This document shows, piece by piece, positions 1-59,870 of a DNA stretch of 59,870 nucleotides. The stretch is from an uncultured bacterium (GTDB lineage Bacteria; Pseudomonadota; Gammaproteobacteria; Burkholderiales; CAIKXV01). The stretch's first letter is position 1. Every line of letters starts with the position of its first letter. The position numbers and the translations under genes are program-made. Under the pieces are notes generated by a model that ran no database searches, had not been told where the DNA came from, and was given only the letters and a program-made list of their open reading frames with translations. The stretch is taken from positions 1 to 59,870 of the forward strand of contig CAIQON010000235.1 of assembly GCA_903873475.1 (NCBI GenBank), written 5' to 3'.

Positions 1-3000
1 ATCTCGGCGGGCGAGACGGCGGGCAATGGCTACATGTTCAACGGCATCCCGGACGGGATCGGGGTGCTGGACAACGGTGACGGCACGCTGCGGGTCCTGG
101 TGAACCACGAGCTGGGAGCGACGGTAGGAGACGTGCGGGCGCACGGGTCGAAGGGCGCGTACGTGTCGGAGCTGGTGCTGGACAAGGCGACGCTGTCAGT
201 GGTTCGGGGTCAGGACTTCCTGCAGTCGGCGACCAACCTGTACATGGCCTCGCCGGACGGGGCGAGCTGGAGCAACGGGACGACGACGGCGTTCAGCCGG
301 TTCTGTTCGGGAGACCTGGCGGCCGATACGGCCTTTCGCAGCGGCACGACGGGCTACGACGGCCGCATCTACCTGGCGGGCGAGGAGTCCGGGGCCGAGG
401 GCCGCGCGTTCGCGCACATCGTGACCGGCGCGGAGGCGGGTCGAGTGTACGAGCTGCCTTCGCTGGGCAACCTGTCCTTCGAGAACGTGGTGGCCAACCC
501 GGTGGCGCAGGGCAAGACGGTGGTGGCGGCGCTCGACGACACGAGCACGAACGGCCAGGTTTACCTGTACGTGGGTAACAAGAGCGCGACGGGTAACGCG
601 GTGGAGCAGGCGGGCCTGGCGGGCGGCAAGCTGTTCGGCGTGAAGGTGGGCAGCGGCGCGACGGCGGCCACGGAGACGGGGGCGGTGCCAGCCGAGACCG
701 GCCTGGGCCTGGTCAACGGCGCGGCCAGCTTCAGCCTGGTGGACCTTGGCGACGTGAAGGGCAAGACGGGAGCGACGCTCAACACGGAGAGCATCGCGGC
801 GGGGGCGACGAACTTCCTGCGGCCCGAGGATGGCGCATGGAGCGCTGACGGCAAGACGTTCTACTTCGTGACGACCGCCACGACGACCACGGCGAGCCGG
901 CTGTGGGCGCTGGAGTTCACGAGCGCGGCCACTCCGGAGTCAGGCGGCACGATCCGCGTGCTGCTCGACGGCAGCGAAGGTCAGATCATGATGGACAATC
1001 TGACGGTGGCCGCGGACGGTTCGATCCTGATCCAGGAAGATCCGGGCGCGAACGACCGTCTGGCGAAGATCTGGAAGTACACGCCGTCGAACGACACGCT
1101 GGTAGAGATCGCGCAGCACGACCCGGCGCTGTTCACCGGGGCGGGCAGGCTGACCAACGACGAGGAGTCGTCGGGCATCGTCGAGGTGACGAGCTTCTTC
1201 ACCGGCGTGGCGGGCTACGACACGGCGAAGTACAACTACTTCCTGGTGGCCGACCAGATCCACAAGGGCGTCGCTTCCCCCACCTCGGTCGTCGAGATGG
1301 GTCAGCTCAGCCTGGTCGCGACCAGCAAGAACGAACTGCTCGGCGAACAGGATGCGCTGGCGAGCTACCTGAAGGCGTTCCATGCCACGCCGGCAACGGC
1401 TTTCACCCAGGCTGACACGACGCTTGCGCAGGACACCCGTATCCAGAACCTCAACTTCCGAAGCGAGGACGTGCTCGGCAATACGCCGCAGCTCTCCTTT
1501 ACCCAGCCACAGAACAGCTTCGACCTCGCCAACTACTCGCTCACGGGTCGCTATGCGCTCCCGGCCGAGCCCATCGCCGCGGAGAAACTCGCGCACGAGG
1601 CCTCTGGCGTCACGTTCAACCGGGATACCAACACCCTCTTCGTGGTCGGCGATGGCGGCACCTCGGTCACCCAGGTCACCCGGCAGGGCCTGCTCGTAGA
1701 CTCGATGGCGCTGGCCTCGGGCTCCAGCCCGCAGGGCACGTTCTTCTATGACCCCGAGGGAATCGCCTACATTGGCGGTGGCAAGTTCGTGATGGTCGAG
1801 GAACGTGAGCGTGAGGTGCACGAGTTCACCTATGCGGCCAGCACCACGCTGGGCGGATCGAGCGGCGTGCGCACGGTCAAGCTGGGTACCACCATCGGCA
1901 ACATCGGGATCGAAGGCCTCTCGTTCGATCCGCTGACCGGCGGCTTCCTCGCGGCCAAGGAAGCGACGCCGACAGGCATCTTCCAGACGACCATCGACTT
2001 CGCGGCCGGTACGGCCTCCAACGGCTCGGCGACGACCGAAAATTCGACCAACCTGTTCTCGCCGGGCCTCACCGGGCTCTCCTCGATCAACGACATCTTC
2101 GCGCTGTCCAACGTTGTCGCGAACACCGCGCCGGATGCCGCGCACTTCCTGCTGCTGAGCGCGGCGGACGGAAAGCTGCTGAAGATGGACCGCGCCGGCA
2201 ACGTCCTGAGCACGCTGCTGGTGGGAAGCGTCGCGAAGAACGAAGGCGTGACCATGGATGGGGCAGGAAACATCTACGTCGTGGGCGAGGAGGGCGGTGG
2301 CAGTCTCGACAAACCCGAATTGCTCGTGTTCGCACCGACGACCTCATCCACCGCGGTCGGCGTCGGCAGCAGCCTCTACCTGACCTTCAGTTCTCCGGTG
2401 GTTGCCGGGGCGGGGAACCTGGTGCTGAGCAACGGCGCGGGGGATACCCGGACGATCGCCGTCGGGGATGCCACGCAAGTGAGCATCAGCGGCTCTGTCG
2501 TCAAGCTGAACCCGACCGCCGATCTGCAGCCGGGTTCGTCCTACACTGTCGGCTACGCAGCCGGTGTATTCAAGAACGGCGCGGGTGCGGATGTTCCAGC
2601 GGTTGGCTCGAGCTCGCTCACGTTCAGCACCGTCGGCGACGTGCTGGCGCCAGCGCTGGTGGCTTCCACGCCACTCGACAATGCCTCCGGTGTGAACAGC
2701 AACCACATCATCCTTACCTTTAGCGAAGCAGTGCGGGCGGGTGCGGGCAACATCATCATCAGCGGGGTGAACCCCGGCGGCTTGACCGATGTACGCACGG
2801 TGCCGGTGGGCGACCTGACGCAGGTGACCTTCACCGGGACTACCGTCGACATCAACCCGGGCGCAGACCTGCGCAACGGCTACACCTACAACGTCCAGTT
2901 CTCCAGCGGCGTGATCACCGACCTCGCCGGTAACGCCTGGGCTGGTATCAACAGGCCGACGACCCTCAACTTCACGCGCGGATCGGGTGGCGCCGCCGGC

Positions 3001-5121
3001 CCGCAGACGGTGATCGTTTCGGAAGTGAACTCCAACGCCACCCCGGCGGACTTCTTCGAGCTCTACAACTATGGCACCGACACGGTCGACCTGACCGGGT
3101 GGCGCTGGGACGACGATTCCGCATCGTTCACCGACTCTGGCAGCGCAGCCTTCGCCAGCGGGACCACGATTGCGGCTGGCGGCCGCCTGGTCGTCGTCGC
3201 AGCGCCCGACGCCGCTGCGTTCCGGACAGCCTGGGGGCTCAGCCCGGAAGTCGTGACCGTTGCCACAGGTGGACCCGGGCTTGGCTCGGGCGATGCAATA
3301 GTCGTGTTCAACAGCGCAGGACAGGCGGTGACCGCGGTCAACTACAAAGGCACCGCAATCTCGGCCACCGACGGCGCGCTGATCCCGGTATCCGCGGCTG
3401 CCAGCGGCGTCACCTTCGCGGTCGGACACGCGGGCGCGGCCTACGGCGGCACCGCGACTGCCTCGGCGATCTGGGACGGCGTCTCGACGTCCGCTCCGGC
3501 GTACCGTTCCGCCGCGGTGGGGGTGCTTGGCGGATTCGCACAGCCTGCCGCCGCCGCCAACGTAGGCTCTCCGGGTGCGGTGGCTGCCGGCAGTGCGCCG
3601 GATACCACGGCGCCGACCCTGATCAGTTCGGCGCCCGGGGACAACGCGGCGTCGGTCTCGACGACGGCCAGCCTCGTGCTGACCTTCAGCGAGGCGGTCA
3701 AGGCCGGCACTGGCAGCATCGTGATCAACAACACCGCGACGGCCGGTGACACCCGCACCATCGCCGTGACCGACACCAGCCAGGTCACGTTCAGCGGCGG
3801 GGTGGTCACCGTCAACCCGACGGCCAACCTCGCCGCCGGCAACGCCTACCATGTCACCCTGGGCGCCGGCGTGATCCTCGACAACGCGAACAACCCATTC
3901 GCGGGTATTGCCGACACCACGACGCTCAACTTCGTCACGGCGACGAGCGCGCCGACGCTGCTGATCACGGAGCTGAACTCCAACGCGGGTCCGGAGGACT
4001 TCTTCGAGATCTACAACTACGGGGCAAGTGCGATCAACCTGTCGGGGTGGAAGTGGGACGACGATTCCGCCTCGTTCAGCGACCCCTCCGTCGGGACCTT
4101 CGCGGCTGGCACCACGCTGGCGGCTGGCGGACGACTGGTGGTGATCGCCGGCACAAACACCGACGCGTTCAGGACCGCCTGGGGCATGAGCGCAGACGCG
4201 CCGGTCGTGTCTACCGGTGGGTCAGGCCTTGGCCAGAACGATGCTGTAGTCCTGTTCAACGACGGCGGCTCGGTGGTCACCTCGTTCAACTACTCGGGCT
4301 CCGCGAAGAACGCCAGCGATGGCAGCGTGATCCCGACCTCCCCGGCCTCCCATGGAGTCACCTTCACCTCGGGCCACGCGGGGACGGCCTACGGCGGGAC
4401 CCTCACGACCTCGGCCGTCTGGGATGGCCTGTCGGTGACGGCACCCTCTTACCGCGCGGCCTCTGTTGGCGTGGACGGTGGGGTCGCCCAGGCCGCCACC
4501 CCCGCGAATATCGGCTCGCCCGGTAGCGTGCCTTCTCTGGACGTTGGCGAGGTCCGTTTCCTGGCCGCCAATACCGATGCCACCGACGCTTTTGCCTTCA
4601 TCCTGCTGCAGGCGGTATCGGCGGGAACCCGCCTCGGGTTCACCGACCGCAACTTCAGCGAGGCCACCGGCATGCCGGTGTCCGGTGAAAGCGCCTACCT
4701 GTGGACGGCGGACACGGCCTACAACGCCGGCACGATCGTGACCATCCAGCCCGATGTTGCGAGCGGCACGAACCCGATCGCGGACAAAGGCACGGTTCAG
4801 GGCGCGGGCGGGGGGCTGTCGACGACCGCTGAGACGATCTACGCCTTCCAGGGCAGCATCGCCGGGCTGCTCGACGGTGGGGCCGGTGCAATCACGATCG
4901 ACCGCCTGCTGGCGAGCCTCAACGTGGGCGGCGCGGCGGCGGGTGACGTGCCCACGAGCATCGCGGCGGCTTCGCAGAGCTTCAACTCAGACAATGCGAA
5001 GTACACGGCATCGACCAGCGCGACCGACATCACCGCGCTGGTCGCGTCGATCGGCAACCCGGCGAACTGGACGCTCAACGACACGACGGCATTCGCGCTG
5101 AGCAACGGCAGTCTGTTCTGA
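1..5121 (+). CDS. Large multidomain secreted protein, probable type I secretion substrate (5' partial)
   Basis: The reading frame is open from base 1, so the N-terminus lies outside the window; 1706 residues are visible. Domains in order: a PhoX/DUF839-like region (about 1-440, with a RPEDGAW motif), an SdiA-regulated-like beta-propeller (about 525-770, with EASGVTFNRDTNTLFVVGD and DPEGIAYIG), three bacterial Ig-like modules of the LTFSEAV type (about 784-880, 881-990, 1201-1312), two lamin-tail-like domains (about 1002-1190 and 1318-1505, each with FFE[LI]YNYG and GW[RK]WDDDSASF), and a C-terminal domain (about 1510-1706). The export genes follow directly, so secretion to the surface or medium is inferred. 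No RTX nonapeptide repeats were seen. Enzymatic activity is unknown; the PhoX-like part could be a phosphoesterase or only a propeller fold. Confidence 0.8.
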   Translation: MSAGETAGNGYMFNGIPDGIGVLDNGDGTLRVLVNHELGATVGDVRAHGSKGAYVSELVLDKATLSVVRGQDFLQSATNLYMASPDGASWSNGTTTAFSRFCSGDLAADTAFRSGTTGYDGRIYLAGEESGAEGRAFAHIVTGAEAGRVYELPSLGNLSFENVVANPVAQGKTVVAALDDTSTNGQVYLYVGNKSATGNAVEQAGLAGGKLFGVKVGSGATAATETGAVPAETGLGLVNGAASFSLVDLGDVKGKTGATLNTESIAAGATNFLRPEDGAWSADGKTFYFVTTATTTTASRLWALEFTSAATPESGGTIRVLLDGSEGQIMMDNLTVAADGSILIQEDPGANDRLAKIWKYTPSNDTLVEIAQHDPALFTGAGRLTNDEESSGIVEVTSFFTGVAGYDTAKYNYFLVADQIHKGVASPTSVVEMGQLSLVATSKNELLGEQDALASYLKAFHATPATAFTQADTTLAQDTRIQNLNFRSEDVLGNTPQLSFTQPQNSFDLANYSLTGRYALPAEPIAAEKLAHEASGVTFNRDTNTLFVVGDGGTSVTQVTRQGLLVDSMALASGSSPQGTFFYDPEGIAYIGGGKFVMVEEREREVHEFTYAASTTLGGSSGVRTVKLGTTIGNIGIEGLSFDPLTGGFLAAKEATPTGIFQTTIDFAAGTASNGSATTENSTNLFSPGLTGLSSINDIFALSNVVANTAPDAAHFLLLSAADGKLLKMDRAGNVLSTLLVGSVAKNEGVTMDGAGNIYVVGEEGGGSLDKPELLVFAPTTSSTAVGVGSSLYLTFSSPVVAGAGNLVLSNGAGDTRTIAVGDATQVSISGSVVKLNPTADLQPGSSYTVGYAAGVFKNGAGADVPAVGSSSLTFSTVGDVLAPALVASTPLDNASGVNSNHIILTFSEAVRAGAGNIIISGVNPGGLTDVRTVPVGDLTQVTFTGTTVDINPGADLRNGYTYNVQFSSGVITDLAGNAWAGINRPTTLNFTRGSGGAAGPQTVIVSEVNSNATPADFFELYNYGTDTVDLTGWRWDDDSASFTDSGSAAFASGTTIAAGGRLVVVAAPDAAAFRTAWGLSPEVVTVATGGPGLGSGDAIVVFNSAGQAVTAVNYKGTAISATDGALIPVSAAASGVTFAVGHAGAAYGGTATASAIWDGVSTSAPAYRSAAVGVLGGFAQPAAAANVGSPGAVAAGSAPDTTAPTLISSAPGDNAASVSTTASLVLTFSEAVKAGTGSIVINNTATAGDTRTIAVTDTSQVTFSGGVVTVNPTANLAAGNAYHVTLGAGVILDNANNPFAGIADTTTLNFVTATSAPTLLITELNSNAGPEDFFEIYNYGASAINLSGWKWDDDSASFSDPSVGTFAAGTTLAAGGRLVVIAGTNTDAFRTAWGMSADAPVVSTGGSGLGQNDAVVLFNDGGSVVTSFNYSGSAKNASDGSVIPTSPASHGVTFTSGHAGTAYGGTLTTSAVWDGLSVTAPSYRAASVGVDGGVAQAATPANIGSPGSVPSLDVGEVRFLAANTDATDAFAFILLQAVSAGTRLGFTDRNFSEATGMPVSGESAYLWTADTAYNAGTIVTIQPDVASGTNPIADKGTVQGAGGGLSTTAETIYAFQGSIAGLLDGGAGAITIDRLLASLNVGGAAAGDVPTSIAAASQSFNSDNAKYTASTSATDITALVASIGNPANWTLNDTTAFALSNGSLF
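2641..4530 (+). repeat. Tandem duplication of an Ig-like plus lamin-tail module inside the secreted protein
   Basis: Two consecutive units of about 930-960 nt (roughly 2641-3600 and 3601-4530) each encode an Ig-like domain beginning near [DL]..AP.L..S.P.DNA and ending in TTLNF, then a lamin-tail domain. The second halves match closely at protein level: GWRWDDDSASF against GWKWDDDSASF, AAGGRLVV in both, GVTF..GHAG.AYGGT in both, and ANVGSPGAV against ANIGSPGSV. The DNA has diverged, so this is an old duplication and not an assembly artefact. Confidence 0.75.
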
Positions 5122-5198
5122 ACGCCTGTCGTACGCCTGGTCGTTACCTGCAGTCTGCACTGAGAGGGCGCAAGGAAGCGGAGTCTGTCCGCTGCTTC

Positions 5199-6437
5199 CT
5201 GCGCCCTGCGTGGGCGGCACTGTCTATCGCCCTGCTGCTCCCGCTCGGCAGTGCCCCGGTTTCCGCTGCCGACGACCTGCAGCGGTTGCTTGTACAGGCG
5301 ATGCTTTCGCATCCAGCGATCGCCGGTCGTGCGGCGGCGCTTGAGGCCAGCCGTGCCGACCGCGAGGGTGCCGGCTGGCAGCGGTTTCCGACGCCATCCC
5401 TGGAGGCCTCGTCCCGGGATTCAGGTTCGTCCGCGAGCCTGCTCGCCGTGGAGCAGCCGCTGTGGACCGGCGGCCGCATCACCTCCGGCATCCGTGCAGC
5501 CGGCTTCCGCGAGGAGGCAGCCAGATCGGCGCTCGCCGAGTCGCGCGAGACGATCGCGCTGCGCCTGCTCAATGCCTATGGCGAGGTCGTGCGCCAGCAG
5601 CAGCGACTCGTGCATGCAGAGATTGCCGTGCTCGAACACGAAAGGCTGGCCGCGCTCATCGGTCGCCGAGTGGCCCAGGAGGTGAGTCCGCCGTCCGATC
5701 GCGAGTTTGCACTGGCGAGGCTGGCCCAGGCCCGCGTGGAGCAGTCACTGGTCAGGCAAGCGCTGCAGGCCGCCCGCGTACAGGTGTCTCAACTGGTCGG
5801 AGCGCCGGTGAACACCGTGGGTGAGCCGGCGCCAGGCCTGAGGCCGCTGCCCCTGTCCCTGGAATCGGCCTTCGACAGTGCGGTGGCACGATCCCCGGTC
5901 CTGGAGCGTCTGGACCGCACGGCGCTCGCAGCCGGTGCAGATGTCGATGCCCGCCGCTCCGTGCTCTACCCGCAACTGGCGTTCCGGCTCGAAAAGCAGT
6001 TCGGTACGGCGGCCGATAACCGCGCGCTGGTCGTGCTGCGCGCCCAGCCCGGTGCAGGGCTGTCCGCAGGCACTGCCGTGGCTGCCGCACAGCGCCGGGT
6101 TGACGAGGCGGTGCAGGCGCGCGCGGAAGCCGTGCGCGCCCTTCGCGAGCAGGTGGAAACGACCTGGGTGCAGTACGGCTCGGCCCTCGAACGACTCGAG
6201 GGTGTCCGGCAATCGGTCGACATGAGCCAGGCCGTCTCGGAATCCTATGCCCGGCAATATGTCGCCGGGCGCAAGACCTGGATCGATGTCCTCAACGCAG
6301 TGCGCGAAGTCACGCAATCGCAGTTTGCGTTCGTCGATGCAGGGGCCCAGGCAAGGACCGCCGGTCTGACACTCTGGCTGCTCACGGGTGGCCTCGATGG
6401 AATGGACGCCGTTGGCGTTGAAGCGAGGCGACCATGA
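5199..6437 (+). CDS. TolC-family outer membrane efflux protein (type I secretion)
   Basis: Forms the outer-membrane channel of a type I secretion system. The body shows the TolC/OEP pattern: alanine-, arginine- and glutamine-rich helices, a [TW]GGRI-like motif, and duplicated halves (LLNAYGEVVRQQ near the middle; VAGRKTWIDVLNAVREV near the C-terminus). The first ATG/GTG/TTG in frame is TTG 5286, but that would remove an in-frame signal peptide reading RPAWAALSIALLLPLG then SAPVSA-ADD. CTG at 5199 restores it (412 aa); an AAGGA-like sequence lies at 5172-5176. CTG 5118, overlapping the upstream stop as CTGA, is another possibility. The gene lies 77 nt after the secreted protein and overlaps the next gene by 4 nt (ATGA). 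Family is sure, start is not. Confidence 0.85.
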   Translation: MRPAWAALSIALLLPLGSAPVSAADDLQRLLVQAMLSHPAIAGRAAALEASRADREGAGWQRFPTPSLEASSRDSGSSASLLAVEQPLWTGGRITSGIRAAGFREEAARSALAESRETIALRLLNAYGEVVRQQQRLVHAEIAVLEHERLAALIGRRVAQEVSPPSDREFALARLAQARVEQSLVRQALQAARVQVSQLVGAPVNTVGEPAPGLRPLPLSLESAFDSAVARSPVLERLDRTALAAGADVDARRSVLYPQLAFRLEKQFGTAADNRALVVLRAQPGAGLSAGTAVAAAQRRVDEAVQARAEAVRALREQVETTWVQYGSALERLEGVRQSVDMSQAVSESYARQYVAGRKTWIDVLNAVREVTQSQFAFVDAGAQARTAGLTLWLLTGGLDGMDAVGVEARRP

Positions 6438-8524
6438 GCGACGTCATCACCGAAGCGGCCCGCTTGTCCGGCCAGCGAATCGCGCGTGCCCGGCGAGACG
6501 CAGTCCGCCAGGCGGTAGAGCGTATCGACCCTGCCGCACCCGCGCTCGGGTTCAGCGCGGCCTGGCGGCTGGCAGGTCTCGCGGGAGAACCGCGGGCCGT
6601 GCAGTCGGCGGCGGTTGGCGACCTGCCGCTCGCGTGCTGGCTGCCCGGCGGCGAGATCTGTCTGCTCACATCGCCCGGTCCCGACGGACGGTTCGCCGGG
6701 CGCCGGCTCGATGGCCGCGCCATCGTCGTCGACCCGGCCGAGCCCGCGGCGCTTTTCGTCCGCATCGTGTCGAGGGCGGATGCGGCTCGCACGCCCGGCG
6801 CACTGGCCGTCGTGACCGCAGCCATCTGGAAGCGGCGCGGCACGCTGCTCGAAGCCGTCTGCGCGACGGCCGTCGTCAGCCTGCTCGGGCTCGGCGTCTC
6901 GCTCTACTCGATGCAGGTCTACGATCGGGTGATCCCGAACCAGGGCTATCAGTCGCTCTGGGTCCTGACCATCGGCGTCGCTGTCGCGCTGTTGCTGGAA
7001 TGGATTCTGAAGCAGGTGCGCGCCTGGATCGTCGACCAGGCCGGCGTGGCCATCGACGGCGAACTCTCGCGCTGGCTGTTCGACCGACTGCAGCATTCCC
7101 GACTCGATGCGCGGCCGCCGACCGTCGGCTCGCTCGCCGCGCAGGCGAAGGGCCTCGAGACCGTGCGTACGATGCTCACCTCGACGACCCTCTTCGTGCT
7201 CGCCGATGTCCCGTTCGCGATCTTCTTCATGCTCGTGATCGCCGCCATCGGCGGTGCCCTGGTCTGGGTACCGCTGCTGGTACTGCCGCTGGCGCTGGGC
7301 GCCGGCTTCCTGTTCCAGCATGTGATTGCGCGCGAAGCCCGGCGGATGACCGTCAGCGGCTACCGCAAGAATGGCCTGCTGGTGGAGACACTGGAAGGCG
7401 CGGAGTCCGTGCGCGCCGCCCACGCGGAGTGGCAGCTCGCCACGCGCTGGAACCGTCTCGTCGATGAGGTCGCCACCGCGGATGCCCGCATCCGCAACGC
7501 TTCGGCCTGGTCGCAGAACCTGGTGGCCCTCCTGCAGCAGGGCGGCTATGTCGCGACCGTGGCGTTCGGCGCATGGCTGATCGTCGATAACCGTCTGACC
7601 ATGGGCGCACTGCTCGCGATCACCATCATTGCCAACCGCGCGATGGCGCCGATCATCCAGCTGCCCGGGCTCATGGTCCAGTGGGCTCATGCGCGGGCCG
7701 CGCTCGATGGCATCGATCAGATCGTCGTGTTGCCGAACGACCTTGACCCGGACGCCGGGCGCACCGCGCCGGAGACGCTCGCCGGAGACCTTCGGCTGGA
7801 GGCCGCCACGTTCGCCTATGGCGCCCAACGTGTCGTGCTCGACGTGGAAAACCTGCAGATCGCGGCCGGCGAGCGGGTTGGCGTGCTGGGTACCATCGGT
7901 TCAGGAAAGTCTGCGCTGATCAAGGTGCTGTCCGGGCTGTACAGGCCGACTGCTGGCCGGGTATTGCTGGGTGGTGTCGACATGGCAGCGCTGCACCCCG
8001 CCTATTCACGCGAAGCCATCGGCTATCTCCCGCAGGATTCGCGACTGGTGAGCGGAACCCTTCGCGAGAACATCCTGCTGGGCCTGGCCGATCCCGGCGA
8101 TGACGCGATCCTGGATGCAGCGCGCAAGACCGGCCTGATCGACCTGGTGGGCCGGCATCCCCAGGGCCTGGCGCTGGGTATCACCGAGGGCGGACGCGGC
8201 GTGTCCGGTGGGCAGCGCCAGCTGATCGCCCTCACCCGCCTGGTGCTGGCGAAGCCCCGCATCTGGCTGCTCGACGAGCCGACCGCGTCGATGGACAACG
8301 AATCGGAGCTGCGAGTCCTGCAGCTCCTGCAGTCCAGCGTCGGCCCGCAGGACACGCTGGTGGTCGCTACGCACAAGAGTGCCTTCCTGCCGCTGCTCAC
8401 CCGGATCATCGTGATCCGCGACGGACGCGTGGTGATGGACGGGGCGCGCGATCTCGTCCTGAAGGCACTGCAGTCCCGGGTACCGGCCAACGGCGAGCCG
8501 CCGACGCAGCGAGGACAGGCATGA
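6434..8524 (+). CDS. Type I secretion ABC transporter, permease/ATPase fusion
   Basis: Inner-membrane exporter energising secretion, 696 aa. The N-terminal about 120 residues resemble the non-proteolytic C39-like domain of LapB/LssB-type exporters; no peptidase catalytic cysteine motif was seen. A membrane domain follows (VVSLLGLGVSLYSMQVYDRVIP near 160, then several hydrophobic segments to about 400). The ATPase has Walker A GTIGSGKS (about 486-493), signature VSGGQRQ (about 590) and Walker B IWLLDEP (about 610), with an H-loop in VVATHKS. Start and stop overlap the neighbours by 4 nt on both sides, so the three genes are one translationally coupled unit. The substrate is most likely the giant protein upstream. 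Confidence 0.93.
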   Translation: MSDVITEAARLSGQRIARARRDAVRQAVERIDPAAPALGFSAAWRLAGLAGEPRAVQSAAVGDLPLACWLPGGEICLLTSPGPDGRFAGRRLDGRAIVVDPAEPAALFVRIVSRADAARTPGALAVVTAAIWKRRGTLLEAVCATAVVSLLGLGVSLYSMQVYDRVIPNQGYQSLWVLTIGVAVALLLEWILKQVRAWIVDQAGVAIDGELSRWLFDRLQHSRLDARPPTVGSLAAQAKGLETVRTMLTSTTLFVLADVPFAIFFMLVIAAIGGALVWVPLLVLPLALGAGFLFQHVIAREARRMTVSGYRKNGLLVETLEGAESVRAAHAEWQLATRWNRLVDEVATADARIRNASAWSQNLVALLQQGGYVATVAFGAWLIVDNRLTMGALLAITIIANRAMAPIIQLPGLMVQWAHARAALDGIDQIVVLPNDLDPDAGRTAPETLAGDLRLEAATFAYGAQRVVLDVENLQIAAGERVGVLGTIGSGKSALIKVLSGLYRPTAGRVLLGGVDMAALHPAYSREAIGYLPQDSRLVSGTLRENILLGLADPGDDAILDAARKTGLIDLVGRHPQGLALGITEGGRGVSGGQRQLIALTRLVLAKPRIWLLDEPTASMDNESELRVLQLLQSSVGPQDTLVVATHKSAFLPLLTRIIVIRDGRVVMDGARDLVLKALQSRVPANGEPPTQRGQA

Positions 8525-9696
8525 GGCAGATGAAGTTCGTATCCAGCAAGGGGCGCGCCGCGGTCCACGTGCTGCTCTGGCTGTCGATCGGCGCGGTCAT
8601 CGCCTTCGTGCTCTGGACGCGCTGGGCGATGGTCGACGAGATCACCCGCGCGCCGGGTCAGGTGATCACGACCTCGCGCAACCAGGTCATACAGGCGCCA
8701 CCCAGCGGCGGCGTGGTCGAGGCCATCCTGGTGCGCGAGGGCAGCACGGTCACACGAGGCCAGTTGCTGGTGCGTTTCGAGCGGCCGCGCCTCCAGGCCA
8801 CCGTCGATGAGGTCGCGGGACGGGCTGCGGCCCTGCGCGCCACCATTGCCCGTCTCGAGGCCGAGGTGTTCGGCCGGCCTGCGCCGGTGTTTCCGCGCGA
8901 ACTCGATGCATGGCCCCAGTTCCGCACGAACCAGCTCGCACTGTTCCAGCGGCGCGGCAAGCTGCTGGCCGAGGAGTTGTCCGCGCTCGACCGCCAGCGT
9001 GATCTGGCGCAGCAGGAGCTGGACCTGAACCTGCCGCTGCTGGCCAGTGGCGATGTCAGCCGCGCGGAGATCCTGCGCCTGCAACGCCAGGTCGCCGACT
9101 TCGCGGGACAGATCGTGAACAAGAGAAATCGCTATCTGCAGGACAGCCAGGCAGAGCTTGGCAAGGCACAGGAAGACCTGGCGGGCACCTCACAGCTCGT
9201 CGCACAGCGCCGCGAAGAGCTCGACCTCACCGAGGTGCACGCGCCCATGGACGGCGTCGTGCGCAACGTGCGCATCACCACGCGCGGTGCAGTCGCCAGG
9301 CCGGGCGACGAGCTGATGCAGATCGTGCCGGTGGACGATCGCCTGCTGATCGAAGCCAAGGTCCGGCCGACCGACATCGGCTTCGTGCGCACCGGCCTGC
9401 CGGCGAGCGTGAAGCTCGACGCATTCGACTACGCGATCTATGGTGCCCTTTCGGGAACGACCACGTTCGTGAGCGCGGATACGCTGACCGAGCAGGTGGG
9501 TGGCCAGGAAGTCGCCTACTACCGCGTGCATGTGCGCATCGACGAGTCCGGACCGCGCACCGGGCGTGGCGACCGAATACTGCTTCAGCCCGGCATGACC
9601 GCCACCGTAGAGATACGCACCGGCGAGCGCAGCATCTGGCGGTACCTGACCCGTCCGATCACGCGCACGATGGACGAGGCGCTGCGCGAGCGTTGA
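8521..9696 (+). CDS. HlyD-family periplasmic adaptor (membrane fusion protein)
   Basis: Bridges the ABC exporter and the TolC channel, 391 aa. One N-terminal transmembrane helix (about 15-35, VLLWLSIGAVIAFVLW), then a biotinyl-lipoyl-like half motif (IQAPPSGGVVEAILVREGS), a long coiled coil (about 95-235, rich in Leu/Gln/Glu/Arg), the second lipoyl half (VHAPMDGVVRNV), and a beta-barrel domain ending in LQPGMTATVEIRTGERS, the typical HlyD/LapC C-terminus. It starts inside the stop of the ABC gene (ATGA). Last gene of the secretion operon; no convincing terminator was found after it. Confidence 0.93.
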   Translation: MRQMKFVSSKGRAAVHVLLWLSIGAVIAFVLWTRWAMVDEITRAPGQVITTSRNQVIQAPPSGGVVEAILVREGSTVTRGQLLVRFERPRLQATVDEVAGRAAALRATIARLEAEVFGRPAPVFPRELDAWPQFRTNQLALFQRRGKLLAEELSALDRQRDLAQQELDLNLPLLASGDVSRAEILRLQRQVADFAGQIVNKRNRYLQDSQAELGKAQEDLAGTSQLVAQRREELDLTEVHAPMDGVVRNVRITTRGAVARPGDELMQIVPVDDRLLIEAKVRPTDIGFVRTGLPASVKLDAFDYAIYGALSGTTTFVSADTLTEQVGGQEVAYYRVHVRIDESGPRTGRGDRILLQPGMTATVEIRTGERSIWRYLTRPITRTMDEALRER

Positions 9697-9871
9697 GTTC
9701 GCGCCTGCGCGGCGAAGCTGGCGCTTGCCGGATATTCTCGCGAAGCAATAAATGCAAGGTCATCCCATGAGCCATCGCTCGTGGATGCTCCCGGCTGTTG
9801 GCCTCGTCATTGACGGGCTTCCAACCGCGTGGCGGCGTCTCCGCTGCACGCGATAACCGGGAGACAGGATC

Positions 9872-10297
9872 ATGCTCGAAAAGACGACTGCCGTCGCACT
9901 CTGCTTCGCGCTCGCAGTGGGTGGTTGTGCCACCGCATCGAAAGACATCGTGCCTCAGAGTGTGTCGCCCCTTTCCTATCAGGGCCTGGACTGCGACCAG
10001 CTCAGTGCCGAGCTGGGTCGAATCAGCAGGCGTACGGTGGAGCTTGGTGGGCGCCTGGACCAGGCCGCATCAAATGATGTCGCGCTGACGACGGCCGGCG
10101 TGTTGCTTTTCTGGCCGGCGTTGTTTTTTCTGGGCGGCACCCGCGCCCAGGAAGCCGAGTACGGACGGCTGAAAGGCGAAGCCGACGCCGTGCAGCAGGC
10201 GGCCGTAGTGAAGCGCTGCACGCTCGTGGTGCCCCCGACTCCGGCGCCTCCGTCCGCTCCGAAGACGATCGATGCCTCGGCGTCGACTTCTCAGTAG
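9872..10297 (+). CDS. Small lipoprotein of unknown function
   Basis: A 141-aa protein with a lipoprotein signal peptide: M-LEKT-TAVALCFALAVGGC, where VGGC is the lipobox and Cys19 the lipidation site. The mature part has a charged helix (DCDQLSAELGRISRR...LGGRLDQAA), one hydrophobic segment (TTAGVLLFWPALFFLGG), then a second amphipathic helix (EAEYGRLKGEADAVQQAA) and a Pro/Ser/Ala-rich tail. This resembles a widespread uncharacterised envelope lipoprotein family with a YxGLxCxQL start. The start is supported by GGGAGACAGG just upstream. Its role is not evident from the neighbours. Confidence 0.75.
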   Translation: MLEKTTAVALCFALAVGGCATASKDIVPQSVSPLSYQGLDCDQLSAELGRISRRTVELGGRLDQAASNDVALTTAGVLLFWPALFFLGGTRAQEAEYGRLKGEADAVQQAAVVKRCTLVVPPTPAPPSAPKTIDASASTSQ

Positions 10298-10372
10298 CGG
10301 GTAAGCGGCTGGCTCATCCAGTGAGCCAGCAACCGCGCACACTGGGCGGCCACCAGTGGTAATCAAACCGCC

Positions 10373-11353
10373 TTGAATCCCATCGAACGCTTCTATCGTA
10401 TCGACCAGCTGATCACCGAGCACGGCAGCCTGTCGATGCAGTCGCTATGCAGTGAGCTCGAGGTCTCGCGCGCAACCGCCAAGCGCGACCTGACCTACAT
10501 GCGCGATCGGCTCAATGCGCCGATCGTGTTCGACCGGTTCACGGGCGGCTATCGGTTCGAGAAGTCGAAGAGCCGTTCCGGGCCGCGGTATGCGTTGCCC
10601 GGTCTCTGGTTCTCCGCCGACGAGATCCACGCCCTGATGACGATGAACGCCTTGCTGCAGGAACTCGATCCGGGCGGCTTCATCGGTGCCGAGGTGCGCC
10701 CGCTGATCGACCGGCTCGAGGGGTTGCTCGGGCGGGCGAACGCGCCGGCGCGGGCGGTCATGCTGCGGGTGAGGCTGGTCCGCAGCATGGGCCGGCCAGT
10801 GCCGTTGAAGTGGTTCCAGATGGTCGGTGCGGCAGTCATGGCGGGCCGGCGGCTGCAGATCGCCTACCTCGGGCGCCATCGCAACGAGCGGTCGACGCGC
10901 GAAGTCTCGCCCCTGCGGCTCGTCTTCCATCGCAACTCCTGGTATCTCGATGCGTGGTGCCACCAGGTGGATGACTTCCGGACCTTCGCGATCGACGCGA
11001 TCGAGCAGGCCATTCCCCTCGACGCACGGGCACGCCGCGTGTCATTGGCGGAAGTCGATGCACGGCTGGGCGGTGGCTACGGCATTTACAAGGGCGAGCG
11101 GCTGCGGTGGGCGCGGCTGCGCTTCGATGCGCGGGCTGCCGTTTGGGTGCGTTCCGAGCAATGGCATCCGCAGCAGAAGGCGCGTGCGCTGCCGGATGGC
11201 AAGTATGAACTGCGCCTGCCCTATGCCGAGCCGCACGAACTGGTGATGGACATCCTGCGCCATGCCGAACAGGTCGAGGTGGTCGAGCCCGACGAGTTGC
11301 GGGACGAGGTCGCTCGCAGGCTGCGCCTGGCGGTGGAACGATACGGCGCTTGA
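10373..11353 (+). CDS. WYL-domain transcriptional regulator (DeoR-type HTH)
   Basis: A 326-aa regulator. The N-terminus is a winged helix (about 1-60: IERFYRIDQLI...SMQSLCSELEVSRATAKRDL). The middle carries the WYL domain with its signature in HRNSWYLDAWC (about residue 185), followed by the WYL C-terminal extension. WYL domains bind ligands or nucleic acid and usually act on stress or catabolic genes. TTG is the only start that keeps the HTH complete. It ends 4 nt into the frame upstream of the next Bug gene, whose own start is 117 nt later, so it may control that Bug/hydrolase unit; this is inference. Confidence 0.9.
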   Translation: MNPIERFYRIDQLITEHGSLSMQSLCSELEVSRATAKRDLTYMRDRLNAPIVFDRFTGGYRFEKSKSRSGPRYALPGLWFSADEIHALMTMNALLQELDPGGFIGAEVRPLIDRLEGLLGRANAPARAVMLRVRLVRSMGRPVPLKWFQMVGAAVMAGRRLQIAYLGRHRNERSTREVSPLRLVFHRNSWYLDAWCHQVDDFRTFAIDAIEQAIPLDARARRVSLAEVDARLGGGYGIYKGERLRWARLRFDARAAVWVRSEQWHPQQKARALPDGKYELRLPYAEPHELVMDILRHAEQVEVVEPDELRDEVARRLRLAVERYGA

Positions 11354-11469
11354 TCGGGCACGCCGTCGGGCACCGCTTGACGCCTCGCCCCTGCGATTCC
11401 TACACTGCCTCCCTACAGGTGATCGTGAAGCCGCGCGACAGACGAGGCCACGATCCGGAGGAGAAACCG

Positions 11470-12495
11470 ATGTCCCAGCCCCGTCCGCTCCGCGGACAGC
11501 AGCGCCGCCCGCGCCTGCTGCCTGCTGTCATGGCCACCCTGGCGTTGTCCTGTGCACTGCCCGCGGCAGCGCAGGCCCAGGATTTTCCCGCGCGTCCGAT
11601 CCGCCTGATTGAAGGCTTCGGTGCCGGTGGTGTCGTCGACCTGGTGGCGCGATTGCTGATGCCGAAGATGTCCGCTGCGCTCGGCCAGCCGATCATCCTC
11701 GAGAACCGCGTCGGCGCGGCCGGGGTGATCGCGAGCAGCCTGGTGGCGAAGGCTGCGCCCGATGGCCATACCTGGCTGATCACCACTGGCTCGCATACGT
11801 CGAACACGGCCTTCAACCCGTCTGGCGTACCGTACGACCCCGTCAAGGACTTCGCGCCGGTCACGCAGATCGCGCGCACCTACGGCATGGTGCACCTGGT
11901 GCATCCGTCGATCCCGGCGCGCAGCGTCAAGGAGTTCGTCACGCTTGCGCGCAAGTATCCGGGCAAGCTCACCTACGGCGCCGCTGGCGTCGGCAACATC
12001 CTGTACATCGGGGCCGAGATGCTCAAGGCGGTGTCGGGCACCGACATCCGCTACGTGCAGTACAAGGGTGCGGCACAGGCCACCAACGATCTCATGGGCG
12101 GGCACATCGACACGCTGTTCCTCACCACCCCGGTGGCGATGCCGCTGATCAAGGGTGGCAAGGCACGCCCGCTGGCGATCACCGGGCCGATCCGCTGGAA
12201 GGGCCTGCCCGAAGTACCGACGATGCGCGAGGCAGGCTTCCCCGATTTCGACCTGATCGGCTGGTTCGGCCTCTGGTTGCCGCCCGGCACGCGCCCCGAG
12301 ATCGTCGCCCGCCTGCATGCCGAGGTCGAGCGTGCCGTCGCCGATCCGGACATCCGCAACCGGTTCGATGAACTCGGACTGCTGGCCGGCGGCATGAGCA
12401 CCGCCGATTTCGCGCGCTACGTGGCACAGGACCTCGCGCAGATGCGCGACCTCGCAGCCCGCATCGCGAAGGCGGGCGGCCACAAGACCGACTGA
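11470..12495 (+). CDS. Bug/TctC-family periplasmic solute-binding protein (1 of 15)
   Basis: Binds a small, usually carboxylated, solute in the periplasm. 341 aa with a long signal peptide (RRPRLLPAVMATLALSC...AQAQ). Family landmarks: FPARPIRLIEGFGAGGVVD, LGQPIILENRVGAAG, PDGHTW, YVQYKGAAQA. The first loop is atypical (EGFGAGG where most have VPFAPGG). The start was set at 11470, where GGAGGAGAAACCG precedes ATG; the frame is open further upstream but that part lacks family similarity. The CocE-type hydrolase follows 59 nt later, a likely substrate-uptake or sensing partner. Confidence 0.9.
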   Translation: MSQPRPLRGQQRRPRLLPAVMATLALSCALPAAAQAQDFPARPIRLIEGFGAGGVVDLVARLLMPKMSAALGQPIILENRVGAAGVIASSLVAKAAPDGHTWLITTGSHTSNTAFNPSGVPYDPVKDFAPVTQIARTYGMVHLVHPSIPARSVKEFVTLARKYPGKLTYGAAGVGNILYIGAEMLKAVSGTDIRYVQYKGAAQATNDLMGGHIDTLFLTTPVAMPLIKGGKARPLAITGPIRWKGLPEVPTMREAGFPDFDLIGWFGLWLPPGTRPEIVARLHAEVERAVADPDIRNRFDELGLLAGGMSTADFARYVAQDLAQMRDLAARIAKAGGHKTD

Positions 12496-12554
12496 AGGTC
12501 CTCCTTCGACCTGCCCGTCGTCCACCGTATCCCCTTCCATCCACTGGCCCGCAC

Positions 12555-14330
12555 ATGAGCATGACCCCGATCTCCGACGACCCCTATCGCCACGCCCGCC
12601 GCAGCGAGGTGCGCGACGGCATGCAGATCGACTGGGACGTGCCGATCCTGATGGACGACGGCGTCGTGCTGCGCGCCGACGTGTTCCGACCGCTGGGCGA
12701 AGGCCGCCATCCAGTCATCCTGTCGAGCGGCCCGTATGCCAAGGGCCTCGATTTCCAGGAAGGCTATCCGAGCCACTGGGCGCGGCTGGTCAAGGCCGCA
12801 CCCGAGATCCTCGAAGGTTCGTCCAACAAGTACCAGAACTGGGAACTGGTCGACCCCGAGAAGTGGGTGCCCGATGGTTACGCCTGCGTACGCGTGGATT
12901 CGCGTGGTGCAGGCCGCTCGCCCGGGGTGATCGACTGCTGGTCGCCGCGCGAGACGCTCGACATGAAGCTGTGCATCGAGTGGGCGGGCGATCAGTCGTG
13001 GAGCAGCGGCAAGGTCGGGTTGAACGGCATCTCGTACTACGCGATGAACCAGTGGCAGGTTGGTGCACTCAAGCCGAAACACCTGGCCGCGATGTGCATC
13101 TGGGAGGGTTCGTCCGACTACTACCGCGAACTCTCGCGCCACGGCGGCATCCTGTGCGGCTTCCTCGACGGCTGGTACCGGCGGCAGGTGAAGTCGGTGC
13201 AGCACGGCCTGGGCACGCGCGGCCCGAAGAGCAAGGTGACCGGCGAGCCGGTCGCCGGTCCGCTCGAACTGAGCGAGGCCGAACTCGAAGCCAATCGCGT
13301 CGACCTCGGCGGCGAAGCGCTCGCGCGCCCCATGATCGACGACTACTACCGCGCGCGCATGCCGCGCTTCGAGGACATCGAGGTGCCGCTGGTGTCGTGC
13401 TCGAACTGGGGCGGCATGGGGCTGCATCCGCGCGGCAATTTCGAGGGCTACCTGCGCGCGGGCTCGCGCCAGAAGTGGCTCGAGATCCATGGCGACACCC
13501 ACTTCACGCATTTCTATACGAGCTATGGCATCGCCCTGCAAAAGCGCTTCTTCGGCCATTTCCTGAAGGGCGAGGACACCGGCTGGGGACGCCAGCCGCG
13601 CGTGTCGGTCAACGTGCGCCATCCGGGCGAACGCTTCGAACTGCGCGATGAACAGGAATGGCCGCTGGCCGGCACCCGCTTCACGCCGTTCTACCTCGAC
13701 CCGGCCAGCCGGACGCTGACCACCACGCGCCCGTCCGCGAGCGCCACGCTCGATTACGAAGCGATGGGCGAAGGGCTGACTTTCAGCACCCCGCCGCTCA
13801 CCGCACCGATCGAGATCACCGGTCCGGTGGCGGCGAAGCTGTGGCTGTCGTCGCGCACCCGCGATGCAGACGTGTTCTTCGTGGTGCGCGTGTACGACCC
13901 GCAAGGCAAGGAAGTCACCTTCATCGGGGCCAACGATCCGCGCGTGCCGGTGGCGATCGGCTGGCTGCGCGCGTCGCAGCGCAAGCTCGACCCGGGCGAG
14001 AGCCGGCCGTGGCGGCCGTGGCACACGCATGACGAAGCCTGGCCACTGCAGCCCGGCGTGCCGGTAGAGCTCGATGTCGAAGTGTGGCCGACGTCGATCG
14101 TGGTACCGGTGGGCTATCGGCTCGCGGTGACCGTGCTCGGGCGAGACTACGAAGTGGATGGCACCGATGCCTCGCCGCCAAACGCGCCGTATCCGATGAA
14201 GGGCGTGGGGCCGTTCCTGCACGACGACCCGGTCGATCGGCCGCCCGAGGTGTTCGGTGGCGTGAACACGCTGCACTTCGACCGCGAGCGGGCGCCGTAT
14301 GTGCTGTTGCCGGTGATCGAGGCACGGTAG
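12555..14330 (+). CDS. CocE/NonD-type (X-Pro dipeptidyl-peptidase-like) alpha/beta hydrolase
   Basis: A 591-aa serine hydrolase of the S15/CocE group, which cleaves esters or amides. The N-terminal alpha/beta-hydrolase domain carries the strand motif DGVVLRADVFRP, VDSRGAGRSPG, and the nucleophile elbow GLNGISYYA with Ser160. A His candidate lies in GDTHFTHFY. The C-terminal jelly-roll (about 360-591) is typical (LTAPIEITGPVAAKLWLSS, PGVPVELDVEVWPTS). No signal peptide, so cytoplasmic. Located between two Bug genes; the upstream one is probably co-transcribed. Substrate unknown: cocaine-esterase, glutaryl-7-ACA acylase and amino-ester hydrolase members all share this architecture. Confidence 0.9.
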   Translation: MSMTPISDDPYRHARRSEVRDGMQIDWDVPILMDDGVVLRADVFRPLGEGRHPVILSSGPYAKGLDFQEGYPSHWARLVKAAPEILEGSSNKYQNWELVDPEKWVPDGYACVRVDSRGAGRSPGVIDCWSPRETLDMKLCIEWAGDQSWSSGKVGLNGISYYAMNQWQVGALKPKHLAAMCIWEGSSDYYRELSRHGGILCGFLDGWYRRQVKSVQHGLGTRGPKSKVTGEPVAGPLELSEAELEANRVDLGGEALARPMIDDYYRARMPRFEDIEVPLVSCSNWGGMGLHPRGNFEGYLRAGSRQKWLEIHGDTHFTHFYTSYGIALQKRFFGHFLKGEDTGWGRQPRVSVNVRHPGERFELRDEQEWPLAGTRFTPFYLDPASRTLTTTRPSASATLDYEAMGEGLTFSTPPLTAPIEITGPVAAKLWLSSRTRDADVFFVVRVYDPQGKEVTFIGANDPRVPVAIGWLRASQRKLDPGESRPWRPWHTHDEAWPLQPGVPVELDVEVWPTSIVVPVGYRLAVTVLGRDYEVDGTDASPPNAPYPMKGVGPFLHDDPVDRPPEVFGGVNTLHFDRERAPYVLLPVIEAR

Positions 14331-14416
14331 GCTCAAGGGCGGCCCGCGGCCGCGCTGGCTTCGTTATTGCTTCCGGTGGGGCGGTCGTGGCCCCGCACGC
14401 CGCGCGGCTCTCCGTG

Positions 14417-15427
14417 ATGAAAGGCTCTCTCGTGTACGCCAACCTGCACCGTACCGCCACGCCGGCGCGCCTGTATCTTGTCGCAGCCGCTGCAACGATG
14501 GCCGCCTCCAGCGGTGCATCCGCCCAATCCTGGCCGGTGTCACCCGTGCGCATGATCGTACCGTTCACCGTCGGCGGTGCATCGGACACTGCCGGCCGTA
14601 TCCTGGCCCAACAGTTCAGCGAGCGCTGGGGGCAGAAGGTGTTCGTCGAGAACCGACCGGGCGCCGGCGGCACCATCGGCACCGAAATCGCCGCGCGGGC
14701 GAAGCCCGATGGCTACACGCTCCTGCTCGGGTCGTCGACCGAACTCGCGGTGAACCCGAACCTGTACCCCAAGCTCGCGTACGACACGCTGCGCGACTTC
14801 GCACCGATCGGACTGGTCTCCTCGACGCCGATGCTGCTGCTGGTGCATCCGTCGCTGCCGGTGAAGACAGTGGCTGACCTGGTGAAGCTCGCGAAGGCGC
14901 GACCGGGCGACCTGATCTATGCCTCGTCCGGCAACGGCGCCAGTACACATCTCGCGCCGGAGATGTTCAAGCGCGCAGCGGGCATCGACCTGCTGCACCT
15001 GCCACATACCGGCGCGGCACCGGCCGTCGTGAGCATCATGAACGGACAGGCGCAGGCAGGCATCCATGCGGTGCCGGCCGTGCTTGGCCAGGTGCGCAGC
15101 GGCAAGCTGCGCGCACTCGCGGTCACCAGCGCAAGGCCGATCGACCCGTTGCCGGGCGTGCCGACGCTGGTGCAGTCGGGCTATCCCTCGATGGACGTGG
15201 TGATCTGGAACGGCCTGCTGGCTCCTTCAGGTACGCCGGCCGAGGTACTGTCGCGTATCGAGTCGGACCTGCTCGTGGTGCTGAAGGATGCGCAGGTGCA
15301 GAAGAGCTTCGCCAACCAGGGCGCCGAGATGACGCCCGGCGATGGCAAGGTGCTCGGGCAGCTGATCCGCTCCGAGCTCGCACGCTTCGGGCAGGTGATA
15401 CAACAGGCGAAGATCCGGCTCGACTGA
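14417..15427 (+). CDS. Bug/TctC-family periplasmic solute-binding protein (2 of 15)
   Basis: 336 aa from ATG 14417 (GTG 14414 is adjacent in frame). Signal peptide ends at SSGASAQ. Landmarks: WPVSPVRMIVPFTVGGASD, WGQKVFVENRPGAGG, PDGYTLLLG, and HLPHTGAAPAV where most members have HVPYKGA; the Tyr-Lys to His-Thr change falls in the ligand loop. The gene ends within a 14-bp triplicated sequence, so its last codons (R-L-D-stop) are repeat-encoded. The deaminase-family gene follows 45 nt later on the same strand. Confidence 0.9.
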   Translation: MKGSLVYANLHRTATPARLYLVAAAATMAASSGASAQSWPVSPVRMIVPFTVGGASDTAGRILAQQFSERWGQKVFVENRPGAGGTIGTEIAARAKPDGYTLLLGSSTELAVNPNLYPKLAYDTLRDFAPIGLVSSTPMLLLVHPSLPVKTVADLVKLAKARPGDLIYASSGNGASTHLAPEMFKRAAGIDLLHLPHTGAAPAVVSIMNGQAQAGIHAVPAVLGQVRSGKLRALAVTSARPIDPLPGVPTLVQSGYPSMDVVIWNGLLAPSGTPAEVLSRIESDLLVVLKDAQVQKSFANQGAEMTPGDGKVLGQLIRSELARFGQVIQQAKIRLD

Positions 15428-15454
15428 TCCGGCTCGACTGATCCGGCTCGACTG
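15413..15454 (+). repeat. Three perfect tandem copies of a 14-bp sequence spanning a stop codon
   Basis: ATCCGGCTCGACTG occurs at 15413-15426, 15427-15440 and 15441-15454 without mismatch. The first copy encodes the last residues and most of the stop codon of the Bug gene; the other two lie in the spacer before the deaminase ribosome binding site (AGGAGGAAGG). A 14-bp unit would shift the frame, but the stop is in the first copy, so expansion only lengthens the spacer. Confidence 0.95.
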
Positions 15455-15472
15455 ACCCGCAGGAGGAAGGCA

Positions 15473-15955
15473 ATGGCACTTGATCACGCGCACTTCATGG
15501 ACATCGCGCTGGAACTGTCGCGCGAAGCCTGGGTGCAGGGCAACCGGCCGCTCGGCTCGCTGATCGTCGACGGCGACGGCAACATCCTCGCGCGCGGCGG
15601 CAACCGGGTGTATTCCGACTCAGACCCGACCGCGCATGGCGAGATGGTGGTGATCCGCGAGGTCTGCCATGCACAGCAGCGCGTGGATCTGTCCGATTGC
15701 ACGCTGTATACCGCGCTGGAGCCCTGCCCGATGTGCTGCTGGGCGATCCTGGAAGCGAAGGTCGGCTGCCTGGTGATCGGCGGACGCCATGCGGGCATCG
15801 GCCGCAAGGATGTCGGCCGCTACAGCGTCGAGACGCTGCTCGACCTCACCGGCCGGAAGCTGGATTTCGTCACCGGCGTGCGCACGAAGGAATGCGAGGA
15901 ACTGCGGCTGACGTGGATCGCCGAGCGCGCGGCGCGCGGGCTCGGGCCGAGGTAG
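15473..15955 (+). CDS. Cytidine/deoxycytidylate deaminase-family zinc enzyme (nucleoside deaminase)
   Basis: 160 aa, hydrolytic deaminase fold. The zinc site is complete: H55-G-E57 (TAHGEMVV) supplies the His ligand and proton-shuttling Glu, and P-C85-P-M-C88 supplies the two Cys. It resembles guanine deaminase and cytosine-deaminase-like proteins more than TadA, because the C-terminal tRNA-binding helix is not evident. A strong AGGAGGAAGG ribosome binding site sits just before ATG. It follows a Bug gene and precedes a cupin, suggesting N-heterocycle or nucleobase catabolism; the substrate is unknown. Confidence 0.88.
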   Translation: MALDHAHFMDIALELSREAWVQGNRPLGSLIVDGDGNILARGGNRVYSDSDPTAHGEMVVIREVCHAQQRVDLSDCTLYTALEPCPMCCWAILEAKVGCLVIGGRHAGIGRKDVGRYSVETLLDLTGRKLDFVTGVRTKECEELRLTWIAERAARGLGPR

Positions 15956-16038
15956 GGGGCGCATGATGCACCCAGCGACGCGCGTCACACAAGATTCGCT
16001 GCAGGATTGATTTTTTCGGCAAGCTGCCAGAGAGTGGG

Positions 16039-16584
16039 ATGACCATGCAATCGATCAAGCACACCATCGATCCGGCCTGTGCCGGAGTTCCGTTGCAGGA
16101 CCTGATCGACACTCGCGTCGCCCGCTTCACCGAGATACCGGGTGACTGGGACGCCTTCGCCGACTCGCAGGTCGAAGGCCGGCGGCGCGGCCAGCACCGC
16201 TTCATCGGCGCTGGCGGGTCGGGCAAGCATGATCCGCGCGCGATCCCTGCAGGCGGCTTCACGCTGAGCATCATGCAGGTACCGCCAGGCCAGGGGGGCT
16301 CGGCCCATACGCATGAAGTCGAAGAAGCGTTCTTCGTGCTCGAAGGCGTACTCACCGTCTTCCTGGAAGATGCCCAGGGCAACCGGGTCTCGACCCGGCT
16401 CAACCGCTGGGAGGCCATCTCTTGCCCGGCAGGGGTGCTCCACGGCTTCGAGAACGAGGGTGACGTGGACGTCTACATGCAGACCTTCATCGGCTCCGGC
16501 AAGCCGGGGCCCGTCGGCTACGCCGACGACGCGATCTACTCGGAAGAAACGACGCGGCTGGCCGCGCGCCAGTCCGCGACCTGA
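16039..16584 (+). CDS. Cupin-domain protein
   Basis: 181 aa with one cupin barrel. Motif 1 reads GSAHTHEVEEAFFVLEG (two His and a Glu as metal ligands) and motif 2 reads CPAGVLHGFEN (the fourth ligand His). This suggests a mononuclear metal dioxygenase or a non-catalytic binding barrel. No signal peptide. It is 83 nt after the deaminase on the same strand. Its last 49 nt overlap, antisense, the tail of the nitrilase remnant. Confidence 0.85.
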   Translation: MTMQSIKHTIDPACAGVPLQDLIDTRVARFTEIPGDWDAFADSQVEGRRRGQHRFIGAGGSGKHDPRAIPAGGFTLSIMQVPPGQGGSAHTHEVEEAFFVLEGVLTVFLEDAQGNRVSTRLNRWEAISCPAGVLHGFENEGDVDVYMQTFIGSGKPGPVGYADDAIYSEETTRLAARQSAT

Positions 16585-17084
16585 TTGTCGGACAGGGACA
16601 CCAGGGGTGGCGGCGCATCGTTGACCTGCAGGTGGAACACGTCCGGCCGGTTGTAGTGCCCGCCGAAGTCGTGCACCAGCCGCGCGCAAACGGTGAGCTC
16701 GAGGTCGATGTCCGCATCCGTCGCGGGCAACCGCTCGGCCATCTCGGCAGTGACAATGCCGCAGGCGCTGATCACGAAGCACTTGCAGGTATAGGCGACG
16801 TTGCGTGCAACCAGCAGGCTCATCTCCGGCATGTCGGGGAAGCCTGGCGTGGGCTTGAAGTGGTTCGGCCATGACGCCACATGGATGCGCGAATACTGCG
16901 AGGCGATGACGGCCTGCGCCAGCGGGTTCGAGTTCTCGCCGCAGATCAGCCCGCTTACCGGCCCGAACTCGGAGGGCCAGGTGCGCTGGCTGTCGCCCCC
17001 ACCGCCGGTGTGCACCAGGCGCTCGCTCATGGTGGGCATCAGCTTCTGGTGCCGGCCGACGATCGTCCCCTGGTCCAGTGACAG
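16536..17084 (-). pseudogene. Nitrilase remnant lacking the N-terminal part
   Basis: The minus-strand frame reads GTIVGRHQKLMPTMSERLVH, then GPVSGLICGENSNPLA, then VAYTCKCFVISACGIV, ending VHDFGGHYNRP. These are the carbon-nitrogen hydrolase catalytic Lys (H-x-K-L-M-P-T) and Cys (L-I-C-G-E-N) regions plus the family C-terminus. About the first 120 residues expected in a nitrilase, including the catalytic Glu, are absent: the frame meets the TGA that ends the adjacent Bug gene only 5 codons upstream of GTIVG. A deletion that joined the 3' end of the Bug gene to the middle of a nitrilase gene explains this. Likely non-functional. Confidence 0.75.
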
Positions 17085-18062
17085 TCACTGCAGCGAGATC
17101 TTCGCCTCGCGGATGATGGGCCCCAGCCGACGCAGGTCATCCGCGATGGCCTGTCCCAGCTGCTCCGGCGTGGATGTGGCGTTCACGAGCCCCATGCCGT
17201 TGACCCGCTCCATCACCCCCGGCTGGCGCATGATGCGAACGATCTCGGTGTTGAGGCGGGACACCACGTCCGCTGGCGTGCCGGCGGTAGCCATGACGGC
17301 ATAGAAGCCGTTGACGGCGGTCATGTCGGCGAAGCCCAGCTCCGACAGCGCAGGGACCGTTGGCAGCGAAGACAGTCGTGCCGGACCCACCACGGCCAGT
17401 GCCTTCACCTTGCCGGCCTGCACGTGCGGGATCGAGGTCGCCGAGTCGAACATGTAGTCGACCTGTCCTCCCAGCAGGGCATTGAGCGCGGGTGCGATGC
17501 CGCCGAATGGCACGTGCAGCGAACTCGTGCCGGTCTGCATCCCGAACAGGATGCCACCCAGCTGCGGGTTGGTGCCGTTACCCGACGAAGCGTACGTGAG
17601 CTTGCCCGGCTGCGCCTTCAACAGCTCGACGAACTCCTTCACCGTGTTCACTGCATGGCGCGGATGCACGGCGAGGATGAGGTTCAGGCGCGCCGGCATC
17701 ACGATCGGCGCGAAGCTCTTGATCGAATCGAACGGCATGTTCTTGTAGACATGCGGGTTCACGGTCAGTGTGCTCGAACTGCTGATCATCAGCGTATGGC
17801 CATCGGGCGCCGCGCGCGCGACGGACTCACCGGCCAGGTTGCCACCCGCGCCGGGGCGATTGACGACCAGCACCGGCTGGCCCAGAACCGGGGCGAGATC
17901 GACCGCGATCAGCCGGGCCACGGCGTCGATCGAACCGCCTGCGGGGACCGTGACGACCAGGTTGACCGGCTTCGAGGGGAATCCCTGCGCGGCAGCGGGC
18001 GCTGCAAGCAGCAACGCTGGAATCGCGACGGCACCTGCAAACGATACGTGTGGCCGGTTCAT
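17085..18062 (-). CDS. Bug/TctC-family periplasmic solute-binding protein (3 of 15)
   Basis: 325 aa. Two ATGs are available; 18062 is preferred because AAGGAGA sits 8-9 nt before it, whereas it directly abuts ATG 18071. Signal peptide FAGAVAIPALLLAAPAAAQ. Landmarks: FPSKPVNLVVTVPAGGSID, LGQPVLVVNRPGAGG, PDGHTLMIS, HVPFGGIAPA. Its TGA is followed in the same frame by the truncated nitrilase, its probable former partner enzyme. Divergent from the next Bug gene across a 364-bp spacer. Confidence 0.9.
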   Translation of the reverse strand: MNRPHVSFAGAVAIPALLLAAPAAAQGFPSKPVNLVVTVPAGGSIDAVARLIAVDLAPVLGQPVLVVNRPGAGGNLAGESVARAAPDGHTLMISSSSTLTVNPHVYKNMPFDSIKSFAPIVMPARLNLILAVHPRHAVNTVKEFVELLKAQPGKLTYASSGNGTNPQLGGILFGMQTGTSSLHVPFGGIAPALNALLGGQVDYMFDSATSIPHVQAGKVKALAVVGPARLSSLPTVPALSELGFADMTAVNGFYAVMATAGTPADVVSRLNTEIVRIMRQPGVMERVNGMGLVNATSTPEQLGQAIADDLRRLGPIIREAKISLQ

Positions 18063-18426
18063 GGTTGGCATTCTCCTTTCGGCTTTTCGGATGCTACGTC
18101 AGTGCAAGCTTCGTACCACGAAGAAAGCTGCCGCCTGGAGGTTGCCAGCGATCTTCTTGCCGGATCGTCGGGAAGACCGAGGTTCGATGATTATCGGCCA
18201 AAGCGATACGCGACAGATATCGATCTGCCCGGTATTGCGCGTCCAATGAATCAGATCCTCGCTCAGGGCGACCCACTCGGTCAGATCCTCGATACGCATG
18301 GGCGTGCCCTCGGGCCGTCGCAGCGCGCCTGCAGGAGATGGCAGAGGCATGGCCGACCTGGCGGCAAACATGGCAAAGTATCTGTACACGTCGCTACCCG
18401 GTGGCGGACTACCTGTACGGACGCCG
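18063..18426. other. Intergenic region between divergent Bug genes
   Basis: 364 bp that must hold both divergent promoters. AAGGAGA near 18072-18078 (minus) is the ribosome binding site of the left gene. A minus-strand frame across it reads with plausible codon use (YRYFAMFAARSAMPLP, then MRIEDLTEWVALSEDLIHW) and may be a decayed gene end. I could not assign it to a family. Confidence 0.4.
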
Positions 18427-19419
18427 ATGGCCCGAATCTCATCCCGTATCTCGTTCTGTCCCTCCTTCCGCGCCTTCCCGGCTGTCGTCGCCCTTGCGCT
18501 CGCCCCTGCCGCAAGTGCCCAGCCCTGGCCATCGAAGCCGGTGCGCCTGATGGTCTCCGCCTCGCCGGGCGGCGCGATGGATACCCTCGCGCGCATTTCC
18601 GGCCAGGCGATGTCCGAGCGCCTCGGCCAGCCGGTGGTCGTCGAGAACCGTCCCGGCGCAGGTGGTGCGCTCGGTGGCGAGATCGTCGCGCGTTCCCCCG
18701 CCGACGGCTACACGCTCAACATCAACTCGATCGCGCATGCCGTGCTGCCGAGCGCGAACCGCAAGCTGTCCTACAGCCCGGAGCGCGACCTAGCCACGGT
18801 GAGCGTGATGGCGAACGGGCCGAACGTGCTGGTCGTGCATCCGTCGCTGCCGGCAAGGTCGGTGAAGGAACTGGTTGCGCTGGCGCGCGCGCGGCCCGGA
18901 GACCTGCTCTACTCGTCCTCGGGCATCGGCGGTAACCCGCACATGGCGATGGAGATGTTCAAGCTGCTGGCGAAGATCGACATCGTCCACGTGCCCTACA
19001 AGGGCGCCGCACCGGGCATGGTCGACCTGATCGCCGGTCGCGTGGCGATGACCTTCTCCAGCGTCGTCTCGGCGCGGCAGGAGGTCGCCATCGGACGGCT
19101 GCGCATGCTCGCCTCCGCCGGCGCGAAGCGCTCGGTGATCGTGCCCGACCTGCCGACGATGGCCGAGGCCGGCGTGACGGGCTATGCGGTCGACATCTGG
19201 TACGCGCTGTTCGCGCCGGCGGCGACGCCGAAGGAGGTGCTCGTCCGCCTGAACACCGAAGCCGCCCGCAGCGTGCAGGCACCCGCCGTCACTGCACGGC
19301 TGCTAGAGCAGGGGCTGGAGCCGGTCGGCGAGACGCTCGAGCGCAGCGATGCCTATATCCGCGCCGAGACGGCACGCTGGGCGAAGGTGGTGAAGGCGGC
19401 CGGGATCAGCGCGGACTGA
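18427..19419 (+). CDS. Bug/TctC-family periplasmic solute-binding protein (4 of 15)
   Basis: 330 aa from ATG 18427; the frame is open further upstream but the family signal peptide (RAFPAVVALALAPAASAQ) begins here. Landmarks: WPSKPVRLMVSASPGGAMD, LGQPVVVENRPGAGG, ADGYTLNIN, HVPYKGAAPGM. The first loop is SASPGG in place of VPFAPGG. Its 3' end overlaps by 14 nt the convergent flavoprotein gene. Confidence 0.9.
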   Translation: MARISSRISFCPSFRAFPAVVALALAPAASAQPWPSKPVRLMVSASPGGAMDTLARISGQAMSERLGQPVVVENRPGAGGALGGEIVARSPADGYTLNINSIAHAVLPSANRKLSYSPERDLATVSVMANGPNVLVVHPSLPARSVKELVALARARPGDLLYSSSGIGGNPHMAMEMFKLLAKIDIVHVPYKGAAPGMVDLIAGRVAMTFSSVVSARQEVAIGRLRMLASAGAKRSVIVPDLPTMAEAGVTGYAVDIWYALFAPAATPKEVLVRLNTEAARSVQAPAVTARLLEQGLEPVGETLERSDAYIRAETARWAKVVKAAGISAD

Positions 19420-20908
19420 CGCACTGCACGTAGCGGCCGGCGCTTGCACCGGCGATGCGCCCGAACACCGCTCCCGATGCGAGCCCGGTGCCGCCAGGAT
19501 AGTTGTGGAAGAAGATCCCGCCGACCATCTCGCCGGCGGCGAACAGGCCGGGGATCGCATGGCCGGTGGTGTCTTCCACTTCCGCCGACGTGCTCACCTT
19601 CACGCCGCCGAAGCTGAACGTGATGCCGCAGGTCACCGCATAGGCCTCGAACGGTGGCTGGTCGATGGTGTCGGCCCAGTTGGTCTTGTCGACCGGCAGG
19701 CCCTCGGTGCGGCGGCCGTCGCGCACCGCCATGTTGAGCGGGATGTCGGTGCGCACCGCGCGGTTGTAGGCGAGGATCTCGTCGAGGCAGGCCTTCGCAT
19801 CGACGCCTTCGAGCTTCGCCACCAGTGCTTCGAGCGTGTCGGCGCGCACCTTGGTCACCTGCTTGATACGGTACTCGCTGCGCAGCGTCGGGATCACCTT
19901 GTTGTCGAAGATCTGCCAGGCGAACATGCCGGGCTGCTCCAGGATGCGCCGCCCGTAGCGGGCATAGGTGAAGTTGCGGAAGTCGGCGCCTTCGTCCAGG
20001 AAACGGCGGCCGTTCGCGTTCACCATGATGCCCCAGGGATAGCCGTGCTTCTGGTACTGATCGCCGACCGCCAGGTCGCCGAAGGGCGGGGCGTTCTGGT
20101 CCCACCCGACCGCATGGCAGCCGGACCAGTGGCCATAGGGCATCGCGCCGGCGGCGAGTGCCATCTGCAGCCCGGCGCCGGTGTTGTAGCGCGTGCCGCG
20201 CACCTTCGCGAGGTCCCAGCCTGGCCCGAGGTAGCGGGCGCGCATCTCGGCGCTCGACTCGAAGCCGCCGCAGGCCAGCACCACCGCATCCGCGGCCACG
20301 ACCTCCACCCGGCCGTTCGAGCGCACCTTCACGCCGGTGACCGCGCCATCGTCGTCGATGACAAGGGCGGTGACCGGTGTGTCGTAGCGGATCTCGATCC
20401 CTTCGCGCGCACAGGCCTTGTGCTCGGCTTCCACCAGTCCGGGACCGCCGCCCCACGCTTCGACGGCCAACCCGCCCCAGAACTTGCGCCGCTTGCCGTC
20501 GATCGGATGCGACTGGTTTCCGTAGCTTGCCTGGAAGCGCACGCCCTTGCCGCTCAGCCAGCGTGCGGTGTCGAAGCTGTTGGAGATCAGCACTTCGCAC
20601 AGCTCCGGGTCGCTCTGGTACTGGGTGATGCGCGCCATGTCCTCGAAATAGCTCTCGCGGGTGTAGCGGCCGAAGTCGTGCAGCGACTTCTCTTCGTCGG
20701 TGAGGTCGATCACCTGCGCGAGGTCATCGACGCCGTCGAAGGTGATGCGCATCGAGCCCGCGGCATAGCGGCTGTTGCCGCCGCAATCCTCCTGCGGAGC
20801 GCTCTCGAGCATCACCACTTCCGCGCCCGCCTCGCGGGCCGACAGCGCCGCGCACGATGCTGCGTTGCCCGCGCCGACCACCACCACCTTCCGTGCTCCG
20901 GATGCCAT
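19406..20908 (-). CDS. FAD-dependent dehydrogenase, tricarballylate dehydrogenase (TcuA)-like
   Basis: 500 aa from ATG 20908. The N-terminus is a Rossmann FAD-binding fold (KVVVVGAGNAASCAALSAREAGAEVVMLE) followed by the GGNSRYAAGSMR motif of the fumarate-reductase/succinate-dehydrogenase flavoprotein family. The C-terminus closes the FAD site with PGLFAAGEMVGGIFF and GGTGLASGAVFGRIAG. The A-A-x-C-A-A-L/GGNSR pattern matches TcuA, which oxidises tricarballylate to cis-aconitate. A Bug gene lies 62 nt upstream on the same strand, fitting a tricarboxylate uptake and oxidation pair. A TcuB partner was not seen. Related 3-ketosteroid dehydrogenases are a less likely alternative. Confidence 0.82.
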   Translation of the reverse strand: MASGARKVVVVGAGNAASCAALSAREAGAEVVMLESAPQEDCGGNSRYAAGSMRITFDGVDDLAQVIDLTDEEKSLHDFGRYTRESYFEDMARITQYQSDPELCEVLISNSFDTARWLSGKGVRFQASYGNQSHPIDGKRRKFWGGLAVEAWGGGPGLVEAEHKACAREGIEIRYDTPVTALVIDDDGAVTGVKVRSNGRVEVVAADAVVLACGGFESSAEMRARYLGPGWDLAKVRGTRYNTGAGLQMALAAGAMPYGHWSGCHAVGWDQNAPPFGDLAVGDQYQKHGYPWGIMVNANGRRFLDEGADFRNFTYARYGRRILEQPGMFAWQIFDNKVIPTLRSEYRIKQVTKVRADTLEALVAKLEGVDAKACLDEILAYNRAVRTDIPLNMAVRDGRRTEGLPVDKTNWADTIDQPPFEAYAVTCGITFSFGGVKVSTSAEVEDTTGHAIPGLFAAGEMVGGIFFHNYPGGTGLASGAVFGRIAGASAGRYVQCVSPR

Positions 20909-20970
20909 CGTGTATCCCGTCCCCGCGCCGTGCGCCAGCCGGGCGCCCGGTCGATTGCTCGGTTGATTGT

Positions 20971-22002
20971 TCAGTTGATAGGAATGCCCGCCGCCTTGAT
21001 CGTCGCAGCCCACAGCGCGATGTCATGGCGCAGCAGCTTGTCGAGCTGCGCGGGCGTCGATGGCGTCGGCTCTATGCCCTGCGCGGCAAGCTGCGCACGC
21101 AGTTCCTGGTTCTCCAGCACCTTCAGCGTCGCCTTCGACAGTCGGTCCAGGATCGGCCGCGGCGTCTTCGCCGGCGCGAACAGCGCATGCCAGACCTCGT
21201 AGACGTACTTCGGTACGCCCGACTCCGCGACCGTGGGTACGTCCGGTACCACGCTCGACCGCTTGGCCGTGGTCACGGCGATCATGCGCAGCTTGCCCGC
21301 CTTGACCTGGGGCGTGGCGCTGGGCAGCGTGGGGATGGAGAAGTTGACCTCTCCCGTCATCGTGGCCAGCACCGAAGGTGCGCCGCCCTTGTACGGCACA
21401 TGGTTGAAGCGCGTGCCCGAGACGTATTCGAGCAGCGCCACCGCGAGATGCCCGACGCTGCCCACGCCGGCCGAGCCGTAGGTGAGCTTGCCCGGATCCT
21501 TCTTCGCCAGCGCGACCAGGTCGACCATGTTGCGCACCGGCAGCGTGTTGGTGACCACCACGGCCGAGGGTGCGACCCCGACCAGCGAGATCGGCGCGAA
21601 GTCTGCGAGGGCGTCGTACGGCAGCTTCGCGTACAGCGTTTCGTTGATCGCCATGCCGGAGTGGCTGACCAGCAGCGTATAGCCGTCCGCCGGTGCCCGA
21701 GCGACGATGGCGGTGCCGATCGTCGCGCCGGCGCCGGCGCGGTTGTCGATCACGAAGGTCTGGCCCAGTTCTTCGCCCAGCGCCGTGCCCATCAGCCGGC
21801 CGACGATGTCGCTGGTGCCACCGGGCGCGAAGGGCACGATGAAGCGCACCGGCCGCTGCGGATAGGGCTGCGCGATTGCCGCCGGCACAGCCAGCGACGC
21901 GGCAACGACCGCGGCAAGGTGGACGTGCCGGAAGCGGTTTCGCCCAACGGGCCGCGGACCAGCACCGCCTGCTGGCCCTGGTTGCGCACGGTCTGCGCCC
22001 AC
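20971..22002 (-). CDS. Bug/TctC-family periplasmic solute-binding protein (5 of 15)
   Basis: 343 aa from GTG 22002; no ATG is available before the signal peptide (HVHLAAVVAASLAVPAAIAQ), so the exact start is uncertain. Landmarks: YPQRPVRFIVPFAPGGTSD, LGQTFVIDNRAGAGA, ADGYTLLVS, HVPYKGGAPSV: a canonical member. It is upstream of the TcuA-like gene in a probable two-gene operon, so a tri- or dicarboxylate ligand is a reasonable guess. Confidence 0.88.
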   Translation of the reverse strand: MGADRAQPGPAGGAGPRPVGRNRFRHVHLAAVVAASLAVPAAIAQPYPQRPVRFIVPFAPGGTSDIVGRLMGTALGEELGQTFVIDNRAGAGATIGTAIVARAPADGYTLLVSHSGMAINETLYAKLPYDALADFAPISLVGVAPSAVVVTNTLPVRNMVDLVALAKKDPGKLTYGSAGVGSVGHLAVALLEYVSGTRFNHVPYKGGAPSVLATMTGEVNFSIPTLPSATPQVKAGKLRMIAVTTAKRSSVVPDVPTVAESGVPKYVYEVWHALFAPAKTPRPILDRLSKATLKVLENQELRAQLAAQGIEPTPSTPAQLDKLLRHDIALWAATIKAAGIPIN

Positions 22003-22151
22003 GTCTTCGCCTCCGTCCGGATGGGTTGTACGAATGCCGCGCTCACTTTACCCCACACGGCGTGGGCGGCCAACGCCGCCCGGGCTTGCTGTGCCAGCCC
22101 GCAGCATCGTTATATGCTTGCCGGCTCGTCCAGCCGATACCGGGTTCGCCC

Positions 22152-23720
22152 TTGCGCACCGTCGCCGAAGCTGCTGCAGCCATCCGTTCCGGCGCCCTGT
22201 CGCCGATGGACCTCGTGGACGAGTGCCTGCGCAGCATCGAGCATCACGACCCGGTGCTGCACGCATTCAACCTCGTGCTGCCCGACGCGGCGCGTGCAGC
22301 CGCGCGCGCTGCGCAGGCCGAGCTGCGGGCCGGGCACGATCGCGGCCCGCTGCACGGCATCCCGTTCGGCGTGAAGGACGTGTACGACGTGGCCGGCCTG
22401 CCGACCACCGGCTATTCGCGCGCCTTCCTCGATCGAAAGGCCACCGGGCATGCGACGGCGGTCGCCCGCCTGGTCGATGCGGGCGCTGTCTTCGTGGGCA
22501 AGCTCGCGACCCACGAGCTCGCCAACGGTGGCCCCTCGTTCGACCTGCCGTGGCCACCGGCGCGCAATCCCTGGGACCTCGAGCGCGTGACCGGCGGATC
22601 CAGCACCGGCGCAGGTGCCGCCGTCGCTGCCGGCCTGCTGCCGGCAGCCCTGGGGACGGATACCGGGGGCTCGGTGCGCATCCCGGCGTCGCTGTGCGGC
22701 GTGACCGGCCTAAAGCCGACATCGGGACGCGTGAGCCGCGCCGGCGTGCTCGCCCATTCGCACAGCATCGACCACTGCGGTCCGCTGGCCTGGACGGTGG
22801 AAGACTGCGCGATCCTGCTGCAGGCGTTCGCCGGTGCCGATCCGCGCGATCCGGCGGCCTCGGTCGAGCCCGTACCCGACTACCGGGCCGGCTTCACGCC
22901 GCACCTGCGCGGCCTGCGCATCGGCATCGTGCGCCGCTTCTGGGAGACCGACCTGCCGGCGGATGCCGAGACCGCAGGCGCGCTCGAGCAGGCAATCGGC
23001 GTGCTGCGCAGCCTCGGTGCCGGCGTAGAGACGGTCGACCTGCCGCCGCTGCAGCAGTACTACGACGTCAAGACCGTGATCGCCAAGCGCGAGGTGTTCG
23101 ATACCTACCGCGCGTTCCTCGTCGAACGGCTCGACCGCTTCGGTGCGGATTTCCTCGGCATGACGCTGGGCGGCTGCCTGTACGGCGAGGACGACCTGCA
23201 CCATGCGCGCGCCGCGCGCCGGCGCCTGGCCGCGGCGATGGACGATGCGCTGCAGCGATGCGACGTGCTGATGACCGCTGCGAGCGGCCCGGCCGGACGC
23301 TTCGAGGACGCCGGCCCCGCCCGCGTGATCGACCACTGGAGCCGGCCCAACCGCGAGACGCCGTTCAGCGTCACCGGCTGCCCGGCCCTTGCGCTGTGCA
23401 TCGGCTTCAACCGCGGCGGGCTGCCGCTCGGCATGCAGCTGGCTGGCCGCCGCTTCGACGAGGCGACGGTGCTGCGAACGGGTCATGCCTACGAGCGCGC
23501 GGCAGGCTGGCGCAGCAGGCGCCCGATGCTCATCGATGCACCGGCGCGACTGCGAGCGCCTGCTCCTGCCGCGTATCCGGAACCGGAGGCGGTGTCGCTG
23601 GCAAGAGCGGACGAGACCCTGCGCGCCTTCGACCTGCAACCTGGCGATGCACATCTGCGGCAACTGTGCGCCGTATTGCCACATGCGCTCGAGGCAGCGC
23701 GCCGGGTGAGGATGATCTGA
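22152..23720 (+). CDS. Amidase, amidase-signature family
   Basis: 522 aa from TTG 22152, which gives the usual start (RTVAEAAAAIRSGALSPMDLVDECL); the open frame upstream shows no similarity. The catalytic triad is complete: Lys75 (GVKDVYDVAG), cis-Ser150 (GGSSTGAG) and nucleophile Ser174 (DTGGSVRIPA). Members include GatA, AtzF-type allophanate hydrolases and aryl-amidases; the about 60-residue tail with LARADETLRAFDL suggests a catabolic amidase rather than GatA. TTATATGCT at 22110-22118 could be a -10 region. The following Bug gene begins 37 nt later on the same strand. Confidence 0.9.
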   Translation: MRTVAEAAAAIRSGALSPMDLVDECLRSIEHHDPVLHAFNLVLPDAARAAARAAQAELRAGHDRGPLHGIPFGVKDVYDVAGLPTTGYSRAFLDRKATGHATAVARLVDAGAVFVGKLATHELANGGPSFDLPWPPARNPWDLERVTGGSSTGAGAAVAAGLLPAALGTDTGGSVRIPASLCGVTGLKPTSGRVSRAGVLAHSHSIDHCGPLAWTVEDCAILLQAFAGADPRDPAASVEPVPDYRAGFTPHLRGLRIGIVRRFWETDLPADAETAGALEQAIGVLRSLGAGVETVDLPPLQQYYDVKTVIAKREVFDTYRAFLVERLDRFGADFLGMTLGGCLYGEDDLHHARAARRRLAAAMDDALQRCDVLMTAASGPAGRFEDAGPARVIDHWSRPNRETPFSVTGCPALALCIGFNRGGLPLGMQLAGRRFDEATVLRTGHAYERAAGWRSRRPMLIDAPARLRAPAPAAYPEPEAVSLARADETLRAFDLQPGDAHLRQLCAVLPHALEAARRVRMI

Positions 23721-23757
23721 CGATGGACGACGATCGGTCCTGGACCGGGAGGAATGG

Positions 23758-24750
23758 ATGATGGCAATGAACGGGAAAGCGTGGTCCCTGGCATCGGCTG
23801 CGGCGCTGCTGCCGTGCCTGCTCAGCTCGGCGGCAGTTCATGCGGCGGAGGCCTGGCCGTCGAAGCCGATACGCTTCGTCGTGCCGTTCGCTGCCGGCGG
23901 AGGTGCAGATTTCACAGGGCGACTGTACGGCCGCTACCTCGCCGACGCATGGGGCGGCAGCGTGCTCGTGGAGAACCGGCCGGGCGCCGGCAGCAACATC
24001 GGCACCCAGTTCGTCGCGCAGGCACCTGCTGACGGATACACCGTGCTCGTCACCAGCACCGCGTTCGCGATCAACCCGGCGCTGTACGCGAACGCGGGCT
24101 ATGACCCGATCAAGGGCTTCGAGGCCGTGGTCAACGCCGGCTACAGCCCGACCATCCTGTTCGTGCATCCGTCGATGCCCGCGAAGACCGTGAAGGAGCT
24201 GCTCGCCCTGGGCCGCTCGCGTCCGCTCTCCTATGCATCGGCCGGCGTCGGCACCGTGCCGTTCCTCACCGTCGAGTACCTGTTCAACCTCGTGTCGAAG
24301 GCGGACATCACCCACGTGCCCTACGGCGGCGCCGGGCCTGCGCTGCAGGCGGTGCTCGGCGGCCATGTGCCGGTGGGCGTCGCCACCTATGCGACGCCCG
24401 GCCTGAACGACCGTTTCGAGGCCGGCAAGCTGCGGCCGCTGGCGGTGATGGCCGCGAAGCGCACGAAGGAGCGGCCGGAAGTGCCCACCGCGTCCGAGGC
24501 CGGCTTCCCAGGCTATGTCGACTCCACCTGGCAGGGCGTGTTCGTCCCGGCCGGCACGCCGCCGGCGATCGTCGAACGGCTCAACGCCGGGTTCAACGAG
24601 GCGATGAAGTCGTCGGTTGTATCCGAGGCCCTGAACCGCATCGGCTTCGAGCGTGAGCCCAACGGTGCTCGGCAGTTCGCGGACTATGTACGTGGGGAAG
24701 TCGGCCGCTGGGCAAAGGTGGTGAAAGAAACCGGCGTGAAGGCCAACTGA
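23758..24750 (+). CDS. Bug/TctC-family periplasmic solute-binding protein (6 of 15)
   Basis: 330 aa. GGGAGG precedes a run of ATGs (23758, 23761); the first was taken. Signal peptide SAAALLPCLLSSAAVHAA. Landmarks: WPSKPIRFVVPFAAGGGAD, ADAWGGSVLVENRPGAGS (no LGQP, unlike most), ADGYTVLVT, HVPYGGAGPAL. Directly downstream of the amidase, so an amide- or carboxylate-bearing ligand is plausible. Confidence 0.9.
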   Translation: MMAMNGKAWSLASAAALLPCLLSSAAVHAAEAWPSKPIRFVVPFAAGGGADFTGRLYGRYLADAWGGSVLVENRPGAGSNIGTQFVAQAPADGYTVLVTSTAFAINPALYANAGYDPIKGFEAVVNAGYSPTILFVHPSMPAKTVKELLALGRSRPLSYASAGVGTVPFLTVEYLFNLVSKADITHVPYGGAGPALQAVLGGHVPVGVATYATPGLNDRFEAGKLRPLAVMAAKRTKERPEVPTASEAGFPGYVDSTWQGVFVPAGTPPAIVERLNAGFNEAMKSSVVSEALNRIGFEREPNGARQFADYVRGEVGRWAKVVKETGVKAN

Positions 24751-24799
24751 GCGTGTTTGCGCGGTAAGCTGCAGGTCGAACGTAGACGACGAATCCGCC

Positions 24800-25357
24800 A
24801 TGCGTGTCAGGACCAGCATTACCGATCCCCTTCGGCAGGACCTGCTGTCGGTGGGTAGCCAGGGCGGACTGCTCTGGATCAGCCTGTGTCCCGGCAAGAC
24901 CGCGCCCAGCCTCGAGGGTACGCCGTGGGCGCGCGACCTCGACCTCGACCTCCATGCGATCCAGCACTGGGGTGCGCAGGCCGTGCTCACGCTTATCGAG
25001 GACGCAGAGTTCGAAATGCTCCAAGTTCAGCGGCTGGGTGCCTCGGTGAAGGCGCGTGGCATCGACTGGCACCACCTGCCGATCGCCGACCAGCATGCGC
25101 CCGATGAGCGCTTCGAGGCGCGCTGGGCCGAGGTGGGCGCGCAGGTCTGCGGCCTGCTGGCCGGCGGTGGCCGTGCGCTCGTCCATTGCCGGGGCGGGCT
25201 CGGGCGCGCCGGCACGGTCGCGGCACGGATCCTCGTCCAGACCGGTACCCCGCCGGCCGATGCGATCCGCCAGGTGCGCGCTGCACGCAAGGACGCCATC
25301 GAGAACGCCACTCAGGAGCGGTACGTGATGGCGCTCGGCGCGGCCCCGGGACGCTGA
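24800..25357 (+). CDS. Dual-specificity/tyrosine phosphatase-like protein
   Basis: 185 aa, cytoplasmic. The P-loop reads VHCRGGLGRAGTVAARIL: Cys130 nucleophile, five residues, Arg136 (CX5R), followed by small residues as in the cyclin-dependent-kinase-inhibitor-3/KAP-like phosphatase family. A general-acid Asp candidate is in LPIADQHAP about 35 residues earlier, the expected spacing. Such proteins dephosphorylate phospho-Tyr/Ser or small phospho-metabolites. Convergent with, and 10 nt from, the macro-like gene. Confidence 0.85.
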   Translation: MRVRTSITDPLRQDLLSVGSQGGLLWISLCPGKTAPSLEGTPWARDLDLDLHAIQHWGAQAVLTLIEDAEFEMLQVQRLGASVKARGIDWHHLPIADQHAPDERFEARWAEVGAQVCGLLAGGGRALVHCRGGLGRAGTVAARILVQTGTPPADAIRQVRAARKDAIENATQERYVMALGAAPGR

Positions 25358-25367
25358 GCGCGCGCTC

Positions 25368-26399
25368 CTACCTGAAGGCTGCAACCAGGTCGCGCAGCTC
25401 CGGAGAGGGTTCGCGGAAGCTGACCACCTGGACGTCCAGTGGGCTCTCCTTGAACAGGTGCATCGCACGGCCCATCGCAGCGAGCACCCAGGGCTCGGGA
25501 TTGCCGAAGACACCACCACCGATCAGGGTCAGCAGCAGCCGGCGCGATCCGCCAGCCTGCGCACGCGCGAGCGCGGCACGGAACGTGGCTTCATAGGCGG
25601 CCTCCAGCACCAGTGTCGCGAAGGCCTGCCAGCGTGCACCGGCTGCCCGCCTGGCGTAACTGACCGGCAGCGCGGAGCAGAACGCCTGCGAGACGAGCGG
25701 CCGCCTGCTGGTCCCGCCGTCGGCCTGCGGCGCATCCGTGACCTCGACGTCGTGGTGCAGCCCGATGCACAGGCGGCCGCGCAAGCGGTCCCGCCCGGCT
25801 TCGTCGAGCCCGGCCAGGCAGTTATCGATCGCATCGACGCCGCTGCGCGTGCACAGCGCATAGCCATTGCGCATCGTCCACAGGGCTTCGACCGGCAGGC
25901 CGGTGGCCTGCGCCAGCGCTGCGCCCAGAGGTGCCAGCGCGTCGATCTGCCGGCCACTCGTCTGGCCGACCTGCCCGTCGACCGGCGCGAAATAGTTGCG
26001 GTAGATCGTGGCGGCGCCGGCGGCGATCGCACAGGCCGGTCCCTGCGTGGGGTCGGACGCATAACGCGTGACGCCCTGCTCCGGCGTCACGTTCTCGTCC
26101 AGCATCTCCAGCAGGTTGAACTGCGATGCGACCTGGAACAGGGCGCCGGCGTTCTCCGGCAACCGATGCAACTGCCGCGCGTCGCCCCGCACGATGCTGA
26201 CCTTCAGCCGCCCCAGCAGCGCTGGCCGGCCGGCGACGCGCTCGCGCAGCGCCTGCAGCGAAACCAGCTCGAGCGTTCCGATGCCCCAGGCTGCGCCGTT
26301 GACATTCGAGTGCAGGGTCGTGCCTCTCACCTCGAGGCTGGCCTGCACCTGCGCGTATGACGATTCCGGAAAGCCGGTGAGCTGTTCGAACCAGTCCAT
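25368..26399 (-). CDS. Conserved protein with a macro-domain-like C-terminal motif
   Basis: 343 aa from ATG 26399; an extended frame upstream to 26612 is low-complexity and overlaps the divergent Bug promoter. The middle has a strongly patterned block (FNLLEMLD, GVTRYASDPTQGPACAIAAGAATIYRN) and the C-terminus has LLLTLIGGGVFGNP, which resembles the phosphate-binding loop of macro/PARG-type ADP-ribose-binding folds. I do not recognise the family with certainty. No signal peptide or membrane segment. It is convergent with the phosphatase gene. Confidence 0.65.
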   Translation of the reverse strand: MDWFEQLTGFPESSYAQVQASLEVRGTTLHSNVNGAAWGIGTLELVSLQALRERVAGRPALLGRLKVSIVRGDARQLHRLPENAGALFQVASQFNLLEMLDENVTPEQGVTRYASDPTQGPACAIAAGAATIYRNYFAPVDGQVGQTSGRQIDALAPLGAALAQATGLPVEALWTMRNGYALCTRSGVDAIDNCLAGLDEAGRDRLRGRLCIGLHHDVEVTDAPQADGGTSRRPLVSQAFCSALPVSYARRAAGARWQAFATLVLEAAYEATFRAALARAQAGGSRRLLLTLIGGGVFGNPEPWVLAAMGRAMHLFKESPLDVQVVSFREPSPELRDLVAAFR

Positions 26400-26524
26400 G
26401 CGATGGAATGCTGTTGCCCGGTGGTCTGTCGTCTTGGTCTGTCGTGGTGGTGCTTGCCGATCGCACCAGTGCCACTGTAACCTGAAGTCGATGGCGCACA
26501 GACGCCGACGGAGGAGGAGAAGCG

Positions 26525-27523
26525 ATGTACACCCGGAGCTGCATCGGGGCGGCGTTCCTGCTGTCCGCGGCCGCATTGTCACGGGCACCGGCACAGGCGC
26601 AGGCACAGGCACAGACCGCAGCCTATCCGGGCAAGTCGATCCGCATGGTCATCGGCTTCTCCCCCGGCAGCAACAGCGATTCGCTGGCCCGGCCGATGGC
26701 GCAGCGCCTGTCGGAGATGGTCGGGCAGCAGGTGATCGTGGACAACCGCCCGGGGGCAGCCGGCAACATCGCGATGGAGATGGTGGCCCGTGCCGCCCCC
26801 GATGGCTATACCGTGTTCAGCGGGCCGGGCTCCTCGATCACGGTGAACCCGCACATCCAGGCGAAGATGCCGATCGACGTGCTGCGCGACCTGCTGCCGA
26901 TCGCACCGACCGGCCAGTTCTCTGCGCTGCTGGTCGTGCATCCATCGCTGCCGGTGAAGTCGGTCACGGACCTGGTCGCGCTGGCGAAGCGAAAGCCCGG
27001 GCTGATCAGCTTCGGATCGCCCGGTCACGGCACCGGCTTCCACCTGGCGACCGAGCTGTTCAAGGTCCGCGCCGGCATCAATGCCACCCACGTGCCCTAC
27101 GCCAACGCCAGCGCGATGATGTCCGACCTGCTCGCGGGTCGTGTCGAGATGATGATCTTCTCCGCGATCGTGATGCAGCCTCATGTGAAGACGGGCAAGC
27201 TGCGCGCGCTCGCCACCACCGGCCGCGAACGCAGCAGCGTGATGCCGGAGCTGCCCACGATCGCCCAGGCCGGCGTCGCCGACTACGAATACACCGGCTT
27301 CCAGGGCGTGTTCGGCCCGGCGGCGATGCCGCGCGAGGTGGTCGACCGGCTCAACATGCTGGTCCTGAAGGTACTGGCGCTGCCGGACGTGCGCGAGTTC
27401 TATGCGACGCAGAACGTCGATCCGATGGTCCTGAACCCGGCGGAGTTCGCGGCCAGGGTGCGGCAGGAGCACGACAAATGGGGCAGGCTGATCCGGGAAG
27501 CCGGTTTGAAGGGCGGGCAGTGA
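26525..27523 (+). CDS. Bug/TctC-family periplasmic solute-binding protein (7 of 15)
   Basis: 332 aa with a strong GGAGGAGGAGAAGCG ribosome binding site. The signal peptide ends in a short QAQAQAQ run encoded by repeated CAGGCA. Landmarks: YPGKSIRMVIGFSPGSNSD (Lys-Ser in place of the near-universal Lys/Arg-Pro, and one Gly of the GG pair replaced), VGQQVIVDNRPGAAG, PDGYTVFSG, HVPYANASAMM where most have HVPYKG. These changes in three ligand loops suggest a distinct ligand. Confidence 0.9.
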   Translation: MYTRSCIGAAFLLSAAALSRAPAQAQAQAQTAAYPGKSIRMVIGFSPGSNSDSLARPMAQRLSEMVGQQVIVDNRPGAAGNIAMEMVARAAPDGYTVFSGPGSSITVNPHIQAKMPIDVLRDLLPIAPTGQFSALLVVHPSLPVKSVTDLVALAKRKPGLISFGSPGHGTGFHLATELFKVRAGINATHVPYANASAMMSDLLAGRVEMMIFSAIVMQPHVKTGKLRALATTGRERSSVMPELPTIAQAGVADYEYTGFQGVFGPAAMPREVVDRLNMLVLKVLALPDVREFYATQNVDPMVLNPAEFAARVRQEHDKWGRLIREAGLKGGQ

Positions 27524-27829
27524 AGATGACATTCGATCGAGCGAGCGTGGCCACGAAACGCATCATTCCCCTGATTGCCCTTGCAAGTGGAGCCGCATCG
27601 CCGCGCAGACGGGACTGAAGTTCGATTGATGCTCGCCCCTTCGGTATTGCACCCGGGGATGTACGCATAGCGCGAAAGTCTGGCAGGGGGCGAATCCCCA
27701 GTCTGATGCCCGATGTGTCCCGGATCCAATCCGGCCGTCCGTGCGCTCGAGGCGCTCTGGGCGGTGGAATCGATCGCTGATGTCAACCACCTCACCCGGC
27801 TGATGTGCGGACAATGATGGAGGACTGCC
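27524..27829. other. Intergenic region before the MmgE/PrpD gene
   Basis: 306 bp. Two nt after the Bug stop, a 30-codon ORF (27526-27618) reads like a signal-peptide start (ATKRIIPLIALASGAAS) and then stops; it may be the relic of another gene. A short GC-rich hairpin (AGGGG-GCGAAT-CCCC) lies near 27687-27701 without a T-run. GGAGGA before ATG 27830 is the ribosome binding site of the next gene. Confidence 0.4.
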
Positions 27830-29227
27830 ATGTCGAATGACGTTTCCCTGCTGCCCGGTGCCACGCGTGACCTGGCGACCTTCGCTGCCGGACTGACCTA
27901 TGAGGCGATCCCCGCCGAGGCGGTCGAGCGCATCAAGTCGAGCGTGCTCGACAGCATCGGGTGCTTCCTTTTCGGCTCCACGTTGCCATGGACGCGCAAG
28001 GTGATGGCACTGGCCCGCGCCGAAGGAGGGACCCCGGTCGCGTCGGTCTATGGAACCGGCGAGCGGACCTCGCTGTCGCTTGCGGCGCTGGTCAACGGGA
28101 CGTCGGGCCATGCATTCGAACTCGACGACATCCACAAGGAGTCGATCGTGCATGCGGGTTCCATCGCCACGCCGATCGCCCTGTCGTTCGCGGAGAAGCA
28201 GGGTGGTGCATCGGGACGGTCGGTGATCACCTCGATGGTGGCAGGCTACGAGGTCGGGCATCGGGTGGGTAGCGCCGCAACGATGAGCCTGTTCTTCCGC
28301 GGCTTCCATCCGCAGGGCACGTCCGGGGCATTCGTCGCGGCCGCCACCGCGGCGCGCGCGATGGACCTCGACGACAAGCGGTTCCTGCACGCGCTTGGCA
28401 TCGTCGGTTCCCAGGCAGGGGGGCTGATGGCTGCGCAGGAAGGCGCGATGGTCAAGCGCTTCCACAGCGGCCGCGCCGCGCAGAGCGGCATCTATGCCGC
28501 CACCCTCGCTGCCGACGACTTCACCGGGATCACGGATGTCCTGGAGGCGGGTTACGGCGGCTACCTGAGCTCGTACTCCGACAAGCCGGCCCCGGCGCGG
28601 CTGACCGACGGCCTCGGGACGCGATGGGAGACCCTCGCGGTCGGCTACAAGCCCCATGCGAGCGTCACGAGCATCCACACCGCGCTCGACGGCCTGGGCG
28701 AGATCCTGAAGGAACATTCGCTGGCGGCGGGCGACGTGGCTCGCGTGGACGCGGGGTTGAGCCCGATGACGCACGTGCACTGTGCCTGGGAGTACAAGGC
28801 GCAGGGCGTGACGGCCGCCCAGATGAACCTGTACTACGGTCTGGCCGTGATCGCGGTCGACGGCATGGCGTTCACCGAGCAGTACCGCGAGGATCGGCTC
28901 AAGGATCCGAGGCTGCTCGACTTCATCTCCCGGGTTTCGGCGACCGTCGATCCGGAGATCGAGGCAATGGGCGCCCCGTTCCGGCATTCGGCGCGCATCC
29001 GGGTGACGACGCACGACGGCAGGGTGATCGAGAAGATGATCCTGCATCGCCGTGGCAGTCCCGAAGCCCCGCTGAAGCCCGAGGACATCGAGTACAAGTA
29101 CCGGCATGTCGTCCGCTCGTGCATCCCCGAGGCGCGCATGGAGCGCATCCTCGAGCTGGTGCGACGTCTGGAACGCCTCGACACGACCGCCGAACTGATC
29201 GAACTGCTCGCCGCACCCACCCACTGA
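27830..29227 (+). CDS. MmgE/PrpD-family protein
   Basis: 465 aa. This family contains 2-methylcitrate dehydratase, cis-aconitate decarboxylase and iminodisuccinate epimerase. Visible landmarks: LDSIGCFLFGS, HAFELDDIHKES with VHAGS, FHPQGTSGAFVAAA, KRFHSGRAAQSG, YKPHASVTSIH, and the C-terminal GSPEAPLKPEDIEYKYRH. It is full length. A Bug gene lies upstream (306-bp gap) and a C-terminal piece of a second family member follows at once. The substrate cannot be deduced; many Burkholderiales keep dozens of these next to Bug genes. Confidence 0.9.
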   Translation: MSNDVSLLPGATRDLATFAAGLTYEAIPAEAVERIKSSVLDSIGCFLFGSTLPWTRKVMALARAEGGTPVASVYGTGERTSLSLAALVNGTSGHAFELDDIHKESIVHAGSIATPIALSFAEKQGGASGRSVITSMVAGYEVGHRVGSAATMSLFFRGFHPQGTSGAFVAAATAARAMDLDDKRFLHALGIVGSQAGGLMAAQEGAMVKRFHSGRAAQSGIYAATLAADDFTGITDVLEAGYGGYLSSYSDKPAPARLTDGLGTRWETLAVGYKPHASVTSIHTALDGLGEILKEHSLAAGDVARVDAGLSPMTHVHCAWEYKAQGVTAAQMNLYYGLAVIAVDGMAFTEQYREDRLKDPRLLDFISRVSATVDPEIEAMGAPFRHSARIRVTTHDGRVIEKMILHRRGSPEAPLKPEDIEYKYRHVVRSCIPEARMERILELVRRLERLDTTAELIELLAAPTH

Positions 29228-29244
29228 ACCGGACGACCGATCCG

Positions 29245-29502
29245 AAGCTGCCGCGCGGTGTGTCCTGCCATACGACGATCACGATGGCATCCGGCGAGGC
29301 TTACGTATCGCAGGTCGACTTTCCGAAGGGTTCGGTCCAGAACCCGATGTCCGATGATGAACTGCGTGCGAAGTTCGAAAGCCTTTCCGTGCCGGTCGTT
29401 GGGCGCGCCCGTGCGGCCAGGATCGCCGATACCGTGGTGGCGATCGAAAAGTGCCCGGACGTCGGGCAGTTGATGCGCCTGACGATGGGGCGCGCGGGCT
29501 GA
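29245..29502 (+). pseudogene. C-terminal remnant of a second MmgE/PrpD gene
   Basis: The frame reads KLPRGVSCHTTITMASGEAY then VDFPKGSVQNPMSDDELRAKFESL, the usual C-terminal segment of MmgE/PrpD proteins (PKGSPxNPMSDEEL-KF), ending RLTMGRAG. The preceding about 380 residues are missing; the frame runs without a family match into the 3' end of the complete gene upstream. ATG 29284 could start a 72-aa peptide, but a broken gene is more likely. The complete neighbour has its own equivalent segment, so this is not its displaced tail. Confidence 0.7.
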
Positions 29503-29555
29503 GGCGATGTTTCGCGCCTGCCGACCGGCGGTATCGCGCGTGCTAGTCTTCGTCC

Positions 29556-29578
29556 GGGCGGCAGGATCGCTGCCGCCC
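29556..29578. promoter_or_regulatory. Perfect inverted repeat (hairpin or operator)
   Basis: GGGCGGCA, a 7-nt loop GGATCGC, then TGCCGCCC: an 8-bp perfect stem located 67 nt before the next Bug start. No T-run follows, so it is a weak terminator candidate; a regulator-binding site or a leader hairpin are alternatives. Confidence 0.5.
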
Positions 29579-29644
29579 TGTGGTTCGACCCCGACCGTGA
29601 TCTGACGCGGCGGGGATCGGAACATCGAGGAGGAGATCGCTCGA

Positions 29645-30616
29645 ATGATGAAGCCTGTCGTCTTGCACGCCTTTGCATGCTTCGTGCTGTACGGGGCCGC
29701 GCCGGCATCGGCACAGTCGTATCCGTCGAAACCGATCCGCATGATCGTGCCCTTTGCCGCTGGTGCACCGGACGCGGCGGCGCGCATCCTCGCCCAGCAG
29801 CTGCAGGTGCAGATGGGACAGCCGGTGCTGGTCGAGAACCGTCCGGGCGCCAATGGCCTGCCTGGTACCGAGGCGGTGGCCAGGGCAGACCCTGATGGCT
29901 ACACCCTGCTGATGGTCTCGACATCCATCGCGATCAATCCCAGCCTTTATCGCAAGATGCCGTTCGACGTGCAGAAGGACCTCGAGCCGGTGACCGCCGT
30001 GGTCACAGGCCCGGGCTACATCCTGGTGGTGAACCCGGCGTTGCCGGTGAAGACGGTGAAGGAACTGGTGGCGCTGGCGAAGACCCCCGGCAGGCAGCTC
30101 ACCTACGGCACGCCCGGTTTCGGCAATGCGCTGCACCTGGCGACCGAGATGTTCACCACGCGTGCCGGCATCAGCGTCACGCATGCGCCGTACAAGGGTG
30201 CAGGGCCTGCGATTGCCGACCTGATCGGCGGCCATATCCAGATGATGTTCGTGACGCCGCCGCTGTCGATGCCGCATATCCGCTCGGGCAAGCTGCGTCC
30301 GATCGGCTTCGCCGGCCCGAAGCGCTGGTCCGAGCTGCCGGACGTGCCGGTGATGGCCGAAGCGGGCATCGAGGGCGTGGTGCTCGACGGCGGCTGGTAC
30401 GGGCTGTTCGCGCCCGCGCGCACGCCGTCCGTGATCGTGAACCGGCTGCACGCCGAAGTTCAGAAGGCGCTTGGCGTCTCGGACGTGCGCGAGCGCTATG
30501 CGAAGATGATGCTCGATCCGGTGGGCAACACACCGGCCGAATTCAGGGTGGAACTGGCGGACCAGATCCGGAAGTACGCCGAGCTGGTGAAGGCGGCGAA
30601 GATCGAGCCGCAGTGA
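29645..30616 (+). CDS. Bug/TctC-family periplasmic solute-binding protein (8 of 15)
   Basis: 323 aa. GAGGAGGAG precedes ATG 29645. Short signal peptide ending APASAQ. Landmarks: YPSKPIRMIVPFAAGAPD (one residue shorter than the usual xxGGxxD loop), MGQPVLVENRPGANG, PDGYTLLMV, HAPYKGAGPAI. First gene of a same-strand set with a cupin, an alpha/beta hydrolase and an acyl-CoA dehydrogenase, suggesting a complete uptake-and-degradation unit. Confidence 0.9.
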   Translation: MMKPVVLHAFACFVLYGAAPASAQSYPSKPIRMIVPFAAGAPDAAARILAQQLQVQMGQPVLVENRPGANGLPGTEAVARADPDGYTLLMVSTSIAINPSLYRKMPFDVQKDLEPVTAVVTGPGYILVVNPALPVKTVKELVALAKTPGRQLTYGTPGFGNALHLATEMFTTRAGISVTHAPYKGAGPAIADLIGGHIQMMFVTPPLSMPHIRSGKLRPIGFAGPKRWSELPDVPVMAEAGIEGVVLDGGWYGLFAPARTPSVIVNRLHAEVQKALGVSDVRERYAKMMLDPVGNTPAEFRVELADQIRKYAELVKAAKIEPQ

Positions 30617-30649
30617 CCCGCAGTGTCCATGAACAGGGAGGGGGAGCGC

Positions 30650-31126
30650 ATGAAGATGAAGGTACGCCGGGTCGTCACCGGCCATGATGCACAGGGCAAG
30701 GCAGTAGTTTGCATCGACGAGATCGCAAAGAACGTGCTGTCGCGGCGCCAGGGCATCGAGGCAGCCGTGGTCTGGTCGACCGACACCTTCCCTGTCGACA
30801 ACGACGACGACGAGGACGGCAGCTTGCGTCCGATGGACACCACGCTCGACAACGGCACCGTGTTCCGCATCGTGCGCTACGAGCCGGGCGTCGTGCCGCG
30901 CCGGCATCGCACCGACTCGGTCGACTACGCGGTGGTGATGTCCGGGTCGATCGACATGGAACTCGACGGGCAGACCGTCACGCTGAACGCCGGCGACGTG
31001 CTGATCCAGCGCGGTACGATCCACAACTGGGTGAACCGCGGTACCGAGCCGTGCATGATCGCCTTCGTGCTGGTGTCGGCGAAGCCGGTCACCGCGGGCG
31101 GCAAGCCGCTCGAGGCGCACGGCTGA
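30650..31126 (+). CDS. Cupin-domain protein
   Basis: 158 aa from ATG 30650, which has GGGAGGGGGAG 4 nt before it; GTG 30623 is in frame but lacks a ribosome binding site. A single cupin barrel: VVPRRHRTDSVDYAVVMSG forms motif 1 with one His visible instead of two, and GDVLIQRGTIHNWVN forms motif 2 with its His. The metal site may therefore be incomplete or non-classical. It follows a Bug gene and precedes a hydrolase. Confidence 0.85.
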   Translation: MKMKVRRVVTGHDAQGKAVVCIDEIAKNVLSRRQGIEAAVVWSTDTFPVDNDDDEDGSLRPMDTTLDNGTVFRIVRYEPGVVPRRHRTDSVDYAVVMSGSIDMELDGQTVTLNAGDVLIQRGTIHNWVNRGTEPCMIAFVLVSAKPVTAGGKPLEAHG

Positions 31127-31186
31127 CCTCGCCTCGCCGCGCAACGACCTGCATCGCATCCCAGTCAACACACCGGAGAAACACCA

Positions 31187-32044
31187 ATGCCCGAGGCCCG
31201 TGTCCGCGGCGTCATCCTCAACTACGAAGTCATCGGCAGCGAAGGTCCGTGGATTGCGCTGACCCCGGGCAGCCGCCGCTCGTACCATGAACTGATCCCG
31301 CTGTCGAAACAGCTGGCGAAGGACGGCTACCGGGTGCTGCTGCACGACCGCCGCAACTGCGGGGCCTCCGAGGTCGGCATCGAGGGTATCGGTTCGGAGC
31401 ACGAGATCTGGGCCGACGACCTGCATGCGCTGGCTGGCCAGCTCGGCGCACTGCCGCTGTTCGTCGGCGGTTCCTCGGCTGGCGCGCGGTTGGCGATCCT
31501 GTTCGCCCTGCGCCACCCGGAAGCGGTCAGCGGGTTGCTGCTGTGGCGCCTGACCGGTGGCCAGCATGCGGTGCAGAAGCTGGCGCGCCAGTACTATGAG
31601 CAGTTCGCCGAGATGGCCAAGGCGGGCGGCATGGGTGCGGTCTGCGAGTCCGAGCACTTCAAGGCGTGCATTGCTGCACGAGCCTCGAACCGCGAGCGCC
31701 TGATGGCGATGGACCCAGCCGAGTTCATCCGCGTGATGGACCTCTGGCGCGACAACTTCCTGGCCGCGGCCACGCTGCCGATCGTCGGTGCGACCGAGGA
31801 ACAGCTGCGCAACCTGAAGATGCCGGTCTGCCTGATCGCCGGCAACGACAAGGTGCATACGCCGGTGACCGCGCGCAAGGCGGCCAGCCTGCTGCCCAAC
31901 GCGGTGTTCCACGACGACGTGGTCGAGAAGCACCCGGACGACAACCTGCTGAACGACTGGAACCCGGCCGAGTGGCGCAGCAGGGAACCCCGCATCGCTG
32001 AACTGTTCCTGGCGCTGATGGCCAAGGCGACCGGACGGTCCTGA
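31187..32044 (+). CDS. Alpha/beta hydrolase
   Basis: 285 aa, cytoplasmic. Core motifs: LTPGSRRSYHE (oxyanion strand), LHDRRNCGASE, nucleophile elbow GGSSAG with Ser97, acid candidate in IAGNDKVHTP, and His candidate in VEKHPDDN. The pattern resembles 3-oxoadipate enol-lactonase and C-C-bond hydrolases. Located between a cupin and an acyl-CoA dehydrogenase, so it may open or cleave a ring or lactone intermediate; this is inference. Confidence 0.88.
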   Translation: MPEARVRGVILNYEVIGSEGPWIALTPGSRRSYHELIPLSKQLAKDGYRVLLHDRRNCGASEVGIEGIGSEHEIWADDLHALAGQLGALPLFVGGSSAGARLAILFALRHPEAVSGLLLWRLTGGQHAVQKLARQYYEQFAEMAKAGGMGAVCESEHFKACIAARASNRERLMAMDPAEFIRVMDLWRDNFLAAATLPIVGATEEQLRNLKMPVCLIAGNDKVHTPVTARKAASLLPNAVFHDDVVEKHPDDNLLNDWNPAEWRSREPRIAELFLALMAKATGRS

Positions 32045-32091
32045 CACGCCGGGGCGAGGATCGCCTCGGACGCGCTGCCGGGGCGCTCGCC

Positions 32092-32097
32092 TATACT
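32092..32097 (+). promoter_or_regulatory. Possible -10 promoter element for the acyl-CoA dehydrogenase
   Basis: TATACT, in an otherwise very GC-rich spacer, 29 nt before the ATG at 32127. No clear -35 was seen at the right distance, so a separate promoter for the dehydrogenase is tentative. Confidence 0.35.
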
Positions 32098-32126
32098 CGA
32101 ATTCCGCACACGACCGCGATCGCCCC

Positions 32127-33302
32127 ATGGACCACGCACCCGCCTCTCCCTCCTCCGACGAAACCCGCATGCTGCAGGAACTGGTCGCGAAGTTCGTCGA
32201 CCACGACCTGATGCCGCTCGAGCCCGCCGTACTCAGGCGCGAGGCGCAGGGCGAGGGCTACAAGCTGACCGAGGACGAGGAAAAGGCGCTGCATGCGCGC
32301 TGCCGCGAACTGGGCCTGTGGGGGCTCGACGTGCCCGAGGAATTCGGCGGCGCCAACCTGCCCCTGCTGTCCCTGGCCGCGGCCGAGGAGGAGATGGGCC
32401 GCGCCTGCGTGCCGTTCCTGATCCCGCCGGACAGCCCGAACCTGCACATGATGCTCGCGGTGGCCACGCCGATGCAGCGCGAGAAGTACTTGGCGCCGTA
32501 CGCGACCGGCGAGATGCGCTCGGCGGTGGCGATCTCCGAGCCTGGTGCCGGCGGCGATCCGGCCGGCATGATCACGCGCGCAGTACGCGAGGGCGACCAG
32601 TGGGTGATCAACGGCCGCAAGATCTGGGTCTCGAACATCCCGCGCGCCGACTTCATCATCCTGATGGCGCGCACCGGCGCCGGCAAGCGGCAGGACGGCA
32701 TCTCGGCCTTCATCGTCGAGAAGGGCACGAAGGGCTACATCATCGAGCGCGAGATCGCGATGATCGGTGGCCGCAAGACCTACGAACTGGTGTTCGACGA
32801 TTGCCGCATTCCGGCGGAGAACCTGCTCGGCGAACTCGACCGTGGCTATGCGCCGATGCAGCTGCGCCTGAACGTGCGCCGGATGCAGATGGGCGCGCGC
32901 TGCGTCGGCATGGCGCGACGCGCGCTCGAGATGATGGCCGAGCATGCCCGCCAGCGCGTCACCTGGGGCGTGCGCCTGGCCGACCGGCAGGCGATCCAGT
33001 GGTTCGCCGCCGATGCCGCGATGGAAATCCATGCCTGCCGGCTGATGGTCAGCGACCTCGCGGTGAAGCTCGGCGCGGGCATCGACGTGCGCAGCGAAGC
33101 ATCCATCCTGAAGGTGCGCTCGACCGAAATGGCGCAGACGGTGCTGGACAACGCGATGCAGACGCTGGGCGCGATGGGCATGACGAAAGAACTGCCGCTG
33201 CAGCTGATGCACCAGCAGGTGCGGGTGATGCGCATCTACGAAGGCCCGTCCGAGGTGCACCGCAGCGCCATCGGGCGCCGGGTGCTGGGGTCGAAGGTCT
33301 GA
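32127..33302 (+). CDS. Acyl-CoA dehydrogenase
   Basis: 391 aa flavoenzyme that forms an alpha,beta double bond in an acyl-CoA. Landmarks: LGLWGLDVPEEFGGANLP, AVAISEPGAGGDPAGM (FAD/substrate loop), WVINGRKIWVSN, the catalytic-base region RIYEGPSEVHRSAIGR with Glu372, and the C-terminal helices of the family. No signal peptide. Last gene of the Bug-cupin-hydrolase set; the sigma-factor gene begins 13 nt after its stop. Confidence 0.93.
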   Translation: MDHAPASPSSDETRMLQELVAKFVDHDLMPLEPAVLRREAQGEGYKLTEDEEKALHARCRELGLWGLDVPEEFGGANLPLLSLAAAEEEMGRACVPFLIPPDSPNLHMMLAVATPMQREKYLAPYATGEMRSAVAISEPGAGGDPAGMITRAVREGDQWVINGRKIWVSNIPRADFIILMARTGAGKRQDGISAFIVEKGTKGYIIEREIAMIGGRKTYELVFDDCRIPAENLLGELDRGYAPMQLRLNVRRMQMGARCVGMARRALEMMAEHARQRVTWGVRLADRQAIQWFAADAAMEIHACRLMVSDLAVKLGAGIDVRSEASILKVRSTEMAQTVLDNAMQTLGAMGMTKELPLQLMHQQVRVMRIYEGPSEVHRSAIGRRVLGSKV

Positions 33303-33315
33303 CGGACGCGGCGCG

Positions 33316-33897
33316 GTGGAGAGTGACCGGGATCTGGTCGAGGCCGTGATCGCGGGCCAGGCGGGGGCGATCGACCGTTTCGTGGACCGTCATGCACGCA
33401 TGGTCTTCTGGGTCGCCCGGTGCGAGACTGGCCTCGGCCTTCAGGATGCGGACGCGGTCCTGCAGCGCGTGTTCATGCACCTGCTTGACGACGATGCCCG
33501 CCGGCTCCGCGAATGGCAGGGCGATGAAGTGGAGCCGTATCTGCGGCAGGTTGCGCGCAACGAAGCGATCGCGTTCTCGCGCGAGATGGCTCGTACCGGG
33601 CAGGGCAGGCCCGACGTGGAGGGCCTGCCGGACTTCGCCGACAGAGCGTTCGATGCAGCCGCGCGTGCGCAGCTCTCGGACGTGCGTGATTGCCTGGTCG
33701 ATTGCTACGACCTGCTCGCCCCGGCGGAGCAGCGCGTGGTGGTGTTCCACTACCAGGACGAGCTGGACCAGCGTTCGATCGCCATCATGCTCGGCCTGAC
33801 CCCTGCCGCTGCGTCGAAGCGCGACGCGCGCGCGACGCGCAGGTTGCGCGGTTGCCTGTCGACGAAGCTCGGGCGCAAGCGATGGGTGCTTGCATGA
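33316..33897 (+). CDS. ECF-type RNA polymerase sigma factor
   Basis: 193 aa from GTG. Region 2 corresponds to about residues 8-75 (DLVEAVIAGQAGAIDRFV...DADAVLQRVFMHLL), and region 4 to about 125-180 (YDLLAPAEQRVVVFHYQD and RSIAIMLGLTPAAASKRDARATRRL, the HTH that reads the -35). It starts 13 nt after the dehydrogenase and overlaps the next gene by 8 nt, so the next gene is its likely regulatory partner. Confidence 0.85.
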   Translation: MESDRDLVEAVIAGQAGAIDRFVDRHARMVFWVARCETGLGLQDADAVLQRVFMHLLDDDARRLREWQGDEVEPYLRQVARNEAIAFSREMARTGQGRPDVEGLPDFADRAFDAAARAQLSDVRDCLVDCYDLLAPAEQRVVVFHYQDELDQRSIAIMLGLTPAAASKRDARATRRLRGCLSTKLGRKRWVLA

Positions 33898-34498
33898 GCC
33901 TGCGCACGACGCGATGCTGAATCGAGGTCATTTCGATTCGCTCGAACTCGACGCAGTGCTGCGCGGTCGCCAGGACACCATCGTCGATGCATACCACCTC
34001 AATACCTGCCGCACCTGCCGGGAAGCCCTGCTCGATCTAACCTTGCTGGCCGGGCTCGCCAGGGGCGCGCCGTTCGACGACCCGCTCGAGCCCGGCGCGT
34101 CAGGGGACGATGGAAACATGGACGGAACCGGACCAGCCGTGGACCGCACCGGCGGCGGCACGCTCGACGTCGAATCGGTGTTTGCCCAGTTCGCTGCGCT
34201 CGAGGTCGCGGGCCGGGCGTCGCGCGAACCGGCGACGGGGCAGCCGTTCCCCGGCGTCCTCAGCGAGGAGACGGATCACCTGCTGGCAACCGACATGCAG
34301 GCCCTGCTTGCCGCCGCCTTCGCCGCGGACGCGCAGGAACCTCGTTTCCTCGACCACCTGCGTCATCTGCGGGCATGCGGAACGTGCCTTGGGCGTTTCC
34401 TGCGCGTATCCAGCCGGGACATGCCGTCACCCCGGCTTGTCAGGCGGATCGCACGCGCGTTCCAGCCGGCGCCGAAGCCCGGTCCCGATGCCGAGTGA
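33890..34498 (+). CDS. Putative zinc-binding partner (anti-sigma-like) of the ECF sigma factor
   Basis: 202 aa from TTG 33890 (ATG 33914 is an alternative). It holds two copies of H-x3-C-x2-C: H36-LNT-C40-RT-C43 and H159-LRA-C163-GT-C166. Single motifs of this type define zinc-binding anti-sigma (ZAS) domains. The segments around them also resemble each other (DAVLRGRQ..HLNTC and MQALLAAAF..HLRAC), pointing to an internal duplication. No transmembrane helix was seen, so it would be a soluble regulator. Its overlap with the sigma gene supports joint expression. Function is inferred from context and motif. Confidence 0.65.
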   Translation: MHEPAHDAMLNRGHFDSLELDAVLRGRQDTIVDAYHLNTCRTCREALLDLTLLAGLARGAPFDDPLEPGASGDDGNMDGTGPAVDRTGGGTLDVESVFAQFAALEVAGRASREPATGQPFPGVLSEETDHLLATDMQALLAAAFAADAQEPRFLDHLRHLRACGTCLGRFLRVSSRDMPSPRLVRRIARAFQPAPKPGPDAE

Positions 34499-34569
34499 AC
34501 CCTTTCCGCGATCGCCGCGCGGGCCGGGCTCGCGGCTAGAATGATCACTCGACCACCGCGAGCCTCGCC

Positions 34570-35211
34570 CTGGACTCCGATACCGAGCGCTACTACCGGC
34601 TGAACGCCAGCGAAGTCGCCGGCCGCTACGAAGCGGTGGCGAGCCCCGTCGCCCGCTTTTTCAGGCTCGCTTTCCCGGAGGGCGGCCGCGTGCTCGACGT
34701 GGGCGCGGGCTCGGGTCGTGACCTCGCGGAACTGCTCGCGCTCGGCTACGACGCATGGGGCGCTGAGCCGGTGGCGGAAATGGCATCGGCCGCCCGGGCT
34801 GTCCATCCGCAACTGGCCGGGCGACTCGGCGATGCCTCGCTGCCCGCGCTCGGCCAGCCGTTCGGCGGCGGGTTCGACGGCGTCCTGTGCAGCGCGGTGC
34901 TGATGCACCTGCCCGAGGCAGACCTGTTCGATGCGGCGTTCTCGATCCGGAACGTGCTGCGCCCGCACGGCCGGCTGCTGCTGTCCTTGCCGCTGGCGCG
35001 CGGTGACCTGGCCGGGGGCGAGCGCGGCGTCGATGGGCGGCTGTTCAAGTCCTATGCACCGGAGTACCTGCAACGGCTGTTCGAGCGCATCGGGTTCCAG
35101 CTGGTCGGGCGCTGGGATTCCGACGATGCGCTCGCTCGCGCCGGGACGCGCTGGTATACGTTGTTGCTTGAGTCGCGCCCGGGCATGCCGGACGCAGTGG
35201 CACGCTTCTAG
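34570..35211 (+). CDS. SAM-dependent methyltransferase
   Basis: 213 aa if translation starts at CTG 34570. The first ATG/GTG/TTG in frame (GTG 34636) would remove SDTERYYRLNASEVAGRYEAV, a typical N-terminal helix of class I methyltransferases, and the frame closes at TAG 34537. Motif I: GRVLDVGAGSGRDLAELLALG; acidic post-I: AWGAEPVAEM; then GGFDGVLCSAVLMHLPEADL and LRPHGRLLLSLPL. A TAGAAT at 34537-34542 may be its -10. The substrate is unknown. Confidence 0.82.
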   Translation: MDSDTERYYRLNASEVAGRYEAVASPVARFFRLAFPEGGRVLDVGAGSGRDLAELLALGYDAWGAEPVAEMASAARAVHPQLAGRLGDASLPALGQPFGGGFDGVLCSAVLMHLPEADLFDAAFSIRNVLRPHGRLLLSLPLARGDLAGGERGVDGRLFKSYAPEYLQRLFERIGFQLVGRWDSDDALARAGTRWYTLLLESRPGMPDAVARF

Positions 35212-35244
35212 CATCATGCAGGTCCATCGCTCACGGAGGTCCGG

Positions 35245-36210
35245 ATGAAACGATCGCTCGCACTGCTGCTCATCGCCCTGTGGTCCGGCCCGGTACTCGC
35301 ACAAACCGACTATCCGAACCGACCGGTTCGGGTGATTGCGCCCTTCCCGCCCGGCCAGGGAACCGAGCTCATCGCGCGCGCCGTAGCGGCGCAGCTGACC
35401 GTACAGATGGGCCAGAACTTCTTCGTCGAGAACCGTCCGGGTGCGGCTGGCATCATCGGCACCGAGGCGGTGAAGAACGCCGCGCCCGACGGCTACACGC
35501 TGCTCGTCGCCGGCGGTGGGCCGTTCGCGATCAACATGGCGATGTACGCGAAGCTGCCGTACGACACGCTGCGCGACTTCCAGCCGATCGGGATGATCGC
35601 GGCGGTGCCGAACGTGCTGGTGGTGTCGAACGACTTCCCGGCGACCAACGTGAAGGAGCTGCTCGCCCATGCGGCGAAGCAGGGCGAGAAGCTGAACTAC
35701 GCTTCCTCGGGCGTCGGCGTTCCGAACCACCTGATCATGGAGATGCTCAAGTCCGCAGCCGGCCTGAAGATGACGCATGTGCCATACAAGGGCGCGGCGG
35801 CCAGCATCGCAGCACTGATCTCGGGCGAGATCGGGCTGATGTTCGAGACCCCGGGCGCGATCGTGCCGCACATACGGTCGGGGCGGGTGCGGGCGCTGGC
35901 GGTCAGCAGTGTGCAACGCTCGGTGGCACTGCCGGACCTGCCGACGATCGCCGAGGCCGGGGGGCCCAAGGGATTCGGCGCCCAGGGCTGGTCGGCACTG
36001 GCCGCGCCTGCCGCCACGCCGACCGCGGTCGTGCAGAAGCTGTACTCGGAACTGAAGACTGCACTGGCTCGTCCCGACATGAAGAAGCGCCTGCTCGACA
36101 TCGGGGTCGACCCGCTCGACTTCACGTTCGAGCAGACGGCAGCCTACTTCCGTTCCGAGGTCGAGAACTGGGCGAAGGCGGTGAAGAGCGCCGGCATCAA
36201 GCCGGAGTGA
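35245..36210 (+). CDS. Bug/TctC-family periplasmic solute-binding protein (9 of 15)
   Basis: 321 aa; CGGAGG precedes ATG 35245. Compact signal peptide (KRSLALLLIALWSGPVLAQ). Landmarks: YPNRPVRVIAPFPPGQGTE, MGQNFFVENRPGAAG, PDGYTLLVA, HVPYKGAAASI. It is the only member in this window with Glu at the loop position where the others carry Asp, a residue that contacts the ligand in characterised Bug proteins. Convergent with the two DUF1028 genes, 15 nt apart. Confidence 0.9.
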   Translation: MKRSLALLLIALWSGPVLAQTDYPNRPVRVIAPFPPGQGTELIARAVAAQLTVQMGQNFFVENRPGAAGIIGTEAVKNAAPDGYTLLVAGGGPFAINMAMYAKLPYDTLRDFQPIGMIAAVPNVLVVSNDFPATNVKELLAHAAKQGEKLNYASSGVGVPNHLIMEMLKSAAGLKMTHVPYKGAAASIAALISGEIGLMFETPGAIVPHIRSGRVRALAVSSVQRSVALPDLPTIAEAGGPKGFGAQGWSALAAPAATPTAVVQKLYSELKTALARPDMKKRLLDIGVDPLDFTFEQTAAYFRSEVENWAKAVKSAGIKPE

Positions 36211-36225
36211 TCCGGCTGGTGGCCG

Positions 36226-36912
36226 TCAGGGCGTGAAGTCTTCCTCGGAAACCGCCGACGCGGGATCCACCTCGCGCTGCCGGTAGTAGTCCTCGTATCG
36301 GCGGTATTCGGTCATCAGCCTGCGCAGTGCACCCACGGCTTCTTCATGCAGGTCGACCCGCAGGTCGGTCTCTGGATGGTCGAGGCGGTCGACTACCCGG
36401 ATCCACGCGGAGCGTTCAGCCCAGCGCTTGCCTTCGGAGGCCTGGCCGCCGGCGTCGCGACCGCCTTCGAGGGCCTGCATCAGCCGCTCTGCCAGCGGCG
36501 CATCGGGATCGCGCAGGAAGCCAGCCTCGATTCCCGCAAGGGTCTGCGGCCCGGCCAGCACATTGCCGTAGGTCGCATAGCCCGGGCCGACGATGTGGCC
36601 GGACCATGGCTTCGTGCTGCGGCCGGTGTGCGCGACCACGTTCGCATCGCGGTCGATGATGCCGAACTGCCGGTAGTCGAAGTCGGGATCGCCAGCTTCC
36701 AGGGTGCGCAGGATATGCGTGGGCGTGTGTCCCTGGCCGAGCAGGTTCAGCGCGAGCACGTCCACCTGTCGCAGGTAGAACGCCTGCGACTTGCTGATGC
36801 CCACGTTCGGACGGACGCTCTCGTTGCGCCGGCCACAGGCGATCGAGAAGGTCGAACTGCCCATGCCGAAGCGGCCGGTGCGCGCACAGCGCGCGATGAT
36901 CGAGAAGGTCAT
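36226..36912 (-). CDS. DUF1028-family protein (second of a tandem pair)
   Basis: 228 aa. The N-terminus MTFSIIARCARTGRFGMGSSTFSIACG is the DUF1028 signature; this family has an Ntn-hydrolase-like fold. Also FGIIDRDANVVAHTG and GPGYATYGNVLAG. No signal peptide. Its ATG lies inside the stop of the upstream paralogue (4-nt overlap), so both are made together. Biochemical activity is unknown. Confidence 0.88.
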   Translation of the reverse strand: MTFSIIARCARTGRFGMGSSTFSIACGRRNESVRPNVGISKSQAFYLRQVDVLALNLLGQGHTPTHILRTLEAGDPDFDYRQFGIIDRDANVVAHTGRSTKPWSGHIVGPGYATYGNVLAGPQTLAGIEAGFLRDPDAPLAERLMQALEGGRDAGGQASEGKRWAERSAWIRVVDRLDHPETDLRVDLHEEAVGALRRLMTEYRRYEDYYRQREVDPASAVSEEDFTP

Positions 36913-37628
36913 GTGCGCTCCCTGGCCTGCTGCTGGCGCAACCGCTCGGCGAAGGCGATCGGAGACTCCGCGTTGCGCGGGTTGCGTCCGCGCTCGTCGT
37001 AATAGGCGATCGTCGGTTTCGTGTCGTCGTGCAGCCGGCGCAGCTCGCCGACGGCCTGGTCATGGAGGTCGACCCGCAGGTCGATCTCGTTGAAGTCGCG
37101 CAGGTGCCAGCAGACCAGCGCAGCCGATCGTGCCGGCAGCGGCCCGCTGCGGCCGGCGCAGCCGCCGGACCGGTGGCCGGCCTCCAGGGCCACCAGCAGC
37201 CGCACGTCGAGGTCGTCTTCGGGGCTCGCGCCGAAGGATGCTGCCATCGCGTCCAGCACCGTCTCGCCGTGCAGGCCGTTCCCGAACGTGGCCCAGCCCT
37301 CGCCGGACCGGTGGCCAGCAGCGCGCAACCGGTCGCCGGTGTGCACCCGGGCGCATCCTTCACGATCGAGCACCGCCACCTGCCGCCAGGCGTGGTTCTC
37401 GTCGTTCGACGCCAGTGCGTCGAGCACGGCCTCGCACTCCCAGCCCTGCGCAAGCAGGGCCAGCGCGAGCCGGTTGTTCCGGGGCCGACCGTTGCCGGCG
37501 GTGAAGGTGGCGCCGAGGCCGGGGCGCACCGCGCCATCGCAATAGCGACCGATGGCCAGCGAGACACTTGCGGTTGCCATGCCGAGGCGTCCGGTGCGTG
37601 TGCAGCGGGCGAGGATGCCGTAGTCCAT
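36909..37628 (-). CDS. DUF1028-family protein (first of a tandem pair)
   Basis: 239 aa from ATG 37628 (MDYGILARCTRTGRLGMAT); an open frame continues upstream but has no similarity. Shared landmarks with its neighbour: VAVLDREGCARVHTG, GWATFGNGLHG, and the C-terminal LHDQAVGELRRL matching LHEEAVGALRRL. The pair could form a heteromer. Divergent from a Bug gene, convergent with another. Confidence 0.85.
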   Translation of the reverse strand: MDYGILARCTRTGRLGMATASVSLAIGRYCDGAVRPGLGATFTAGNGRPRNNRLALALLAQGWECEAVLDALASNDENHAWRQVAVLDREGCARVHTGDRLRAAGHRSGEGWATFGNGLHGETVLDAMAASFGASPEDDLDVRLLVALEAGHRSGGCAGRSGPLPARSAALVCWHLRDFNEIDLRVDLHDQAVGELRRLHDDTKPTIAYYDERGRNPRNAESPIAFAERLRQQQARERT

Positions 37629-37792
37629 CGAGTGTCCCGGGGAAAGTGTCACGCCGCATGCTAGAGAGCCTGGCCCCCCGTGTCCATCGCATGCGTACAT
37701 TGCGATGAGATACCGCGCCGGCCCCGTCGAGGGGTAGAGTGGTACTCGACCGACCCGGCACAGACCGGGCGGCAGACCCGAGGAGGAGCCTA

Positions 37793-38806
37793 ATGCCGGA
37801 ACCGCGCCGTTCGCCGCAGGTCTTCGCGCCTGCCGTCGCCCGTCCGACGACGATCGCCGTCGTCGCATTCATCGCACTCGCTGCCACCGCCCTGCCTGCA
37901 ATCGCCCAGGACTATCCGGCGAAACCGATCCGCATGGTCGTTCCGTTCGCACCCGGCGGCAACACCGACATCATCGCGCGAGCGATCGCACCGGGCATGG
38001 CCCAGGACCTCGGGCAGCCGGTGATCATCGAAAACCGCGGTGGCGCCGGCAGCACCCTGGGCACTGCGATCGGTGCGAAGGCACCACCGGACGGCTACAC
38101 GCTGCTGATGGTATCCAGCGCGCACGTGATCAACCCGGCGGTTCGCAAGAGCCTGCCCTACGACTCGGTGAAGGACTTCGCGCCGGTGACGCTGGTGGCC
38201 GACGTGCCCAATGCGCTCGCCGTGCACCCGTCGGTGCCGGTGAAGGACGTGCGCGGGCTGATCGCGTTCGCCCGCAAGCGCCCGGGCGAGCTCACGTATG
38301 CGACGCCGGGCGCTGGCACCTCCTCCCACCTGGCGGTCGAGATGCTCGCCGCCGCCGAGAAGCTGCAGCTGGTGCAGATCCCCTACAAGGGGGTCGGGCC
38401 GGCCACTGCGGATGTCGTCGGTGGCCATGTGCACATGTTGTTCTCGAGCATGCCGGCGTTGATCGAGCACGTCAGGGCGGGCCGGTTGCGAATGCTGGCC
38501 CAGGCTGGCATGAAACGGACATCGGCCGCGCCCGACGTGCCGACCATGATCGAGGCCGGCTACAAGGACTTCTTCGTATCCAGCGGCTTCGGCATGTTCG
38601 CGCCCGCCGGCACGCCGCGGCCGATCATCGATCGCATCAACGCATCGGTGCGCAAGGTGCTCGCCGACCCGACCGTGCGCAAGCAGCTGGACGGGCAGGG
38701 TGCCGAGCCGGTCGGTAATTCGCCGGACGAATACGGCCGCTACAACCGCGCCGAGATCGAGCGCTGGGCGGCGGTGGCTCGGCAGGCGAATGTGCCGATG
38801 GAGTGA
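37793..38806 (+). CDS. Bug/TctC-family periplasmic solute-binding protein (10 of 15)
   Basis: 337 aa from ATG 37793, with GAGGAGGAGCC before it. The signal peptide is preceded by a basic stretch (PEPRRSPQVFAPAVARP). Landmarks: YPAKPIRMVVPFAPGGNTD, LGQPVIIENRGGAGS, PDGYTLLMV, QIPYKGVGPAT: close to the family consensus. Divergent from the DUF1028 pair, with which it shares a 164-bp upstream region. The toxin-antitoxin pair follows. Confidence 0.9.
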   Translation: MPEPRRSPQVFAPAVARPTTIAVVAFIALAATALPAIAQDYPAKPIRMVVPFAPGGNTDIIARAIAPGMAQDLGQPVIIENRGGAGSTLGTAIGAKAPPDGYTLLMVSSAHVINPAVRKSLPYDSVKDFAPVTLVADVPNALAVHPSVPVKDVRGLIAFARKRPGELTYATPGAGTSSHLAVEMLAAAEKLQLVQIPYKGVGPATADVVGGHVHMLFSSMPALIEHVRAGRLRMLAQAGMKRTSAAPDVPTMIEAGYKDFFVSSGFGMFAPAGTPRPIIDRINASVRKVLADPTVRKQLDGQGAEPVGNSPDEYGRYNRAEIERWAAVARQANVPME

Positions 38807-38884
38807 CCGATCACTACCTTGCCCGCAGATGGCCCTGAAATCGGGTCGCTTGCCACGCTACTTGCGATGGATGCAGCTGACGGA

Positions 38885-38914
38885 TGTACGTACCATGCAC
38901 ACATAGGTGTACAC
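38885..38914. promoter_or_regulatory. Possible VapBC operator/promoter
   Basis: TGTAC at 38885 and GTACA at 38910 form an interrupted inverted repeat, with GTACC and GGTGTAC nested inside; it ends 15 nt before the vapB start. Toxin-antitoxin operons usually autoregulate through such sites. AAGGAG follows as ribosome binding site. Confidence 0.45.
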
Positions 38915-38929
38915 ACCAAGGAGCGATTC

Positions 38930-39196
38930 ATGGGTGCAGTGGTCAGCAGGGTGTTCCGCAACGGGAACGGTCAGGCGGTGCGGATTCCGCAGGAGTTCCG
39001 CCTTGATGCGACCCGTGTCGAGATCAGTCGCAATGGTGAAGGTGACCTCGTCCTGAAGCCGCTGGCGGAAGATCGTGGCCAGGCGCTGCTTGATGCGCTC
39101 GGGGCGTTCGATGACGACATGACGGCAGAGTTCACCGCGCTCGTGTCTGCGGATCGCAAGGAACAGGTGCCGGTCCAGGAGCGTGATGCGCTTTGA
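38930..39196 (+). CDS. vapB: VapB-type antitoxin (AbrB/VagC fold)
   Basis: 88 aa from ATG 38930. The N-terminal DNA-binding swapped-hairpin barrel is recognisable (VSRVFRNGNGQAVRIPQEFRL, then EISRNGEGDLVLKP). The C-terminal tail (ALLDALGAFDDDMTAEF) would cover the toxin active site. It overlaps the toxin gene by 4 nt (TTGA). Confidence 0.88.
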   Translation: MGAVVSRVFRNGNGQAVRIPQEFRLDATRVEISRNGEGDLVLKPLAEDRGQALLDALGAFDDDMTAEFTALVSADRKEQVPVQERDAL

Positions 39197-39603
39197 ATTA
39201 CATGCTGGATACGGACACGCTGATCTATTTCATCAGGAACAAGCCGCCATCGGTGGCAGCCCGGTTGAACGGATTGCCTGCAGGTGACTCGATCTGCATG
39301 TCGTTCGTTTCGTGGGCGGAGTTGTTGAAGGGCGCCGAGGGTAGCAAGCTCAAGCATGAAGTCCTGAAGCGGCCTTCGGTCCTCGTGCAGAGCATCCCCG
39401 TGCGCTACCCCGCAGGGCCTGGCATCTGTTCGCACTACGCTGCTCAAGCCGCGCGCCTGAAGGCCGATGGGAGGCTCATCGGTGGCAACGACCTGTGGAT
39501 CGCGAGTCATTCGCTCGCCGAGGAGGCAACGCTGGTCACCAGCAATGTCGGCGAATTTCGCCGGATCCAGGGACTGCAGGTGGAGGACTGGGCTGGCAGG
39601 TGA
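39193..39603 (+). CDS. vapC: VapC-type PIN-domain ribonuclease toxin
   Basis: 136 aa; TTG 39193 or ATG 39202 (MLDTDTLIYFI). PIN acidic residues are seen in MLDTDTLIYF, SFVSWAELLKGAE and GGNDLWIASHSL. The last conserved motif reads TSNVGEFRRI. Members cleave initiator tRNA or rRNA; the antitoxin upstream neutralises it. Convergent with the racemase-like gene. Confidence 0.9.
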   Translation: MNYMLDTDTLIYFIRNKPPSVAARLNGLPAGDSICMSFVSWAELLKGAEGSKLKHEVLKRPSVLVQSIPVRYPAGPGICSHYAAQAARLKADGRLIGGNDLWIASHSLAEEATLVTSNVGEFRRIQGLQVEDWAGR

Positions 39604-39643
39604 ACCAGCGGCTGTGAGCCAGCCCAGCGGGGCATGGACTTGG

Positions 39644-40456
39644 TCAGCAGAACCTTGGCGCCAGCTTCAGGTTGTGGCCTGGATAGGCGCGTGCGGTCTG
39701 CAGCAGTTTCATGTTGGCCATCGCGAGCGCCATCTCGATGCCGGCGGGCAGCGTGCGGATGATCGGGATTTCGCCGTATCCCTTGTCATCGAGCCGCTGG
39801 CGGATGCCGTCGGCCATCGCCTGCAGGTGTTCGCACGACAGGATGACCGAATCGGCGCGGTTCTCGTCGACCGCCGCGATGCATTCGGCCGCGAGGTCGT
39901 CCATGATCTTCATCAGGCCGGGATCCTGCAGACGTCCAGCCCAGTTCTCCTTGTACTTCGCGAGCAGCAGGTAGGACTCCGTCGACGTGTGCATCGGGAT
40001 GCGCACGCTGACCAGCTTGTCGCCGAAGCCGTACTTCCGGGCGAGGTGGCGCACGATCAGCGAAGAAGACGGTACGGTGTGGATCTCGCTCGTTCGTTCG
40101 CCGATCAGCGAGGCCACATGCAGCGCCGCGTGGATCGCTCCGGTCACGGCCACCTTGTCCTGCATCACCACGCGCGCCGCGATGAAACCCGGATCGATCC
40201 CGCCCGTGAGGACGATGCCGTCGTACTTGCCGCTGAGCCCGTAATGCTTGACGCGGTTCACGATGCCGACATTGATGACCGCCAGGACTTCTTCGTCGCG
40301 CGTCTCGGAGGCGCTGTCGACCATGTAGCCTTCGTCCACGTCGACCTCGACACCCTGCAATGCGCCGGTGCTGCGATAGTCCTCGATGAGGTAACGCAAC
40401 ACCCATCCCCATTCGACCGCGGGGTTCCGGTACGGTGGTATGGCAACCAGCCTCAT
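39644..40456 (-). CDS. Asp/Glu/hydantoin racemase-superfamily protein, first catalytic Cys missing
   Basis: 270 aa. The fold is suggested by VAIPPYRNPAVEWG at the start, GIVLTGGIDPGFIA in the middle and DSVILSCEHLQAMAD near residue 210. Family enzymes use two cysteines; here the first (usually A/G-C-x-G-D-P-G) is Gly in TGGIDPG, whereas the second (SCEHL) is kept. It may therefore be a decarboxylase-, isomerase- or lyase-like member rather than a racemase. Lies 42 nt downstream of a Bug gene in a probable operon controlled by the divergent LysR gene. Confidence 0.7.
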   Translation of the reverse strand: MRLVAIPPYRNPAVEWGWVLRYLIEDYRSTGALQGVEVDVDEGYMVDSASETRDEEVLAVINVGIVNRVKHYGLSGKYDGIVLTGGIDPGFIAARVVMQDKVAVTGAIHAALHVASLIGERTSEIHTVPSSSLIVRHLARKYGFGDKLVSVRIPMHTSTESYLLLAKYKENWAGRLQDPGLMKIMDDLAAECIAAVDENRADSVILSCEHLQAMADGIRQRLDDKGYGEIPIIRTLPAGIEMALAMANMKLLQTARAYPGHNLKLAPRFC

Positions 40457-40498
40457 CTTCCAGCTCCTTTCGTGCGTCGGGATTCTTCTAACGACCTG

Positions 40499-41473
40499 TC
40501 ATTCGGCCTGGGCGATGCCTTCGGCCTTGATCACCCGGATCCATTTGTCGATCTCGGTGCGGATGAACGCTGCGAATTCCTCGGGCGCGCTGACGACGGG
40601 CGTATTGCCTGTCCTCACCAGGCGCGAGGCGGTGTCGGTCTGGGTCAATGCACGGCGCGATTCCGCATGCAGCCGCTGCACGATCTCGACCGGTACGCCG
40701 GCGGGGCCGTACAGTCCGTACCAGCCGGACACGTTGTAGCCGGGTACGCCCGACTCGGCGATCGTCGGTACATCCGGCAGTTCACTGAACCGGCCCAAGC
40801 CGGTCAGCGCAATGCCGCGCAATCGGCCGGCTCGGACGGGCTCCAGCAAGCCCGTGGTACTTGCGATCACGAATTCGATCTCGCCGCCGAGCAGCGCAGC
40901 GGTGGACGGGCCTGCGCCCTTGAACGGCACGTGTGTCCAGCGGATGCCGGCCATGGACTGGAACAAAGCGCCGGCCAGGTGGTTTATTCCGCCCGTCCCG
41001 GAGGACCCGTAGTTGAGCTTTCCCGGGTGCTGTTTCGCCAGCGTAATCAACTGTCCGACGGTCTTCACGGGCACCGAGGGGTGCGCCGCCAGCACGAACT
41101 GTCCTTCGGTCAGCTGCGACACGAAGGTGAAATCCTTGAGGGGATCGTACGGCAGCTTAGCTCGCATTCCGGGGTTGATCGAGAACTCCGGCGCCGAGAC
41201 GAGCAGGGTGTAGCCGTCGCCCGCGGTCTTGGAGACAAGGGTAGTGCCCGCGACTCCACCGCCTCCCGGGCGGTTGTCGACGATGAATGGAACACCCGTC
41301 TGCTCGCCGAGCTTCTGTGCGAGCAGGCGCGCCACGGTGTCCACGCCTCCGCCAGGTGCGAAAGGGACGATGATGCGGACGGGTCGTACGGGCCATCCTT
41401 GAGCCCAGGCCGGGAGGGCCAGCAGGCAGGCAAGGACCAGCCCCGCGCCGGACAACAATCGACGTCGGGTCAT
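40499..41473 (-). CDS. Bug/TctC-family periplasmic solute-binding protein (11 of 15)
   Basis: 324 aa; signal peptide MTRRRLLSGAGLVLACLLALPAWAQ. Landmarks: WPVRPVRIIVPFAPGGGVD, TGVPFIVDNRPGGGG, GDGYTLLVS, HVPFKGAGPST. First gene of an operon with the racemase-like protein. A LysR regulator is divergent, so this unit is one of the few in the window with an obvious dedicated regulator. Confidence 0.9.
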   Translation of the reverse strand: MTRRRLLSGAGLVLACLLALPAWAQGWPVRPVRIIVPFAPGGGVDTVARLLAQKLGEQTGVPFIVDNRPGGGGVAGTTLVSKTAGDGYTLLVSAPEFSINPGMRAKLPYDPLKDFTFVSQLTEGQFVLAAHPSVPVKTVGQLITLAKQHPGKLNYGSSGTGGINHLAGALFQSMAGIRWTHVPFKGAGPSTAALLGGEIEFVIASTTGLLEPVRAGRLRGIALTGLGRFSELPDVPTIAESGVPGYNVSGWYGLYGPAGVPVEIVQRLHAESRRALTQTDTASRLVRTGNTPVVSAPEEFAAFIRTEIDKWIRVIKAEGIAQAE

Positions 41474-41587
41474 CGTAAGCCTCCTTGGGTGCTCCCCGCC
41501 TTCATCGTTGGCTCTGCTGGCCGCGAGGCAGTGGACGCAGGAGAAGTCTAGACTTCGTCACGGCAGGTCCGCCATGCACTGCACTCG

Positions 41588-41598
41588 ATAGCTACTAT
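41588..41598. promoter_or_regulatory. Small palindrome in the LysR/Bug divergent promoter region
   Basis: ATAG-CTA-CTAT is a perfect 4-bp inverted repeat in an A/T-rich pocket 12 nt before the LysR start. TACTAT or TATTCA could be the -10 of the regulator. LysR sites usually contain T-N11-A; this is a candidate only. Confidence 0.35.
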
Positions 41599-41610
41599 TC
41601 ATGTGAAAGA

Positions 41611-42567
41611 ATGAACATGCAGGCGATGGATCGCAGCGAATTGCGTCTGCTCCGAGTCTTCCGCATCCTGATGACGGAACGCAGCGTTTCGCGTGCGGCC
41701 GAGCGACTTGGGTTGAGCCAGCCGGCGATGAGCCATGCGCTGCAGCGACTGCGCGTGATGTTCGACGACCCGCTGCTCCTGCGATCGAGCAAGGGTATGG
41801 TGCCGACGGAACGCGCCAGCCAGATCATCGGCGTCGTCGATGGCCTGCTAGCGGACTACGACCGCCTCGTTTCGCCGCAGGGGCCGTTCGATCCCGCGCT
41901 TTCGCAGCGACGTTTCGTGCTGACCGCACCCGAGTATGCAGAGCACCTGCTGCTGCCACTATTGTTCAAGCACCTGCGTGAACACGCACCGGGCATCAGC
42001 GTGGAGGTACGCACCCCCGACCGCGATCGGGGTCCGATGTGGCTCGAGCGGGGCGAGGTCGACCTGCGCATCGCCTGGATCCTGAAGCCGCCACCCTCGC
42101 TGCGCTCGACGCCGCTGTTTCAGGACCGCATCGTCTGCATTGCCGATCGCGATCATCCGACCGTGCACGGCACGCTGTCGCTGGCGCAGTACCTTGCGCT
42201 GCCACATATCCGGTTGCTCGGCGGCGGGCGAACGACGGCAGGCCAGGTGATTGACGGGGCGATCGAGAAGGCCGGTGGCGGCTCGCGGCCGATGTTCCTC
42301 GTGCAGAATGTGTTGACCATACCGCTGATGGTCGTCGGCACCGACATGATCGCCACGCTGCCCCAGGCGCTTGCGGCACGCTTCAGGCAGCAGCATCCTG
42401 TGCAGGTGCTTGATGTGCCATTGCCATTGCCGCGGGTACGGTACGCGGCGTACTGGCATGAACGCAGCCATCGCGACGCCGGACACCGGTGGCTGCGCAG
42501 TGCAGTGGCGCTGGCTGCAAAAGGATGCATCGAGGCGCCGATGGACCCTGCCGGCGCGAGGACATAG
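41611..42567 (+). CDS. LysR-family transcriptional regulator
   Basis: 318 aa from ATG 41611 (ATG 41617 is also possible); an open frame extends further upstream without similarity. N-terminal winged helix (SELRLLRVFRILMTERSVSR, AERLGLSQPAMSHALQRLR, FDDPLLLRSSKGMVPTERA), then the periplasmic-binding-like effector domain. LysR proteins commonly activate divergent catabolic genes, here the Bug/racemase-like operon. A NodD/PcaQ-like effector class is possible; the effector is not known. Confidence 0.92.
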   Translation: MNMQAMDRSELRLLRVFRILMTERSVSRAAERLGLSQPAMSHALQRLRVMFDDPLLLRSSKGMVPTERASQIIGVVDGLLADYDRLVSPQGPFDPALSQRRFVLTAPEYAEHLLLPLLFKHLREHAPGISVEVRTPDRDRGPMWLERGEVDLRIAWILKPPPSLRSTPLFQDRIVCIADRDHPTVHGTLSLAQYLALPHIRLLGGGRTTAGQVIDGAIEKAGGGSRPMFLVQNVLTIPLMVVGTDMIATLPQALAARFRQQHPVQVLDVPLPLPRVRYAAYWHERSHRDAGHRWLRSAVALAAKGCIEAPMDPAGART

Positions 42568-42588
42568 ACTCCAGCGACCGAGTTTGTC

Positions 42589-43590
42589 GTGTCGAAGCAA
42601 ACTGCGATGTCCCTGTCCAGATCCCTTGCCGTACTGCTGACGCTGCCCTGTGCCGCCTTCTTTCAGGCGCAGGCGCAGACTTTGAGCCCCGCTACCTGGC
42701 CCGACCGCCCGCTCCGCCTGATCGCCCCAGTCTCCCCCGGCGGCGGCGGCGACTTCTCCGCGCGGCTGCTGGCGAAGTCGCTGGCCGCTTCGCTGCGCCA
42801 GCCGGTGGTGGTCGACAACCGCCCCGGTGGTGGCGGCGTGCTGGGCACAGCACTGGCCGCACAGGCCCCGGCCGACGGCTACACGGTGCTCTGGGTGTCG
42901 GGCTCGCATGCGATCAGTGCCGCGTTCGAGCGCAACCTCCCCTATGACCCGTTGAAGTCGTTCGATCCGGTGGCGCTGTTCGCGAAGCTGCCGTTCATCC
43001 TGGTTGTGAGCCCGACGCTGAACGTCTCCACGCTGCCGGAACTGATTGCCCGTCTGCGTGCGAACCCGGGCAAGCTCAACTACGCCAGCAGCGGCATCGG
43101 CAGCATCTCGCACGTCGGGCTCGAGATGCTCAAGCTGATGGCCAAGGTCGACATGGTCAACGTGAACTTCAAGGGCGCAGCCCCGTCGATCGCGGCGCTG
43201 CTGTCCGGAGAGGTGCAGATGGCGATGCTCGGCCCGCTGTCGGTGAAGCCGCAGATCGCCAACGGCCGGCTGCGGGCGCTGGCGGTGAGCACTGCGAAGC
43301 GCTCACCGGCGCTGCCTGGCGTGCCGACTTTCGCCGAATCCGGCGTGCCGGGCTACGACATCGCATCCTGGTACGGCATGGTTGCGCCGCGTGGTGCGCC
43401 GCGGGCCGCGATCGAACGGCTCAACGCGGCGATCAACGCGGCCGCGGACGAGCCCGCGGTGCGCGAGGCGCTCGCCGAGGAAGGCGCCGAACTGGTGAAG
43501 GGTACGCCACAGGCGTTCGACGCGTTCCTGCGCGCGCAGGTCGCGCAGTTCGTCGCGCTGCGCGGCAAGGTCGACCTCCAGCTGCGCTGA
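42589..43590 (+). CDS. Bug/TctC-family periplasmic solute-binding protein (12 of 15)
   Basis: 333 aa from GTG 42589; ATG 42607 gives an equally good signal peptide (MSLSRSLAVLLTLPCAAFFQAQAQ) and neither has a clear ribosome binding site. Landmarks: WPDRPLRLIAPVSPGGGGD, LRQPVVVDNRPGGGG, ADGYTVLWV, NVNFKGAAPSI (Asn-Val-Asn-Phe where others have HVPY). 21 nt after the LysR gene and upstream of the M20 peptidase. Confidence 0.88.
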   Translation: MSKQTAMSLSRSLAVLLTLPCAAFFQAQAQTLSPATWPDRPLRLIAPVSPGGGGDFSARLLAKSLAASLRQPVVVDNRPGGGGVLGTALAAQAPADGYTVLWVSGSHAISAAFERNLPYDPLKSFDPVALFAKLPFILVVSPTLNVSTLPELIARLRANPGKLNYASSGIGSISHVGLEMLKLMAKVDMVNVNFKGAAPSIAALLSGEVQMAMLGPLSVKPQIANGRLRALAVSTAKRSPALPGVPTFAESGVPGYDIASWYGMVAPRGAPRAAIERLNAAINAAADEPAVREALAEEGAELVKGTPQAFDAFLRAQVAQFVALRGKVDLQLR

Positions 43591-43645
43591 CGCGATTGCG
43601 GCAAAGGCTGTACCGTAGCGATGCAACGCATCCCGGAGCCCCCGC

Positions 43646-45046
43646 ATGACCCGTGAATCCGCCGTCTCGCGCGCCACGCGCCACTTCGATGAAGGCCGCT
43701 TCATCGAGGACCTCGCACGCCGCGTCGCGATCCGCACCGAGAGCCAGGTGCCGGAGAGCCGTCCCCACCTCGATACCTACCTGCGCGACGAGATGACCGG
43801 TGCCTTCGAGGCGATGGGCTTCCGTGTCGAGATCCTGCCGAACCCGGTGGAAAGTGCCGGGCCGATCCTGCTCGCCGAGCGCATCGAAGACGAATCGCTG
43901 CCCACCATGCTCTGCTATGGCCACGGCGACGTGATCCGCGGCCTCGAGGGTCAATGGCGCGACGGCCTGTCGCCCTGGGTGCTGAAGCAGGAGGGCGAGC
44001 GCTGGTACGGACGCGGCTCGGCCGACAACAAGGCGCAGCACTCGATCAACATGGCGGCGCTCGCGATGGTGATCGCCGAGCGGGGCCGGCTCGGCTTCAA
44101 TGCGCGCTTCATGCTCGAGACCGGCGAGGAGATGGGCTCGCCCGGCCTGCGCGAGTTCTGCGACCGGCATCGCGACCGGCTGCGCGCCGATGTCCTGATC
44201 GCCTCCGACGGACCCAGGCTGTCGGCGCACAGGCCGACGCTCTACCTCGGTTCGCGTGGCGTGATGAACATCGACTTCGCGATCGACCTGCGCGAGGGCG
44301 CGCACCATTCGGGCAACTGGGGCGGGTTGCTGGCCAACCCGGGCATCGTGCTGGCGCATGCGCTGGCGAGCATCGTCACGCGCGAGGGCAAGGTGCTGGT
44401 GCCGGGCTTGCTGCCCGACGGGATCCCGGACAGCATCCGCGAAGTCCTGGTCGACTGCGCACCGCAGCCCGAGCCGGGCGAGCCGACGATCGACGAAGGC
44501 TGGGGTGAACCAGGCCTGACCACCGCGGAGAAGCTCTACGCGTGGAATACCTTCGAGGTGCTGGCATTCCGCACCGGCAACCCGGAAAACCCGGTCAACG
44601 CGATCCCCGGCCGGGCGACGGCCACCTGCCAGGTCCGCTTCGTGGCCGGCTGCGATCCCACGACCTTCGTGCCGATCCTGCGCAGCCACCTCGATGCCTC
44701 GGGATTCCCGATGGTGCGGGTGAGCCCGGCGCGCTCGAGCTTCATGCAGGCCACGCGCATGGACCCGAAGGATCCGTGGGTGCAGTGGGCCGCCGAGTCG
44801 ATGGAGCGCACCACTGGCGAGCGGCCAGCGATCCTGCCGAACATCGGCGGATCGCTGCCTAACGACTGCTTCGCGCACGTGCTGGGCCTGCCGACGCTGT
44901 GGGTGCCGCACTCCTATGCCGGCTGCTCGCAGCATGCACCGGACGAGCATGTGCTCGCGCCGGTCCTGCGCGAAGGCCTGCAACTGATGACCGGGCTGTT
45001 CTGGGACCTGGGCGAGAAGGACGCAGGCGCCGCCATTCGGCCTTGA
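43646..45046 (+). CDS. M20-family metallopeptidase/amidohydrolase
   Basis: 466 aa dinuclear zinc hydrolase. Metal ligands can be followed: His in LCYGHGDVI, Asp in GRGSADNKAQ, the Glu pair in ETGEEMGSPG, Asp in IASDGPRL, and His in SQHAPDEH. A dimerisation lid domain lies between about 210 and 340. No signal peptide. Members cleave dipeptides, N-acyl or N-carbamoyl amino acids. Downstream of a Bug gene (55-nt gap), so an amino-acid derivative is a plausible shared substrate. Confidence 0.9.
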   Translation: MTRESAVSRATRHFDEGRFIEDLARRVAIRTESQVPESRPHLDTYLRDEMTGAFEAMGFRVEILPNPVESAGPILLAERIEDESLPTMLCYGHGDVIRGLEGQWRDGLSPWVLKQEGERWYGRGSADNKAQHSINMAALAMVIAERGRLGFNARFMLETGEEMGSPGLREFCDRHRDRLRADVLIASDGPRLSAHRPTLYLGSRGVMNIDFAIDLREGAHHSGNWGGLLANPGIVLAHALASIVTREGKVLVPGLLPDGIPDSIREVLVDCAPQPEPGEPTIDEGWGEPGLTTAEKLYAWNTFEVLAFRTGNPENPVNAIPGRATATCQVRFVAGCDPTTFVPILRSHLDASGFPMVRVSPARSSFMQATRMDPKDPWVQWAAESMERTTGERPAILPNIGGSLPNDCFAHVLGLPTLWVPHSYAGCSQHAPDEHVLAPVLREGLQLMTGLFWDLGEKDAGAAIRP

Positions 45047-45078
45047 TTCCGGCGGCTCTCCTCTCTACCGAGCACTGT

Positions 45079-45864
45079 TCAGCCCCCGGTTTCCATCCGC
45101 GATCCGCCCGCCCCCGGGGCAGGGTGTCCTTCCATCCTCGAGGCGAGTTCCGGAGCAAGCCCGAGCGTGGCGACCGGCTCGGGCATGGCATGCGTGCCGG
45201 CAACCGCCTTCTGCAGTGCGAGTCCGCCCAGGGCTTCCGCGGCGGTCACCACCGCATGGACAGAATCGATGAGCGGGACGGGAACGCGATGCGCGATGCG
45301 CGACGCGAGCCCGGCCAGCCCGGCACCGCCGAGTATTACGGCTTCGGCACCGTCCTCCTCGACAGCCGCTACGCATTGCGCCGCGAGCAGCGCAAGGGCG
45401 GACTCGGGGTCGGCGGCGATGGCCGCTCCGGTCGGTGCCACCGTGCGCACCGAGGCGAGCCGGCTGGACAGTCCGATCGACAGCACGAACTCCTCCAGCA
45501 TCGGGCCCCAGCGCGTACCGCCGGTGACGATGGAGAACCGGGCGCCGCGCGAGGCCGCGAGCATGCAGGAGGCCTCCGCCATGCCGACCACCGGCTGGGT
45601 GGCGAGTTCCTTCAGCGCCGCGAGCCCGGGGTCGCCGAAGCAGGCAAGCACGATGACGTCGGCCGTGTCTCCGTGGCGTGCATAGGCATCGAGCGTCGAG
45701 TGGGCCGCGATCGCGGCAGCGGAGCGCGTGGTGATGTAGCGCGCACCGAACCGTCCGGTGGCACCGGCGACCGTCGTGCCGGGACGGGCGACGGCGCGGG
45801 CGGCGAGGACGACCTTGTCCGTGATCTCGGGACTGGTGTTCGGATTGATCAGGAGCAGGTTCAT
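45079..45864 (-). CDS. Asp/Glu/hydantoin racemase-family protein, second catalytic Cys replaced
   Basis: 261 aa from ATG 45864 (MNLLLINPNTSPEITD, the classical start of hydantoin/allantoin racemases). The first catalytic region is intact (VIVLACFGDPGL). The second reads EAVILGGAGLAGL where classical enzymes have G-C-A/G-G-M, so the second Cys is Gly. Such members may be one-base racemases, isomerases or lyases. Convergent with the M20 gene and divergent from the next Bug gene, so an amino-acid-hydantoin-type pathway is imaginable. Confidence 0.85.
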   Translation of the reverse strand: MNLLLINPNTSPEITDKVVLAARAVARPGTTVAGATGRFGARYITTRSAAAIAAHSTLDAYARHGDTADVIVLACFGDPGLAALKELATQPVVGMAEASCMLAASRGARFSIVTGGTRWGPMLEEFVLSIGLSSRLASVRTVAPTGAAIAADPESALALLAAQCVAAVEEDGAEAVILGGAGLAGLASRIAHRVPVPLIDSVHAVVTAAEALGGLALQKAVAGTHAMPEPVATLGLAPELASRMEGHPAPGAGGSRMETGG

Positions 45865-46031
45865 GTTCGGCGATGTACGACGGGGCTTCCACGCATTAGA
45901 CATCATGCGGCAGGGGCAGGCCAGCGGGCGCGGCAGCCTCGCGGGCGTTGACACGGCCAGCCGCGCCACCCCAAGCTCCGGTAGCTGCGCCGGCGCATCC
46001 GCCGGACGCATCCCGTGCGAAAGTGCTTCCG

Positions 46032-47024
46032 ATGTCCCGTCTTCTTCCCGTGCCGTGCCTGCAGCCGGCGATCGTCCTGCTGCTGGCCGGGCTGCTACCC
46101 CCATCGCTGGCGCAGGCGCAGGCCTGGCCGGCGAAGCCCATCCGCATGATCGTGCCGGTTGCACCGGGGGGTGGCGCGGACATCACGTCGCGTCTGATCG
46201 CCCAGAAGCTGTCCGAGCGCTTCGGGCAGCAGGTGATCGTCGACAACCGCTCGGGCGCGGGCGGCATCGTCGGCCTCGAGATGCTCGCGCGGTCCAACCC
46301 GGACGGCTACACGATCTCGCAGGGCGGGGTGGGTCCGCTGGCGGTGAACCCGAGCCTGTACGCGAAGCTGCCCTACGATCCGCTGAAGGATTTCGCGCCG
46401 ATCCTGCGCGCGGTGTCGGCGCTCAACGTGCTGGTGGTGCATCCGTCGCTGCCGGTGCAATCGGTCAAGGACCTCATCGCATTCGCGCGAGCCAACCCGG
46501 GCAAGCTCAACTACGGTTCATCGGGCGCGGGGCGCGCCGACCACCTCGCGGGTGAACTGTTCTCGATGATGGCCAGCGTGCGCATGCAGCACGTGCCGTA
46601 CAAGGGTGGCGGCCCGGCGATGACCGACCTGGTCGGCGGCAACCTGCAGCTGATCTTCGCCACCGTGTCGACTGCAGCCAGCCACATGAAGAGCGGCAAG
46701 GTGCGCACCATCGCCAACACCTCGGCCGTGCGATCCGACCTGTTCCCCGACCTGCCGACGATCGGCGAATCCGGCGTGCCCGGCTTCGCGATCGACAACT
46801 GGTACTCGTTCATCGCACCCGCCGGCACGCCTGCGCCCATCATCGACACGCTCAACGTCGAGATCGCCCGCACGCTGTCGCTGCCTGACGTGAAGGAGCG
46901 GCTGCACGTGCTGGGCATCGTGCCCTTCACCACGGCGCGGCCCGCCGAGTTCGCGCAGTACCTGCGCGCCGAGATCGCGAAGTACGCGAAGCTGGTGAAG
47001 GCCGTCGGCATCACGCCGGAATAA
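46032..47024 (+). CDS. Bug/TctC-family periplasmic solute-binding protein (13 of 15)
   Basis: 330 aa from ATG 46032. Signal peptide LQPAIVLLLAGLLPPSLAQAQ. Landmarks: WPAKPIRMIVPVAPGGGAD, FGQQVIVDNRSGAGG, PDGYTISQG, HVPYKGGGPAM. Its stop is 4 nt before the SbcD-like gene start, an unexpected pairing of a transport protein with a nuclease that probably reflects insertion of a Bug unit next to a DNA-repair operon. Confidence 0.9.
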   Translation: MSRLLPVPCLQPAIVLLLAGLLPPSLAQAQAWPAKPIRMIVPVAPGGGADITSRLIAQKLSERFGQQVIVDNRSGAGGIVGLEMLARSNPDGYTISQGGVGPLAVNPSLYAKLPYDPLKDFAPILRAVSALNVLVVHPSLPVQSVKDLIAFARANPGKLNYGSSGAGRADHLAGELFSMMASVRMQHVPYKGGGPAMTDLVGGNLQLIFATVSTAASHMKSGKVRTIANTSAVRSDLFPDLPTIGESGVPGFAIDNWYSFIAPAGTPAPIIDTLNVEIARTLSLPDVKERLHVLGIVPFTTARPAEFAQYLRAEIAKYAKLVKAVGITPE

Positions 47025-47028
47025 TCCG

Positions 47029-48165
47029 ATGCCGCGCTTCCTGCACACCGCCGACTGGCAGATCGGCCGCCAGTACAGCCAGTTCCCGCCCGACGACGGC
47101 GTGCCGCTGGCCGAGGCGCGGCTCGAAGCGGTCGCGACGATCGCAAGGCTGGCCACCGAGCACGCGGTCGATGCGGTGCTGGTGGCCGGCGACGTGTTCG
47201 ATGCGCAGGCGGTCTCCGAGCGCACGATCCGCCGGCTGTTCGCGCAGCTTGCCGGCTTCGCGGGTCCCTGGCTGATGATCCCCGGCAACCACGATGCCGC
47301 GCTCGCCGAGAGCGTCTGGACCTGCGCGCGGCGCATCGGTGCGGTGCCGCCCAACGTCCACCTGGCCCTCGAACCGGGCGTGATCGACTTCGCGGCGCTC
47401 GGCTTCGTCGCGCTCGCGGCACCGCTGACCCAGCGCCATACCTACAACGACCTCACCGAGTGGTTCGATACCGCTGAGACCCCGCCGGGCCTGCTGCGCA
47501 TCGGCCTCGCGCACGGCTGCGTGCAGGGCCAGCTGGCCGAGGACATCGATTCGCCGAATCCGATCGGCGCCGACCGCGCACGCCGGTCGCGGCTCGACTA
47601 CCTCGCGCTCGGTGACTGGCATGGTTGCCGGCAGATGGACGAGCGCACCTGGTACAGCGGCACGCCCGAGCCAGACCGCTTCCGCGACAACGATCCCGGC
47701 CATGTGCTGCGCGTGGAGATCGACGCGCCGGGGGCGCTGCCGGTGGTGACGCGTATCGCGACCGGCCGCTACTGCTGGCGCACGCTCGAGGCCAGCCTGT
47801 CGGTGGCAAGCGACGTGGACCAGCTGGCCGCGACGCTCGCCGCTGCACGGCCGGCTGACGTGCTCTCGCTGCAGGTTGCCGGCGAAGTCGACCTGCCGGG
47901 GCTGGTACGCCTGCGCGAGGCGATCGGCCTGGCCGAGGCGGGCGTGCGCCACCTGCAGCAGGATCTCTCCGCCCTGCGGCTGGTGCCGACCGCGGAGGAT
48001 ATCGCCGGGCTCGATGCGGACGGCTACCTCGGCGAGCTGATCGCCGAGCTTCGGGACGCGCAGTCGCTGCGTACCGACCCCGAGGCAGCGCGGGTGGCCA
48101 GCCATGCGCTGACCCTGCTGGCCACCTTCCTGCTCGAGGGCCGTGGCGCGGAGTCCCCGGCATGA
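47029..48165 (+). CDS. SbcD/YhaO-like metallophosphoesterase (DNA repair exonuclease subunit)
   Basis: 378 aa. The calcineurin-like dimetal motifs are all present: FLHTADWQIG, VAGDVFD, IPGNHD, LAHGC and LALGDWHG. The C-terminal part (about 250-378) is a helical capping region. It would be the nuclease subunit working with the ATPase whose start overlaps its stop by 4 nt. It is closer to YhaO-type than to classical SbcD. Confidence 0.88.
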   Translation: MPRFLHTADWQIGRQYSQFPPDDGVPLAEARLEAVATIARLATEHAVDAVLVAGDVFDAQAVSERTIRRLFAQLAGFAGPWLMIPGNHDAALAESVWTCARRIGAVPPNVHLALEPGVIDFAALGFVALAAPLTQRHTYNDLTEWFDTAETPPGLLRIGLAHGCVQGQLAEDIDSPNPIGADRARRSRLDYLALGDWHGCRQMDERTWYSGTPEPDRFRDNDPGHVLRVEIDAPGALPVVTRIATGRYCWRTLEASLSVASDVDQLAATLAAARPADVLSLQVAGEVDLPGLVRLREAIGLAEAGVRHLQQDLSALRLVPTAEDIAGLDADGYLGELIAELRDAQSLRTDPEAARVASHALTLLATFLLEGRGAESPA

Positions 48166-50810
48166 GGCTGCAGCGGCTCAAGGTCGAGCAGCTGCGCCAG
48201 TTCCGCGCGCCGTTCGAGATCGACGGCATCGAACCGGGGCTGAACCTGTTCGTCGGCGAGAACGAGGCGGGCAAGAGCACGCTGGTGCGGGCGATCCGCG
48301 CGGCCTTCTTCGAGCGGCATCGGTCGTCCACGGTCGAGGATCTTCGGCCGTGGGGCGAGGCCGCTGCGGCTCCGACCATCGAGCTCGACTTCACGGTGGG
48401 CGACACCGCCTTCCATCTGCGCAAGTCGTTCCTGCAGCGCAAGCGTTGCGAGCTGAAGTACGGGGCCTGCACGCTCGATGGCGAGGAGGCGGAACAGCAT
48501 CTCGCCGAACTGCTCGGTTTCGGCTTCTCCATCAAGGGTGCCAGCCGTCCCGAGCACTGGGGTATCCCCGGGCTGCTCTGGATCGAGCAGGGGCAGGGCC
48601 ACCTCATCAAGTCCTCGGTCGAGAACGCGGCCGACCACCTGCGCAAGGCACTGGACGCTTCGGTCGGCGAAGTCGCGAGCACGCAGGGCGACGCACTGAT
48701 CGCGAAGGTGCGAACCGAGCGCGACCTGCTGCTGACCCCGAAGGACGACAAGCCGCGCGGCGAACTGAAGCGTGCGCTCGACGAGCGCGACGAGTTGCAG
48801 GTGCAGCTGGCCGAGCTCGATGCGCGGATCGAGGCCTACCGCCGGCAGGTGGACCAGCTCGCCGCGCTGAAGGCGGAACACGCACTGGAGCAGGCGGCGC
48901 GGCCCTGGGATGCGCTGCGGCTGCTACAGCAGGCGGCGGAACAGGCGCTTGCCGCGAGCGAGGTCCTCGCGCAGCAACTCGACGCGGAGAAGGCATCGCT
49001 GCAGACGGTCGAGGATCGGCTGCAGTTGGTCGAGCAGCAACTGGCCGGCTTCGACGAAGACCGGCGTGCACTGGCGCAGCGCGAAGCCGGGCTGGCCGAG
49101 GCGGCGCAGCGCCTGGAAGCGGCGACGGCGATCGAGGCGCGTCGTGCCGGCGAACAGGCCCAGGCCGAAGCCGCCCGCGGCCTGACCGCGGCTGCGCTCG
49201 AGCGGGCACGCCACGACGACCTGCGCCGCGACCTGGCCGAGCGTGCGGCCGACGCCGACACGCGCATGCGTGAACTGGACACGCTGCTGCAGCGGGCCGT
49301 TGCGGAGCAGGCGCGCATCGAACAGCTGCGCCAGCAGGCCGCGGCCGCTGCCATTGATCCGGCGGACGTCGAACGGCTGCGCAGCCTGGCCGCGGAACTC
49401 GAGGCCCTGCGCATCCGGCAGCAGGTCGTGGCAACCCGGATCCGCTTCCGGCTCGTCGACGGCGCCCAGGTGACGCTCGCTGGGGAACCGCTGCAGGGTG
49501 AGGGTGAGCGTATGCTCACTTCGGCGGTATCAATTGAAATACCGGGAGGTCATCTTGAGGTCGTGCCCGGCGGCGATACGCTGGGCGCACTCGCACGGGA
49601 CGAGGCCGATGCCCGCGCTGCCTGCGATGCGCTGCTGCAGCGCTGCAGCGTGGTGACCGTCGCGGACGCTGAAGCCCGTCTGTCCGGGCACCGGCAGGCG
49701 CTGCAGGACGGTGCCCAGGCGGCGCGGACCCTGGCGAGCCTGGCGCCGAAGGGCATCGATGCACTGAAGGCCGACCGGGTCGGGCTGCTCGCCCGGATCG
49801 AGGTGGTGCAGCAGCAGATGGCGGCGCTTCCAGCGGACGAACGGGCGGCCGGCGACCAGGGCGTGAACGTATCGCTCGCCGAGGCCGAAGGCCGGCACCA
49901 GGCTGCGCGCGCCCAGGCCACGACGATCGGTACGCAGCTGGCCGAGGCGACGCAGTCGCGCCTGGTCGCGCATGAACAGCATGCCGCAGCGATCCGGGAG
50001 CACGCCCTGCTGCAGGTCCGTCTCGGCGCGGCCGACCGGCAGTCGCGCGAGCAGGATGCGGGCCGGCAACTGCTCGCCGCCCGTGCCGAGCGGCAGGCAT
50101 TGCTTGCGTCGATCGCGTCGAAGTCGGACGCGGTCGCGGGCACGCAGCCCGACATCCTGAGGCAGTCGGTGGAGCGGTTCCGGCGCAGCGCGGACCTCGC
50201 CGAGCGGGCGCACCAGGAGCGCGATCGCGACATCACGCGGCTCAACGGCATGCTGGAGGAGGCCGGCGCACAGGGCTTCGAGGAAGCCCGCGCCGCGCTG
50301 GCCGTGCGCCTCGAGGCCACACGGCGCCGCCAGCGCGAGCTCGACCTGCGCGCCAGGGCGCTGCACCTGCTGCTCGAGCGGCTCGAGGCGAGCCGCCGCG
50401 AACGTACGCGCCAGCTGCGCGCGCCGCTGCAGGCGCGCATCGACCACTACATCCGCCTGCTGTTTCCGAAGGCTGCGCTGGAGATCGGCGACGACCTGCT
50501 GCCCGGCCTGCTTACCCGTCCGGCGACGCAGGGCGAGGAGTCCGGCGCGGTCTCGGAACTCAGCCACGGCGCGCGCGAGCAGATGGGCGTGCTGACCCGC
50601 CTGGCCTATGCCGACCTGCTGCAGGAGGCCGGCCGCCCGACGCTCCTGATCCTCGACGATGCGCTGGTGCACAGCGATGCCCAGCGGCTCGACCGGATGA
50701 AGCGCGTGCTGTTCGATGCGGCGCAGCGCCACCAGGTGCTGCTGTTCACCTGCCATCCGGCGGCGTGGCGCGACATGGGCGTGGTGGCGCGTACGATCGC
50801 GCGCGGCTGA
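48162..50810 (+). CDS. SbcC/YhaN-like ATPase with long coiled coils
   Basis: 882 aa SMC/Rad50-type protein. Walker A GENEAGKST (32-40); two coiled-coil stretches (about 190-420 and 490-760, rich in Ala/Glu/Arg/Gln); signature-like ELSHGAREQ (about 800; the usual second Gly is His) and Walker B TLLILDDALVHSD (about 826-838). Between the coils, where Rad50/SbcC carry a CxxC zinc hook, there is a beta-rich insert (about 423-480, RIRFRLVDGAQVT, SVSIEIPGGHLEVVPGG) and no CxxC. This matches the AAA_27/YhaN group. Together with the preceding nuclease it probably processes DNA ends. Confidence 0.88.
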   Translation: MRLQRLKVEQLRQFRAPFEIDGIEPGLNLFVGENEAGKSTLVRAIRAAFFERHRSSTVEDLRPWGEAAAAPTIELDFTVGDTAFHLRKSFLQRKRCELKYGACTLDGEEAEQHLAELLGFGFSIKGASRPEHWGIPGLLWIEQGQGHLIKSSVENAADHLRKALDASVGEVASTQGDALIAKVRTERDLLLTPKDDKPRGELKRALDERDELQVQLAELDARIEAYRRQVDQLAALKAEHALEQAARPWDALRLLQQAAEQALAASEVLAQQLDAEKASLQTVEDRLQLVEQQLAGFDEDRRALAQREAGLAEAAQRLEAATAIEARRAGEQAQAEAARGLTAAALERARHDDLRRDLAERAADADTRMRELDTLLQRAVAEQARIEQLRQQAAAAAIDPADVERLRSLAAELEALRIRQQVVATRIRFRLVDGAQVTLAGEPLQGEGERMLTSAVSIEIPGGHLEVVPGGDTLGALARDEADARAACDALLQRCSVVTVADAEARLSGHRQALQDGAQAARTLASLAPKGIDALKADRVGLLARIEVVQQQMAALPADERAAGDQGVNVSLAEAEGRHQAARAQATTIGTQLAEATQSRLVAHEQHAAAIREHALLQVRLGAADRQSREQDAGRQLLAARAERQALLASIASKSDAVAGTQPDILRQSVERFRRSADLAERAHQERDRDITRLNGMLEEAGAQGFEEARAALAVRLEATRRRQRELDLRARALHLLLERLEASRRERTRQLRAPLQARIDHYIRLLFPKAALEIGDDLLPGLLTRPATQGEESGAVSELSHGAREQMGVLTRLAYADLLQEAGRPTLLILDDALVHSDAQRLDRMKRVLFDAAQRHQVLLFTCHPAAWRDMGVVARTIARG

Positions 50811-50876
50811 GGGCCGGCGCGCGGGTGGTACGCGCCTTGCTGGAGGGAGGTCCTGTCCGATACAGGGGAACTTCCC

Positions 50877-51881
50877 ATGCCTGCCCGCCGTCCTTCCTAC
50901 CGTTCTGCAATCCCGGCTGCCCTTGGGGCGGCCGCACTCCAGCTGCCCGCCGTGGTCCATGCGCAATCCACCGCCGCCGGCACCTATCCCGCGCGGCCAA
51001 TCCGCATGGTGGTGCCCTATGGTGCAGGCGGAGTGTCCGACATCCTCGGGCGCACCATCGCGGCGCGCATGTCGGAACTGCTGGCGCAGAACATCGTGGT
51101 CGACAACCGGGCCGGTGCCGGCGGCGTGGTCGGCTCCGAGTTCGTCGCCAAGGCAACGCCCGACGGCTACACGATCCTGTTCTCGAGCATCAGCGTGTAT
51201 TCGATCATCCCGCACATGCGCAGGCAGATGCCGTTCGACCCCGATACGGCCTTCACGCCGATCGGCGGCGTCGCGCAGTCCTCGACGATCATGGCGATCG
51301 GCAGTGCGCAGCCGATGAAGACGGTGAAGGAGGTGATCGAGCGCGCGAAATCCGGCAAGGGCAAGATCAGCTACGGCTCTTCGGGCATCGGCAGCGTCGG
51401 CCACCTCACCGGCGAAATCCTCGGGCAGCTGGCCGGGACCGAACTGCTGCACGTGCCGTTCAAGTCGGCTGCGATGGCCTATCCCGATGCGATGAACGGC
51501 ACCATCACCATGGTGATCGACTCGCTGCCCTCGGCGATGCAGCACCTGAAGTCGGGTTCGATGCGGCCGCTGGCGATGCTCTCGGCGGTGCGCGACCCGG
51601 CGATGCCGGACGTGCCGACGATCGCCGAGGCCGGTTTCCCGGAAGCGGTGCTCGTGTTCTGGTCCGGCCTGCACGGCCCGGCCGGGCTGACGGGCGCGGT
51701 CACCCAGCGGCTGGCCGAGGTGCTCGGCCGCTCGCTGCAGGCGCCCGAGCTGCGCGAGCGTTTCGCGGCGCTCGGCGCGCTGCCGCTGCCGATGACCGGC
51801 AAGGAACTGGCCAATCGCATCCGTACCGACCGCGAGCGGCTGGGCAAGGTGATGAAGGCAGCCGGAATACAGCCGGAGTAG
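50877..51881 (+). CDS. Bug/TctC-family periplasmic solute-binding protein (14 of 15)
   Basis: 334 aa. Signal peptide RSAIPAALGAAALQLPAVVHAQ. Landmarks: YPARPIRMVVPYGAGGVSD, LAQNIVVDNRAGAGG, PDGYTILFS, HVPFKSAAMAY (Lys-Ser rather than Lys-Gly). GGAGGGAGG lies about 30 nt upstream of ATG, too far for a ribosome binding site, so the start could be misplaced by a few codons. No catabolic gene flanks it. Confidence 0.88.
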   Translation: MPARRPSYRSAIPAALGAAALQLPAVVHAQSTAAGTYPARPIRMVVPYGAGGVSDILGRTIAARMSELLAQNIVVDNRAGAGGVVGSEFVAKATPDGYTILFSSISVYSIIPHMRRQMPFDPDTAFTPIGGVAQSSTIMAIGSAQPMKTVKEVIERAKSGKGKISYGSSGIGSVGHLTGEILGQLAGTELLHVPFKSAAMAYPDAMNGTITMVIDSLPSAMQHLKSGSMRPLAMLSAVRDPAMPDVPTIAEAGFPEAVLVFWSGLHGPAGLTGAVTQRLAEVLGRSLQAPELRERFAALGALPLPMTGKELANRIRTDRERLGKVMKAAGIQPE

Positions 51882-51936
51882 CGAGCCGCGCGCCGTAACC
51901 TGCTACCCTCGCCCGCTTCGAGGATGGCACGCGCAC

Positions 51937-53049
51937 ATGAGCAGCAAACCCGGCCGCAACGATCCCTGCCCCTGCGGCAGCGGACGCAAGTTCAAGCTCT
52001 GCCACGGCCGCGATCCCGGCCCGGAGGCGGCCGGCGACCGTTCGCATGTCGATGCCGGCCGGCGCGCGCTCGAGTGGATCGGCAATCGCCACCGCAAGGC
52101 GCTCGAACGCGAGACGACCGACCTGCTGTTCGAGGATCTCTGGCCCGAGGATGGTCCGCATCCCGAGGATGTCGATCCGCAGTTGATGCAGCAGATCATC
52201 ATCAACATCAACGAGTGGATGCTGGCCGCCGGATCGATCGAGATCCGGAAGGAGCTGCACCGGCTCAATGACATGGTCCTCGCCGATGGCGGGCCGCCAC
52301 TGAATCCTGCGCAGCGCGAGTACCTCCGGCAACTCGGGACCACCCCGCTCGGCCTCTACTACGTGACCGATGTCACCGCACGCGAAGGCGTGACGCTGGT
52401 CGATGCGCTCGCGCCCGGCCAGCCGCCGGTGTTCGTCAACGACGTGGCGCTCTCGGATACCGCCGATCCGGGCCTGCTGCTCGGTTGCCGCATCCTGAAG
52501 CTCGGCGATCGGCACGAGCTGTCCGGGTCGGTCTATCCGTTCCCGGAACTCGGTGCGGGCCACGCCATCGACGGCGTGCGCGAGCACCTGGCACACGAGG
52601 ACATCCCAGCGGAAGAGCGCATTTACGAGCAGGGCTGGGCGATCATGGCGATCTGGCTCGACCATGTACTGATGCCGGTCGAACCGTCGGAACTCCGGGA
52701 CGCATCGACCGGCGAGCCCCTGGTGTTCGTCACCGACCACTACCGCGTGCCTGATGCCGGTGCGCTGAAGGCCTTGCTCGATGCGTGTCCCGAACTCGAG
52801 GCCGATGGCCATGGTGGCTGGGTGAAGCTCTCCGTCGCGGAAGACGGCACCCGGCGTGCGGCCCTGCATGTCCATCCGGGCAAGGTCGCGTCGCGGCTGG
52901 AAGTGTTCTATCGCACCGAGGCACTGGCCGACGAAGGCCGGCCGTGGTTCGAGGGCGTGGCCCGCGATTCGGTGAAGCACCTCAGCCGGGATCGCACCGA
53001 CCCGCTCGAAGCGCTGCGTGGCGGGCTCGAGCAGGACGACGACCGCTGA
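51937..53049 (+). CDS. SEC-C zinc-motif protein of unknown function
   Basis: 370 aa. The N-terminus is a SEC-C metal-binding knuckle as found at the end of SecA: NDPCPCGSGRKFKLCHG with C11, C13, C22 and H23. The remaining about 340 residues are acidic alpha/beta sequence without a recognised domain (EWIGNRHRKALERET, LLLGCRILKLGDRHELSG, WAIMAIWLDHVL). The knuckle may mediate SecB or ribosome contact. A TACCCT at about 51902 could be the -10. Convergent with the next Bug gene. Confidence 0.82.
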   Translation: MSSKPGRNDPCPCGSGRKFKLCHGRDPGPEAAGDRSHVDAGRRALEWIGNRHRKALERETTDLLFEDLWPEDGPHPEDVDPQLMQQIIININEWMLAAGSIEIRKELHRLNDMVLADGGPPLNPAQREYLRQLGTTPLGLYYVTDVTAREGVTLVDALAPGQPPVFVNDVALSDTADPGLLLGCRILKLGDRHELSGSVYPFPELGAGHAIDGVREHLAHEDIPAEERIYEQGWAIMAIWLDHVLMPVEPSELRDASTGEPLVFVTDHYRVPDAGALKALLDACPELEADGHGGWVKLSVAEDGTRRAALHVHPGKVASRLEVFYRTEALADEGRPWFEGVARDSVKHLSRDRTDPLEALRGGLEQDDDR

Positions 53050-53053
53050 GGCT

Positions 53054-54052
53054 TCACTCGGGCTGGAGGCCTGCCGCCTTCGCGATCGCCGCGAACTTCG
53101 GCACTTCCGCGCGCATGAACGATGCGAACTCGTCCGGCGTGCTGCTCACCGGGTCGAGACCCTGGGCATCGAGGAACTTGCGCATCTCGGGTTCGGCCAC
53201 CATCCTGCGCAGTGCATCGTTCAGGGTGTCGACGATCGGCTTCGGTACGCCAGCCGATGACACCAGCCCGAACCAGGTCGTGATGTCGTAGCCGGGCAGC
53301 CCCGACTCGGCTACTGTCGGTACGTCCTTCAGCTGGCTGGAGCGCGTGCGTCCGGTCACCGCGAGCGCACGCAGCTTGCCGTTGCGCGCATAGGGCAGCG
53401 CACCGGAAATGCCGCCGAAGTAGAAGTCGATCTGGCCGCCCATCAGGTCGGCCAGCACCGGGGCCGCACCCTTGTACGGCACATGCAGCACGTCGACCTT
53501 CGCCATCGCCTTGAACAGCTCGCCGGCCAGGTGCGGCGGCGCGCCCACGCCCGAGGAGCCGTAGGTCATCTGCCCGGGGCGGCTGCGCGCGAGCGCGATG
53601 AGTTCCTTCACGTTCTTCGCCGGCACCGATGGATGCGAGACCAGCAGGTACTGGTTCTGCGCGACCAGCCCGATCGCGGTGAAGTCGCGGTTCACGTCGT
53701 AGCCGAGCTTCTTGTAGAGGCTGGGCCCGATGGTGACGAAGCTGCCGGCGAGCAGCAGGCTGTAGCCGTCGGGCGCCGAGCGCGCAATGTTCTCCGCGGC
53801 GATGTGGCCACCCGCACCGGCACGGTTGTCGATCACCACCGGCTGGCCCAGCATCTCGGACAGGCGGCGGCCGACCGCGCGGGTGACGATATCGCTCGGC
53901 CCGCCAGCCGGGAAGGCGGCGACGAAGCGGATGGGCTTTGCCGGGAACGCCTGTGCCGACACGGCCAGCGGCAGCAACAGCGGCGCTGCCGCGCAGCAGA
54001 TCGCGAGCATCGCCGCTGTCGGCAAAGGGGATACGGTGGTCAGGGGTTTCAT
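53054..54052 (-). CDS. Bug/TctC-family periplasmic solute-binding protein (15 of 15)
   Basis: 332 aa. Signal peptide TAAMLAICCAAAPLLLPLAVSAQ. Landmarks: FPAKPIRFVAAFPAGGPSD, LGQPVVIDNRAGAGG, PDGYSLLLA, HVPYKGAAPVL. Its ATG shares one base with the stop of the hydrolase/decarboxylase fusion gene (TGATG), so it is translationally coupled to a catabolic operon. This makes it the member with the firmest functional link in the window. Confidence 0.92.
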   Translation of the reverse strand: MKPLTTVSPLPTAAMLAICCAAAPLLLPLAVSAQAFPAKPIRFVAAFPAGGPSDIVTRAVGRRLSEMLGQPVVIDNRAGAGGHIAAENIARSAPDGYSLLLAGSFVTIGPSLYKKLGYDVNRDFTAIGLVAQNQYLLVSHPSVPAKNVKELIALARSRPGQMTYGSSGVGAPPHLAGELFKAMAKVDVLHVPYKGAAPVLADLMGGQIDFYFGGISGALPYARNGKLRALAVTGRTRSSQLKDVPTVAESGLPGYDITTWFGLVSSAGVPKPIVDTLNDALRRMVAEPEMRKFLDAQGLDPVSSTPDEFASFMRAEVPKFAAIAKAAGLQPE

Positions 54053-55428
54053 CAGTCGTGTACCGGCTTCATCTGTGGCGGGAAGTCCGGCTCGAGCGGC
54101 ACGCGGAATGCGTTGACGATCGAGCCGAGCCCGAGGAAGTAGGCGCAGGTGATCGTGAGATCGGTGATGCACCGATCGCCCAGCTTCTGCTGCACCGAAG
54201 CGAAGGTGTCGTCGTCGACCTGGCCGTGGTGCCTGAACGCGCGCGCATAGGCGATGGCCGCCTTCTCCGTGTCGTCGGTCGTCGCCGGTACCTCGCCGGC
54301 GTTCAGCGCATCGAGTTCGGCCTGCGTGATGCCGGCCTTGCGTGCGGACGGCACATGGTGCGTCCAGGCGTACTGGTTGCCGCGCGCCATCGACAGGATC
54401 GCGAACTCGCGCGGCCGGCCCGACAGCGAGCTGCGGTAGCGCACGTACTCGCCCAGCGCAGCGAAGCAGCCGAGCCCGTCGGGCGCGTGGCCCATGCTGG
54501 CCAGGATGCCGGAGACGTAGCCGCGGGTGGCGGTGATGCGGTCGTAGACGAGCGCGAGCTCGGCGCTCTGCGCCGGATCTGCGGGCGTGATGCGCGGCGC
54601 AGCGCCGTCGGTCGCCGCCGGCCGCCCCAGGCCCGACAGGAAGCCGCGCAGCACGCGCGAGCACTCGTCCGGTATCTGCGCCGTCATGCCATGGCCACCG
54701 CCCGGGATGCCGACATAGGTGCAGTGGCGCAGGTGGGTGCGCATCAGCGCGTACTCGCTGTCCTCGACCGAAGGATCGGGCTCGGGCACGCACATCAGCA
54801 CCGGGAACTCGAAGGCTGCGAGTTTCTCCGGGAAGTAGTGGCTGGCCAGCAGCGGCACGAAGCGGCCGAGGAACTCGGGCGTCACGCCCTCCGCCGTATC
54901 GAGGTACCAGCGGATCATCTCGGGTGAGGCCTCGCCGATCCGGTCATGGACGGTCTCGTTCAGGAAATGGCGCACGCCGTTCCTGCCGACCCGCTCGAGC
55001 CAGTTGCCCTTCTTCGGCCGCGACGGATGGATGCCAGGCGTGGCGGCGAACAGCGCCAGCGAGGCGAAGCGCGACGGCGCCTGCAGCGCCGCGTCCATCG
55101 CGATGATGCCGCCCGCGGACGAGCCCATCACATGCGCCTGGGCGATGCCCAGATGATCGAACAGTTCGAGCAGGTCGAGCCCGAGCCGCTCCAGCGTCAG
55201 CGGCTGGTCGAGGCCGGCGTCGGACCGGCCGTGGCCGCGCAGGTCGGGCCGTACCACGCGGTAATCGCGCGCGAAATGGGGAACCCAGGCCTGCAGCCGC
55301 TCGGCGCTGCCCATGCCCGGATGTATCAGCACCAGCACCGGGGCTGGCTTCCAGGCGTCGGTGAAGTCGTCGACGCGATAGGCGAGGCGCACGCCGTCGC
55401 TGGCAGTGAAGTACTCCGGTGCGGTCAT
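54052..55428 (-). CDS. Alpha/beta hydrolase fused to a carboxymuconolactone-decarboxylase-like domain
   Basis: 458 aa. Residues 1-270 form an alpha/beta hydrolase (LIHPGMGSAER, PDLRGHGRSD, nucleophile elbow MGSSAGG, His in GGGHGM). Residues about 285-458 form a CMD/AhpD-like domain (REFAILSMARGNQYAWTHHV then PSARKAGI). The order matches PcaL, the enol-lactonase/decarboxylase fusion of the beta-ketoadipate pathway. The CMD half lacks the CxxC pair (Asn and Ala at those places), so it is not a peroxidase type. Sits between a VOC protein (8-nt gap) and a Bug gene (1-nt overlap). Confidence 0.88.
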   Translation of the reverse strand: MTAPEYFTASDGVRLAYRVDDFTDAWKPAPVLVLIHPGMGSAERLQAWVPHFARDYRVVRPDLRGHGRSDAGLDQPLTLERLGLDLLELFDHLGIAQAHVMGSSAGGIIAMDAALQAPSRFASLALFAATPGIHPSRPKKGNWLERVGRNGVRHFLNETVHDRIGEASPEMIRWYLDTAEGVTPEFLGRFVPLLASHYFPEKLAAFEFPVLMCVPEPDPSVEDSEYALMRTHLRHCTYVGIPGGGHGMTAQIPDECSRVLRGFLSGLGRPAATDGAAPRITPADPAQSAELALVYDRITATRGYVSGILASMGHAPDGLGCFAALGEYVRYRSSLSGRPREFAILSMARGNQYAWTHHVPSARKAGITQAELDALNAGEVPATTDDTEKAAIAYARAFRHHGQVDDDTFASVQQKLGDRCITDLTITCAYFLGLGSIVNAFRVPLEPDFPPQMKPVHD

Positions 55429-55436
55429 CGCCAGCC

Positions 55437-55853
55437 TCAGTGCGCGTCGTCGGCCAGTTGCGCCAGTTCGACCAGGCAGTTGCCGGTGGCCGACGGGTCG
55501 AGGAAGGCGATGCGCGCGCCGCCATGGCCGATGCGCGGCACCGCGTCGAGCAGCGGGATACCCTTGGCCTTGAGTTCCTCGAGCGCCTCGTCGATGTCCT
55601 CGACCTCGAAGCAGATATGGTTCAGGCCGCCCTTGCCTTCGGCGACCATCTTTGCCTGCTTGCTGTCGGGCGTCGTGCCGGCGATCAGTTCGACCATCGA
55701 ATCGCCGACCGGGTAGAACGCGAGCTCGACCGGACGACCGGGCATCTTCTCGGTGCCGGTGAGCTTGATGCCGAAGCAGTCTTCCCAGAGCGCGCGGCTC
55801 TGCTCGAGGTTTCCGACGACGATGCCGACGTGTTCGATGCGCTTGATCTTCAT
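55437..55853 (-). CDS. VOC-superfamily protein, methylmalonyl-CoA epimerase-like
   Basis: 138 aa, two beta-alpha-beta-beta-beta modules. Metal-ligand candidates are His8 (RIEHVGIVV), Glu in SMVELIAG, His in GGLNHICFEV and Glu in NCLVELAQ. DIDEALEELKAKGIP is the typical linker of methylmalonyl-CoA epimerases; related glyoxalase- or dioxygenase-type roles are possible. Same strand and 105 nt downstream of the MmgE/PrpD gene. Confidence 0.88.
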   Translation of the reverse strand: MKIKRIEHVGIVVGNLEQSRALWEDCFGIKLTGTEKMPGRPVELAFYPVGDSMVELIAGTTPDSKQAKMVAEGKGGLNHICFEVEDIDEALEELKAKGIPLLDAVPRIGHGGARIAFLDPSATGNCLVELAQLADDAH

Positions 55854-55958
55854 GGAGGGCCCGGTGCGATCGCAGGTGCGGTGAAGGAGGCGGTGATAGT
55901 GCGCCTCGGGTGGATCATTTTCAACGGCACGGCCATGCGTGCGCAGTCCCGGCGCAGC

Positions 55959-57284
55959 TCACACCCGTGCCAGCACGCCCGCATCGGTGGCTGTCTCCAG
56001 ATTCCACATCAACCCGATCATGCGGCTGGCGTCCGCGTCGTGCCTCCCGTATGCCACCAGGCTGCGGAACTTCTCCTCGAGCTCGGCATCGGTCAGCGGC
56101 ACTTCCGCGCTGCCCTTTGCATGTTCGATGAAGGTCTCGTGCCGGGTGCCGTCCTTCATCACCACGCACACCGATGCGGCATCCTTCGCCATCGTGTCCG
56201 AGCAGAGCAGCCGGGCACGGCGGCGCATATCCGTCACGGCCAGGTCGCGTACCACCGCATCGGTGAACTGCTGTACGCCGGCCGCACCCTGCACCATCGC
56301 CACGGCGATGCAGTGCTCCGCGGATACCTTCGAACGCATGCCGTCGGCCGGCTCCGGGCGTGACATGATGACCTGCACCGCCGGGTTCACGGTGACCTCG
56401 ACGCAGTCGATGTCGCCCGCGCGGATGGCGTGGCGCTCGCGCAGCAGCAGGCAGCCGTCGATCACCGGATGCACGACGATGCCGCAGGGATAGGGCTTGA
56501 ACGCATTGGCCGCGAGCTCCCAGGTCACGCCGAGCGTGTCGGTGAGCGCGGACCAGTCGCAGCGGGTCGTGAATGCGTTGCCGAAGCCGCGCGGTGCCTC
56601 TAGCGCGCAGGCGGAACTGGCGATGCCCCTGGAGGCGTACCACGCAGCCATGAAGCCGCTGCGTGCGGCGTGGCCCATGTTGAACATGCGGGTCGGGCTG
56701 CCCAGCATCTCCGACAACCCGGCCGACTGGCTGGCCGCCATGCCGATCGCATAGGCGGCCTGCGTCTCGTCGAGCCTGAGCAGCCGCGCGCAGGCCGCCG
56801 CAGCGCCGATCACGCCGCAGGTCGAGGTGACATGCCATCCGCCAGCGTAGTGCTCCGGCGAGATCGCGTTGCCGACCTTGCATGCCGCCTCGATGCCGAT
56901 GACGAACGCATGCATGAAGGCCTCGCCCGGAACCTGCAGGTGCTCTGCCAGCGCCAGCGTGGCCGAGGCTACCGGTACCGACGGATGGATCACCGTCTGC
57001 AGGTGGGTATCGTCGAAGTCGAGCACGCTCGAGGACACGCCGTTGATCACGGCGGCGGTGGCCACATCGAAGCGGCGCCCGCGATTGATCACCGTCGCCT
57101 GCCCCGGCCCGGAGAACGTAGCCAGTGACTCGATCGCCAGTTCGACCGAGGGTGCGTTCGAACCGCCGATCGCGCAGCCCAGCCAGTTGAGCAGCGAGCG
57201 CTTCGCGTCATGCCGGACGCTGTCCGGGACGTCGGCCCAGCTCGAGGCCGCGATGAAGCGGGCGAGCCGGGCTGTCGCGCTCAT
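55959..57284 (-). CDS. MmgE/PrpD-family protein
   Basis: 441 aa, complete. Landmarks: LLNWLGCAIGGS, SSSVLDFDDTHLQTVIHPS, FNMGHAARSGFMAAWYA, AFKPYPCGIVVHPVIDG, AKGSAEVPLTDAELEEKFRSL. It is clearly different from the copy at 27.8 kb in the substrate loops. It would dehydrate, decarboxylate or epimerise a carboxylic acid. It overlaps the upstream deacetylase-like gene by 4 nt, showing tight coupling. Confidence 0.9.
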   Translation of the reverse strand: MSATARLARFIAASSWADVPDSVRHDAKRSLLNWLGCAIGGSNAPSVELAIESLATFSGPGQATVINRGRRFDVATAAVINGVSSSVLDFDDTHLQTVIHPSVPVASATLALAEHLQVPGEAFMHAFVIGIEAACKVGNAISPEHYAGGWHVTSTCGVIGAAAACARLLRLDETQAAYAIGMAASQSAGLSEMLGSPTRMFNMGHAARSGFMAAWYASRGIASSACALEAPRGFGNAFTTRCDWSALTDTLGVTWELAANAFKPYPCGIVVHPVIDGCLLLRERHAIRAGDIDCVEVTVNPAVQVIMSRPEPADGMRSKVSAEHCIAVAMVQGAAGVQQFTDAVVRDLAVTDMRRRARLLCSDTMAKDAASVCVVMKDGTRHETFIEHAKGSAEVPLTDAELEEKFRSLVAYGRHDADASRMIGLMWNLETATDAGVLARV

Positions 57285-58177
57285 CGCGCGTGCAGCTGCT
57301 GTTCGGCGGGCAGCGCGGCGTAGTGCGCGGCGATGTCCTTCGGCATCGCTACCCAGACATCGTCGCGGTGCGACAGCATGTGCTGCAGCGCCCGCCGCAG
57401 CCGGGCCAGCCGGTAGGGTTGCCCGACGACGAAGGTATGGATCGAGATCGCGTAGACGAGTGGCGTGTCCTTCGAATTGCGCAGCATCTCGTCGAAGTTG
57501 TCGACCAGCATCTCGGCATACTCCGCGCCGGTGTTGCGCCGGTAGACGACGGCGGGCTGGTCGTTGAGTTCGATCGGATAGGGCATCGCCAGCATGCTTC
57601 CGGTCGCCGACTTCACCCAGAACGGCTGCTCGTCGCAGATGCCCCAGTCCATGCAGTACTGGTAGCCGCTCTCGGCCAGCAGATCGGTCGTGTGCTCGCT
57701 CGGCGTGAGGTAGGGCGACATCCAGCCCACCGGCTTGACGCCGTTGCGCGCGGTGAAGGTACGGGTGACGTCCTGCACCATCTCGCGCTCCTGCTCGAGC
57801 GTCATCTCGATCTGGCGCTCGACCTGGTTGCGGCCGTGCGCGATCAGTTCGTCGCCGCGCTTCACGTGCGCCTCGAGCACCTCGGGGCAGTGGTCGTAGA
57901 TCGCGGTGTTCGCGATCACGCCCACCGGCAGGGCGAGTTCATCGAACAGGTTCATCAGCCGCCAGGCGCCGACGCGGTTGCCGTATTCGCGCCACAGCCA
58001 GCTGCGCTGGCTCCAGGGCAGCGTCGGACGGTCGAGGTCGGGGCCGGAGTTCTGGCCCCAGGGGAAGTGCTCGACGTTGACCGAAACGTAGAGCGCGAGG
58101 CGCTTGCCGCCGGGCCAGGTGAACGCGGGCCTGCGCGAGACCGGCGAATAGCCGAACCGGTCGGGTTCCTTCAGCAT
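57281..58177 (-). CDS. Polysaccharide-deacetylase-family (PuuE/allantoinase-like) protein
   Basis: 298 aa, NodB-homology fold without signal peptide. NVEHFPWG replaces the usual acidic motif 1; motif 2 reads RGDELIAHGRNQVE, retaining one His but not the second His of H-x3-H; motif 4 reads SIHTFVVGQPYRL, as in PuuE-type enzymes. Metal binding may therefore be altered. Cytosolic members often hydrolyse cyclic amides or N-acyl compounds. First enzyme gene after the binding protein in the cluster. Confidence 0.85.
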   Translation of the reverse strand: MLKEPDRFGYSPVSRRPAFTWPGGKRLALYVSVNVEHFPWGQNSGPDLDRPTLPWSQRSWLWREYGNRVGAWRLMNLFDELALPVGVIANTAIYDHCPEVLEAHVKRGDELIAHGRNQVERQIEMTLEQEREMVQDVTRTFTARNGVKPVGWMSPYLTPSEHTTDLLAESGYQYCMDWGICDEQPFWVKSATGSMLAMPYPIELNDQPAVVYRRNTGAEYAEMLVDNFDEMLRNSKDTPLVYAISIHTFVVGQPYRLARLRRALQHMLSHRDDVWVAMPKDIAAHYAALPAEQQLHAR

Positions 58178-58206
58178 GGTGTCCTCGGTGTGTTGTTCGG
58201 GGTGGT

Positions 58207-59127
58207 TCAGATCGACGGCGGGTCTTCGCGCACGATGCGCTCGGCGAACTGCGGGTCGACATAGTCTTCATATGTGCCGGGCTTCGAGATCGCGCCGCAC
58301 GACAGCATCGCGTCGCGCTTCCACTCGAGCCCGGCGCGCTGGACGATCGGGTCGGTGCTCCAGACGCCTGTGGCCTTGTAGCCGTCGAAGCATGCGGCCA
58401 GCATGTCGTGTGGGACATCGGGCAGGTAGCCGGACACGACCCCGGCCAGTTCGGCGCCCGAGTGCGCCGCGATCCACTTCTGGGTGCGGTGCATCGCCCG
58501 CGTCACGCCCAGCACCGTGTCGGGATGGCTGCGGATGAACGCACGCGTCGTGTTGAGCGTGGTGTAGCAGGCCAGGCCGCGGTCGGAGGCGCGGTACCAG
58601 ACATGGCCGATGCCCTCTTCGATGGCCGCCTGCGCGAGCGGCTGGAACACCTGGATCACGTCGACCTCGCCTGCGCGCAGGGCAGCCACGTTCTCGGCCA
58701 TCGTGCGCTCGGGCGCGCGAAGCACCTGCCCGGGATCGATGCCGGCCAGCACGAGGTCGCGCTGCAGGCAGATCCAGGGCGTGGGCACTTCGCTCACCGT
58801 GGCGACCCGCGGACCGACCAGGTGCTGCATCGTGAAGCCCGGGTTCGGCGCGCGCCCGAGCACGAAGAACGGATCGCGGCCGACCACTTCGCAGAACGCC
58901 ACCGAATCGGACGCGGGGTCCTTGTCGAGCGCGATCATCAGCCGCATCGGGCCGCCCCACGACACCTCGGCGCCGCCGGCCGCAAGGATCTGGATCGTCT
59001 CGGCCGAGGTCTTCGGCGTGATCATGCCGACATCCAGGCCTTCGGCCCGCCAGGCGCCGAGTTCGGCGGCGGCGTAGAAGGGCGCATAGAACAGCGCACG
59101 GAAGTTCTCGATCAGGGTGAGTTTCAT
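58207..59127 (-). CDS. THI5/NMT1/SsuA-like substrate-binding protein without a signal peptide
   Basis: 306 aa. The N-terminus MKLTLIENFRALFYAPFYAA then ELGAWRAEGLDV is the THI5/NMT1-like fold of ABC substrate-binding proteins, starting directly at the first strand with no signal sequence. Thus it may be cytoplasmic: a sensor, an enzyme of the THI5 type, or a protein whose start lies upstream (no in-frame candidate was found). GGAEVSWGGPMRLMIA and GEVDVIQVFQPLAQAA are conserved ligand regions. No ABC permease or ATPase is nearby. Confidence 0.8.
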   Translation of the reverse strand: MKLTLIENFRALFYAPFYAAAELGAWRAEGLDVGMITPKTSAETIQILAAGGAEVSWGGPMRLMIALDKDPASDSVAFCEVVGRDPFFVLGRAPNPGFTMQHLVGPRVATVSEVPTPWICLQRDLVLAGIDPGQVLRAPERTMAENVAALRAGEVDVIQVFQPLAQAAIEEGIGHVWYRASDRGLACYTTLNTTRAFIRSHPDTVLGVTRAMHRTQKWIAAHSGAELAGVVSGYLPDVPHDMLAACFDGYKATGVWSTDPIVQRAGLEWKRDAMLSCGAISKPGTYEDYVDPQFAERIVREDPPSI

Positions 59128-59265
59128 CGGGGCCTGTGCTGCGGACGATCGGAGCGAGGTCGGTGATCCTACAATGCATCACGGGGGCGTGCTGACGGGC
59201 ACGCCCGACGCCGGACTTACAATAGAATGCGGCCACCTCGCGCCGCACGAACCGGAGGAACCACG
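59128..59265. promoter_or_regulatory. Divergent promoter region between the minus-strand cluster and the selenoprotein-like gene
   Basis: 138 bp. On the plus strand TACAAT (59218-59223) and the overlapping TAGAAT (59223-59228) lie 43-48 nt before ATG 59266; a second TACAAT is at 59170-59175. On the minus strand TAGGAT (complement of 59166-59171) could serve the binding-protein gene. CGGAGGAA is the ribosome binding site of the plus-strand gene. Confidence 0.5.
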
Positions 59266-59859
59266 ATGTCCCGCCTCGATCCACTGCCCATCGGCGCAGT
59301 GCCCGAATTGCAGGAAACGTTCGAGAAGCACCTGGCCTCGAACGGTTACGTCCCCAACAGCCAGTTGATCATGCAGCGCCGCCCGAAGCTGGTGAAGGCG
59401 TGGCGCGTGCTTTCGCAGGCCGTGTTCGATCCCGATGGCGAGGTGAGCATCGCGTTCAAGCGCCTGCTCGCCTATGTCGTCGCGCGTACCCACGGCTGCC
59501 ATTACTGAATGGCGCACAACGCTGGGGGGTCTCTCCAGCAGGGTATTCCGGAAGACAAGCTGGCGCAGGTGTGGGAGTACCCCACCAGCCCGTTGTTTCC
59601 CGAGGCCGAGAAGGTCGCCATCGAGTTCGCCATCGCTGCGGCGTCTCAGCCGAACGACGTGACGGACGAACTGTTCGACCGGATGAAGCAGCACTGGGAC
59701 GAAGGCCAGATCGTCGAGATCACGGCCCTGATCTCCTACTTCGGCTTCATGAACCGGTGGAACGACACGATGGCCACGCCGCTCGAGGACAAGCCGGCGG
59801 CCGAGGCGCAGGCACACATCGCCAGCCATGGCTGGGAGCTGGGCAAGCACGGCAGGTAG
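59266..59859 (+). CDS. Carboxymuconolactone-decarboxylase/AhpD-like protein with in-frame TGA, probable selenoprotein (CxxU)
   Basis: 197 aa if TGA 59506-59508 is read as selenocysteine 81. ATG 59266 has a CGGAGGAA ribosome binding site. Before the TGA: LLAYVVARTHG-C78-H-Y; after it: M-A-H84-N-A-GGSLQQG, continuing without a break through IEFAIAAAS and FFGFM-type CMD helices to TAG. The family redox motif is GCxYCxAH, so the TGA replaces exactly the second, peroxidatic-type Cys. A hairpin with a GU loop follows at the distance required for a bacterial SECIS. Conventional calling would give an 80-aa and a 116-aa ORF. The alternative is a nonsense mutation. Expected activity: thiol/selenol peroxidase or disulfide reductase of the AhpD type. 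Divergent from the catabolic cluster. Confidence 0.85.
59521..59539 (+). promoter_or_regulatory. Candidate bacterial SECIS hairpin
   Basis: GCTGGGGGGTCTCTCCAGC folds as a 5-bp Watson-Crick stem (GCTGG/CCAGC) that extends by G-U, G-C and G-U pairs to a small apical loop containing G-U. The loop is about 20 nt after the TGA. Bacterial SECIS elements sit within the coding region just after UGA with a GU in the apical loop, bound by SelB. The position fits; the fold was drawn by eye. Confidence 0.65.
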
Positions 59860-59870
59860 CGCAAAGGCAG

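What the first reader, a model, noticed from the sequence alone, without database searches (positions are those of the whole stretch)
59266..59859. Unannotated selenoprotein: CMD/AhpD-like gene with TGA at the second Cys of CxxC
One reading frame encodes a complete carboxymuconolactone-decarboxylase/AhpD-like protein except for a single TGA at 59506-59508. The context is C78-H-Y-TGA-M-A-H84, i.e. the TGA replaces the second Cys of the redox motif. Similarity and codon use continue after the TGA to a normal TAG. A 19-nt hairpin with a G-U loop lies at the correct distance. A random nonsense mutation would rarely hit just this codon and be followed by such a hairpin. AhpD-like selenoproteins have been reported from marine metagenomes, so the class is credible; its link to this divergent catabolic cluster appears new to me.
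Basis: partly seen in the sequence, partly recalled or inferred. Interest (0 to 1): 0.93.

Follow-up and report, generated by a model that had tools for sequence, protein, structure and literature searches.

The report
Hidden AhpD-like selenoprotein gene
This bacterial gene carries a stop codon in its middle that is very likely read as the rare amino acid selenocysteine, which would give a complete redox enzyme; such selenium enzymes were already known, so this adds a new branch to a known group.

Summary
Frame 59266-59859 holds one TGA (59506-59508) in C78-H-Y-TGA-M-A-H84. The same genome has selA, selB and tRNA-Sec(UCA) side by side, and selD. The 120 listed database relatives all have Cys there. 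Of 50 distinct genes spanning the site (own gene included), 38 have TGA, 10 Cys and 2 Ser. The 38 share a hairpin at a fixed distance with compensatory changes (6-8 of 8 pairs); the other 12 form at most 4. selB is present in 18 of 20 genomes with the TGA form and in 86 of 379 others. The frame evolves as coding sequence on both sides of the TGA.

CxxU AhpD-like selenoproteins have been in print since 2005. This branch scores below the cut-offs of the curated AhpD-like (seleno)protein models tested; its nearest solved relative is Bmp8, a reductive debrominase (29% identity). In the genomes sampled, the Sec form appeared only in one Betaproteobacterial order, where the tree forces at least five label changes. 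The proposed link to the neighbouring catabolic cluster is not supported. A Sec-based Bmp8-like dehalogenase is the boldest reading left open; the substrate is unknown.

The parts
59254..59259 (+). Shine-Dalgarno-like GGAGGA, 6 nt before the ATG
   Evidence: read in the sequence; function inferred
59266..59859 (+). Predicted selenoprotein gene, AhpD/CMD fold, 197 residues with Sec81, TAG stop at 59857-59859
   Evidence: PF02627 28.9 bits over cut-off 23
59497..59508 (+). CxxU motif: Cys78, His79, Tyr80, Sec81 (TGA 59506-59508)
   Evidence: Cys78, Tyr80 and His84 are the same in 38 of 38 Sec loci and in 39 of 39 rows of alignment A2
59521..59539 (+). Predicted bacterial SECIS hairpin (7-8 bp stem, short loop; G at 59529 the same in 38 of 38 TGA loci)

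Best explanation
The frame 59266-59859 is very likely one gene whose in-frame TGA (59506-59508) is decoded as selenocysteine, which would give a 197-residue AhpD/CMD-fold redox protein with a Cys78-x-x-Sec81 motif. Inferred steps: SelB loaded with Sec-tRNA(UCA) binds the hairpin at 59521-59539 and delivers Sec at the UGA. Sec81 then acts as the attacking selenolate on an oxidised substrate (a peroxide, or a carbon-halogen bond as in the relative Bmp8). The resulting selenium intermediate is resolved by Cys78 as a selenenylsulfide, and a cellular dithiol system resets it. Shown here: the frame, the TGA, the Cys/Sec exchange among relatives, the conserved hairpin, the complete set of Sec genes, and a confident predicted fold. 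Not shown: Sec in the protein, the substrate, and the reductant.
Against: The folding energy of this hairpin alone is ordinary (z -0.49). One of the five covariation measures, further pair types, is not above its shuffles (6 observed, mean 6.8, 500 of 500), and the number of pairs changed on both sides is reached by 15 of 500. Two of the 20 TGA genomes show no selB (G144, G330), though they are 84% and 83% complete. Two relatives, in genomes that have selB, carry Ser instead (L043, L046). The TGA is followed directly by ATG in 37 of 38 loci and GTG in one, which could mimic a restart. The genome is an assembly of 407 contigs with 5.7% contamination. The protein database probably holds few Sec forms by construction, so its 120 of 120 Cys is expected. 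Eleven of the 20 TGA genomes are of one genus, so the Fisher test overstates independence.
Confidence: 0.95

Rival explanations
1. Two separate proteins: translation stops at TGA 59506 and restarts at the ATG directly behind it (59509), giving a split or two-subunit protein.
For: TGA is followed directly by ATG or GTG in 38 of 38 TGA loci; the ORF list gives 59509-59859 as a 116-aa ORF.
Against: Met82 is nearly invariant (90% or more) in alignment A2, whose 38 database rows have Cys and read straight through, so the ATG is explained by the protein. A restart explains neither the TGA/Cys exchange at a redox-motif position nor the covarying hairpin, nor the co-occurrence with selB. A split would part the two residues of the redox motif.
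Confidence: 0.02
2. Pseudogene or sequencing error: the TGA is a nonsense mutation or a miscalled TGC/TGG.
For: The assembly is fragmented (407 contigs, 5.7% contamination).
Against: The same TGA stands in 38 distinct loci from many separate assemblies down to about 55% identity, and dN stays below dS after it.
Confidence: 0.01
3. TGA is read as Trp or by generic readthrough rather than as Sec.
For: Read-through of TGA by any means would keep the frame.
Against: Relatives have Cys (or twice Ser), not Trp, at the site. TGA is the terminal stop of 6 of 7 larger ORFs checked in this window. The Sec genes and the conserved hairpin are present.
Confidence: 0.01

Closest known systems
AhpD-like selenoproteins with CxxU (AhpD-like 1, COG2128/TIGR01926; AhpD-like 2 and CMD domain-containing, PF02627), Sargasso Sea 2005 (PMC1088965) and GOS 2008 (PMC2398784); passages read
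   Same: CMD/AhpD family, CxxU with Sec at the second position, predicted SECIS downstream of the UGA with a conserved G in the loop
   Different: This branch scores 56.6 bits against the TIGR01926 cut-off of 81.8. In the genomes sampled, its Sec form appeared only in one Betaproteobacterial order. Not compared with the published sequences by accession.
NCBIfam (seleno)protein models NF053654 (YciW-related) and NF041238 (AhpD_rel_CFYUT)
   Same: Related by sequence (E 2.5e-23 and 4.2e-4); both models are named as (seleno)proteins
   Different: Scores 82.8 against cut-off 310 and 19.7 against 175: not members
Debrominase Bmp8 (PDB 6ohi, 6ohj)
   Different: Bmp8 has Cys where this protein has TGA; 28-29% identity; no bromopyrrole pathway shown here
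Cys-containing relatives, some named 'uncharacterized peroxidase-related enzyme' or carboxymuconolactone decarboxylase family protein by their sources
   Same: Up to 72% identical over the full length
   Different: Cys at position 81; the 10 Cys loci whose DNA was examined lack the conserved hairpin

Membership tests
Bacterial selenoprotein gene | In-frame TGA aligned with Cys in relatives | tested here: met
   120 of 120 listed hits Cys (1708 hits in all); of 12 distinct non-TGA loci 10 Cys, 2 Ser
Bacterial selenoprotein gene | Conserved stem-loop shortly after the UGA with G in the loop | tested here: met
   38 TGA loci, 6-8 of 8 pairs, covariation, loop G the same in 38 of 38; [quoted passage not shown]
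Bacterial selenoprotein gene | SelA, SelB, tRNA-Sec and SelD in the genome | tested here: met
Bacterial selenoprotein gene | Coding constraint on both sides of the TGA | tested here: met
   dN below dS on both sides in 9 of 9 comparisons
Bacterial selenoprotein gene | Sec found in the protein | not testable with these tools
   needs 75Se labelling or mass spectrometry
CMD family PF02627 | Score over the Pfam gathering cut-off | tested here: met
   28.9 against 23 bits
TIGR01926 peroxidase-related enzyme (the model given for AhpD-like protein in PMC13188914) | Score over the curated cut-off | tested here: not met
   56.6 against 81.8 bits
TIGR01926 peroxidase-related enzyme (the model given for AhpD-like protein in PMC13188914) | CxxU motif | tested here: met
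NF053654 / NF041238 (seleno)protein equivalogs | Score over the curated cut-off | tested here: not met
   82.8 against 310; 19.7 against 175
Bmp8 debrominase | Fold and redox motif | tested here: met
   TGA in place of the second Cys codon
Bmp8 debrominase | Reductive debromination activity | not testable with these tools
   no assay; identity only 28-29%
Bmp8 debrominase | Location in a bromopyrrole (bmp) gene cluster | not tested
   only nine large ORFs between 48162 and 59127 were run against Pfam and ten against NCBIfam; the genome was not searched for halogenases

The most novel reading that the evidence does not exclude
This branch is a selenocysteine-armed Bmp8: a bacterial Sec-dependent reductive dehalogenase on the AhpD scaffold, chemically parallel to the thyroid deiodinases but of unrelated fold, in Betaproteobacteria that also use a PrdB-like selenoprotein encoded next door in some relatives.
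Probability: 0.1. Interest if true: 0.75.

Novelty: new member of a known kind. Interest (0 to 1): 0.38.

Why it matters
With the standard code the gene shows up only as a 116-aa ORF behind the TGA, and none of the curated AhpD-like (seleno)protein models that match it reaches its cut-off. It adds a branch of predicted selenoproteins in Betaproteobacteria; in this genome the one formate dehydrogenase model searched showed no Sec form, so Sec seems to be kept for other enzymes. Because Sec, Cys and Ser forms change places at least five times on the tree, the branch is a natural set for testing what Sec gains over Cys in one enzyme. If the kinship with Bmp8 reflects function, it would point to Sec-based dehalogenation in these environmental bacteria.

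Tried and rejected
Restart at the ATG behind the TGA, nonsense mutation, and Trp/readthrough were considered and rejected (see rivals). A functional link with the minus-strand cluster (PcaDC-like hydrolase-CMD fusion, MmgE/PrpD, PuuE-like, SsuA-like binding protein) was rejected because none of these recurs near the gene in the 27 public loci compared. Of those 27 loci, 15 have a same-strand ORF ending within 150 nt upstream of the gene. The commonest kind is a TctC-type binding protein, in 7 of 27 (L057, L059, L060, L061, L065, L071, L072 by clustering; L057, L061, L065 and L072 checked by Pfam); such genes recur widely in these loci, so I draw no function from it, and the window gene itself has no such neighbour. 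The others tested are mixed: DUF1223, TauD, FlK thioesterase, FAA hydrolase, TPP enzyme and TetR. Rfam gave only chance matches. The folding z-score did not help. A second tRNA-Sec-like match over the Rfam cut-off (L014) is a tRNA-Ser. L004's TGA is a normal terminator and that protein has no CxxC. L003 and L005 lie on the minus strand and were translated on the wrong strand, so I draw nothing from them. No held primary paper on Bmp8 enzymology was found; the 2019 Bmp8 mechanism paper likening it to deiodinases is recalled, not read. One open-access search for selenoproteins with Burkholderiales found nothing on this family.

Rows dropped: L080 (does not cover residue 81), L081 (too weak for the E 1e-10 limit), L052b (fragment of a gene already counted) and L042b (piece of the gene counted as L073b; found, so still counts 13 non-TGA rows with mean 3.23, and one search counts 12 with 3.17); L047 and L075b besides before the tree. 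Of the 120 listed protein hits (1708 in all), 39 went into the tree and 38 into the structure alignment.

Full report
What is there. The frame 59266-59859 (+) begins with ATG after a GGAGGA stretch and runs to TAG at 59857-59859, 11 bases before the contig ends. It is broken only by TGA at 59506-59508. With the TGA read as Sec it gives 197 residues with the motif C78-H-Y-U81-M-A-H84. Pfam finds the CMD family over its cut-off. In a crude scan of the whole window for TGA codons flanked by coding-like composition in one frame, 8 candidates came out and this TGA ranks first, tied with one other; by eye several of the others look like ordinary gene ends.

Machinery. The same assembly has selA (576 bits), selB (423 bits) and tRNA-Sec (72.9 bits) next to each other on contig C368, and selD (410 bits) on C237, itself with an in-frame TGA. 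ARAGORN confirms tRNA-SeC with anticodon tca. Other predicted selenoproteins of the genome: a second CMD protein, 60% identical, with the TGA at the same codon (L002, cut by a contig end), a distant third one (L007, DCHYUGN, with its own hairpin after the TGA), and a PrdB-like protein (L091, VUPNC). The formate dehydrogenase alpha model TIGR01553 gave only matches below its cut-off, none with an in-frame stop; no other formate dehydrogenase model was searched.

Relatives. In the same order, 24 of 399 genomes (own included) match at E<=1e-30 and 20 of them have the TGA form. selB reaches its cut-off in 104 of these 399: 18 of the 20 TGA genomes and 86 of the 379 others (Fisher p about 1e-9). 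The two exceptions are 84% and 83% complete. Eleven of the 20 belong to one genus, own included, and the Fisher test ignores such kinship. In two further draws, the matching genomes outside the order (16 of 369 in the class, 7 of 398 in the phylum, one of them in both) show no in-frame stop; which residue they carry was not checked. So within these samples the Sec form was seen only in this order. Most public relatives are titled Betaproteobacteria or Burkholderiales bacterium; the rest of the 29 are titled Proteobacteria, uncultured proteobacterium, Polaromonas, Rhodospirillales (one weak match) or Bordetella parapertussis (metagenome bins).

Sec/Cys exchange. After removing identical copies and fragments there are 50 distinct genes spanning residue 81: 38 with TGA, 10 with Cys and 2 with Ser. 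The TGA is the only in-frame stop in each of the 38 aligned spans. The 120 listed protein hits all have Cys there. On a tree of 87 proteins the Sec label needs 7 changes, at least 5 of them forced by well-supported branches. The closest Cys proteins (P0002-P0007, 68-72% identical) lie inside the Sec-rich part of the tree. Twelve of 84 inner branches are open, the root is a midpoint and long branches meet, so I claim repeated exchange and not its direction.

Hairpin. The 19 nt at 59521-59539 form a 7-8 bp stem. In the 38 TGA loci 7.71 of 8 pairs form on average (28 loci with 8, 9 with 7, 1 with 6). In the 12 Cys/Ser genes the same columns form 3.17 (2 to 4), and in synonymous-codon shuffles of the TGA loci 4.75. 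On 23 distinct rows 96.7% of cells pair, the covariation score is 0.296 against 0.161 in shuffles (0 of 500), and slid registers give at most 0.079. Three pairs change on both sides (15 of 500 shuffles reach this), while the count of further pair types, 6, is not above its shuffles. The loop G (column 24) is the same in all 38. The energy of the single hairpin is ordinary.

Coding after the TGA. Between the window gene and nine relatives, third positions hold the largest share of the differences both before and after the TGA, and dN is below dS on both sides in all nine; for example L048 has 0.144/0.837 before and 0.119/0.643 after.

Neighbours. The five minus-strand ORFs beside the window gene were not found beside its relatives in 27 public loci, and the two loci with 97-98% identical proteins have other neighbours. 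A TctC-type binding protein lies directly upstream in 7 of the 27. One arrangement stands out: in L069, L071, L072, L073, L076 and L077 a PrdB-like gene with its own in-frame TGA (motif PVUPNCTC) follows the Sec-CMD gene directly, and families identified in L077 as farnesyl diphosphate synthase and dxs lie behind it in all six. L074, the seventh locus of that clade, does not have it in this place. Neighbouring selenoprotein genes, including Prx-like with AhpD-like, are mentioned in PMC2398784 and PMC13188914 (passages).

Known or new. CxxU AhpD-like and CMD selenoproteins were reported from the Sargasso Sea in 2005 and the GOS samples in 2008, and appear in reviews of 2022 and 2026 (PMC1088965, PMC2398784, PMC9312934, PMC13188914; passages read). 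This branch is below the cut-off of TIGR01926 and of the two NCBIfam (seleno)protein models it resembles. I therefore file it as a new member, at branch level, of a known kind. I could not compare it with the published sequences by accession, so an overlap with 'AhpD-like 2' or 'CMD' is possible.

Noticed in passing
L069, L071, L072, L073, L076, L077 (for example L076:5616-6824): A PrdB/GrdB-like gene with one in-frame TGA (PVUPNCTC) follows the Sec-CMD gene directly: a likely two-selenoprotein unit. A 55% identical gene with one TGA is in the window's own genome (L091).
   Followed up: partly
L007:1246-1818: A third, distant CMD-like gene of the same genome has TGA in DCHYUGN with a hairpin CCGCAC-AGTTC-GTGCGG behind it; it gave no Pfam hit and 44.5 bits to NF053654 (cut-off 310).
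   Followed up: partly
L043 and L046: Two relatives carry Ser at the Sec position (CxxS; SxxS in L046), although both genomes have selB; they group together on the tree.
   Followed up: partly
window 54055-55428 (-): A fused alpha/beta hydrolase-CMD protein (PcaDC-like, 104.9 bits against cut-off 390) lies in the same window.
   Followed up: partly
L047: A Cys relative (genome G109) with TAG and TAA inside the frame, probably decayed.
   Followed up: no
L022: SelD of this genome is itself a predicted selenoprotein (GGGUGCK).
   Followed up: partly
L054, L065, L080: Metagenome contigs titled Bordetella parapertussis carry genes of this environmental branch; the organism label looks doubtful.
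   Followed up: no
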